Source of the DNA: a virus
Virus record (IMG/VR): IMGVR_UViG_3300025896_000115
Location: 1 to 31,957 of that record
Length of the DNA: 31,957 nt
Reading direction: 5' to 3' (one strand)
In this document: piece by piece, positions 1 to 31,957 of the stretch
Numbering within the stretch: position 1 is the stretch's first letter
Layout: each line of letters begins with the position of its first letter
Notes under the pieces: generated by a model
The model's input: the letters and a program-made list of their open reading frames with translations, nothing else
Database searches by the model: none
Told to the model about the DNA's origin: nothing
Program-made: the position numbers and the translations under genes

Positions 1-322
1 ATCCTGGATATGAAGATTGTCCTGATCCATACCATTTTAATGTTAAATTAAGAGGAGCTGATCCAATATACGTTATTTGACCTGTACCCCAAATTCCTGT
101 CATTCCAGATATTTTAGTCATTGCAAGACTGCTTAAACTGGGACTAAAAAGACCAGATACTGATGGATATATTCTATTATATCCATAAAATTCAGAAATT
201 GAATCTTTTATAACATATCCTGCAAATGAAGATATATCTCGCATTTTTACATTTAATAATGGTTTACATTGCTCGCGAGCAACCTGTCCCATTGATATTG
301 AACCACTATAAGGTATTGACAT
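1..322 (-). CDS. Structural (tail fibre or baseplate-like) protein, N-terminal part
   Basis: The reading frame starts at ATG 322 and stays open to the left edge, giving 107 residues, so the 3' end lies outside the window. It begins MSIPYSGSISMGQVAREQ. Short 'P-x-SGxIS(M/L)' openings of this kind are common in phage fibre and structural proteins that carry glycine- and serine-rich repeats. The rest is rich in S, G, Y and T, as in beta-rich virion proteins. I cannot name the protein. The start follows an A/T-rich leader without a Shine-Dalgarno sequence, like its neighbours. Confidence 0.6.
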   Translation of the reverse strand, partial: MSIPYSGSISMGQVAREQCKPLLNVKMRDISSFAGYVIKDSISEFYGYNRIYPSVSGLFSPSLSSLAMTKISGMTGIWGTGQITYIGSAPLNLTLKWYGSGQSSYPG

Positions 323-347
323 TTTAATATATTATTTAAAGTATATA

Positions 348-854
348 TTAAAATAAATAAGGTCTCCAATTATCTGGGATATATGATACTGATTTCATTA
401 ACATTAAATAATGAGGTCTTACAGGTACTGGAATTTCTTTACCAAACTCCTCTAATGTTAAATCTGCCTTTTCACCATTACATTTTCCACATGCAGTAAC
501 AAGATTATCCCATGCGTTAGGTCCACCCTTTGATTGTGGAATCACATGGTCAATTGTAAGTTTTCTGGCATTATTATTATAACCACAATATACACATGTA
601 TGATTATCTCTTTTAAAAATATTTTCTCTTGTTAATGGAACTTTATGAATGCGAGTATGCACGTACTTAGGTACTCTAATAACTGAAGGTTTATAAATTA
701 CAAGTTCTGGGTCCGCGACTTTAAACTGTACATCAAAGTTTTCAACGACACTTGCATTTCCTTTATAAATAATTGAGAAAGCTCGCAAACTACTAATAAT
801 GCTTCTTGGCATAAAACTCGAATCAAGCACGAGCGTCTTTGAATATTTGTCCAT
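348..854 (-). CDS. HNH endonuclease
   Basis: A 168-residue HNH nuclease. The zinc-binding pairs are C87-x2-C90 (CVYC) and C122-x2-C125 (CGKC), and the HNH core is DHVIPQSKGG from residue 102 with N126 following. The preceding segment HKVPLTRENIFKRDNHTC is typical of free-standing bacterial and phage HNH proteins (McrA/COG1403 group). The frame is open up to 926, but the extra 24 codons run through the tRNA-Gln gene, so the ATG at 854, just downstream of the tRNA, is the sensible start. Its position at the end of the tRNA array fits a homing-type or DNA-processing nuclease. The substrate is unknown. Confidence 0.88.
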   Translation of the reverse strand: MDKYSKTLVLDSSFMPRSIISSLRAFSIIYKGNASVVENFDVQFKVADPELVIYKPSVIRVPKYVHTRIHKVPLTRENIFKRDNHTCVYCGYNNNARKLTIDHVIPQSKGGPNAWDNLVTACGKCNGEKADLTLEEFGKEIPVPVRPHYLMLMKSVSYIPDNWRPYLF

Positions 855-869
855 TTTAATTATAATTTG

Positions 870-940
870 TTGGTCTATAGGGACTCGAACCCCAAACGAC
901 TGCACCAAAAACAGTTGTGTTACCATTACACCATAGACCA
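870..940 (-). tRNA. tRNA-Gln(TTG)
   Basis: Full cloverleaf: a perfect 7-bp acceptor (TGGTCTA/TAGACCA), D-loop with GG, anticodon loop TTTTGGT and canonical T-loop TTCGAAC. CCA is not encoded. It is the last tRNA of the array in the direction of transcription. Confidence 0.93.
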
Positions 941-974
941 GTTTAATTCTTATTTATATATTGGTAATAATTTG

Positions 975-1046
975 GGTGTTAGGACGGTACTGCCCCGTCT
1001 TCTCAAGATTCACAGTCTTGCACTTCACTAAAAAGCTTCAAACACC
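975..1046 (-). tRNA. tRNA-His(GTG), abnormal D- and T-loops
   Basis: Anticodon arm CAAGA-CTGTGAA-TCTTG gives GTG (His). An extra G at position -1 faces C73, as His tRNAs require. The acceptor pairs except for one T-T. The D-arm GCTT-TTTAGTG-AAGT lacks GG. The T-arm has a perfect 5-bp stem but its loop is GGCAGTA, so T54-T55 is absent while C56 is kept. Confidence 0.72.
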
Positions 1047-1052
1047 ATATTG

Positions 1053-1121
1053 TACCGACTACAAGTTACGCTCTTGTCTGAAAATACTTATGAGATATTT
1101 TCGATCCTAGATCAAATCGGT
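1053..1121 (-). tRNA. tRNA with CAT anticodon, reduced D-arm and abnormal T-loop
   Basis: Acceptor ACCGATT/AGTCGGT forms 7 pairs and is followed by A73. The anticodon arm AATAT-CTCATAA-GTATT gives CAT. The D-arm shrinks to GATC-TAG-GATC, with a three-base loop. The T-stem ACAAG/CTTGT is perfect but the loop is AGCGTAA instead of TTCRAAT. It could be Met or Ile2 (lysidine). Confidence 0.65.
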
Positions 1122-1127
1122 AATTGT

Positions 1128-1211
1128 GGAAAGCAGAGGTATCGATCCCCATGCGAATTAACGCACGATTCGCTTAGCAAGCGGTCCTGAATCCTATTCA
1201 GTTTACTTTCC
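1128..1211 (-). tRNA. tRNA-Ser(GCT)
   Basis: Class II tRNA of 84 nt with acceptor GGAAAGT/GCTTTCC, D-loop containing GG, anticodon loop TTGCTAA (GCT), a long variable arm and T-loop ATCGATA. It is a conventional serine tRNA apart from the A at position 54. Confidence 0.88.
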
Positions 1212-1217
1212 ATAATG

Positions 1218-1291
1218 TAGTCAATGTAAGACTCGAACTTACGACCCTCGCAGTATCAGTGCGATGCTCTAACCAACTGAGCTAATTGACT
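1218..1291 (-). tRNA. tRNA-Ile(GAT)
   Basis: Perfect acceptor AGTCAAT/ATTGACT with discriminator A, D-arm GCTC-AGTTGGTTA-GAGC, anticodon loop CTGATAC (GAT) and T-loop TTCGAGT. All stems pair. Confidence 0.95.
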
Positions 1292-1421
1292 ATTTAAGAG
1301 AGGCTTCGGGTATTTCAGGGTTTCTGGTTAAGTGCAATGAGTGACGTCTGTTTACTATAAACCCTTTTTCGACAATTAATACACTCTACTTCTCAACTAC
1401 AGCTTCACTACCTCTCCTTCG
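1292..1421 (-). other. Structured spacer, possible tRNA-like RNA
   Basis: No ORF or canonical tRNA is seen. On the minus strand a 7-bp pairing, GAGAGGT with GCCTCTC, spans about 120 nt. Inside it GGGTTT pairs with AAACCC around a loop that includes GTTTA-TAG-TAAAC. Length and end pairing suggest a structured RNA, but no T-arm or convincing anticodon arm can be drawn. Confidence 0.3.
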
Positions 1422-1497
1422 TACCTCCAGTGGGAGTTGAACCCACAAAATCTTCTGATCCTAAGTCAGACGGCTTTTCCAGTTTGCCCATGGAGGC
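1422..1497 (-). tRNA. tRNA-Leu(TAG)
   Basis: Acceptor GCCTCCA/TGGAGGT with A73, anticodon arm TCTGA-CTTAGGA-TCAGA (TAG), perfect T-stem GTGGG/CCCAC and T-loop TTCAACT. The variable region is only about 7 nt, short for a leucine tRNA. Confidence 0.88.
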
Positions 1498-1593
1498 ATA
1501 AAGCCAATCCCGTAGATTGGCAGCTCAACTTTAGGTATTGAGTTTGCAAGAATAAATCTCTGACCAGGTCATGCGTCCTTTGGGCGCCGACAG
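1498..1593 (-). other. Inter-tRNA spacer with strong hairpin
   Basis: At 1503-1521 a perfect 7-bp hairpin, GCCAATC-TACGG-GATTGGC, is followed on the minus strand by TTTAT. It sits directly before the tRNA-Leu gene and could be a weak terminator or processing signal. Upstream of it CTCAA/TTGAG and a GCG-CC/GG-CGC hairpin can be drawn. No tRNA or ORF is assigned. Confidence 0.35.
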
Positions 1594-1664
1594 TGCCTTG
1601 TAGTGGAATCGAACCACTGCCATTTCCATGTAAAAGAAATACGCTTCCATTACGCCAACGAGGC
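1594..1664 (-). tRNA. tRNA-Val(TAC)
   Basis: Acceptor GCCTCGT/ACAAGGC has one C-A mismatch at the fifth pair. The anticodon hairpin has loop TTTACAT (TAC), the D-loop contains GG, and the T-arm CAGTGG-TTCGATT-CCACTA is canonical. Confidence 0.86.
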
Positions 1665-1709
1665 CGGTCGACTCCGATTTTTACAGAACGTTGTCGAAGT
1701 AAACTGTTG

Positions 1710-1780
1710 TACCCCTTGTAGGTAATGCTCCTACTTCCCGATATTAAAAGTATCGTGCTTCACTTTAAAGCCTAAAGGGC
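1710..1780 (-). tRNA. tRNA-Lys(TTT), abnormal D- and T-loops
   Basis: Acceptor GCCCTTT/AAGGGGT (two wobbles) with A73. The anticodon arm CGATA-CTTTTAA-TATCG is perfect and gives TTT. The D-arm GCTT-TAAAGTG-AAGC is perfect but has no GG. The T-stem GTAGG/CCTAC is perfect but the loop is AGCATTA. The D-loop ends AGTG as in the His gene. Confidence 0.72.
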
Positions 1781-1977
1781 TTGCCTTTTAAGAGTTTTTA
1801 TAGAACTCAAGGACAGAACGCCCTATAAACTATTCACAGTGACTGTAAGGGGATTCGAACCTAAAATGAATACTAACTCGCGACACTTTCATCATTTCCT
1901 TAAATTAACCTAGCCGTATTAAAGGCACCCAGTTTACCGGTGGGCTGTGCTTCCCTGCACATGTACAATCATTTAGT
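1781..1977 (-). other. Spacer with orphan T-arm and long tRNA-like fold
   Basis: The block at 1844-1970 opens with GATTGTA, which pairs fully with TACAGTC about 110 nt later. Between them lie a GTGC-AGGGAA-GCAC hairpin, a CCCA/TGGG hairpin whose loop contains GGTAAA, a GCC/GGC hairpin like a variable arm, and a canonical T-loop TTCGAAT with a poor stem. It resembles a class II tRNA carrying about 40 extra bases before the T-arm. Confidence 0.35.
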
Positions 1978-2047
1978 AGCGGATTAAGGACTCGAACCTC
2001 GCCTCTGGGTTATGAGCCCAGAATGCTAACCATTTACACTAAACCGC
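1978..2047 (-). tRNA. tRNA with CAT anticodon (Met or Ile2)
   Basis: Acceptor GCGGTTT/AATCCGC has one T-T mismatch. The anticodon arm CTGGG-CTCATAA-CCCAG is perfect, the D-loop contains GG and the T-loop is TTCGAGT. Three or four CAT tRNAs occur in the array. Which is initiator, elongator or lysidine-modified Ile cannot be decided from sequence alone. Confidence 0.88.
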
Positions 2048-2058
2048 AGTATATCTTG

Positions 2059-2130
2059 TAGTCAATAAAGGATTCGAACCCTTATTTCCGGGTTCGAAGC
2101 CCGTTGTTCTATCCATTGAACTAATCGACT
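2059..2130 (-). tRNA. tRNA-Arg(TCG)
   Basis: Acceptor AGTCGAT/ATTGACT with A73, D-loop with GG, anticodon hairpin CGGG-CTTCGAA-CCCG (TCG) and T-loop TTCGAAT with a good stem. Confidence 0.92.
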
Positions 2131-2135
2131 AATGG

Positions 2136-2209
2136 TGGTCCATTCAGGATTCGAACCTGAGACCTTCTCGTTATGAGCGAGCTGCTCTAACCAACTGAGC
2201 TAAAAGACC
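2136..2209 (-). tRNA. tRNA with CAT anticodon (Met or Ile2)
   Basis: Acceptor GGTCTTT/ATGGACC (one T-T), D-arm GCTC-AGTTGGTTA-GAGC, anticodon loop CTCATAA on stem CTCG/CGAG and T-arm TCAGG-TTCGAAT-CCTGA. It is a conventional elongator-like tRNA. Confidence 0.92.
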
Positions 2210-2329
2210 AAATAAATAATAAGTCGTTCCAGACCGAACTATTAGGAACTATTAGAGCTTCTCGGACGAGGTGCACAACTCATAACGGCTATGATATATT
2301 ATCTGTTACTTGGCTCCACCACATAGGAA
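2210..2329 (-). other. Inter-tRNA spacer, no assignable gene
   Basis: No ORF or tRNA is seen. The plus strand carries the directly repeated octamer ACTATTAG (around 2239 and 2249) and a small CTCG/CGAG hairpin. A weak GGAGC/GCTCT end pairing can be drawn over about 65 nt. Density of structure suggests another degenerate RNA, but I cannot support one. Confidence 0.25.
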
Positions 2330-2397
2330 TTATTGAACAGGATTCGAACCTACCTAATTAATATATGCCTATATTAATGTTCACAGTATATCAACTT
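2330..2397 (-). tRNA. tRNA-like RNA without D-arm
   Basis: It has T-arm GTAGG-TTCGAAT-CCTGT with canonical loop and a partly paired acceptor (GTTGA/TCAAT). In place of the D-arm is the linker TATACTGTGAAC. The linker is followed by a perfect 9-bp hairpin with tetraloop GGCA. The linker resembles TATTCTGTGTA of the 59-nt RNA at 2540-2598. No readable anticodon loop. Confidence 0.45.
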
Positions 2398-2405
2398 ACT
2401 ATTTG

Positions 2406-2476
2406 CACGTATAGAGAGGTTCGAACTCCCATCAACAGTTTTGGAGACTGTCATGCTACCATTGCACCATATACGT
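2406..2476 (-). tRNA. tRNA-Trp(CCA)
   Basis: Perfect acceptor ACGTATA/TATACGT with discriminator G, as tryptophan tRNAs require. Anticodon arm ACAGT-CTCCAAA-ACTGT (CCA), D-loop with GG and T-loop TTCGAAC. Confidence 0.95.
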
Positions 2477-2539
2477 ATTATCAAAGTTTAATCCAGTTTT
2501 TAGATCGCTATTAATATCTTTGTTCCATACTCTTGGAAT

Positions 2540-2598
2540 CTGATGTGAAGGAATCTAACCTTCCTAGAACCGCCGTTCCATACACAGAATAACATCTA
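2540..2598 (-). tRNA. 59-nt compact tRNA-like RNA, no D-arm
   Basis: The layout is exact: acceptor TAGATGT/ACATCAG (one mismatch), an 11-nt linker TATTCTGTGTA, a 16-nt hairpin TGGAAC-GGCG-GTTCTA, one base, T-arm GAAGG-TTAGATT-CCTTC and the acceptor 3' strand. It shares this layout and length with the RNA at 3360-3418. The hairpin closes to a tetraloop, so no ordinary anticodon is displayed. Not a plain pseudogene, since all remaining stems are well paired. Confidence 0.6.
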
Positions 2599-2664
2599 TT
2601 TCCTACCATTTGGAGATAACTTTCGTCTGTCATCTTATTCAACCTTACATGATTAAACTTTTTG

Positions 2665-2745
2665 TGGGACACTATGGAATCGAACCATACCTTCTTACAG
2701 AACGATTTTACAGACCGCTTATCACACCAGTGACTGAAGCATCCC
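2665..2745 (-). tRNA. tRNA-Tyr(GTA)
   Basis: Acceptor GGGATGC/GTGTCCC with A73, anticodon arm GCGGT-CTGTAAA-ATCGT (GTA), a short class II variable arm (TTCT/AGAA) and T-arm TATGG-TTCGATT-CCATA. The 46 nt up to the next tRNA contain a separate ACACTT/AAGTGT hairpin. Confidence 0.87.
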
Positions 2746-2791
2746 AATTACACTTTCCATAGTTGGCTGTCTAAGTGTGAAACCCTGTTCG

Positions 2792-2863
2792 CTGGCCCGG
2801 CAGGAATCGAACCTGCATAAGATGATTAACAGTCATCCGTAATAACCCTTATACGACAGGCCA
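2792..2863 (-). tRNA. tRNA-Asn(GTT)
   Basis: Acceptor TGGCCTG/CGGGCCA with discriminator G, anticodon arm GATGA-CTGTTAA-TCATC (GTT), D-loop with GG and T-arm GCAGG-TTCGATT-CCTGC. Confidence 0.94.
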
Positions 2864-2867
2864 ATTT

Positions 2868-2955
2868 AAATCAATTTTCGGGAGCTTCACCCGCCTTCTA
2901 TATACTGGTACCTCTCAGTTAAGAGTCAGTACGAGCTTTTTACTTTAATTGATTT
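2868..2955 (-). other. 88-nt structured RNA closed by a 9-bp stem
   Basis: The perfect end pairing AAATCAATT/AATTGATTT looks like an acceptor stem. Inside are a CTCT-TAACTG-AGAG hairpin flanked by GTAC/GTAC, and a CGGG-TGAAGCT-CCCG hairpin in the position of a T-arm. The T-loop is not canonical and no anticodon can be read. Possible degenerate or rearranged tRNA. Confidence 0.35.
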
Positions 2956-3103
2956 TGCTGACTAATAAGGATTTGAACCTTAATCCCGTGTCCGCCCTCG
3001 GTCACTTCCGTACCTACTAACTTCTACTGTGCACCATACACCATAATCATTCCGATGGTTTCGAACCCATCCGTCTTAGGATTAATTACTTCTTAAGATT
3101 TGT
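2956..3103 (-). other. Spacer with two orphan T-arms
   Basis: Two canonical T-loops occur here: TAAGG-TTCAAAT-CCTTA at about 2967-2983, and GATGG/CCATC closing a GTTCGAAA loop at about 3053-3070. Neither has an acceptor 5' strand at tRNA distance upstream. Before the first lies a strong hairpin (GTG-A-CCG-AGGG-CGG-A-CAC). They could be tRNA 3' halves or remnants. Confidence 0.4.
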
Positions 3104-3180
3104 TGCGATTAGAGGATTTGAACCTCTGGAGGGTATATCTACCGATACGGCTCATGAGACCGTCTCTGACCAACATCGCA
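3104..3180 (-). tRNA. tRNA-like RNA with CAT hairpin and long variable region
   Basis: Acceptor TGCGATG/AATCGCA pairs at six positions and T-arm AGAGG-TTCAAAT-CCTCT is perfect. Only about 10 nt (TTGGTCAGAG) separate the acceptor from hairpin ACGGT-CTCATGA-GCCGT, so no D-arm fits. A 19-nt variable region holds GGTA-GATA-TACC. Read as a tRNA the anticodon is CAT, but CAT with a class II arm is odd, so the identity stays open. Confidence 0.55.
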
Positions 3181-3186
3181 TTTAGT

Positions 3187-3261
3187 GTCTTTGTATGGGA
3201 TTCGAACCCATTGTCTTCGGGCTGGTCGCCCGCGTTCTCCGCCAGATAAACTAAACAAAGC
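3187..3261 (-). tRNA. tRNA, identity uncertain (loop CGACCAG)
   Basis: T-arm ATGGG-TTCGAAT-CCCAT is perfect, the acceptor GCTTTGT/ACAAAGA lacks only the first pair, and the D-loop contains GG. The anticodon hairpin CGGG-CGACCAG-CCCG would present ACC (Gly) but has G instead of the near-invariant T33. Confidence 0.6.
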
Positions 3262-3359
3262 AATCAATTAAAATTACAGAAATTAGTGTCGACAAATTTC
3301 TTTAAGCTATATACAATCTTAATCGTTAGGAAGACATTGCTGATCAGGCATCTTCTTTG
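3262..3359 (-). other. Spacer with paired 61-nt element
   Basis: At 3265-3325, CGATTAA and TTAATTG pair over 7 bp at the ends of a 61-nt segment. It contains hairpin AGAAAT/ATTTCT, whose 12-nt loop includes TTGTCGA. No T-arm is present. Next to it lies a TGC-CTGATCA-GCA hairpin inside a GAAGA/TCTTC stem. No ORF. Confidence 0.3.
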
Positions 3360-3418
3360 TGGATAGAAAGGATTCGAACCTTTTGTTTGTACTGTACAAC
3401 TTTAACCAGACCTATCCA
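3360..3418 (-). tRNA. 59-nt compact tRNA-like RNA, no D-arm
   Basis: The acceptor TGGATAG/CTATCCA is perfect over 7 bp and the T-arm AAAGG-TTCGAAT-CCTTT is perfect with a fully canonical loop. Only an 11-nt linker (GTCTGGTTAAA), a 16-nt hairpin (TTGT-ACAGT-ACAA core) and one base lie between them. The segment lengths equal those of the RNA at 2540-2598. If it decodes, the central triplet would be CAG or ACA, neither with a standard loop. Confidence 0.68.
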
Positions 3419-3664
3419 GAGCTGCAGCTCTGTTATAACATCATACATCAACCTCCAAATGCTTTCCCTTTGACTATTACGGATGTGGATTTGAACCACA
3501 TTATTCAGTTACCTATGCCTTTACTTTAAGCTGCCTTATTGCTAAGGTTTCGAAGCTCATTTTTGATTAGGTAGCGAGCCCATCTCCAACGTCTTAAAGT
3601 ACTTGTGAAAATTAAGCTAAGACCATTGCAATCCTAGGGTTAAACCTGCCCTTGCTTGTTTTCG
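3419..3664 (-). other. Spacer with degenerate T-arms, no complete tRNA
   Basis: Contains a perfect T-arm TGTGG-TTCAAAT-CCACA (about 3484-3500) and a weaker one, TGAG-CTTCGAAAC-CTTA (about 3543-3559). A third candidate near 3632 has loop TTTAAC. I could find no acceptor 5' strand or anticodon arm for any of them. No ORF. Best read as tRNA 3' halves or decayed tRNAs. Confidence 0.35.
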
Positions 3665-3738
3665 ATATTATGGAAGGACTCGAACCTTCATCCATCTACC
3701 CAGAATTGGTAGTGCTATCACCTCTCAGCCACATAATA
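3665..3738 (-). tRNA. tRNA with unusual anticodon loop (AATTCTG)
   Basis: The acceptor TATTATG/CATAATA is perfect, D-arm GCTG-AGAGGTGA-TAGC contains GG, and T-arm GAAGG-TTCGAGT-CCTTC is canonical. The anticodon stem CTACC/GGTAG closes the loop AATTCTG, which has A at position 33. Standard numbering reads TTC (Glu), but a one-base shift gives TCT (Arg). A normal tRNA-Glu(TTC) lies at 3839-3908, so this may be something else. Confidence 0.75.
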
Positions 3739-3762
3739 AACTTAGTCTTTTCCTTACCTCTT

Positions 3763-3831
3763 AATAATTATAATTGCTAATCTGATGTTACTTTCAGATG
3801 CTTACCAAAATCATACTTTGGAATAATTATT
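3763..3831 (-). tRNA. 69-nt tRNA-like RNA with two hairpins
   Basis: A 9-bp end stem (AATAATTAT/ATAATTATT) encloses only two hairpins. They are CCAAA-GTATGAT-TTTGG, which would show ATG with a normal T33, and ATCTGA-AAGTAACA-TCAGAT in the T-arm position. One base separates the end stem from the first hairpin, so there is no D-arm. No canonical T-loop. It resembles the arm-deficient tRNAs of animal mitochondria in outline only. Confidence 0.42.
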
Positions 3832-3838
3832 AAATTGT

Positions 3839-3908
3839 ACTGCCATGGAGAATCGAACTCCAATTTTATGGATGAAAACCATAGGTCCTAACCGTTAGAC
3901 GATGGCAG
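3839..3908 (-). tRNA. tRNA-Glu(TTC)
   Basis: Acceptor CTGCCAT/ATGGCAG perfect, anticodon arm TATGG-TTTTCAT-CCATA (TTC), D-loop with GG and T-arm TGGAG-TTCGATT-CTCCA. It is the first tRNA downstream of the promoter module at 3957-4025. Confidence 0.94.
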
Positions 3909-3916
3909 CATTTAAA

Positions 3917-3947
3917 TTATTATCAATATGTCAAATAACGTTTGTTT
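3917..3947 (-). repeat. 31-bp direct repeat, copy 1
   Basis: Identical at 30 of 31 positions to 4496-4526. It lies in the leader between the host-type promoter module and tRNA-Glu. Confidence 0.95.
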
Positions 3948-3956
3948 TAATTTCTT

Positions 3957-4025
3957 ATACAAATATAACTATAATATTTGAACCATGAAAACTTTTTTGC
4001 ATTTATTTTCAAAAATTATTAACAA
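3957..4025 (-). promoter_or_regulatory. Host-type promoter module, copy A
   Basis: The minus strand contains TTATATTTGTA at 3957-3968, an exact match to the Bacteroidota -7 box TAnnTTTG. The upstream block holds CAAATATTATAG, AAAAAAGTTTT and TTTGAAAATAAATGC. The same arrangement occurs before the sigma gene (8925-9000) and in shorter form at 13361-13414. It probably drives the tRNA block from Glu onward. Confidence 0.65.
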
Positions 4026-4030
4026 TTTTG

Positions 4031-4102
4031 AGCGACTAGACAGAATCGAACTGTCATCTTCAGATTGGAAGTCTGAAGTAATAACCATTATACGATAGTC
4101 GC
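4031..4102 (-). tRNA. tRNA-Gly(TCC)
   Basis: Acceptor GCGACTA/TAGTCGC perfect, anticodon hairpin CTTCAGA-CTTCCAA-TCTGAAG (TCC) and T-arm GACAG-TTCGATT-CTGTC. Confidence 0.94.
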
Positions 4103-4112
4103 ATTACATGTG

Positions 4113-4186
4113 AGCCTCTTGTAAGATTCGAACTTACGACATGCACATTACAAATGTGCTGCTCTGGCCAACTGAGCTAAAGAGGC
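4113..4186 (-). tRNA. tRNA-Thr(TGT)
   Basis: Acceptor GCCTCTT/AAGAGGC perfect, D-arm GCTC-AGTTGGCCA-GAGC, anticodon arm GCACA-TTTGTAA-TGTGC (TGT) and T-arm GTAAG-TTCGAAT-CTTAC. Confidence 0.95.
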
Positions 4187-4189
4187 AAA

Positions 4190-4250
4190 ATCTAATTCTA
4201 TGCAGCCGTTTTTCCACAAACGACCCTATGTATTAGTAACAGTCTCCTAG
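4190..4250 (-). other. Extended hairpin RNA between tRNA-Thr and tRNA-Pro
   Basis: The 61-nt gap folds on the minus strand into one long helix. CTAAT/ATTAG is at the base and GGTCGTTT-GTGGAA-AAACGGCT at the tip, with internal loops between. No tRNA or ORF. It has the size of the compact RNAs elsewhere in the array but no T-arm. Confidence 0.3.
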
Positions 4251-4326
4251 TCGGGTAGGCAGGATTCGAACCTGCGTGCTCTAGCGTCCAAGGCCAGCGA
4301 GATAAACCTGACTCCTCTACTACCCG
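4251..4326 (-). tRNA. tRNA-Pro(TGG)
   Basis: Acceptor CGGGTAG/CTACCCG perfect with A73, anticodon arm CTGGC-CTTGGAC-GCTAG (TGG) and T-arm GCAGG-TTCGAAT-CCTGC. Confidence 0.93.
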
Positions 4327-4338
4327 AAATTTAATTTG

Positions 4339-4409
4339 TTGCCTATGGAAGTACTGACCTTCCTCCGATGCTGTCAAAGAGCATTGTACCACCTTTATAC
4401 GAATAGGCA
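4339..4409 (-). tRNA. tRNA-Gln(TTG), second copy, abnormal T-loop
   Basis: Acceptor TGCCTAT/ATAGGCA and anticodon arm ATGCT-CTTTGAC-AGCAT (TTG) are perfect. The D-loop has GG, yet the T-loop is GTCAGTA on a perfect 5-bp stem. The other Gln tRNA at 870-940 has the same anticodon and a normal T-loop. Confidence 0.8.
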
Positions 4410-4417
4410 AGATATTG

Positions 4418-4490
4418 TGGATCCTGTAGGAATCGAACCTACTCCTCTAGTTCTTCAGACTAGCGTACGCACCAGCTATACAAAAGATCC
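4418..4490 (-). tRNA. tRNA-Phe(GAA)
   Basis: Acceptor GGATCTT/AGGATCC with A73, anticodon arm CTAGT-CTGAAGA-ACTAG (GAA) and T-arm GTAGG-TTCGATT-CCTAC. Confidence 0.94.
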
Positions 4491-4495
4491 ATCTA

Positions 4496-4526
4496 TTATT
4501 ACCAATATGTCAAATAACGTTTGTTT
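4496..4526 (-). repeat. 31-bp direct repeat, copy 2
   Basis: Matches 3917-3947 at 30 of 31 positions. It fills the gap between tRNA-Cys and tRNA-Phe almost exactly. It may be a duplicated leader or a processing or promoter element. Confidence 0.95.
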
Positions 4527-4527
4527 G

Positions 4528-4599
4528 AGTTCAGTATTGGAATCGAACCAATCTCTCAGGGTTTGCAACCGCTGCGCCTAACCAATCGGCCAACTGAAC
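4528..4599 (-). tRNA. tRNA-Cys(GCA)
   Basis: Acceptor GTTCAGT/ACTGAAC perfect, anticodon loop TTGCAAA (GCA) on a stem with one mismatch, and T-arm ATTGG-TTCGATT-CCAAT. First tRNA of the main array in transcription order. Confidence 0.92.
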
Positions 4600-4610
4600 C
4601 TGTAAAATCA

Positions 4611-4643
4611 AAAAAGGACCAATCATTTCTGAAAGGTCCTTTT
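4611..4643 (-). terminator. Rho-independent terminator
   Basis: The stem AAAGGACC/GGTCCTTT closes a 14-nt loop and is followed on the minus strand by a run of T. It separates the small ORF at 4668-4796 from the tRNA array. Confidence 0.8.
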
Positions 4644-4667
4644 GAATATTGTATATGTTAATAGTGA

Positions 4668-4796
4668 TTAGCTCATACTAACATTTCTTTTTTCAAAAAG
4701 ACCAAAACCCTGTTCCCCATTATAAAAGGGACATATTGTGCCTACCATCCCTAGGGTTGGTTGATTACTAATAATATGTTTTTGAGTCGTTTGCAT
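4668..4796 (-). CDS. Small protein of 42 residues, unknown
   Basis: ATG 4796 to TAA 4668. The product starts MQTTQKHIISNQPTLGMVGT and ends in a glycine/aromatic segment, YNGEQGFGLFEKRNVSMS. It has its own transcription unit: the TAGATATATAA promoter motif about 50 nt upstream, an A-rich leader, and a strong terminator 25 nt after the stop. There is no transmembrane segment and I do not recognise it. The isolated unit argues that it is real; lack of any recognisable domain is the main doubt. Confidence 0.5.
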   Translation of the reverse strand: MQTTQKHIISNQPTLGMVGTICPFYNGEQGFGLFEKRNVSMS

Positions 4797-4819
4797 TTTG
4801 TTATTTTATTCTCTATAAA

Positions 4820-4842
4820 AACAAGAGTGTTAATGTTCTTGT
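4820..4842 (-). terminator. Terminator or leader hairpin
   Basis: On the minus strand ACAAGA-ACATTAACAC-TCTTGT is followed by TTTTTA. It would end the DUF4326 transcript. It also lies just downstream of the TAGATATATAA motif, so it would sit in the leader of the small ORF. Confidence 0.6.
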
Positions 4843-4858
4843 GTTAATTATATATCTA
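4841..4858 (-). promoter_or_regulatory. TAGATATATAA motif, putative phage promoter
   Basis: The minus strand reads TAGATATATAATTAACAC. The same core occurs before the GIY-YIG, tape measure, tube and sheath genes. Confidence 0.5.
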
Positions 4859-4903
4859 TATATCTTTTTGTTTCAGCAAATTTATACTTTTTTTAAATTA
4901 TTT

Positions 4904-5206
4904 TCAAAAAAGTTCATTCCCATACGTTTTTAATATCTTTATGATAATATCACCATGACATGGACCTGGTTTACACCAACATCCTAATGTCTTTCCTTTT
5001 AATTCTTGTAAACTTTCCATCAGTTCACTATTCGAAAGTAAATATTTTTCGTATGCACTTATTGCTTCCTTTGTTGTATTTACCTTAAATTCAGCAAGAG
5101 TACCTTGTTTATGTGAATATGGATTTCCCCAAATACTATTTTTACCTCTTCCTATGTAAATATCATATGGTTCTTTATTTATATGTACTACTCTTGTATT
5201 ACTCAT
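4904..5206 (-). CDS. DUF4326 domain protein
   Basis: A 100-residue protein that matches the DUF4326 family in its hallmark segments: RVVHINKEPYDIYIGR near the N-terminus, the GNPY segment near residue 28, and the C-terminal GCWCKPGPCHGD. The cysteine/histidine cluster suggests metal binding. The molecular function of the family is unknown; it is frequent in phages. Its start overlaps the end of the upstream GIY-YIG gene by 8 bp, so the two are translationally coupled. It ends in TGA, unlike most genes here, which end in TAA. Confidence 0.85.
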   Translation of the reverse strand: MSNTRVVHINKEPYDIYIGRGKNSIWGNPYSHKQGTLAEFKVNTTKEAISAYEKYLLSNSELMESLQELKGKTLGCWCKPGPCHGDIIIKILKTYGNELF

Positions 5207-5870
5207 TTAATTCTTGTAATCGAAACCCTTTATGAATTTTTGTTAAATCTTTAGAGGTTCGTCTCATTAATTTTGGATTTAAATTATGAATTCTACAAAA
5301 TTCTCTAAGACCTTTTATTTCTATTTCGTGTCCATTAGGAAAAATTACTATCCATTTTTTTGATATAGGATTATCCTTTCCTTTATTAACATTGCGACCT
5401 TTATTGCCATTAGATATAGCATTCCTATGCTCAACTGTTAATTTTCTACCAGTTAGTGTTTTAGAAATTTTATCTCTAACATCTTGCCTAAATGAACCAT
5501 TATTTAATTTAAGTTTTACTATTATTTTAGCTTTAACATCGGGCCTATGAACTGGATTTAAATCTCCATATGCAAATCCATCACCCCCCTTCGTCATATT
5601 ATAACCGATTGTAGGATTGCTTGTTTTAAATAAATCTATATAAAATATCTCAGATTCACTTAATTCTGTTCCACTAAAACATTCTTTTAATACTTCCCAT
5701 TTAAATGAATCTTTACCATATTTTTTGATTGCTTTTTGAAAATATGTGATTGGTTTATCAAAAGAATAATGTTCTGTCCTTCTACGTGATAAACCCTTTG
5801 TGGTTTTACCTATATATGATTTCCTATTTATAATATTAGTAGCTATATAAATTACACCGAATACTTGCAT
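5199..5870 (-). CDS. GIY-YIG homing-type endonuclease
   Basis: A 223-residue protein. The N-terminal GIY-YIG nuclease domain has GVIY at residues 5-8, SYIG at 18-21, and a conserved Arg/His region (SRRRTEHY). The second half has short NUMOD-like DNA-binding repeats (HRPDVKAKI, LTGRKLTVEHRNAISNGNKG) and a C-terminal helix-turn-helix-like stretch. Seg-type free-standing homing endonucleases of T4-like phages have this layout. It is preceded by TAGATATATAA and by a lone tRNA-Arg, and overlaps the DUF4326 gene, suggesting a small mobile unit inserted beside a tRNA. No intron is visible. Confidence 0.88.
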   Translation of the reverse strand: MQVFGVIYIATNIINRKSYIGKTTKGLSRRRTEHYSFDKPITYFQKAIKKYGKDSFKWEVLKECFSGTELSESEIFYIDLFKTSNPTIGYNMTKGGDGFAYGDLNPVHRPDVKAKIIVKLKLNNGSFRQDVRDKISKTLTGRKLTVEHRNAISNGNKGRNVNKGKDNPISKKWIVIFPNGHEIEIKGLREFCRIHNLNPKLMRRTSKDLTKIHKGFRLQELNE

Positions 5871-5880
5871 ATTAGTTTTA

Positions 5881-5893
5881 TTTTATATATCTA
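5881..5893 (-). promoter_or_regulatory. TAGATATATAA motif upstream of GIY-YIG gene
   Basis: The minus strand reads TAGATATATAAAA, 11 nt before ATG 5870. It is the same core motif as before the sheath, tube and tape measure genes. Confidence 0.45.
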
Positions 5894-5955
5894 GAAAACT
5901 TTGAGGAATTACCTCACTTAGTAGGTTCTTTATTTATATGTACATTTTTATTTTG

Positions 5956-6029
5956 TGATCCAGGAAGGATTCAAACCTTCGACCTACACATTAGAAGTGT
6001 GTTGCTCTATTCAGCTGAGCTACTGGACC
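5956..6029 (-). tRNA. tRNA-Arg(TCT)
   Basis: Acceptor GGTCCAG/CTGGATC with A73, D-arm GCTC-AGCTGAATA-GAGC, anticodon arm ACACA-CTTCTAA-TGTGT (TCT) and T-arm GAAGG-TTTGAAT-CCTTC. It stands alone, 1.4 kb from the main array. Confidence 0.94.
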
Positions 6030-6040
6030 GTTTGTTAACA

Positions 6041-6394
6041 TTATATATTAACTTCTATTTTTGTTTCAAGGGCTTTGATATGTTTACAATGTCCTCTTCT
6101 AAATGAAGATGCTGGACAATTACAATTCCATTGACCTCTTTTAAATGTAACTAAATATTCCGACTTTCCATTTGATGATGGTACTTTAAATTCTAGATCC
6201 TTTTGGGATGTTTTAGATGTCTCCACCGATACTATCCCTGGTTCAATTGTTATATCATCTGAAAATTCTATATCCTTTCGTGTTGTTCCTTCATCAACAG
6301 GGATCCATCCTGGACAGACGTATGTTCCACTGATAGTTCTTAGTATTCCAAAATCTTTAAATACAGCAGGCCTAGGTATTTTATATTTAGTCAT
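6041..6394 (-). CDS. SWIM zinc-finger protein
   Basis: A 117-residue protein. The C-terminal third holds a SWIM zinc finger with CxC...CxH spacing in WNCNCPASSFRRGHCKHIKAL (about residues 91-111). SWIM fingers mediate protein or nucleic-acid contacts in SWI2/SNF2, MuDR and archaeal and phage proteins. The N-terminal part (PRPAVFKDFGILRTISGTYVCPGW) is not recognised. It has its own unit: a terminator and a host-type -7 box (TTATATTTACAT) lie directly upstream. tRNA-Arg follows 11 nt after the stop and may be co-transcribed. A nucleic-acid-binding role is likely but not shown. Confidence 0.75.
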   Translation of the reverse strand: MTKYKIPRPAVFKDFGILRTISGTYVCPGWIPVDEGTTRKDIEFSDDITIEPGIVSVETSKTSQKDLEFKVPSSNGKSEYLVTFKRGQWNCNCPASSFRRGHCKHIKALETKIEVNI

Positions 6395-6402
6395 GTTCTT
6401 TA

Positions 6403-6416
6403 ATTTATATGTAAAT
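6403..6416 (-). promoter_or_regulatory. Host-type -7 promoter box
   Basis: The minus strand reads TTATATTTACATAT, matching TAnnTTTR of Bacteroidota promoters. It comes right after the terminator of the ATP-grasp gene and 10-20 nt before the SWIM gene. Confidence 0.5.
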
Positions 6417-6421
6417 ATAAC

Positions 6422-6452
6422 TAAAAAAAGCCAAACAAAAAAATGTTTGGCT
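6422..6452 (-). terminator. Rho-independent terminator
   Basis: The stem AGCCAAACA/TGTTTGGCT is followed on the minus strand by TTTTTT. It ends the ATP-grasp gene. Confidence 0.85.
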
Positions 6453-6477
6453 ACCTATTTTCAAAAAAATTTAAAAT

Positions 6478-7422
6478 TTATTCTATTTCAAATCTTTCCT
6501 TATCAAGCGACAACGTCTTTTTGTCAAGATACTCACTTAATTTAGTAAGTTCTTTATCTGTTTCATCATTAACAGTACGGCCATTAAAATCTGCAAATAA
6601 CTGTCTATAGATTTGAACAGTTGAATCAAACGGAACACCCGGTTGACTATTACTTTCAATCACATATAATTTACCTGATTTATCTTCCATTATATCAAAA
6701 CAAATATATGGAAGGTCTGAGAATATTTTACCAAATTTTTCTACAAGTATATTAAATTTCTCTGGAATTTTAGTAATATCTCTTTTAATATATTTAAACT
6801 CCATTTGTTCTTTTCCATCTCCATCTCCTGATTTTGCCTTATCATTCATTGGTTGTCTTTCCATCCAAAAGAATGGTTTGCCTTTAAACGTAATTAATCT
6901 ATGCTCACTTTCTTTATCAACATACTCTGAATAAACATCAAGTTTTGAGTGATCTGCTGCATCCCATGATTTTTGGTCCTTAAAGATTTGAATCCCAAGT
7001 CCTGAATGTCCTTCTGCTGGTTTTCCAATTAATGGAAATCCTATCTCTAATGCCTTTTCTTTATTATCGACTGTTTTTGGAATGTTTTCATCTCCATCAA
7101 CTAATTTATGAAACTCTGCCTTAGAACCTGATTGCTTAATAAATTCTGGAAGATTATATATGTTTTCCTTTTTAATTAAACCTTCATCTAAAAGCTTCTG
7201 AGTTACCTTAGAATTGTATGTAAGGATAGGTAGGTCTGGATTTATACTAATATCTTTATAGTTTTCAAGTGTAACCTGTGTAAAAAAATTGTCACACGCG
7301 AAGTCCTTATAAGACCACCATCTATGTCCACTATCTGGATCTATTGCTAAGTAAATTTTATGCAAGTCAGAAGTACCCTCCTTTTCAGCAATAAACTGTT
7401 CAAATAATTTAATTCTTTTCAT
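6478..7422 (-). CDS. ATP-grasp ligase-like enzyme with capsid-targeting-like N-terminus
   Basis: A 314-residue protein of the ATP-grasp superfamily (RimK/glutathione synthetase-like). The nucleotide-binding loop is GKPAEGHSGLGI at 133-144, acidic metal-binding residues are in FDIMED, and the final VIESNSQPGVPF (about 262-273) carries the E-x-N pair that binds Mg-ATP. These enzymes join a carboxylate to an amine; the substrate here is unknown. The N-terminus MKRIKLFEQFIAE resembles the T4 capsid-targeting peptide (MKTYxEFIxEA), also seen in the gene at 26948. If cleaved after FIAE, the enzyme would be packaged in the head. That localisation is inference. Confidence 0.78.
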   Translation of the reverse strand: MKRIKLFEQFIAEKEGTSDLHKIYLAIDPDSGHRWWSYKDFACDNFFTQVTLENYKDISINPDLPILTYNSKVTQKLLDEGLIKKENIYNLPEFIKQSGSKAEFHKLVDGDENIPKTVDNKEKALEIGFPLIGKPAEGHSGLGIQIFKDQKSWDAADHSKLDVYSEYVDKESEHRLITFKGKPFFWMERQPMNDKAKSGDGDGKEQMEFKYIKRDITKIPEKFNILVEKFGKIFSDLPYICFDIMEDKSGKLYVIESNSQPGVPFDSTVQIYRQLFADFNGRTVNDETDKELTKLSEYLDKKTLSLDKERFEIE

Positions 7423-7437
7423 TTATTATATATTATT

Positions 7438-7989
7438 TTAAATACCTTTAAATTCTATAAATGGTTTAATTTCACGTCTACCTGATTCTGTGTATATTTT
7501 ATATGCAATTCTTTTATCAGCATTTGATAAATCATTATACATTTTTAAGATTTCTTTTTCTTGCTTAGAACCAGTGATGTATACTCTAGAACTATCTGAA
7601 TATACGTATGTATCGTCAAACCCTTTAAAATTTAATTCCCATCGTTCTAAAGGAGTTAACCCTTTATTGGTTAGAATAATACGAATATCTGATTCTGTCA
7701 TTTTCTTTTTGTTTAGGTACCATTCCCAACTGCCTAGAAATCTACCAATTTTAAATGCATGTAAAGTATCTCCGGTGGTTGTTTTTATTTCGAATTTAAT
7801 ACCTTTTTTATCGTCGGAAACATCATTAATTGAAGATATCCATTTGTCGTCGAACGTAGGAGTTAAGTGTTTTGCTTTAATTAATACGTCGGATTCCAAA
7901 TCTTTTTTAACTTTATCAGTATTATTTCCGTTTTTGTCATAATCGTTGTATGTTTGATAAGCCTCAAATGTCATTACTATTTTATTCAT
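7438..7989 (-). CDS. Hypothetical protein, 183 residues
   Basis: No recognised domain. The N-terminus MNKIVMTFEAYQTYND has the helical 'FExY' look of the capsid-targeting-like peptides but is a weaker match. The rest is charged with alternating beta-like segments (DTLHAFKIGRFLGSWEWYLN), and the C-terminal half has a helix rich in K and E. It follows a host-type promoter box and a TAGATTATAAA motif. The ATP-grasp gene starts 15 nt after its stop, so the two are probably co-transcribed and may both be head-associated. Confidence 0.7.
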   Translation of the reverse strand: MNKIVMTFEAYQTYNDYDKNGNNTDKVKKDLESDVLIKAKHLTPTFDDKWISSINDVSDDKKGIKFEIKTTTGDTLHAFKIGRFLGSWEWYLNKKKMTESDIRIILTNKGLTPLERWELNFKGFDDTYVYSDSSRVYITGSKQEKEILKMYNDLSNADKRIAYKIYTESGRREIKPFIEFKGI

Positions 7990-7998
7990 AAAACTTGC

Positions 7999-8045
7999 AT
8001 TTATTTATAATCTATTTATCTTTTATATTTATAGTACAAATATAA
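7999..8045 (-). promoter_or_regulatory. Tandem promoter elements upstream of 7989 gene
   Basis: The minus strand carries TTATATTTGTAC at about 8033-8044 (exact TAnnTTTG). Further downstream is TAGATTATAAATAAA at 7999-8013, a variant of the AGATATATAA motif. A terminator lies just upstream. Confidence 0.55.
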
Positions 8046-8078
8046 TAAAAAATCCCAAGATATAAAAATCTTGGGATT
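8046..8078 (-). terminator. Rho-independent terminator
   Basis: A 10-bp stem, AATCCCAAGA/TCTTGGGATT, is followed on the minus strand by TTTTTT. It ends the sigma-factor operon. Confidence 0.88.
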
Positions 8079-8088
8079 AAATTTAACG

Positions 8089-8301
8089 TTAAATTGTTTC
8101 GTGCGTTTTAATTTTGTGTTGTTTTTTGTAATTTTCAATAAAGACTTCACCAACTCCAATTTCATCAATGATATACTCATCTGGAATTAATGGCTTTCTT
8201 GCCCTTCCGTTTATAATTCTATCTGGATTTTGTTCAGATAGAAATACAGTCATGTACTTTTTCTTTGAACTTTCAGATTTTCTATATACAACAACTACCA
8301 T
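8089..8301 (-). CDS. Hypothetical protein, 70 residues
   Basis: Small basic protein beginning MVVVVYRKSESSKKKYMTVF, with no recognised domain and no membrane segment beyond the short VVVVVY strand. Its ATG overlaps the stop codon of the sigma gene (TAATG), so it is translationally coupled to it, and the operon terminator follows. The tight coupling suggests a partner or modulator of the sigma factor. That role is inferred from position alone. Confidence 0.7.
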   Translation of the reverse strand: MVVVVYRKSESSKKKYMTVFLSEQNPDRIINGRARKPLIPDEYIIDEIGVGEVFIENYKKQHKIKTHETI

Positions 8302-8897
8302 TATGATACAGATTCTTCGATGATAGATTTACCTCTACGAATTCTATTTTTAATTGTCTGTAATGGAAGGTTATGCTTTTCTGCAATATCTTCGTATTTC
8401 ATATCGTTAATAAGACGATCTACTACAATTCCTTTATACATTTCTTTAAGAGAATCAATAGCCTTTAATGCATTACCATATTGTTCCATTAATTCGTCAT
8501 CTTCTTCAAGAAAATCTTGTTCAGTTTTCATTTCATAATCGTCAAACGCTCCTTGTAATCCATTTGTAAATTCCCCTGCTTCGTTTATTTCAACGCCAAA
8601 TTCTTCTAAAGCGTTAAGAGAAGTTTTCTTATTTCTTTGATTAATATGTCCCAATGCATCATTAAATGCGATGCGATATAACCATGTTGTGATCTGATAT
8701 TGTGGGTCATATTGCTCAATTTTAGTCCACATCTTTGTTAATGTATTTATTGCAATGTCTTCTGCCATTTCACGATCTTTTACAATTTTGTTAATATAGG
8801 AAGTTAGTCCTGGTTTAACTTTGTAAAATAATGCTGTAAAATCTGAATCTGAACGAGTTTCTAAAAAGTTTTCTGTTAATTCTCTGTAACCTGCCAT
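8301..8897 (-). CDS. Sigma-70 family (ECF-like) RNA polymerase sigma factor
   Basis: A 198-residue sigma factor. Region 2 is at about 20-95 (REMAEDIAINTLTKMWTKIEQYDP followed by TTWLYRIAFNDALGHINQ, typical of the -10-recognising helix). An acidic linker (about 100-145) follows, and region 4 is at about 150-195 (YEDIAEKHNLPLQTIKNRIRRGK, a helix-turn-helix). It lacks region 1 and is about ECF size. In T4-like phages a small sigma (gp55) directs late transcription; this gene is a candidate for that role, perhaps recognising the TAGATATATAA motif. It is preceded by the conserved host-type promoter module. Confidence 0.88.
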   Translation of the reverse strand: MAGYRELTENFLETRSDSDFTALFYKVKPGLTSYINKIVKDREMAEDIAINTLTKMWTKIEQYDPQYQITTWLYRIAFNDALGHINQRNKKTSLNALEEFGVEINEAGEFTNGLQGAFDDYEMKTEQDFLEEDDELMEQYGNALKAIDSLKEMYKGIVVDRLINDMKYEDIAEKHNLPLQTIKNRIRRGKSIIEESVS

Positions 8898-8924
8898 AAA
8901 TTTGTTTTTATTTGTTTGTTTTAA

Positions 8925-9000
8925 TTATAATGTAAATATAACTATAATATTTGATATATTAAAACTTTTTTGCATTTATTTTCAAACTTTATTAACAATT
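8925..9000 (-). promoter_or_regulatory. Host-type promoter module, copy B
   Basis: Close copy of the module at 3957-4025. It shares CAAATATTATAG-TTATATTTACAT, AAAAAAGTTTT, TTTGAAAATAAATGC and the outer AATTGTTAATAA. It drives the sigma gene. Conservation over about 75 bp exceeds a bare promoter and suggests a common regulator. Confidence 0.65.
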
Positions 9001-9520
9001 AATTGTTAACATCTTCAAGTAATTCTATCAACTTTGATATTTCTACAGGTTTAAATTCCCAAGTATCACATGCACAATTAATTACGCGTGTTTTGTGATT
9101 TGTTTTATGGTCATTTCCAGGATATCCTATAATAGAATAGGATCCTTTATTTTTACCAGGCCACTGTGCTAATGGCCAATATGACAGTACTGCATTAACT
9201 TCAGGATGTTCTTCTATTGCATTATATAAATATTCAATATCTACGATACCTTTTATTTCTGCAACATCCCTGGCTGCTCTGTCGTATTCACCGCTAACAA
9301 CTATGATATCTCCATTAAGATTTTTTGTAATCATTTCCAACGTCTCTGGATCCCATGCAAAATTACCAAGAACGTAAACGATATCATCATCATTAACGAC
9401 AGAATTCCAAGCTTCTACAAGGTGAAGGTTCATTTCATTAACGTCATCAAAGGGTCTTTTATAAGTTCTAATGGCTCCCTTTCTTCCAAACTGTTGGTTT
9501 GATGTTACAAATACTTTCAT
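8999..9520 (-). CDS. Metallophosphoesterase-fold protein lacking metal ligands
   Basis: A 173-residue protein matching calcineurin-like phosphoesterases along its length. Every signature is altered: SNQQFGR (7-13) stands for SDxHFGH, LGNF (51-54) for GDF, GEYD (77-80) for GNHD, SYWP (113-116) for SHYP, and GYPGN (132-136) for GHxH. The structural C-terminus NCACDTWEFKPV keeps the family pattern. The fold is therefore kept but the Asp/His/Asn metal ligands are mostly lost, so it is probably catalytically dead. It may have become a binding protein. It starts immediately after the stop of the upstream PD-(D/E)XK gene. Confidence 0.8.
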   Translation of the reverse strand: MKVFVTSNQQFGRKGAIRTYKRPFDDVNEMNLHLVEAWNSVVNDDDIVYVLGNFAWDPETLEMITKNLNGDIIVVSGEYDRAARDVAEIKGIVDIEYLYNAIEEHPEVNAVLSYWPLAQWPGKNKGSYSIIGYPGNDHKTNHKTRVINCACDTWEFKPVEISKLIELLEDVNN

Positions 9521-10057
9521 TTATACTATTGCAAATTTTACATTAAAATTATCCCATAGATTCTGTAAGAATTTTTGTTCATTAACTGCAGTAGAACCGT
9601 TTACTATTCTATTATCCACAGATGTATCAATAAACATATACATTACAAAATCGTATGCTGTTGAATAAATAATTGATTGTCCAAATCCTTCGCGAAGACT
9701 AGATCCTCTATCGCCTTTTTTAAATTCAATTGCGATAATAACTCCTTCGCTTTCAATGGTCATATCTGGCCTATTCGCGGTACCCATGAATTGAATGTTC
9801 TTTACGGTAGTGTTTACATTACCTTCCCATTTTATCATTGTTCTCGCTTTTTCTTTTGCGAGACCTCTACTAAAGCCTTTCTTTTCAATAATGTATTCAG
9901 TTAATTGACTAAGAAGGTGAGGATAAATAAATTGCTTTATTTTATCCTCACTCTGTGATTTATAATCAATTGTTTCAAAAACATCTCGGGTAGTAATTCC
10001 CTCTTGAATAGCCTCTAATAGATCTAATCGTTTTTTAGATTTACTTGCTAATTTCAT
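9521..10057 (-). CDS. PD-(D/E)XK nuclease-like protein
   Basis: A 178-residue protein with a PD-(D/E)XK core: PD at 97-98 (NRPDMTIESEG), then a strand with E111-F-K113 (IAIEFKKGDRG) and a helix with GFGQSIIYST, the Q often seen in motif IV. The N-terminal helical part (to about 90) looks like the type I/HsdR-N or Vrr-type restriction nucleases that act on DNA ends. The stop codon abuts the next gene's ATG. Its role could be host DNA breakdown, DNA repair or recombination. No partner methylase is adjacent. Confidence 0.75.
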   Translation of the reverse strand: MKLASKSKKRLDLLEAIQEGITTRDVFETIDYKSQSEDKIKQFIYPHLLSQLTEYIIEKKGFSRGLAKEKARTMIKWEGNVNTTVKNIQFMGTANRPDMTIESEGVIIAIEFKKGDRGSSLREGFGQSIIYSTAYDFVMYMFIDTSVDNRIVNGSTAVNEQKFLQNLWDNFNVKFAIV

Positions 10058-10072
10058 GATTTATTTATGTTT

Positions 10073-10579
10073 TTATGCTTCTTCTACTTCAACAATAGGG
10101 TTTGAAGCTTTTTCAATTTCAATATCAAGTTCTGCCAAAACAACATGTCTTTCTTGAATAACTTTATTATTATCTGCCATTTCTTTCAATGCATCAGAAA
10201 TTTGTGCACCTACATTAGTTAATAATCTGGTAAATCTTCTAGCTGATTCAATTCCAACACCATTGATATTTGTTAGCACAGTGTACAATGTATTTAATTG
10301 CATGCTGTTTAATAAAACTACAGTACTTTTTTCCTTAGAGTTTGTATTAATTTTCTTTTGATCGTTTAACGTATCATAAAGATTAATTATAAATGCAGCG
10401 TTCTTAATATTCCATCCATAACTTTTATCGATTTGAGTAAGAATTGCACTTAAGTTACCTGCGCTTTCAACGTCAACCGAATATTCTCTTGTTGCAAGTT
10501 CAGTTTGTAAGTCATTTACCTCAACTTCTAATTGAGCACGTAAGTCTTTTAATTCGCTAATTGATTTTGTTTTTGCCAT
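10073..10579 (-). CDS. Coiled-coil hypothetical protein
   Basis: A 168-residue, largely helical protein. Residues 5-35 (ISELKDLRAQLEVEVNDLQTEL) form a clear heptad coiled coil, and the C-terminal helix (DNNKVIQERHVVLAELDIEIEKA) is a second. In between a helical globular part contains NGVGIESARRFTRLL, which recalls a helix-hairpin-helix turn. No enzymatic motif. It lies in an operon-like run with guanylate kinase upstream. I do not recognise it. Confidence 0.72.
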   Translation of the reverse strand: MAKTKSISELKDLRAQLEVEVNDLQTELATREYSVDVESAGNLSAILTQIDKSYGWNIKNAAFIINLYDTLNDQKKINTNSKEKSTVVLLNSMQLNTLYTVLTNINGVGIESARRFTRLLTNVGAQISDALKEMADNNKVIQERHVVLAELDIEIEKASNPIVEVEEA

Positions 10580-10598
10580 TGTTTGTCTTTATTTATTG

Positions 10599-11078
10599 TT
10601 AAAAATTTTCATTATTTATTATACAATCATAATTGATAAAGTTTCCGAATTGTTCATTATCTGCCTGGATTCTTCTTTCAATAGTATCATCTTTATCGTT
10701 TCGTTGAAGTAATCTTGACCTTCTGGTTTCCTCTGGAATGTCTAGATAGATTACAAATAATCTGTCACGATATACATCATCTAATAAATCAACAGCCTCT
10801 GCGTTTAATATCATTATATCACATCGTTCAAATTCATTGATTGTTAATCCATATTTCCAATCATTAAATGCTTGCCATTCTACGAATTTACCATTATCTA
10901 TATTTTGTTGAAATTCTTCTTGGGTTAAGAAGTAATAATCCTGGCCATCGATTTCACCAGGGCGAGGAGGTCTTGTAGTACATGAGACTCCATATACAAA
11001 GCCTCGATTCATAAATCGTTTTCTTAAATAGTCTTTGCCTGAAGTTGCGGCACCTACTAATGCTATTTTACCTGTCAT
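10599..11078 (-). CDS. gmk: Guanylate kinase
   Basis: A 159-residue protein with P-loop GAATSGK (9-15) and the GMP-binding signature TTRPPRPGEIDGQDYYFLTQEEF (about 34-56). The lid-region arginines are in ETRRSRLLQR. It is shorter than the bacterial enzyme (about 200) but holds all core motifs. It phosphorylates GMP/dGMP to GDP/dGDP and would feed phage nucleotide pools. Its ATG follows the epimerase stop directly (11079/11078), so the two genes are co-translated. Confidence 0.9.
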   Translation of the reverse strand: MTGKIALVGAATSGKDYLRKRFMNRGFVYGVSCTTRPPRPGEIDGQDYYFLTQEEFQQNIDNGKFVEWQAFNDWKYGLTINEFERCDIMILNAEAVDLLDDVYRDRLFVIYLDIPEETRRSRLLQRNDKDDTIERRIQADNEQFGNFINYDCIINNENF

Positions 11079-11936
11079 TTATTTAATTTTACGTAAGTTA
11101 ATCCAATCTTCTAAATTATATTGGGGTTTCCAATTAAGTTTCACCTCGGTATCTGATGGAAACTCTTCACTGGTAAATCTTTCACCTCTTCTTTCAGGAA
11201 TTAATTCCCATTCACCAAACATGTTTGCAACATCTATAATTGTAACATTTATGCCAGATCTTAGGTGCCATTCGTTATTGTCATTTCGATGTGAAGCCTT
11301 AATAAGTCCACTTACAATATCGTTAACGTGTGTAAAATCACGCATTTGGGTTCCTGGCGAAACTACTGTGCATTTTTTACCTTCTATATATTGTCTTTCA
11401 AATATCCCAACAACTGTTGCGTAATCCCCTTTCATAATTTGACCTGGGCCATATACATTAAAGAAGTAACAAATTTCATATTGAAGGTTATACCAATCTC
11501 CGTAATTTTTGATTAGTTCTACCATTTTAGACTTCATCCAAGAATATGGACTTAAGTTCTCATCCTTACCTCCATTTCCAAATTTACTTGAACTTGCTGA
11601 ATAAATAAGTTTTGCATTCCATTTTCTACAAAGTTCTAAAATAATGGGAGTGCCTGCTAAAATTGATTTTTGTACTATTTCAATATCGTTAAATGATTGT
11701 ACTATTCTAGAATATTCTCCAAAATGATATACGATGTCAAAAGATCTGCCTTCTAAGATTTTGGCAGCATCCCATGTATTTCCGTTGTAATAAGTAACTC
11801 CGTCTTGGTGGTTACTTTTTAATCCTGTGAAATAATTATCTAGGGAGAATATTTCCCATGTAGGATTTTCAAGTTTAAGTTGTTTAATTAAATTATGGCC
11901 TACAAATCCGGCGCCTCCTGTAACTAATACTTTCAT
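11079..11936 (-). CDS. NAD-dependent epimerase/dehydratase (extended SDR)
   Basis: A 285-residue extended short-chain dehydrogenase. The Rossmann glycine motif is GGAGFVG at 7-13 and the catalytic Ser cluster is SASSSKFG (113-120). The Tyr-x3-Lys pair is Y131-SWM-K135, followed by the NVYGPGQ substrate loop typical of UDP-sugar 4-epimerases and NDP-sugar dehydratases. It probably modifies a nucleotide sugar, for cell-surface or DNA/virion glycosylation. The exact sugar cannot be told. A TAGATTATAAA motif overlaps the TAG stop of the preceding small gene and may serve as its promoter. Confidence 0.9.
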   Translation of the reverse strand: MKVLVTGGAGFVGHNLIKQLKLENPTWEIFSLDNYFTGLKSNHQDGVTYYNGNTWDAAKILEGRSFDIVYHFGEYSRIVQSFNDIEIVQKSILAGTPIILELCRKWNAKLIYSASSSKFGNGGKDENLSPYSWMKSKMVELIKNYGDWYNLQYEICYFFNVYGPGQIMKGDYATVVGIFERQYIEGKKCTVVSPGTQMRDFTHVNDIVSGLIKASHRNDNNEWHLRSGINVTIIDVANMFGEWELIPERRGERFTSEEFPSDTEVKLNWKPQYNLEDWINLRKIK

Positions 11937-11954
11937 GTGACTGTGTTTTATAAT

Positions 11955-12152
11955 CTATTTATTATCGTTATTTTGAGTCATTATATGGTGTATAAAAAAT
12001 CCTAAGTATATTGGCCAAAATAAAATTACAAATAATGTTTCAATAAAATTAAATCTTAAATTTTTATCTCCACCATTACTTATTAATTGTTCGGTACCTA
12101 ATGTTACTATAAATCCATATATAAATCCTATTATGATATAAGTAGTAATCAT
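11955..12152 (-). CDS. Small membrane protein, 65 residues
   Basis: Two predicted membrane helices: residues 2-22 (ITTYIIIGFIYGFIVTLG) and about 37-57 (FIETLFVILFWPIYLGFFIHH), joined by a basic loop with NGGDKN. Not recognised; size and topology would suit a holin-like or membrane-modifying protein, without further support. It ends in TAG, whose readthrough would run in frame into the epimerase. Confidence 0.6.
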   Translation of the reverse strand: MITTYIIIGFIYGFIVTLGTEQLISNGGDKNLRFNFIETLFVILFWPIYLGFFIHHIMTQNNDNK

Positions 12153-12159
12153 ATTTAAT

Positions 12160-12531
12160 TTATTTAATTATTAATTCAAATCCTTTTTCATTAATTCTTT
12201 CTATTATAAGGGTACGATCTCTCTGTGTTTCAACATAGTTATTCATTAATTCAGGAGGAACACCTTCCCATGCGTCTGCCCAATCACTCACGTTAAACCC
12301 ACGATAAAGAGCTTCCCATCTTAGGTTATTATATCGTTCTAATAAATATTCTAACTTATCATAAAAGAATTTAACATGGCCTGTTCCTAGTGTAAATTCC
12401 TTAGGTTGGCCATCCATATTATATCTTCCAGACTTTATTACATTTGGAATTCTTTTGATTTCTCTAAGCTCAGCCAATAATAATTTATCTGGTAGTTCTT
12501 TTGCGTTTATTCCTGTATTAATTCGTGTCAT
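12160..12531 (-). CDS. denV: Pyrimidine-dimer DNA glycosylase (endonuclease V)
   Basis: A 123-residue homologue of T4 endonuclease V. The N-terminus MTRINTGINAKELPDKLLLAELREIKR matches the T4 enzyme, including Thr2, whose alpha-amino group is the nucleophile, and the catalytic Glu (E24, Glu23 of the processed T4 protein). The core GTGHVKFFYDKLEYLLERY is nearly identical in type. It cuts the glycosidic bond at UV dimers and nicks the abasic site. It is about 15 residues shorter than T4 DenV and lacks the aromatic C-terminal WYKYY segment involved in dimer binding, so its specificity may differ. Confidence 0.95.
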   Translation of the reverse strand: MTRINTGINAKELPDKLLLAELREIKRIPNVIKSGRYNMDGQPKEFTLGTGHVKFFYDKLEYLLERYNNLRWEALYRGFNVSDWADAWEGVPPELMNNYVETQRDRTLIIERINEKGFELIIK

Positions 12532-12532
12532 A

Positions 12533-12982
12533 TTAAAATGGGCCTTCAGCTACTTGAAAACAAGAAATGCCATTATCTCTCCACATTTTAACTACCTTAT
12601 CTCTATCATCAAAAACACACATAACATCATGCCCATCTTGGATTAAATCATCTAGCCAAAGTTTCTTTAATTTATCGTCTGGCGTAAAACTACCATTTTT
12701 TCTCATTTTCATGAAATCTGGTCTAATTCCATGTTGATCTAACCAGATCTTTGTGGCATCTCGACTAATATCATCTCTACCACTAAATATTCCAACAATA
12801 AAGCCAGATGATTTAAGAGCTTTGAAGGATTCAATTACGGGTGCATTTGGAAGATCTAATGGAATATTCAATGGATCAAAGAATGTTTTCCAATTTATTT
12901 TACCATCTGCCTTTGTAGCTTTAGTTCTTCTAGCATCAATAAGAGCTAGTGTTCCATCAAGATCGAAGATTACTGTTTTCAT
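12533..12982 (-). CDS. HAD phosphatase, PseT-like polynucleotide 3'-phosphatase domain
   Basis: A 149-residue HAD-family protein. Motif I is DLDGT (7-11), the downstream Ser is in IFSGRDD (motif II region), and the C-terminal VFDDRDKVVKMWRDNGISCFQVAEG closely follows the phosphatase domain of T4 polynucleotide kinase/phosphatase. The 5'-kinase P-loop domain is absent, so this is the 3'-phosphatase half alone. It would turn 2',3'-cyclic or 3'-phosphate RNA ends into 3'-OH. With the RNA ligase about 900 bp upstream, it forms part of an RNA-repair set. Its stop lies 2 bp from denV. Confidence 0.87.
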   Translation of the reverse strand: MKTVIFDLDGTLALIDARRTKATKADGKINWKTFFDPLNIPLDLPNAPVIESFKALKSSGFIVGIFSGRDDISRDATKIWLDQHGIRPDFMKMRKNGSFTPDDKLKKLWLDDLIQDGHDVMCVFDDRDKVVKMWRDNGISCFQVAEGPF

Positions 12983-13203
12983 TATTTACCTTTACTTGAA
13001 GTTGAAGTTCCTTTAAATAGGATTGAAAATAAGAAGTTTAATCCTAGCGCTTGCCAAAATGTGATTGGGTGAACTCCATCAACTGCACCAATTAAACATC
13101 CATTCCATAATAATTGTACTGGCCATGCAAATAATATTGCAGCCACTATTAATAATGCTATCCCAGCAAAGATTAATCCGATTCCTGTAGTTAACTTTTC
13201 CAT
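12982..13203 (-). CDS. Small membrane protein, 73 residues
   Basis: Two hydrophobic helices, residues 7-30 (GIGLIFAGIALLIVAAILFAWP) and about 45-65 (PITFWQALGLNFLFSILF), then a short basic tail (KGTSTSSKGK). The topology is that of a two-helix inner-membrane protein. It overlaps the phosphatase start by one base, so translation is coupled. No family recognised. Confidence 0.65.
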   Translation of the reverse strand: MEKLTTGIGLIFAGIALLIVAAILFAWPVQLLWNGCLIGAVDGVHPITFWQALGLNFLFSILFKGTSTSSKGK

Positions 13204-13205
13204 AA

Positions 13206-13346
13206 TTATTCGTTTATTTGTATTGTTAAATATGTTAATGTTTCAGTTTGTTTAATTTCTCCAGTGGCAACAAGCGAATTTACGCTTTCAATTCCATTTA
13301 AATGTGCTAATAGATTTAACGTTTCTGCCATGTAAATTACTTTCAT
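13206..13346 (-). CDS. Small protein of 46 residues
   Basis: ATG 13346 to TAA 13206. The product begins MKVIYMAETLNLLAHLNG and ends TLTYLTIQINE, with a helix then beta-like pattern. It is the first gene after promoter module C and lies 2 bp before the next gene's ATG, as expected for a real operon member. Not recognised. Confidence 0.5.
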   Translation of the reverse strand: MKVIYMAETLNLLAHLNGIESVNSLVATGEIKQTETLTYLTIQINE

Positions 13347-13360
13347 ATTTTATTTGTTTT

Positions 13361-13414
13361 TAATTATAATGTAAATATAACTATAATATTTGATATAAAA
13401 AAATAAAGTTATTA
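13361..13414 (-). promoter_or_regulatory. Host-type promoter module, copy C (short)
   Basis: It repeats the core of modules A and B (ATATCAAATATTATAG-TTATATTTACATTATAATTA) and the outer GTTAATAA, but lacks the AAAAAAGTTTT and TTTGAAAATAAATGC blocks. Confidence 0.6.
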
Positions 13415-13561
13415 ACAATCCTTAGATCTTCCTTTATGCTTTACTTTTTTAAAATATTTCTTTTTATTTCGATATGGTGCTGGTACCTTTAATGCATCAA
13501 ACCATTCCTCTAATGTAAAGTTAATTTTTGTTAATTTCCGGTTTTTTCCATTCTTTTCCAT
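13412..13561 (-). CDS. Small basic protein, 49 residues
   Basis: The start at ATG 13561 is preceded by GGGAGGAAG, one of the few Shine-Dalgarno-like sites here; the frame is open to 13597. The product is strongly basic in its second half (RNKKKYFKKVKHKGRSK) with a helical TLEEWFDALKVP before it. It overlaps the preceding gene's 3' end by 41 bp. It could bind nucleic acid, judged only from charge. Confidence 0.45.
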   Translation of the reverse strand: MEKNGKNRKLTKINFTLEEWFDALKVPAPYRNKKKYFKKVKHKGRSKDC

Positions 13562-13841
13562 AAACTTCCTCCCATTGTTTTCTATATTGTCGAACATTAA
13601 TCATTTTTATTGTCCTTTGCCAGTATTCGGTTTCATACCATATTGTAACGTGCAGGACTATTGTTGAAGGTGGAACATAATTTACCTTTGCCCATTTGAA
13701 GAGTGCTTTAATATTGCCCTTTTGTCTCATTTTTTTTGCAAAGGTTGGGAAATCACACTCCCATATTTGGGGATGGTTATGCAGTATTGCAGAACTACCC
13801 ATCCCGGTATATCCTATATTGTATGCTATTACATGTTTCAT
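13521..13841 (-). CDS. Hypothetical protein, 106 residues
   Basis: Starts at ATG 13841, overlapping the RNA-ligase stop (ATGA-type junction). It carries AILHNHPQIWECDFPTFAKKMRQKG and several Trp/Tyr residues; 'NHPQIW' and 'ILHNHP' recall His/Asn metal- or nucleotide-binding loops but match no family I know. The C-terminus is basic. Coupling to the ligase hints at a shared role in RNA repair. That is inference only. Confidence 0.62.
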   Translation of the reverse strand: MKHVIAYNIGYTGMGSSAILHNHPQIWECDFPTFAKKMRQKGNIKALFKWAKVNYVPPSTIVLHVTIWYETEYWQRTIKMINVRQYRKQWEEVYGKEWKKPEINKN

Positions 13842-14965
13842 TAGTGAGAATCTCCAACATTATTTTTCTCTCCAAATATCAAATACTCTGGATTAATTAC
13901 CTTTGCAACCTTTTGTCTTTCTCCAGTTTCATGCTTAATTACGATTCCTTCATGTGGAACTTTAGTACCATCAATAAAATTATTAAATGTAAGTTTGTCT
14001 TGAATTTCTTGATTCCATAAACCTTCGTATAACACAGTAACATGTGGAAGTTCTAGAACATCTTCAACAATGCACTCTGTCATTTCAGGGTCCATATATT
14101 TTCCATTTATTGTTAAATCAAATGCAGCAAATCGAGTGTCTTTTAAACCATATTCATAATTCTTTTGAATTCCAGCACCATAAATTTCACCATAAAGAAC
14201 AAAACCTACTCCAATTTCTTCAACTGTTTTTGATTTTACAGCGTACCATAGTTTTTCTTTGATATTATATTCATCTGCTGAAGTTCTCCAAACATCTGTT
14301 GAATAAAATCCTTGAGAATCACTTCCCTTTTCAACATTATGAGATCCATAAATATATTCATAATTAATCCACTCATCTGTTAATCCAAAGAATTTCTTTA
14401 ACTTGTCGAAAAATGATAATTTATTCTTGCGAATAATTCCAAATCTAGCATTAGTTCCATGTAATTTTCTGGTGATTTGTACATTATCTTCTTCAGTAAA
14501 TAACCCAGTCACATTTTTTAAGTTTGGAAACTTATAATAAACATGGAAGTTTGGATTAGATTGATAACGAATCTTTTTACCATTAGACAATTGTATTTGT
14601 TTAACAGGTGGTTCAAATTTAGTAATACCTAATTCTTCCATTAAATCTCTACCTTCTCTAATACTTGAAGATTTGATATAGATTATAGGAATAATTAAAC
14701 ACTCAGAGTATACTCCTCTTAACTTTACAGTACGTACCCTAGTGCCTTTGCGTAAGTAATTAGTAACTCCCATTTTTTCAGAAAGTTCCTCTGGAATAAC
14801 AGCATCTGTGGTTGCAATGGCAACCAATGATCCTTCATTAAATTCACCTTTTTTGGTGATTGCATTCCAACCTCCTACTATTACTAATTCGATGTTATCA
14901 GCACCTTCTATTTTTTTAATTTCGGTAATTTGCCCTACATAGCAAACTGAATTTTGATTTTCCAT
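13841..14965 (-). CDS. RNA ligase, DRB0094 (Deinococcus Rnl) type
   Basis: A 374-residue protein. The N-terminal OB-like domain (about 1-110, beginning with CYVGQITEIKKIEGADNIELV) precedes the nucleotidyltransferase core. Motif I is K167-LHGTN (K167 the adenylated lysine), motif III FVLYGEIYGAG around 255-265, motif IV EGIVIK at 339-344 and motif V KVAK at 352-355. This order is that of the DraRnl/Rnl5 family, which seals nicked duplexes with a 3'-OH RNA strand. Together with the 3'-phosphatase at 12533 it could mend cleaved tRNAs or other RNAs. Confidence 0.92.
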   Translation of the reverse strand: MENQNSVCYVGQITEIKKIEGADNIELVIVGGWNAITKKGEFNEGSLVAIATTDAVIPEELSEKMGVTNYLRKGTRVRTVKLRGVYSECLIIPIIYIKSSSIREGRDLMEELGITKFEPPVKQIQLSNGKKIRYQSNPNFHVYYKFPNLKNVTGLFTEEDNVQITRKLHGTNARFGIIRKNKLSFFDKLKKFFGLTDEWINYEYIYGSHNVEKGSDSQGFYSTDVWRTSADEYNIKEKLWYAVKSKTVEEIGVGFVLYGEIYGAGIQKNYEYGLKDTRFAAFDLTINGKYMDPEMTECIVEDVLELPHVTVLYEGLWNQEIQDKLTFNNFIDGTKVPHEGIVIKHETGERQKVAKVINPEYLIFGEKNNVGDSH

Positions 14966-14971
14966 ATGTTT

Positions 14972-15211
14972 TTATTTTATTACTTTAATGGTGTCATGTA
15001 TTGTGTCAATTCTAATTCCGGTGCCTTTTTTAGAACCAACTACGTCTATTACTACGTATCTAGTTCTCTTACTTAAAAATTCAACTTCATTTTTTAATGA
15101 AGTAATATGCAAGTATTGTGAAACTATTATAATTCCCAAAAATGATATAACAACATATGGAACTATTTTCGTTAATAAAAATTCTTTAAAATTATTTAAT
15201 TTTACTCCCAT
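14972..15211 (-). CDS. Membrane-anchored small protein, 79 residues
   Basis: One membrane helix at about residues 16-34 (IVPYVVISFLGIIIVSQYL), then a short coiled coil (SLKNEVEFLSKRT) and a beta-rich tail with VIDVVGSKKGTGIRIDTIHD. It probably has a cytoplasmic N-terminus and external tail, like spanin-type or periplasm-facing phage proteins, though no lipobox is seen. It overlaps the upstream gene by 10 bp and ends 7 bp before the ligase ATG. Confidence 0.62.
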   Translation of the reverse strand: MGVKLNNFKEFLLTKIVPYVVISFLGIIIVSQYLHITSLKNEVEFLSKRTRYVVIDVVGSKKGTGIRIDTIHDTIKVIK

Positions 15212-15600
15212 ATTAATTCATATTTAGTTAATGTATCTCTTCTCTCTTCTTTGTTAATTCCTATCAAATAGTTCTTAACATTTTTAACAATTAGTTTACT
15301 ATAGAAAGTACCAATATATGATAGCGTTACTTTTTTCTTTTTAGAAACTATATTTGTTAAATTGATTTTCTCATTCTTAATTTCACTAATTGCTGCTAAA
15401 ATCTGTGACTTATATCCGGAATTTCCTTGAACTAGATTAATAATCTTAGTTGATAATATTCCATTGACAACAATTCTGATTTGATGAGGTTTCTTACCTT
15501 TTAGATATGTTATTAAATACTCTTCATATCCAATATGCTTAAACCCTTCATCTGTTTTTTCATATTTTGCAACTTTAAAAATGTTTTCCATATATTCCAT
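15202..15600 (-). CDS. Hypothetical protein, 132 residues
   Basis: Basic, beta/alpha-like protein with KGKKPHQIRIVVNGILSTKIINLVQGNSGYKSQILAAISEIKNEKINL; the 'QGNSGYKSQI' loop is notable but unassigned. The start could be ATG 15600 or ATG 15591 (MENIF); nothing in the leader decides. Its 3' end overlaps the membrane-protein gene. Not recognised. Confidence 0.62.
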   Translation of the reverse strand: MEYMENIFKVAKYEKTDEGFKHIGYEEYLITYLKGKKPHQIRIVVNGILSTKIINLVQGNSGYKSQILAAISEIKNEKINLTNIVSKKKKVTLSYIGTFYSKLIVKNVKNYLIGINKEERRDTLTKYELIWE

Positions 15601-15603
15601 ATA

Positions 15604-16182
15604 TTACTTTTTAAAATACCATGTCGCGAATTTTTCATCCGTGATATTAACTCTATATCCTTTTTCATTTGCAAATTCGCTAACAGCAGAATTTACACCA
15701 TACTTTCCAATATATAAATCTCCATAATAAACATCGATATTCTTATCATCATCGGGCGTAAAATTATCCAACCAATCATGTCCTGAAAATAATCCACCTT
15801 TTTTTAATTTGGGCCACTAACATTCGAGGTCTTTTTTAATTTCAAGATAAGAATGATTTCCATCGATATAGATAAAATCAAAATATTCATCAGTAAAAAA
15901 TTTTGAAGCAATTTCTGATTTGTTTTTTACTACTAAAACTCTGTTTTCAAACTCTTTAATATTTTGTTTAAATTCTAAAAATATACTGTTGAAATCTTTA
16001 AAGTTACATGGTTCATTATATACATGAATGTCTTGTTTATCCCAATAATCCACACATACTAAATCACCATCCCATTGTTTTAAAATATTAATAGCATGTT
16101 CACCGTGCTCAACACCAATCTCAACTCCAATTTTATATCCATTCTTTTTTAAGAATAAGGGTAATTCGTCTCTATGTTTCAT
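15604..16182 (-). pseudogene. Class I SAM methyltransferase interrupted by in-frame TAG
   Basis: The frame from ATG 16182 to TAA 15604 encodes a 'methyltransferase 24'-type protein: GVEIGVEHGEHAINIL (SAM loop), then FDFIYIDGNHSYLEIKKDLEC. There TAG (15817-15819) replaces the first Trp of the family's usual 'WWPKLKxGGxxxGHD'. Past the TAG the frame continues WPKLKKGGLFSGHDWLDNF and ends after 70 more residues with the family's NSAVSEFANEKGY segment. A single TGG-to-TAG change explains it. It may be a fresh nonsense mutation, readthrough, or a sequencing error. TAG also ends the terminase gene, so general recoding is not supported. Confidence 0.8.
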
Positions 16183-16209
16183 CGACTTTATACTTTTTTT
16201 GTATTATTA

Positions 16210-16299
16210 TTATATTGTTCTAAGTAACATTTCCATTGTTAATACTCCTGATGCATACATTTGATTTAATTCTTCGTCTGTATAAGTTCCGTTTGCCAT
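16210..16299 (-). CDS. Mini-protein of 29 residues
   Basis: ATG 16299 to TAA 16210. The product MANGTYTDEELNQMYASGVL continues TMEMLLRTI. 'EELNQMYASGVLTMEMLLRT' resembles the helix-turn-helix-like unit 'LKNEGIISNMEAITLLRND' in the protein at 16966-17298. It has its own host-type -7 box upstream (TTATATTTACAT at about 16320). Confidence 0.45.
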   Translation of the reverse strand: MANGTYTDEELNQMYASGVLTMEMLLRTI

Positions 16300-16318
16300 G
16301 GTGTATTTGTTTAAATTT

Positions 16319-16332
16319 GATATGTAAATATA
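16319..16332 (-). promoter_or_regulatory. Host-type -7 promoter box
   Basis: The minus strand reads GATTATATTTACAT, matching TAnnTTTR, about 20-30 nt before the 29-residue ORF and after the nuclease gene. Confidence 0.45.
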
Positions 16333-16358
16333 ATCAATTCGGGTGAGATAAAAAACTT

Positions 16359-16976
16359 TTAGTACTTTTTTATTAAATATTTTTCATAGTTTTCTTTAAC
16401 TGATTCATTTGGAAAATAATACGATTTAAATAATTTTCCATTTAGTGTAATTATTTTAGTAAATCCTGTTGGAATCATAGCACCTGCAGTTCCTCTGATT
16501 GAACGTGAGAAATCAACCAATATTCTAATAGTTACTATGTTATTTATCGCAAGTTCCTTCTCGTATGCTTCAAGTTCCTTCCAGGCACCCCTATTTAAGT
16601 CCTGGTGCTGTAATGCGCAATTGACATATGAAAATGTTTGTTTTAAACTCTGAAGATTACAATTAAAATCTCCAGCAGGTGCCATGTGACCTTTATCCCA
16701 TACATTTTTATAATAATCTTTATAGTCAGATGTATGAATATTTTTCTCTATATAAAAATCCATACCTCCTCTGCTATAATAACCTTTTGAATTTTTGTTA
16801 CATTGAACTTTATAATCTATTTCCAAAGGTTGTTCAAATTCCTGCGAATATACTATATGATATATTGGTGTTTTAATATCAAGGTTAGGCAGGTTTTTAT
16901 TAAATGCTAAAAAAAGACATGCTAACAATAATGCCAACATGCCTATTAAAACCTTTTTCATAGATTTATTTTTCAC
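16359..16976 (-). CDS. Exported DNA/RNA non-specific endonuclease (NUC family)
   Basis: A 205-residue protein. The N-terminus MKNKSMKKVLIGMLALLLACLFLAF is a signal peptide or membrane anchor; an LLAC tetrad near residue 17-20 could act as a lipobox. The nuclease core has DKGHMAPAGDF (94-104), the D(R/K)GH motif with the catalytic His97, and the metal-binding Asn region LNRGAWKELE (127-136). Enzymes of this beta-beta-alpha-metal family cut DNA and RNA in the periplasm or outside. In a phage it could degrade competitor or host DNA at the envelope. It overlaps the preceding gene by 11 bp. Confidence 0.85.
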   Translation of the reverse strand: MKNKSMKKVLIGMLALLLACLFLAFNKNLPNLDIKTPIYHIVYSQEFEQPLEIDYKVQCNKNSKGYYSRGGMDFYIEKNIHTSDYKDYYKNVWDKGHMAPAGDFNCNLQSLKQTFSYVNCALQHQDLNRGAWKELEAYEKELAINNIVTIRILVDFSRSIRGTAGAMIPTGFTKIITLNGKLFKSYYFPNESVKENYEKYLIKKY

Positions 16977-17298
16977 TATGGCTTTGATTCATTGCCAATG
17001 GATCTGCAGTATAGGTAACTGTCCATGGTGGACTTGTATATGGCGTATTTAAATCAATCCATGGATTTGGATATGTCAATGGCATAATAGGTATGGTTTG
17101 GTTTGGTACTCCAAATGGAAATGATAAAGTTTCATCATTTCTTAATAATGTAATTGCTTCCATATTGGAAATAATACCCTCATTCTTTAAATCTGAGATA
17201 TAATCTACCTTATTTGTTCCATTATTTAGAAGAGCATCGGCTGTTTTTATTGTAATATGGCCTTCGTTAAGAAGTCTTTCTATTATATTATTTTTCAT
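16966..17298 (-). CDS. Hypothetical protein with two short helical repeats
   Basis: A 110-residue protein. Two related helical units occupy the first half: ERLLNEGHITIKTADALLNN (about 7-26) and DLKNEGIISNMEAITLLRND (about 36-55). They follow the pattern L-x-x-x-G-x-I-x-x-x-(E/D)-A-x-x-L-L of SHOCT-like short helical domains. The C-terminus is proline- and tyrosine-rich (PLTYPNPWIDLNTPYTSPPW). It overlaps both the thioredoxin stop and the nuclease start, so all three genes are coupled. Confidence 0.65.
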   Translation of the reverse strand: MKNNIIERLLNEGHITIKTADALLNNGTNKVDYISDLKNEGIISNMEAITLLRNDETLSFPFGVPNQTIPIMPLTYPNPWIDLNTPYTSPPWTVTYTADPLAMNQSHSEK

Positions 17299-17542
17299 AT
17301 TCTTTTATTTTATCTAAGTAAAAGTTTGTATCTTTAGCACCAACAAATCTTTCAAGTTCTTTGTTTTCTGAATCTACTAAAATAACAGTTGGAACATTTC
17401 TAATTCCATATTGTGTTGCTATTTCCATATTTTCATCAACATTGTATTTTTCAACAATAACCTGTTCTGCCACTAATTCCATTTTAGGTGCTAACATCTT
17501 GCAAGGACCACACCATGGAGCACTAAAGTAAATATATTTCAT
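17288..17542 (-). CDS. Thioredoxin
   Basis: An 84-residue thioredoxin. The active site is WCGPC at 10-14 (C11, C14), the Asp of the NVDEN segment lies at about 40, and the cis-proline loop is NVPTV (about 54-58). It is shorter than E. coli TrxA (109), lacking the first strand and helix, as phage and glutaredoxin-size thioredoxins do. It can supply electrons to ribonucleotide reductase or keep proteins reduced. First gene after the tape-measure terminator, with a TATAAATT sequence upstream. Confidence 0.93.
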   Translation of the reverse strand: MKYIYFSAPWCGPCKMLAPKMELVAEQVIVEKYNVDENMEIATQYGIRNVPTVILVDSENKELERFVGAKDTNFYLDKIKEYEK

Positions 17543-17593
17543 AATTGATTATTTTAATTTATAGTTATATTAAATGGGTTAAATTTGTTTCAT

Positions 17594-17622
17594 AAAAAAA
17601 CCCAGACGTGTCTGGGTTTTTT
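17594..17622 (-). terminator. Rho-independent terminator
   Basis: Palindrome AAAAAACCCAGA-CGTG-TCTGGGTTTTTT. It works in either direction and here ends the tail operon after the tape measure gene. Confidence 0.92.
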
Positions 17623-17640
17623 ATAATATAATAATGAATA

Positions 17641-20325
17641 TTAAACTACAGTAACATCGATAACTTTAATTGCCGTATCGAATCTAGCTTCAAGTTCATT
17701 AATTGCATCTATTAATGGTTGTAAGTCCATTGCTGCATCTTTTGTGTCTTTATTCATTTTATCAGTAGTTTTCTTAACGCCTATTACAGTTTCTTTAACA
17801 GTATCCATCACTCCTGAAATAACGTCCGGAAGACCACTCGTTGCTTTACCTTGATTCTCTACCGATTTTTCTAGATTTTCAACAGTTCCACTCAATTGTT
17901 TAACCGCATCTAATAACTTGTCAGCAAGAACCGACATTGCAGATTCACCTTTATTTTTTGCAAGATCCGTAAGCGAAGCAAACATACTAGTAGTTGCTTG
18001 AATAGCCTTTACATTCATTGTTCTACTTGAATCTGCAATTATTTTATATGACTTAGCAATCTTTTCAGTAGCCTTTGCTTTTTTAGTAAAATCATCTTCA
18101 TCAATGTTATCATTGAAATCGACAACTGCCTTTAATGCCTTTACTACACCGCCTGATGCCACATTTATCATTGAAAATCCAGTACCAACTTGAATTAATG
18201 GTTTTGATAGGTTTTGAATATTAGGTCCTGCAACTGCAAGTCTTTCTAATAATTCAATAGGAGAAGGTCCATCTCCACCAAATAATTTTCCAATACCTTC
18301 AAATAAACCTCCAATTGCAGTACCGATTCCGCCGACTACACTTGCGCCACCCATTGCTGCTGAGAATATTAACCATGCTCCACCTAATGCTGCAACTCCG
18401 GTCGCAAGGCCAATCATGTTTTCAATACCTATTTCATTTTTAAATCTTGCAAATACATCTATAATACCATTAATTGGTGTTAATAACGCTGATGTTATTC
18501 CTTGTGCAACTGTGACAAGATTTGGCATTACAGGTGCTAATTGCGCTAAAATCCATCCAACTGCTAATATTGTAATTGCAGCTACTATAATTCCAAGTGC
18601 CCCTAACAGTAATGTCGCTGGTGTTAAAGCGGCAACTGCAATTCCCATTACAACAATGGCAGCTCCCATTAAACCTAATGCCAATGCAGTACTAGTAGTC
18701 CAATCTATTGGAGGTGCAATCAAATTACTTGGCAATAATTGGAATAACCATGCGACTGCAACTATTGCAAACGAAGTAACTACTACTCCTATAAGAGCCA
18801 TTGTTAAATCTTTAAGACTTAATCTACCAATTGTTTTACTAGATAAATATAACATTCCTCCAAATATAACAACTGATATTCCTGCCTTTAATGTCCATGA
18901 TACATCAGGTGCAAAATATTTAATTCCTGCAAGACTTTGAAAAATCCATGCAGTTGCAAGAACTCCAAATGCAACTATTGGAATAGCAAGAGTCATAAAT
19001 AATAATTCAGCAGGTCCCATTCCTTTAATAGCTTTCGATACTAAATAAAAGGGTATGCTAAAAATCAATATTGCGAATCCGGCCTTTAAAACCCATAATG
19101 GATCTGGCGCGACATATTCACTTATAGTTGAAAGCGCTTGAAAAATAAATGCAACTCCTAGAATTCCAAGTGCCATTAATGGGATTGCAATAGCACCATA
19201 TATAAGTTCTGGAATACTTGCGCCTTTAATCGCCTTCATAATAAAGTAAAATCCTACAGCAAATAATCCTATAGCAAACGCAGACTTAAGAACCCATATT
19301 GGATCTGGTGCCATTGCTGGATTAACCTGAGGAAGCATACTAAAAATAGCACCAACCCCTGCAATTGCAATTGCCATTAATGGGATTGCAATAGCACCAA
19401 ATGCTATTTCCTTAATGTCGGCGCCTTTGATTGCCTTCATGATGAAATAAAATCCTACAGCAAATAATCCTATAGCAAATGCGGACTTAAGAACCCATAA
19501 TGGGTCTGGCGCCACTTGATTACTTGGCATTAACATAAATGCGTATGCAACTCCAACAATTCCAAGTGCCATTAGTGGAAGTGCAATTGCTGCAAATACT
19601 AATCCCTCTGGTTTAATATCTTTTGTTGCTTTAAGTATCATTGAATATGCAAAGGCAGCAGGTATCATAATAACGGATACTGCTAACGCCATTAATAGTT
19701 GCGCAGGATTTATCACTGGCATTAATGATAATATTGCAGCAGATAATACAAGAGAACCTGCTATTGCCATCAGTGTAAGTGCAGTTGAACCGACAAGAGC
19801 AAATAATGAACTTGATTTTGCAGGATTTATATTTCCTGCCCTATTAGTACCTGCCATCAAACTTGCATTTTTTGCAAGAGTATCTGAAATTCTAACAAAA
19901 AGAGGTGCAATTAGGGCAAATATTCCTGCAACTGCAAGAGCTGTAAGTAATTGAGGTACTGATATTACTGGAATTAATGAAAATATTGCAGCAGCTCCAA
20001 CAATTGCGCCTGCAACACCTATTATCATCAGGGCAGTAAGCCCTACGTCCTTGGCATCCATTGGACTAAACATTTTATTAGTTGGACCTCCCTTTGATGC
20101 AACTCCTTGTTCTAATGTTTTATTTTGTCCTTTTAATAAACCTTTAATATCTAATAAAACTGATGTTTGTTTTTTAAGTTCTTGCACTGTTTCAAGGGCA
20201 TATGTGTTTATACTAACAACAACTTGATTAATTTGTAAAAGGGTATTAGATGAAGTTTCCGTAGCAGTAGCGATTCGCTCCAATGGAGATGATAATATTG
20301 AAAGTTGTTTTGTACTATTAGTCAC
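17641..20325 (-). CDS. Tail tape measure protein, hydrophobic repeat type
   Basis: About 894 residues. The N-terminal 70 residues form an amphipathic coiled coil. From about 100 to 650 the chain is strongly hydrophobic, built from tandem units of about 70 residues that share 'APDPxWVLKSAFAIGLFAVGFYFIMKAIKGA' (parts of at least five units). A glycine-rich part and a C-terminal coiled coil (ENLEKSVENQGKA) follow. Size, repeats and position after the tube and chaperone genes fit the tape measure, which sets tail length and may cross the membrane. The frame can be opened at TTG 20352, but the motif TAGATATATAA at 20364-20374 leaves too little leader there; GTG 20325 is preferred. Confidence 0.8.
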   Translation of the reverse strand: MTNSTKQLSILSSPLERIATATETSSNTLLQINQVVVSINTYALETVQELKKQTSVLLDIKGLLKGQNKTLEQGVASKGGPTNKMFSPMDAKDVGLTALMIIGVAGAIVGAAAIFSLIPVISVPQLLTALAVAGIFALIAPLFVRISDTLAKNASLMAGTNRAGNINPAKSSSLFALVGSTALTLMAIAGSLVLSAAILSLMPVINPAQLLMALAVSVIMIPAAFAYSMILKATKDIKPEGLVFAAIALPLMALGIVGVAYAFMLMPSNQVAPDPLWVLKSAFAIGLFAVGFYFIMKAIKGADIKEIAFGAIAIPLMAIAIAGVGAIFSMLPQVNPAMAPDPIWVLKSAFAIGLFAVGFYFIMKAIKGASIPELIYGAIAIPLMALGILGVAFIFQALSTISEYVAPDPLWVLKAGFAILIFSIPFYLVSKAIKGMGPAELLFMTLAIPIVAFGVLATAWIFQSLAGIKYFAPDVSWTLKAGISVVIFGGMLYLSSKTIGRLSLKDLTMALIGVVVTSFAIVAVAWLFQLLPSNLIAPPIDWTTSTALALGLMGAAIVVMGIAVAALTPATLLLGALGIIVAAITILAVGWILAQLAPVMPNLVTVAQGITSALLTPINGIIDVFARFKNEIGIENMIGLATGVAALGGAWLIFSAAMGGASVVGGIGTAIGGLFEGIGKLFGGDGPSPIELLERLAVAGPNIQNLSKPLIQVGTGFSMINVASGGVVKALKAVVDFNDNIDEDDFTKKAKATEKIAKSYKIIADSSRTMNVKAIQATTSMFASLTDLAKNKGESAMSVLADKLLDAVKQLSGTVENLEKSVENQGKATSGLPDVISGVMDTVKETVIGVKKTTDKMNKDTKDAAMDLQPLIDAINELEARFDTAIKVIDVTVV

Positions 20326-20360
20326 TATTGTTTTTATTTTTTTTATATACAATGTCTATA

Positions 20361-20374
20361 TCATTATATATCTA
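20361..20374 (-). promoter_or_regulatory. TAGATATATAA motif upstream of tape measure gene
   Basis: The minus strand reads TAGATATATAATGA, directly after the terminator at 20381-20403. About 40 nt before the GTG start at 20325. Confidence 0.55.
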
Positions 20375-20380
20375 AATAAA

Positions 20381-20403
20381 AAAGGATCCACTTGGGATCC
20401 TTT
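20381..20403 (-). terminator. Rho-independent terminator
   Basis: Stem AAAGGATCC/GGATCCTTT with loop CAAGT, followed on the minus strand by TTTTTTA. It separates the chaperone genes from the tape measure gene. Confidence 0.87.
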
Positions 20404-20405
20404 AA

Positions 20406-20678
20406 TTACATTTTTGGCATTTTCATGTTTGGCATTTTCATGTTTGGCATTTTCATGTTATTCATCATGCCTGACGTTGTGTCTTGTTGCCCTTCGTTCT
20501 GTTTATTCTCCGCCTTAATATGTTCTATTAAGTCTTTCACTAAGTAATGGAATTCGTAATATTCCAAATTCTCAAGTTCGCTTGGTTGAATATGTAATTT
20601 AAGATAAATATGAAATTTAGTCTTAAAGAAGTTCTCCAGCGATATCTTGAACAATGAAAAGAGATTTGATGCCGTCAC
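20406..20678 (-). CDS. Tail-assembly chaperone extension, probably made by +1 frameshift
   Basis: The open frame to TAA 20406 has no ATG near its 5' end, only a GTG at 20678 inside the upstream gene. The distinctive part, KFHIYLKLHIQPSELENLEYYEFHYLVKDLIEHI, resembles short tail-assembly proteins placed before tape measure genes in T4-like phages. The C-terminus is a NMKMP tandem repeat. The upstream gene ends CTT-CTT-TAA-G; a +1 slip on CTT before TAA would fuse its 319 residues to AAG-ACT onward in this frame. The alternative is independent initiation at the GTG. Confidence 0.6.
   Translation of the reverse strand: MTASNLFSLFKISLENFFKTKFHIYLKLHIQPSELENLEYYEFHYLVKDLIEHIKAENKQNEGQQDTTSGMMNNMKMPNMKMPNMKMPKM
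20413..20457 (-). repeat. Three tandem 15-bp repeats (NMKMP)
   Basis: The 15-bp unit TTTGGCATTTTCATG (plus strand) occurs three times without change, encoding repeated NMKMP at the C-terminus of the frameshift extension. Copy number may vary between isolates. Confidence 0.95.
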
Positions 20679-21582
20679 GAAAACTAATGGGAACCTCTTC
20701 CTCCTCGTCCCCTAGGTGTACTAACATATTTGGTTGAATCCCGATTTTCATTTTTTCTGCCAATGTATATACTAGATTGTATTTTTTACTTGACCATCCA
20801 TTTAATTCAACTTCAAAATCAAATAATGTTTTATCGTTAAATCCTCTCCAATCATGGTGAAGGTATGGTATAATTTGTAATACAGATTGATCTATCTTTT
20901 CACCCCTTTGTTGTTTTTCTTTAATATATCCTGTAATCTTTTGCATAACTCCAATAACAGGTGGTCTCATTGAAATAGTACCAAATGATCTTGTTTCAAT
21001 TAAGAAAGATCTTTCATCATTATCATAATATTTATCTAACTCAGTTGGAATTTTGAAATATTGAAAATAATCTTTTTTAATTTCAATATCGTGTTTTTCT
21101 CCTTTTTTATCGGTGTGTTCGATTTTTAAACTTGATTCTGGCTCAGGAAATGTTAATTCTCTAATAGATAAAATAATAAAGAATCTATCTTCTTCTAAAA
21201 TATCTTTGTAAGATAATCTTTTAGTTGCACATGTAATTCTTATGCATGATTCTACAACTTGATTTAATTTTTCATCAATATCTAATACATTTGTTTCATC
21301 AATTGTTGAAAAGTGTCTAACTTCTGCGACTTTCGCAGAGCGTATTGAAATTTCAGTTCCTTCAGGGTAAAACATACCACCTGATGGTAATGAAATAACC
21401 GGAATCGCATGATATCCTAAATGAAAATCCGCACCTTCAGCACGTTGATTTGCAAAACGTTCCATATTAACTTTACCTAAGTTAGCTGGTTCATTTTGAA
21501 CTTCTTCCATTTGTACATTTTCATCTAATTGAACAATATTTTTATATTGATCCTCTAAATTTAAATCTGTTTCGTTACTCAT
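20623..21582 (-). CDS. Tail assembly / baseplate-hub chaperone-like protein
   Basis: A 319-residue protein with an acidic N-terminus. It then has VISLPSGGMFYPEGTEISIRSAKVAEVRHFSTID (about 62-96), a pattern found in phage tail or baseplate-hub assembly proteins (gp26/gp51-like neighbours of the tube gene). No enzymatic motif. It lies between the tube and tape measure genes, where tail assembly chaperones (lambda G/GT type) sit. The 3' end carries the CTT-TAA site proposed for +1 frameshifting. The family assignment is moderate; the positional argument is stronger. Confidence 0.65.
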   Translation of the reverse strand: MSNETDLNLEDQYKNIVQLDENVQMEEVQNEPANLGKVNMERFANQRAEGADFHLGYHAIPVISLPSGGMFYPEGTEISIRSAKVAEVRHFSTIDETNVLDIDEKLNQVVESCIRITCATKRLSYKDILEEDRFFIILSIRELTFPEPESSLKIEHTDKKGEKHDIEIKKDYFQYFKIPTELDKYYDNDERSFLIETRSFGTISMRPPVIGVMQKITGYIKEKQQRGEKIDQSVLQIIPYLHHDWRGFNDKTLFDFEVELNGWSSKKYNLVYTLAEKMKIGIQPNMLVHLGDEEEEVPISFRDGIKSLFIVQDIAGELL

Positions 21583-21584
21583 AT

Positions 21585-21800
21585 TTATTTGTCTTTAAGT
21601 TTTCTGATGTCAATTTTTTCAAAAGGCTTGTCATCTTTTACCTTCTCTTCTATTTCTTTTCTTATTACTTCCCTTATAAACGCAGAAATTGAAATTGGTC
21701 TTTCTCCACTTTCAATTGCTTCATTAAGGATAATTCTGTTAATTAAAAATACTTCGTCTTCAGAAAGAAGCACTTGTAGTTTTTTGGTAAGTTTATCCAT
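21585..21800 (-). CDS. Ribbon-helix-helix-like small protein
   Basis: A 71-residue protein beginning MDKLTKKLQVLLSEDEVFLI. The pattern 'KLQVLLSEDEVFLINRII...ISISAFIREVIRKEIEEK' is that of a ribbon-helix-helix DNA-binding fold: one strand, then two helices with SAFIREVI as the second. Possible transcriptional regulator, set inside the tail operon 2 bp before the next gene. DNA binding is inferred from the pattern only. Confidence 0.65.
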   Translation of the reverse strand: MDKLTKKLQVLLSEDEVFLINRIILNEAIESGERPISISAFIREVIRKEIEEKVKDDKPFEKIDIRKLKDK

Positions 21801-21848
21801 TTAACTTTCTATATATTATATTATCATTATATTATGTTTTTGTTTCAT

Positions 21849-21884
21849 AAAAAATGGGAGATAATTAAAAACTATCTCCCATTT
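21849..21884 (-). terminator. Rho-independent terminator
   Basis: A 12-bp stem, AAATGGGAGATA/TATCTCCCATTT, is followed on the minus strand by TTTTTTA. It ends the sheath-tube unit. Confidence 0.9.
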
Positions 21885-21893
21885 ATGAAATAA

Positions 21894-22448
21894 TTATGCT
21901 AAATCTTCCTTCCAAACGTCACATCTAAAACCTACCTCTAATGTTGCAGGATCTGCAGAATCATAAGATAAATCATTTGTGAAACCTAAACCTGAAGTAA
22001 TAAGACAATCTTCAAGAGTTACAGTTCTATAAATATCACCAGCTCTATTAAACTGAACGATAACGATAGTACCTACATAATCTTTTTTAAGTCCCATTGC
22101 CCCTGTTTGCGGGTCATATTGTTTGTTATACCATTGTCTCATTGATTTGTAAAGGTAAGCTTGATTTGCTTCATTTAAGTTTAATGAGAAATTAAGGGTA
22201 ATATCAACTGAAGTTTCACCAGGCATACCTGCGAATGAACGAGTTGCGAATTTATATTTTTGTGCTACCGCTTCCACTCCTTTATATAATTCTAATCCTC
22301 CTATAGAATTAATATGTTGAAGCATCAATGGCGCATCTGAGATTCCAGATGGAGGTAAAATTGTAACTTCAAATAAATTACCTTGTACAGGTTCGAAGTT
22401 TCTACCTTTTCTAGATGTCTGATCTTGTGAATAATGTGGTAAAGCCAT
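21894..22448 (-). CDS. Tail tube protein
   Basis: A 184-residue protein of the contractile-tail tube family (T4 gp19-like). It has an N-terminal FEPVQGNLFEVTILPP strand, the central QKYKFATRSFAGMPGETSVDITLNF, and a C-terminal VTLEDCLITSGLGFTNDLSYDSADPATLEVGFRCD, which is the usual beta-barrel closing segment. It follows the sheath gene directly, as in T4 (18, 19). Copies stack as hexameric rings to form the inner tube. It has its own upstream AAGATATATAA motif, consistent with high late expression. Confidence 0.88.
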   Translation of the reverse strand: MALPHYSQDQTSRKGRNFEPVQGNLFEVTILPPSGISDAPLMLQHINSIGGLELYKGVEAVAQKYKFATRSFAGMPGETSVDITLNFSLNLNEANQAYLYKSMRQWYNKQYDPQTGAMGLKKDYVGTIVIVQFNRAGDIYRTVTLEDCLITSGLGFTNDLSYDSADPATLEVGFRCDVWKEDLA

Positions 22449-22470
22449 GTTTTATTAATGTTTTATTTTT

Positions 22471-22481
22471 TTATATATCTT
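22471..22481 (-). promoter_or_regulatory. AAGATATATAA motif upstream of tube gene
   Basis: The minus strand reads AAGATATATAA, 23-33 nt before ATG 22448. Confidence 0.5.
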
Positions 22482-22482
22482 A

Positions 22483-25053
22483 TTAACCTAGGTTACCAGA
22501 TTGTATTTCACCTGTGTTAAGAATTGTAGTTCTGTGAACAACAATTTCTAAACCTTTAACAGGCTCAACATAAGTATCGATGATTCCGATGTTGTTATCG
22601 ATAACTTCATTTGTATTATTTGTGCTATCCATTACATTTTTAAATTCATAAACACCACCATCTTGTTTAACACCCTGTAAGAATGAATCTGCAAGAGTTT
22701 TAATTTCTAATCTAGTCTGTGTATTGTTAAATTCAAATACATAATCTTTTAGGATATTAGCCATACCGTCTTGAATATAAATAAGTGCTTCTCTAACATG
22801 TGCTGAAGAAAGAGCTGATTTAATAGATTGTTGTGCTGTTTTATTTCCTAGGATAGTTAAACCTACTCCTCTTTGGAATACAATAGGATTGATTCCGAAT
22901 GGTTCTAGGTAATCTCTATCTGTTTTATCAAAAGAATATTCAACTCCTTTAACATTAGTACCTGCAACAACTCCACGTCTTGGACCTGCAACTATTGACC
23001 ATGGTAATGCATTTGAATATTTATCTAAAAAGTTATTAGATATGTATGCCGCTGGCGGAACTACGATATCTTTTCCATTATCAGATACGATTAATCCTGG
23101 CCCATAATAGAATGCGTAATTTGCTCCTTGCGCAATACTAGGTAATGAATAAACTTTAGTAGGATTTTTATCTTGATTTCCTCCTGTTGTTACATATAAT
23201 GTATTGAATGCTCCATTTTCATCAGTAAATGAAGGATCATTTGATTTTTTAAAATCTTCGATCGTTGGTGCATTTAATATAGCAGATGCATTTTGTCTAT
23301 CTTTGGCTAATTGCGAAAGATTTGATTTATTAATTAATCCAGTCACATCATATGATGCAAATGTATCTACAACATATCTAAAATCGATAATATCTTTGTC
23401 GACTAGCGCGTTGTAAATTCCATTACCAGAAGAAAGAACTGATAAATATTGGTTTATTTCTTTTACAGTAATTTCAGCTTTTCCTAGAACAAATGTTTTA
23501 TAATAATCAGATGCATTTGCAAATGATTTAATTATTCTATCGTTGTATGCTGGTTCAACATCAGTTACTATCGTATATATAGTATTTGTTGTTCCTATTT
23601 CTTTTGCGATTCTATTAACTCTTGCAATTCTGTCATTTGCTGCTGCATCTACATAATCTCCAATTGTGATTGGGAAAGTTGTTGGTGCGTTTGCATTTAA
23701 ATAAGTAACTGTGAAATTTGTGCTTCCATTAAGTCCATTTGCGTAAGTACCATTATGGTCATTAAAAATATATGCAGTTACTCTATCGTTTGATATGTGG
23801 AATGTGTTAAGAGTATCTCCTACTACTTTAATTCCATTATATGCTGTACTGATATTAGACGCACATGTTACTGTTAATGTAGAAGTTAATGAATCATAAT
23901 TAACATTAGTAACTATTGTGTATTCTCCAGATGCTGTAGCATATAATGAATCTTCTCCTTCAGTAATATCATTTGCATGGGATACATCTAAATCGGTAAT
24001 TACTAAAGTGTTTCCAGTAACTGTTACTTCTTCACCACCATCAAATTCAATATCATGTTGTGAGGATATCGCGTTTTGTTTAGCAACATGGGATAAAATT
24101 TCATAATCTTGATATGAATCAACCGAATGGCCAACAAAATCAATTTTAGTTCCATTGTCATTTAATACTGCATCTTCATCAACTGCACAAAATAAACCAG
24201 TTCTTCTTGCCTCAGCGTTAATCATTGATTCAATATATAAGTTTCTACCTTCAAGATCTTTAAATCCTGGTAAAATAGAACCAGTATATTGAGCAATTAA
24301 ACTAACTTGTCTTAAGTTTGCAAATTCATTTAATTTATTTTTGTTAATTCCATTTGCATTAAAATATGCAGAATAGATTGGATCGTTTGCCATTGTAGCA
24401 GCGTCAAATTCTCCTTTAAACACAAAAACATCGATCATGAAATCTGACATTTTATCAAATTGGTTTAAGTATTCAGGAACATTTCCTTCACCGTACCATT
24501 CTCTTGCAGTTAAATCAAATTCTTTAACTGAAGCTGCTTGTCTTACAATAATAGTAATTGAATCTTGTTTAATATTTACAAAATTTAATAAGTTATTGTC
24601 ACCATTTGCAATTTCTGCCAATGTTGCAGAATCAGAAGGTGTCATAAATTTATCATTATCGAAGAATTTATTATAATCACCGTCACCTACTACTGATAAA
24701 TTAGCTCCGGAAATAGAACCATTTGTTGAAAGTGATTGATAATTTGCTAAGTCTAACGCTGGTGTGAATTTAGCTAAATTTAATGCTAATATAGGACCTC
24801 TAGTAAGAGCTTCTAAACATGATCTGTGGAAAAACATTCCTTTTTTTTCTAATCCTTTATCGATTGAACCAAAAACATTGTTAAATGTCTCTTGTGAATC
24901 AATCAAAACTGGAGTATTGTAAGGTCCTTTTTTAGAGTGACCTACAACTAATCTAAGAGTCTCAGTATTGATGTTAGCAGTCTGAGATTTATCAAACTCA
25001 AGTCTATAAACACCTGAGCTCTTAAAATTTAATAATTGAGGACTTAATGCCAT
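22483..25053 (-). CDS. Contractile tail sheath protein
   Basis: An 856-residue protein. The N-terminus (SSGVYRLEFDKSQTANINTETLRLVVGHSKKGPYNTPVLIDSQETFNNVFG) and C-terminus (EPFGINPIVFQRGVGLTILGNKTAQ ... SALSSAHVREALIYI ... GLEIVVHRTTILNTGEI) are those of T4 gp18-type sheath proteins. It is longer than T4 gp18 (659). The extra length lies mostly around residues 330-480, a Thr/Val/Asn-rich beta region (EVTVTGNTLVITDLD...) that looks like an inserted immunoglobulin-like or Big-type domain on the sheath surface. The start is set by an ATG after an A-rich leader and the TAGATATATAA motif. Confidence 0.92.
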   Translation of the reverse strand: MALSPQLLNFKSSGVYRLEFDKSQTANINTETLRLVVGHSKKGPYNTPVLIDSQETFNNVFGSIDKGLEKKGMFFHRSCLEALTRGPILALNLAKFTPALDLANYQSLSTNGSISGANLSVVGDGDYNKFFDNDKFMTPSDSATLAEIANGDNNLLNFVNIKQDSITIIVRQAASVKEFDLTAREWYGEGNVPEYLNQFDKMSDFMIDVFVFKGEFDAATMANDPIYSAYFNANGINKNKLNEFANLRQVSLIAQYTGSILPGFKDLEGRNLYIESMINAEARRTGLFCAVDEDAVLNDNGTKIDFVGHSVDSYQDYEILSHVAKQNAISSQHDIEFDGGEEVTVTGNTLVITDLDVSHANDITEGEDSLYATASGEYTIVTNVNYDSLTSTLTVTCASNISTAYNGIKVVGDTLNTFHISNDRVTAYIFNDHNGTYANGLNGSTNFTVTYLNANAPTTFPITIGDYVDAAANDRIARVNRIAKEIGTTNTIYTIVTDVEPAYNDRIIKSFANASDYYKTFVLGKAEITVKEINQYLSVLSSGNGIYNALVDKDIIDFRYVVDTFASYDVTGLINKSNLSQLAKDRQNASAILNAPTIEDFKKSNDPSFTDENGAFNTLYVTTGGNQDKNPTKVYSLPSIAQGANYAFYYGPGLIVSDNGKDIVVPPAAYISNNFLDKYSNALPWSIVAGPRRGVVAGTNVKGVEYSFDKTDRDYLEPFGINPIVFQRGVGLTILGNKTAQQSIKSALSSAHVREALIYIQDGMANILKDYVFEFNNTQTRLEIKTLADSFLQGVKQDGGVYEFKNVMDSTNNTNEVIDNNIGIIDTYVEPVKGLEIVVHRTTILNTGEIQSGNLG

Positions 25054-25073
25054 AATTTTAATTGTATTTTTTT

Positions 25074-25090
25074 CTTTTATTATATATCTA
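25074..25090 (-). promoter_or_regulatory. TAGATATATAA motif upstream of sheath gene
   Basis: The minus strand reads TAGATATATAATAAAAG, 21-37 nt before ATG 25053. Clearest example of the motif. Confidence 0.6.
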
Positions 25091-25119
25091 TTTTAATTGT
25101 GATTATTTACAGAAATAAC

Positions 25120-26946
25120 CTATAAAAGGTCGTAGATATCATATTGGAGATCACCTTGTATATCATTATCTTTATATAGAATTCTTTCCATTAATAAATG
25201 TTTTTCTGGATCTATAATATCTAATAATTCTTCAACATAATCAGCATAATCACTTGTTCCTAAAAATTCGGTTGCCGTAATGCATGTCATGATTGTATCA
25301 TCATTTCCCATTTGCGCACCATAACTTCCATTTCTTAAAGTACCAAATAAACTTGCCTCTTGTACTGTTATTATATCATTTACTTTAATTCTATTTGTTT
25401 CAATGAGTTTTTTAAAGTTTTGGCAGAAAACTGACTTATTATCTGATTTTAATCTAATTCCTGGTTTTAATACCTTTGAATCATGTCTATGTTTAAATCT
25501 AAGTACCATCTCATCTTCAAATTCATTACGCCCTGGAAACACAGTGCTTAAGTACTGTAATAATATACTTCCATACGTATTGTACTCTATAATCATCTTA
25601 ACGTTCTCAGGATTGAAAATATCTAATGCTAATGTATATAGTACCTTTGCAAAATCCTCAATAGGATGTTCATTACTTCTAAACACTGCAACTTGGTCTA
25701 ATTTAAAAAAATCGTACATTGCGCCTGGACTTATTGAATTTTCAATATCTATATCTTCCATTGCATCTACCTCAAATACATTGATAACAGAGTAATCTCC
25801 TCCATTACCTTCGGCAATATCCACTGAAAATAGGTAATACTTGTCAGAATTCGATGCGCTTTCAACATCAAAATCAGGGTCAAACGATAAAAATCCTTCC
25901 GTAGCAATATGTATATTTTCAAATTCTTCTAAATCGTAGAATTCAAATTTCTTTGCATTCTTCCTAATATTTTTCATTGTACCTGGACTTAATAATAAAC
26001 TAGATGAACTTGTAAATTCATTTCCATATTGTCGATTAAATGCATCTTCCGAACCTAAATTTCCAAGTTCTCTTTTATACCATGCATCATCTCTATCAGG
26101 GTGTTGCCACCAATCAATTCGGGTTGGAGTATACTCATTATTTCCTTTTTCAGCATCAGCATAAATTTCATAGAACTTATTAAATCCATTTGGAGTAGAT
26201 GTGATATTTATCCTTGAAATTTTTGATGCAGAAAGAGTAGGGTAAACGTTTTCATAGAATGCATCTACAATAGTAGGATGAACATGTGCAAACTCATCTA
26301 AATATAAATTATGAATAGTAAAACCAATACCCGATTTTGCTGTAGTAGATTGACCTACCAAACGACATCCATTATCTCCTCTAACGTTCATAACGTCATA
26401 TTTAAGAATTCCTGGCTTCATGAAAAATGGAAGATGTTCTATAACTACCTTTGCTTTATCAATAATCTCTTTAGTTGATTCAGCCTTGTTTGCTAAAAGT
26501 AATGTTGTTTTATCATAATTAAATGTAAGATACCATGCATTGAAAATGGATGCTGTTACTGTTTTACCCATTTGCCTAGATGCCAAGACAATATTAAATC
26601 TATTATTTTGAAAATCTCTAAGCAATTGTTTTTGGTATTCCCTAAGTATAACCTTTTGAATACCATTATCTGTCATTACTACTGCATACTTTTCTGCAAA
26701 ATATACAATATCGTTTGCACATTTTGCTATTTCAGATATTTCAGCATTAGTATATTCAAATACAATATTTCCTCTTCTTAGAAATTGTTTACCTTCATAA
26801 AATGGCATACTTACCTGAGGTCTATAACCCTTGTCAAGCGCTACTGTTAAATCATTAATTGATTTTGTAGACCATACTAATTTCTGTGCGTCCTTTTCTG
26901 ATTCTCCAGTTGGAATCCATTTATTATCTCCTACGTAATCCGCCAT
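25120..26946 (-). CDS. terL: Terminase large subunit
   Basis: A 608-residue packaging ATPase/nuclease of the T4 gp17 type. Walker A is SRQMGKT at 123-129, Walker B with catalytic Glu is LYLDE at 214-218, and the coupling segment NITSTPNGFNKFYEIY follows. The C-terminal RNase H-like nuclease has the first Asp in FSVDIAEGNGGDYSVI, the second acidic site near MIIEYNTYG, and NDDTIM late. It pumps DNA into the prohead and cuts it. The gene ends in TAG. It starts 1 bp from the end of the preceding gene, within the head-tail operon. Confidence 0.95.
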   Translation of the reverse strand: MADYVGDNKWIPTGESEKDAQKLVWSTKSINDLTVALDKGYRPQVSMPFYEGKQFLRRGNIVFEYTNAEISEIAKCANDIVYFAEKYAVVMTDNGIQKVILREYQKQLLRDFQNNRFNIVLASRQMGKTVTASIFNAWYLTFNYDKTTLLLANKAESTKEIIDKAKVVIEHLPFFMKPGILKYDVMNVRGDNGCRLVGQSTTAKSGIGFTIHNLYLDEFAHVHPTIVDAFYENVYPTLSASKISRINITSTPNGFNKFYEIYADAEKGNNEYTPTRIDWWQHPDRDDAWYKRELGNLGSEDAFNRQYGNEFTSSSSLLLSPGTMKNIRKNAKKFEFYDLEEFENIHIATEGFLSFDPDFDVESASNSDKYYLFSVDIAEGNGGDYSVINVFEVDAMEDIDIENSISPGAMYDFFKLDQVAVFRSNEHPIEDFAKVLYTLALDIFNPENVKMIIEYNTYGSILLQYLSTVFPGRNEFEDEMVLRFKHRHDSKVLKPGIRLKSDNKSVFCQNFKKLIETNRIKVNDIITVQEASLFGTLRNGSYGAQMGNDDTIMTCITATEFLGTSDYADYVEELLDIIDPEKHLLMERILYKDNDIQGDLQYDIYDLL

Positions 26947-26947
26947 A

Positions 26948-27412
26948 TTATTCTTTTATTATTCCAAAAACCGTTCCACCTTGCTGTATAAAATTAATAG
27001 ATTTTCCAAGTCTTTTAATAGATTTTTCTAAGAAAATTCGATATAATCTATCTCTACTTTCTCCGGAATCTTTACCCTTTGATTTTGGTTCATATCGTAT
27101 TCCTCTAATATCTTTATTATTGATGATGATATTTTCAACAACTTCGACAATAGTTGCCATGATTTTAAACATTTCTCCTTTATTAGTTTCCTCATATTCT
27201 CCGTCTGCTGTAAAATCAACATCTAAAAAAGAGTTTATGTTTATAACCGTTAATGTGTATTCTAGTTTTGATTCGGTTTTAAATGTAGCATAAAGTCTTT
27301 TATTGAACTCGGACATATCATCTAATTTACCATTGATTTTATATTTGTATTTTTTAGAGGATGAATCCCCTATTTCAAATATAAATTCTTCATATAACTT
27401 AATGTGTTTCAT
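26948..27412 (-). CDS. Hypothetical protein with capsid-targeting-like N-terminus
   Basis: A 154-residue protein. The N-terminus MKHIKLYEEFIFEIGD parallels MKRIKLFEQFIAE of the ATP-grasp protein and the T4 capsid-targeting consensus MKTYxEFIxEA, with a Glu after the (F)I that would suit prohead-protease cleavage. The remainder is a mixed beta/alpha domain (TESKLEYTLTVININSFLDVDFTADGEYEETNKGEMFKIMATIVEVVENII), not recognised. Lying between the two terminase genes, it is a candidate internal head protein. That is inference. Confidence 0.68.
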   Translation of the reverse strand: MKHIKLYEEFIFEIGDSSSKKYKYKINGKLDDMSEFNKRLYATFKTESKLEYTLTVININSFLDVDFTADGEYEETNKGEMFKIMATIVEVVENIIINNKDIRGIRYEPKSKGKDSGESRDRLYRIFLEKSIKRLGKSINFIQQGGTVFGIIKE

Positions 27413-27416
27413 TATA

Positions 27417-28064
27417 TTATTCTGTTATTTCTACATCTTCGATGTCTTGTTCTGCGCTATCAATTCCTTCTCTGATCATTCGCATTAGGTCTTTGGTTCC
27501 TCGCTGCATATTTCCAGAAGATGAATCTCCACCTAAAGATTCTATTTCTCTAATATCATCTTTTTTACGATAGATTTCAATATCTCTGGCTATTCTTTTG
27601 GCGCTTTCTTCTGTTGCCATTAGATACATTGTTTGGGATTTAATAATATCTAACATTGATTTTTGTAGGGTTGCAAGAACTTCAAACATTCTTGGAGCAA
27701 CTTCGCCATCTTCTATTGCTTCTAACAAAGTCGTTAGAGCACGTTCTCCTGCCTGCAATTGATACACCAATGAACTCATTGTCATTTCGTCCATCTTCTT
27801 TTTAGCTTGAATATACTCATCTCTTTCTATAATATCTTCATCAAGATAAAATTTCATTAAGGCTGAAATAGTTTTCTTTGCTTTTTTAGTTGAATTTAAC
27901 TTAAGTTCACTAAAAGATATATGAGATGCTTGTCTTTTTGCAGGAAGTTGTGGATCTGTTTCAATAACATCAGAAATTTCCTTTGAATTATCGCTACCGA
28001 TTAATTCATCAAGATCCTTTCTTATATCTTCGGCTTGTTCTTTTATACTTTTCTTTTCTGACAT
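27417..28064 (-). CDS. Terminase small subunit (gp16-like)
   Basis: A 215-residue, mostly helical protein. An acidic N-terminal part is followed by SFSELKLNSTKKAKKTISALMKFYLDEDIIERDEYI. A long central helix pair comes next (QLQAGERALTTLLEAIEDGEVAPRMFEVLATLQKSMLDIIKSQTMYL), matching the coiled-coil oligomerisation core of T4 gp16. The C-terminus is acidic. It recognises DNA for packaging and stimulates the large subunit. The order small subunit, one gene, large subunit resembles T4. Confidence 0.78.
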   Translation of the reverse strand: MSEKKSIKEQAEDIRKDLDELIGSDNSKEISDVIETDPQLPAKRQASHISFSELKLNSTKKAKKTISALMKFYLDEDIIERDEYIQAKKKMDEMTMSSLVYQLQAGERALTTLLEAIEDGEVAPRMFEVLATLQKSMLDIIKSQTMYLMATEESAKRIARDIEIYRKKDDIREIESLGGDSSSGNMQRGTKDLMRMIREGIDSAEQDIEDVEITE

Positions 28065-28109
28065 ATTTACTAGTTTTATTAGATATAATATTTATCTAAA
28101 TTTCTAGTG

Positions 28110-30071
28110 TTACCTTGCGTTGGCATATTTTTGGAAGCCTAGTGATGGAATTGCATTATCTATTATGATTGCTAATTGGTTATCTCTAACAACGTATTGG
28201 TTTAATACATTTGAATGTTGTTCAAATTCTATTGGAGTATTAAATACCCTAATATTTGTCATAAACATGTCATTTGCTCTTAGTGTATAGTTCGATGATG
28301 ATTCCCATGCAATCTGGTATGGCATCAATTTATTTTCATGAAACTCTGGAACTAGATTGTTTGAAGATAATTGAGGCATTACATTAGAACCGCCTACCTG
28401 TGTAATAAGATTACTATTAGGATCTAGGCTATAAATATTAATCTCCAATTGCATAAATGCATTATTAATATTTACAATATATGCATACCATTTATTTTTA
28501 TTTAATGTGATTCCATGTGTAAATGTATTTGTTACACCATGTACACTTACTTTAAATTCAGTATTACTTAATGTTAATTTAAATCCGTTTATTGCATCAT
28601 TGTCTCCAAACAAATAATAATCTGTATTTGATGTTAAAGCAAATTGTGGAGAAAACCATCCAGTAAACGCTGCATTTTTATTTAATTCAACCTTAGACTG
28701 TGCGCCATAAAATAATGCGATATCATTTAATGTCATTCCTGCAAAGTCATAATAATTTTTACTAATAACTGTCCATCTATTCTTTAGATCATAGTCTATG
28801 ATTTTTAATCTTCTATTGACAAATTCTCTAATACCATCTCTATATGAGGAAGATATTGTTTGGAATTGATCTTCTTTTAAATTTTTAGTATATTCTTCTT
28901 GAATCTTTTCTCCAAATATTTCTTCAATTCCGGTAACTAATACATCGGTTGCGATATCGAATTGGCCTTTGATAACATCACTTCTATCTTGATATTTAAC
29001 AAGTTTAACTCTCCAATATGAGTGAGATCTATTAAATTCATCAGCCAAAGAAACTGAACTAATCTCGTACATTCTATTAATTATTGGAATAAACATATAA
29101 TCTTTATTTCTTGGAGTTTTTCCAAGACCAAATCTAGATTCGAATTCTGCTGCAGTTATATGAACTTCAAAATCTGCAAGCTCTATTCCAAATATATCGT
29201 ATGTATTTGCCTCAGTTGGAAAATCATTATCGGGTACTAATACCTTAACCGTTTGATTATCCACTACATTATATAGTGAATATTCCATTAAGATAACATC
29301 GCTAGTTCGTGTGTCGGGCTCTGTTCTAAAATAATTAACTTCATGTCCAAAGATTCCGGTTACAATATTTTGAAGTTGTTTATAAATACTTACTGATTTG
29401 GTAAGAGAGTATGGATTAAATGTATTTTCAGTGCATGAAACTTGAATATTAGCGCAACCATTCATTGCAAATGGATCAGTACATTCAACACAAAAATTCG
29501 GGCAAGATATAACTTGACCTTCTCCTGCATCATAAATATAATCTACTGAAAGAAGTGTAAGTGAATTTCCTGGCGATAAACCGGCAACTTCTAGTTTTAC
29601 ATCTATCCAAACTGGTTTTGTGATATCGAAGTTGATTGCCTTTAAATCACCATACGCAATTCCACGGTTTAATGAATTAAATTGAGAAAATATAGTGTTT
29701 GTCTGAGACCATCTATATTCATATTCAAAAAAATTAATGGTGTCAGGTTCTTTATAGTATTGAACTGCGTTTACTGTTATTGGAAATTGTTCAGTTAGAG
29801 TTATTTCATTAGATGAAACAACTTCAAAAATTTCATATGCGATATTTCCAATAATTATAGAATCTCCTGTATTAAAAGATTGCTTAAATTGTGTTAAATT
29901 ACCATGTATAAAATTGCTTCCAGCCACACATGATATTGTACCTGTCATTGATGGTGTTTTAAGACCTACTATAATTTCCCAATCTAATATATTTGGTATA
30001 TTAAGAATTGGTTCCTGTAACGACGCTATTAAGTAATCGCCGTATGCATTTGCAGTATATCCTGTTATCAT
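28110..30071 (-). CDS. Neck protein (gp14-like) with lectin-like C-terminal domain
   Basis: A 653-residue structural protein. The central part, HITAAEFESRFGLGKTPRNKDYMFIPIINRMYEISSV ... YWRVKLVKYQDRSDV (about 305-375), follows the pattern of T4 neck protein gp14 (EFxxxFG ... D.IYLPL.NKLFEI). It is preceded by a Cys-rich loop (CPNFCVECTDPFAMNGCANIQVSC, about 190-213). Residues about 455-560 (FTGWFSPQFALTSNTDYYLFGDNDAINGFKLTLSN...WYAYIVNINNA) look like a concanavalin/LamG-like lectin fold. Position just before the terminase genes agrees with a neck role. The lectin-like domain may decorate the neck as whiskers do. Confidence 0.7.
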   Translation of the reverse strand: MITGYTANAYGDYLIASLQEPILNIPNILDWEIIVGLKTPSMTGTISCVAGSNFIHGNLTQFKQSFNTGDSIIIGNIAYEIFEVVSSNEITLTEQFPITVNAVQYYKEPDTINFFEYEYRWSQTNTIFSQFNSLNRGIAYGDLKAINFDITKPVWIDVKLEVAGLSPGNSLTLLSVDYIYDAGEGQVISCPNFCVECTDPFAMNGCANIQVSCTENTFNPYSLTKSVSIYKQLQNIVTGIFGHEVNYFRTEPDTRTSDVILMEYSLYNVVDNQTVKVLVPDNDFPTEANTYDIFGIELADFEVHITAAEFESRFGLGKTPRNKDYMFIPIINRMYEISSVSLADEFNRSHSYWRVKLVKYQDRSDVIKGQFDIATDVLVTGIEEIFGEKIQEEYTKNLKEDQFQTISSSYRDGIREFVNRRLKIIDYDLKNRWTVISKNYYDFAGMTLNDIALFYGAQSKVELNKNAAFTGWFSPQFALTSNTDYYLFGDNDAINGFKLTLSNTEFKVSVHGVTNTFTHGITLNKNKWYAYIVNINNAFMQLEINIYSLDPNSNLITQVGGSNVMPQLSSNNLVPEFHENKLMPYQIAWESSSNYTLRANDMFMTNIRVFNTPIEFEQHSNVLNQYVVRDNQLAIIIDNAIPSLGFQKYANAR

Positions 30072-30478
30072 TACTCCTCTTTATTTTTATTAACCTCGTC
30101 CTGTGGAGTATAAACTTCTCCAGCAATCCAAGATGCAACAAATCCAGTTAATGAAACAAAGTAAAGTGCAAGTTCTCCGATATTTGCTTTAAACCAAATG
30201 GCACCGGCACCTGCAATTGCCCAAATAATAACGACAACATATATCATTACTTCTCTTCGAGAATTTGGACCTTTTGCAAATATTCTTGATTTCGTGCTTG
30301 GCCTTTTTGCTTCTGCCCAAATATACGTTGCAGCATATGCGGTTAAAGATCCAAAATAAATAGCAAGATCTGAAAAGCTTGCGTTTTTATATGCTCCTAA
30401 AAGTCCCATTACAACCCATAGCAATACTATGATGTATACTAGACCTTCTCTTTTTCCAAAGTTACTAAAAAATTTCAT
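30071..30478 (-). CDS. Four-helix membrane protein with internal duplication
   Basis: A 135-residue protein of two similar halves. Residues 10-56 read REGLVYIIVLLWVVMGLLGA.. then SDLAIYFGSLTAYAATYIWAE; residues about 75-121 read REVMIYVVVIIWAIAGAGAIW.. then GELALYFVSLTGFVASWIAGE. Each half has two membrane helices, so the whole has four. The linker and C-terminus are basic/charged. Function unknown; a pore-forming (holin-like) or host-membrane role is possible. It overlaps the neck gene start by one base and so is translated with virion genes. Confidence 0.75.
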   Translation of the reverse strand: MKFFSNFGKREGLVYIIVLLWVVMGLLGAYKNASFSDLAIYFGSLTAYAATYIWAEAKRPSTKSRIFAKGPNSRREVMIYVVVIIWAIAGAGAIWFKANIGELALYFVSLTGFVASWIAGEVYTPQDEVNKNKEE

Positions 30479-30516
30479 TAATATAGTTATTTTTCTATAC
30501 TATATATTCGAAAAAT

Positions 30517-31173
30517 CTAGTAGTCTGTTATCAAAAGTATTAATGAATTTTCAGGTTCTAATTTGGCTTCTAAAATATCTAAAATATCTGTGATAATTGC
30601 GTCTTCATCTAGTTCATTTTCTGAATCTTCTTCTAATAGAATAAGGTGTGAATCTATCGCTTCTGCTAAATCTTTTGCAAATACTCTTGTATAGTTTTGA
30701 TTGTTCTTAAGTATTCCAATTTTATTTAAAACAGCATTAACTGATTCTAATTCATCATCGTCATAAATATCAGAAAGTCGTATAGTTGCAGTAAGAACCT
30801 TAAATCCGAATTGCAATATTTTACTTCCATCTAACTCGATAAGTCTATTATAACTTTTATCTGTATTTAGATTAAGCTTAATATATTGGAGATTCTCCAT
30901 TTCTAAAACCATTTGATAAAGAAAATAAACACTATTTATTTCCTTATAAATAACCTCTGAACCTACTGTTTTGATTTTATTTATAATATCGATGTAATGT
31001 CTATCTAATATAGCGCTAATCTGTTGAGTAGACGTTATTATAGAACCATCTGGATTTTGTATAAAATCAGTTTCATTATGTATTTGAGTCCATAATCTAT
31101 TATCGATATAGTTATATTTGTATAGTGTAACATCGACAGATGTTGGCACAAGACTTAAATCGTATGTTTGCAT
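30517..31173 (-). CDS. Hypothetical virion-region protein, 218 residues
   Basis: Not recognised by motif. It has a beta-rich N-terminus (DLSLVPTSVDVTLYKYNYIDNRLWTQIHNETDF), a helical middle (QISAILDRHYIDIINKIKTVG) and a highly acidic C-terminus (LEEDSENELDEDAIITDILDILEAKLEPE). Located upstream of the neck and terminase genes, where T4 has gp13, it may be a head-tail connector component. It ends in TAG. Confidence 0.65.
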   Translation of the reverse strand: MQTYDLSLVPTSVDVTLYKYNYIDNRLWTQIHNETDFIQNPDGSIITSTQQISAILDRHYIDIINKIKTVGSEVIYKEINSVYFLYQMVLEMENLQYIKLNLNTDKSYNRLIELDGSKILQFGFKVLTATIRLSDIYDDDELESVNAVLNKIGILKNNQNYTRVFAKDLAEAIDSHLILLEEDSENELDEDAIITDILDILEAKLEPENSLILLITDY

Positions 31174-31185
31174 AAATTTACGTTA

Positions 31186-31614
31186 TTAGTAAACTTGCAT
31201 TGAATCTTCTAGCCTTTTTAAATTGGCGTATAAGTCTTCTTTAGCAAATTTTTCAAGTTCTTTAAATTCTCTCTTACCGATTTCATTCCTTTCCATAAAG
31301 AATTGAATTGCGGTTTCTGATGGTATATATTTGCTTTTCGAAGAAGGTGTTGCTATTGGTTTTTTTGTTTTTGTATAAATCCAACCAGGAACTCCTTTAA
31401 ATCTAGATCCAACAAGAGCCCAACTATCTATAACTGCAATAGGATTAATCCCATTCTTATTAAATAATTGTGCATTTGCAGGAAACTTAATTGCAAAAAA
31501 TCTGTTAATCATAAAATGATGTCTTCTCTTATTATGATTTGTAATATTTTTGTAATCGTTTGGTTTTGTAAATAGTATTTTAATAAAGTCAAATAATTTT
31601 GTTTCGTCTAGCAT
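31186..31614 (-). CDS. Hypothetical basic protein, 142 residues
   Basis: Helical N-terminus (LDETKLFDFIKILFTKPNDYKNITNHNKRRHHFMINRFFAIKFP), then a mid-region with PGWIYTKTKKPIATPSSK, and a helical C-terminus. 'NKRRHHFMINRFFAIKFP' is conserved-looking but I cannot place it. It lies 12 bp before the next gene in the same unit. Confidence 0.62.
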   Translation of the reverse strand: MLDETKLFDFIKILFTKPNDYKNITNHNKRRHHFMINRFFAIKFPANAQLFNKNGINPIAVIDSWALVGSRFKGVPGWIYTKTKKPIATPSSKSKYIPSETAIQFFMERNEIGKREFKELEKFAKEDLYANLKRLEDSMQVY

Positions 31615-31646
31615 ATTAATTATATGGATTATTTAATGTTTGTTTA

Positions 31647-31957
31647 TTAAAATAATGTGTTTAGTTTTTTAGTTGCAGGTTCTTTTGTAATTTCATCTAG
31701 ATTTAATGTAGAAAAAACGTCGTATGATTTTGGTGCACTATTACCCTTTTTGGTTGATGTATTCCATGTTGTTCCTTCTAGAATTCTTTCCATTTGTACA
31801 AGATTAATTAATTGTGTACATACGTTAAAATCATTATCTATTTCTTTATAAATACATTTTTGAATTGCAGCGGGAATTGTATTAAAATGCAGTAACATTA
31901 AATCTAAATTTTGATTAAATCCAACTCGAATTTCCTCAGGCGTAGATTTACCTACAA
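31647..31957 (-). CDS. Hypothetical protein, 5' end outside window
   Basis: The frame is open from the right edge to the stop at 31647. It enters with VGKSTPEEIRVGFNQNLDLM before the internal Met at 31898, so the true start is off the window and the ATG at 31898 should not be taken as the start. At least 102 residues are present. The C-terminus (SAPKSYDVFSTLNLDEITKEPATKKLNTLF) is hydrophilic. No family recognised. Confidence 0.6.
   Translation of the reverse strand, partial: VGKSTPEEIRVGFNQNLDLMLLHFNTIPAAIQKCIYKEIDNDFNVCTQLINLVQMERILEGTTWNTSTKKGNSAPKSYDVFSTLNLDEITKEPATKKLNTLF

Follow-up and report, generated by a model that had tools for sequence, protein, structure and literature searches.

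The DNA analyzed here, referred to as the window, is a virus record of 31,957 bases. Its tail-sheath and terminase genes are those of a phage with a contractile tail. Among named phages, the tail sheath is closest to those of huge uncultured phages (462-735 kb), of Flavobacterium phage MaF61, and of Tenacibaculum phages, which makes a host among the Bacteroidota likely. A tRNA island runs along the minus strand from ~6030 to 870. Besides the 19 calls made by ARAGORN, the island holds many tRNA-like elements without an ARAGORN or Rfam call. An initial annotation described two D-arm-less RNAs of identical layout, element A (2598-2540) and element B (3418-3360), both on the minus strand. Of this pair, B proved to be real; A has a 5-bp acceptor, lacks C74, and is missed by the covariance model built for B (R1). 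The features are listed below, with related contigs designated by L numbers.

2483..2661, minus strand: multi-branched RNA of ~180 nt enclosing element A; homologs in L073, L052, L067, and L054
2540..2598, minus strand: element A, a T-like hairpin and a tetraloop hairpin; not hit by R1, no C74, acceptor not conserved
3357..3366, minus strand: acceptor 3' strand CTATCC of B, A73, then C-A-A; 18/18 copies end in A/G-C-N-A
3360..3417, minus strand: core of element B, a D-stem-less and anticodon-less tRNA-like RNA of 58 nt, from G1 to A73
3367..3383, minus strand: T-arm AAAGG-TTCGAAT-CCTTT; 4/5 stem pairs covary
3385..3400, minus strand: middle hairpin GTT-GTA-(CAG)-TAC-A-AAC in the anticodon-arm position; 5/6 pairs covary
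3401..3411, minus strand: unpaired linker GTCTGGTTAAA in the D-arm position, 11 nt, retaining the GG of the D-loop
3412..3417, minus strand: acceptor 5' strand GGATAG, paired with 3366-3361; 6/6 pairs with two-sided changes (18 copies)
3418..3431, minus strand: leader hairpin AGAGC-TGCA-GCTCT, abutting the acceptor; stem pairs 1, 3, and 4 covary (14-18 distinct copies)
3435..3606, minus strand: structured non-coding stretch upstream of B, common to other phages
3500-3484, minus strand: T-hairpin TGTGG-TTCAAAT-CCACA, inside the 3435..3606 stretch

The leader hairpin lies directly upstream of B and had been missed in the initial annotation. Its loop TGCA, and with it the palindrome CTGCAG, is kept in all B copies. 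Six pairs of the acceptor that was first described as perfect do form (GGATAG/CTATCC); the seventh uses the last T of the adjoining hairpin and is absent in relatives. With a 6-bp acceptor, the coaxial stack is therefore 11 bp instead of the usual 12. The reported perfect T-stem and TTCGAAT loop are present when the arm is read on the minus strand, and a perfect 5+7+5 T-arm with a TTCRANY loop is found in every B copy. The lack of a D-arm was also confirmed, as the 11-nt linker shows no covarying stem across 18 copies. The linker ends in GGTTAAA, its length is constant in all copies, and its variants are GTNNGGTTAAA and, in one copy, TTTTGGTTAAA. The middle hairpin consists of a 5-6-bp stem and a loop of variable sequence (CAG, CAAG, GCAC, CGTAG, AGT, GAC, CTG, and CGG). 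Because this loop is only 1-5 nt long and differs between phages, B contains no anticodon, and it cannot decode.

Neither A nor B is called as a tRNA by ARAGORN, and the canonical tRNA model RF00005 finds neither 3360-3418 nor 2540-2598, even with the cutoff relaxed to E<=10. R1 matches the window copy of B with 96.8 bits (E 9.9e-16). Dinucleotide shuffling of the island, repeated 300 times, never produced a 7/7 acceptor with a TTCRANY T-arm at the spacing of B.

Twenty-nine related contigs were gathered through a protein neighbor, and B was present in several of them. Further copies were obtained by pattern scans of all viral contigs and by covariance searches of whole records, giving a total of 28 IMG/VR contigs with 18 distinct copies. 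The latest pattern scans fixed three short anchors, CTGCAG, GGTTAAAG, and GTTCGAATC, so that the invariance of these letters is partly built in; the anchors are also kept in the copies found by the covariance model alone.

With the 18 copies aligned on their structure, 393 of the 396 base pairs form; helix-strand shuffles reach 294 on average and 316 at most. Two-sided changes are seen in 18 of the 22 pairs, with substitutions that are not all independent since the copies are mutually related. For 10 copies aligned with MAFFT, 97.7% of the cells pair, 12/22 pairs show two-sided changes, and the covariation score reaches 0.512, falling to 0.174 in shuffled and to at most 0.10 in slid alignments. 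Compensatory changes, whose absence from homologous loci would have counted as a refutation in the initial annotation, are present in all B helices, namely the leader hairpin, acceptor, middle hairpin, and T-stem. Covariation by itself cannot tell an RNA from DNA palindromes; B is argued to be an RNA because the four helices form a tRNA-half arrangement. Taken as a whole, B is almost certainly a conserved phage RNA with a tRNA-half structure. The earlier suggestion of a tRNA mimic keeping the acceptor/T-arm half therefore holds for B, with its pairing, T-arm, and tail preserved, and does not extend to A. The letters of the acceptor and T-stem vary freely among B copies, while the shape, the GG, the T-loop, and the tail are kept. 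Identity among the copies falls to background, from 0.63 to 0.26, right after C74.

The tail was compared with those of 496 full-length tRNA-like elements from the related contigs and the tRNA islands examined. C74 is encoded in 489 of these and a C-N-A tail in 407, in DNA that is 15.8% C; CCA is encoded in only 28. A discriminator followed by C74, as in the tRNAs of this clade, is found in 18/18 copies of B. The rule is not followed by element A, by a further candidate (element C), or by the T-hairpin at 3500. CCA is not encoded at the 3' end of B; a PolyA_pol/CCA-adding domain occurs among the proteins of 9 of 18 related records. The A/G-C-N-A tails, the C74 rule of the clade, and the CCA-adding domain are indirect evidence that the B 3' end may be handled as a tRNA end. 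In ordinary phage tRNAs, the GGTTAAAGT of the linker makes up the D-arm's 3' half, so B is probably derived from a tRNA in which the 5' half of this arm was lost. The initial annotation had raised decay, to be recognized by full-length tRNAs at the same site in related phages. None is present among the 18 distinct copies, and the recurrence of the same D-less form in every relative rules out ongoing decay.

In whole virus records, a single B copy is present in 13 of the 18 records of the first set, one of the 18 adding a weak second match on ordinary tRNA-like sequence, and 5 of the 24 records of the second set have one copy each. Most searched records thus carry one copy or zero. B is situated within tRNA islands in the window, L013, L077, L080, L081, L085, L094, L097, L119, and L121. 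It is found outside them, between protein genes, in L015, L016, L018, L078, L079, L110, L111, L113, L124, and L125, and it stands alone in L110, L111, and L113. The stretch upstream of B is 88% identical to L013 over 258 nt, and this non-coding block is common to islands and unlinked sites. Homology of the window to the unlinked contexts of L015, L016, L018, L078, and L079 stops at the B 3' end. In L094, L100, L110, and L111, the upstream block is missing or replaced, and the leader and B are intact. The B module of L110 begins 9 nt past the stop codon of a 35-amino acid ORF, which precedes B at larger distances in L111, L117, and L123. A small ORF with the pattern MED.N.FYEWML...LADN..M.KAF was noted upstream of stand-alone B (L110 726-833, L111 514-621, L117, and L078). 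In L024 (15550-15592), B is cut down to an acceptor closing a hairpin (GGATAGGTCTGGTTTCTATCC) with the leader intact; the loss of everything else shows that the module is dispensable.

Searches of 50,697 annotated phages and of bacterial genomes gave no match to B, no Rfam family matches it, and a D-less tRNA mimic in phages was not found in the accessible literature. One Calditrichia genome matched the leader pattern, a hit dismissed as chance since no B sequence follows it. Likewise, L093, L092, L095, L096, L098, and L099 matched the linker pattern only, and several of these are ordinary tRNAs. We rate B as new to Rfam, annotated phages, and the accessible literature, and as belonging among the known tRNA-like structures.

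Element A has a different identity. The tetraloop hairpin reported for it is present (TGGAAC-GGCG-GTTCTA), and it is accompanied by a T-like arm, GAAGG-TTAGATT-CCTTC, whose loop fails the TTCRANY test. The 7-nt acceptor strands claimed for A do not hold up: they consist of a T.G pair, an A.A mismatch, and GATGT/ACATC, with 5 contiguous bp. In shuffled islands, an A-type acceptor (at least 6/7) together with a T-stem at the spacing of A would turn up 0.76 times per island by chance; requiring the middle hairpin as well lowers this to 0.02. R1 gave no match to A at E<=10. The window can be aligned from 2662 to 2475 with L073, L052, L067, and L054 over ~190 nt, and the homologs have in common the helices P1 (AAAGTTTAATC/GATTAAACTTT), P2 (AGGTTG/CGATCT), and P3 (GATGAC/GTTATC). 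P1 covaries, and folding of the window copy yields a z score of -3.19. The middle of this ~180-nt RNA is variable; the A acceptor is lost in L073, and L052 has a D-arm-like GTAG-AGTGGTA-CTAC. A covariance model of the RNA (R2) matches only 4 of 31 records besides the window, plus one marginal match. Since R1 misses A, the A acceptor is not kept, and the enclosing helices differ, A, as judged from these alignments, is a T-hairpin domain of a ~180-nt RNA unrelated to B.

A two-member class of A and B was therefore rejected, A being missed by R1 and sitting inside another RNA. The interpretation of A as a class II tRNA with the hairpin as variable arm is unsupported, as the homologs form a closed ~180-nt RNA. 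Element C (~2390-2325) was considered as a third D-less RNA and dismissed because its strands turned out to be part of an RNA of ~190 nt with the closing helix AATAAGTTG/CAACTTATT. This conserved RNA lies at 2403-2214 on the minus strand and has a closing helix of 9-11 bp and an inner T-loop hairpin (8 sequences aligned). A stretch of ~720 nt in L073 (13200-13920) is non-coding and by eye strongly structured; it starts with an A-type RNA and has no match in Rfam.

The best-known tRNA mimics released by tRNA enzymes come from the animal transcripts MALAT1 and NEAT1. One of them, mascRNA, has the layout 7 / 11 / 15 / T-arm 17 / 7 (PMC11693755). It is cut from MALAT1 by RNase P, RNase Z, and the CCA enzyme. 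Compared with mascRNA and menRNA (from MALAT1 and NEAT1/MEN-beta; RF01684), B has the same order of parts in near-equal sizes, 6 / 11 / 15-18 / 1 / 17 / 6. In both mascRNA and B, there are two Gs in the D region, and a long stem with a compact loop replaces the anticodon arm (PMC11693755). The animal mascRNA has a small D-stem and a 7-bp acceptor; in the phage RNA B, no D-stem covaries, the acceptor is 6 bp, and the leader hairpin is a fixed part. Processing is demonstrated for mascRNA, whereas B is known here from its sequence. RF01684 does not match B, its only weak match lying over a real tRNA at 873-938.

The tRNA-like domain of tmRNA has an acceptor, a T-arm, and a D-loop without a stem. 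In contrast, B is contiguous within 58 nt and has no inserted tag frame or pseudoknot domain; no tmRNA was called in the window by ARAGORN. Bacterial Y RNAs (YrlA, RF02553) contain a tRNA-like module, an example of mimicry without decoding. YrlA was not found at B, and its sole weak match (E 0.11, 2106-2164) lies over ordinary tRNAs. Certain animal mitochondrial tRNAs lack the D-arm (PMC7609411), and these decode, whereas B has no anticodon loop. The phage RNAs GOLLD and ROOL resemble B in being non-coding RNAs that adjoin tRNA islands, and GOLLD sometimes has tRNAs in its linker (PMC12286853). The Rfam models of GOLLD and ROOL gave no match in the window at the gathering threshold, and a permissive search found neither in window positions 1-6500 or in the stretches from L013, L015, and L073.

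We infer that B is transcribed and recognized by tRNA enzymes, and that it may act as a tRNA-like module that sets or protects RNA ends through them, a function to which we give somewhat less than an even chance. In such a mechanism, the leader hairpin would be followed by an acceptor/T-arm minihelix, with a short hairpin in place of the anticodon arm, and the GG of the stemless D-loop remnant could dock into the T-loop. RNase P would recognize B at its 5' side, and RNase Z, exonucleases, and the CCA-adding enzyme would act at its 3' side. B would thereby define or protect an RNA end in long phage transcripts, the role that mascRNA has at the MALAT1 3' end. The free change of the acceptor and T-stem, with shape, GG, and T-loop kept, suggests that B would be read by generic acceptor/T-arm-reading enzymes rather than by one synthetase. 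This pattern of a generic substrate and the close layout of mascRNA are the reasons for favoring this function. Against it count the leader hairpin, which touches the presumed RNase P site, the 6-bp acceptor, the unencoded CCA, and the loss in L024. The upstream sequence also differs between phages, and thus no single RNA needs B as its 3' end.

A less probable account is that B is a free decoy or sponge of ~60 nt, which would be matured like a tRNA and occupy a host factor that binds the acceptor/T-arm, such as EF-Tu, the CCA enzyme, or a tRNA-attacking defense toxin, without offering a cleavable anticodon. The tRNA-like tail, the solitary modules of L110, L111, and L113, the single copy per record, and the absence of the anticodon targeted by anticodon nucleases agree with a decoy. 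However, the freely varying acceptor letters copy no specific synthetase or tRNA identity, and a decoy has no place for the conserved leader hairpin.

Slightly less probable again is that B is never excised and serves as a fixed structural part of some larger non-coding RNA of the phage, in which the leader and T-loop would make tertiary or dimer contacts. The CTGCAG palindrome is constant while its stem varies, which would suit dimer contacts, and the upstream block shared by islands and unlinked sites and the other ornate RNAs of related phages (for example L073 13200-13920) fit with this role. The four contigs in which that block is absent or replaced next to an intact leader and B argue against it, and the C-N-A tail is left unexplained. 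It is very improbable that B is a decaying tRNA gene; the D-arm remnant and the further deletion in L024 are what decay would leave behind, but compensatory changes maintain 393/396 pairs in 18 distinct copies, with 0 full length. Least credible is the phage class of minimal tRNAs proposed initially, working like the D-arm-less animal mitochondrial tRNAs: the D-arm is absent and the acceptor and T-arm are intact, but the varying loops of 1-5 nt are unrelated between phages and lack both an anticodon and the 7-nt anticodon loop with U33.

Returning to the setting of RNA ends, we put forward, more tentatively than that function itself, that B represents an undescribed RNA family in large tailed phages, probably of Bacteroidota, present both within tRNA islands and after protein genes. 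It would be an independently evolved, mascRNA-like mimic that hijacks host tRNA-processing enzymes to set transcript ends. If so, a phage family with almost the layout of mascRNA would be an independent invention, and it would offer a simple system in bacteria for finding the smallest part of a tRNA that suffices for the processing enzymes. The phage tRNA islands contain conserved RNAs that tRNA finders have overlooked or misnamed.

Several other RNAs were observed in the island and in relatives. Upstream of B in L015 (576-660), L024 (15380-15470), and L078 (10590-10690) lies a motif resembling the HDV ribozyme, similar in 10 loci and absent from the window, with P1 GGTATC/GATACT, a P3 loop TCCNCGT, J4/2 C-Y-A-A-G, and P2 TCAAAC/GTTTGA. 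For comparison, theta ribozymes occur beside phage tRNAs (PMC10879173). In the window, a second and unrelated D-stem-less candidate is situated at 3180-3103 (minus strand), a tRNA-like element with the 7-nt loop CTCATGA (CAU). Only 10-11 nt, including a GG, separate its acceptor from the anticodon stem, which covaries between window/L013 and L024; the element is also found in L005, L012, and L097. When further D-less tRNAs were sought by requiring a 7-nt anticodon loop and complete pairing of the inner acceptor, most of the hits were ordinary tRNAs that had been misread. At 3261-3187 (minus strand), the anticodon stem of a "tRNA-Gly(ACC)" called by ARAGORN closes on a 5-nt loop, which is replaced by tetraloops in the related elements of L013 and L094; the element is tRNA-like and of full length but has no anticodon. 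Unusual T-loops (AGCATTA, GGCAGTA, and GTCAGTA) and short D-loops ending in GTG are seen in the Lys(TTT)-, His(GTG)-, and Gln(TTG)-like tRNAs at 1775-1690, 1045-972, and 4405-4333 (minus strand); the D-loop TG could pair with the T-loop CA. All three are missed by ARAGORN, and two recur in L024. Finally, L013 (15015-15135) contains a tRNA-Leu-like gene with an anticodon loop of ~46 nt, a possible insertion, that scores 38.7 bits in Rfam.
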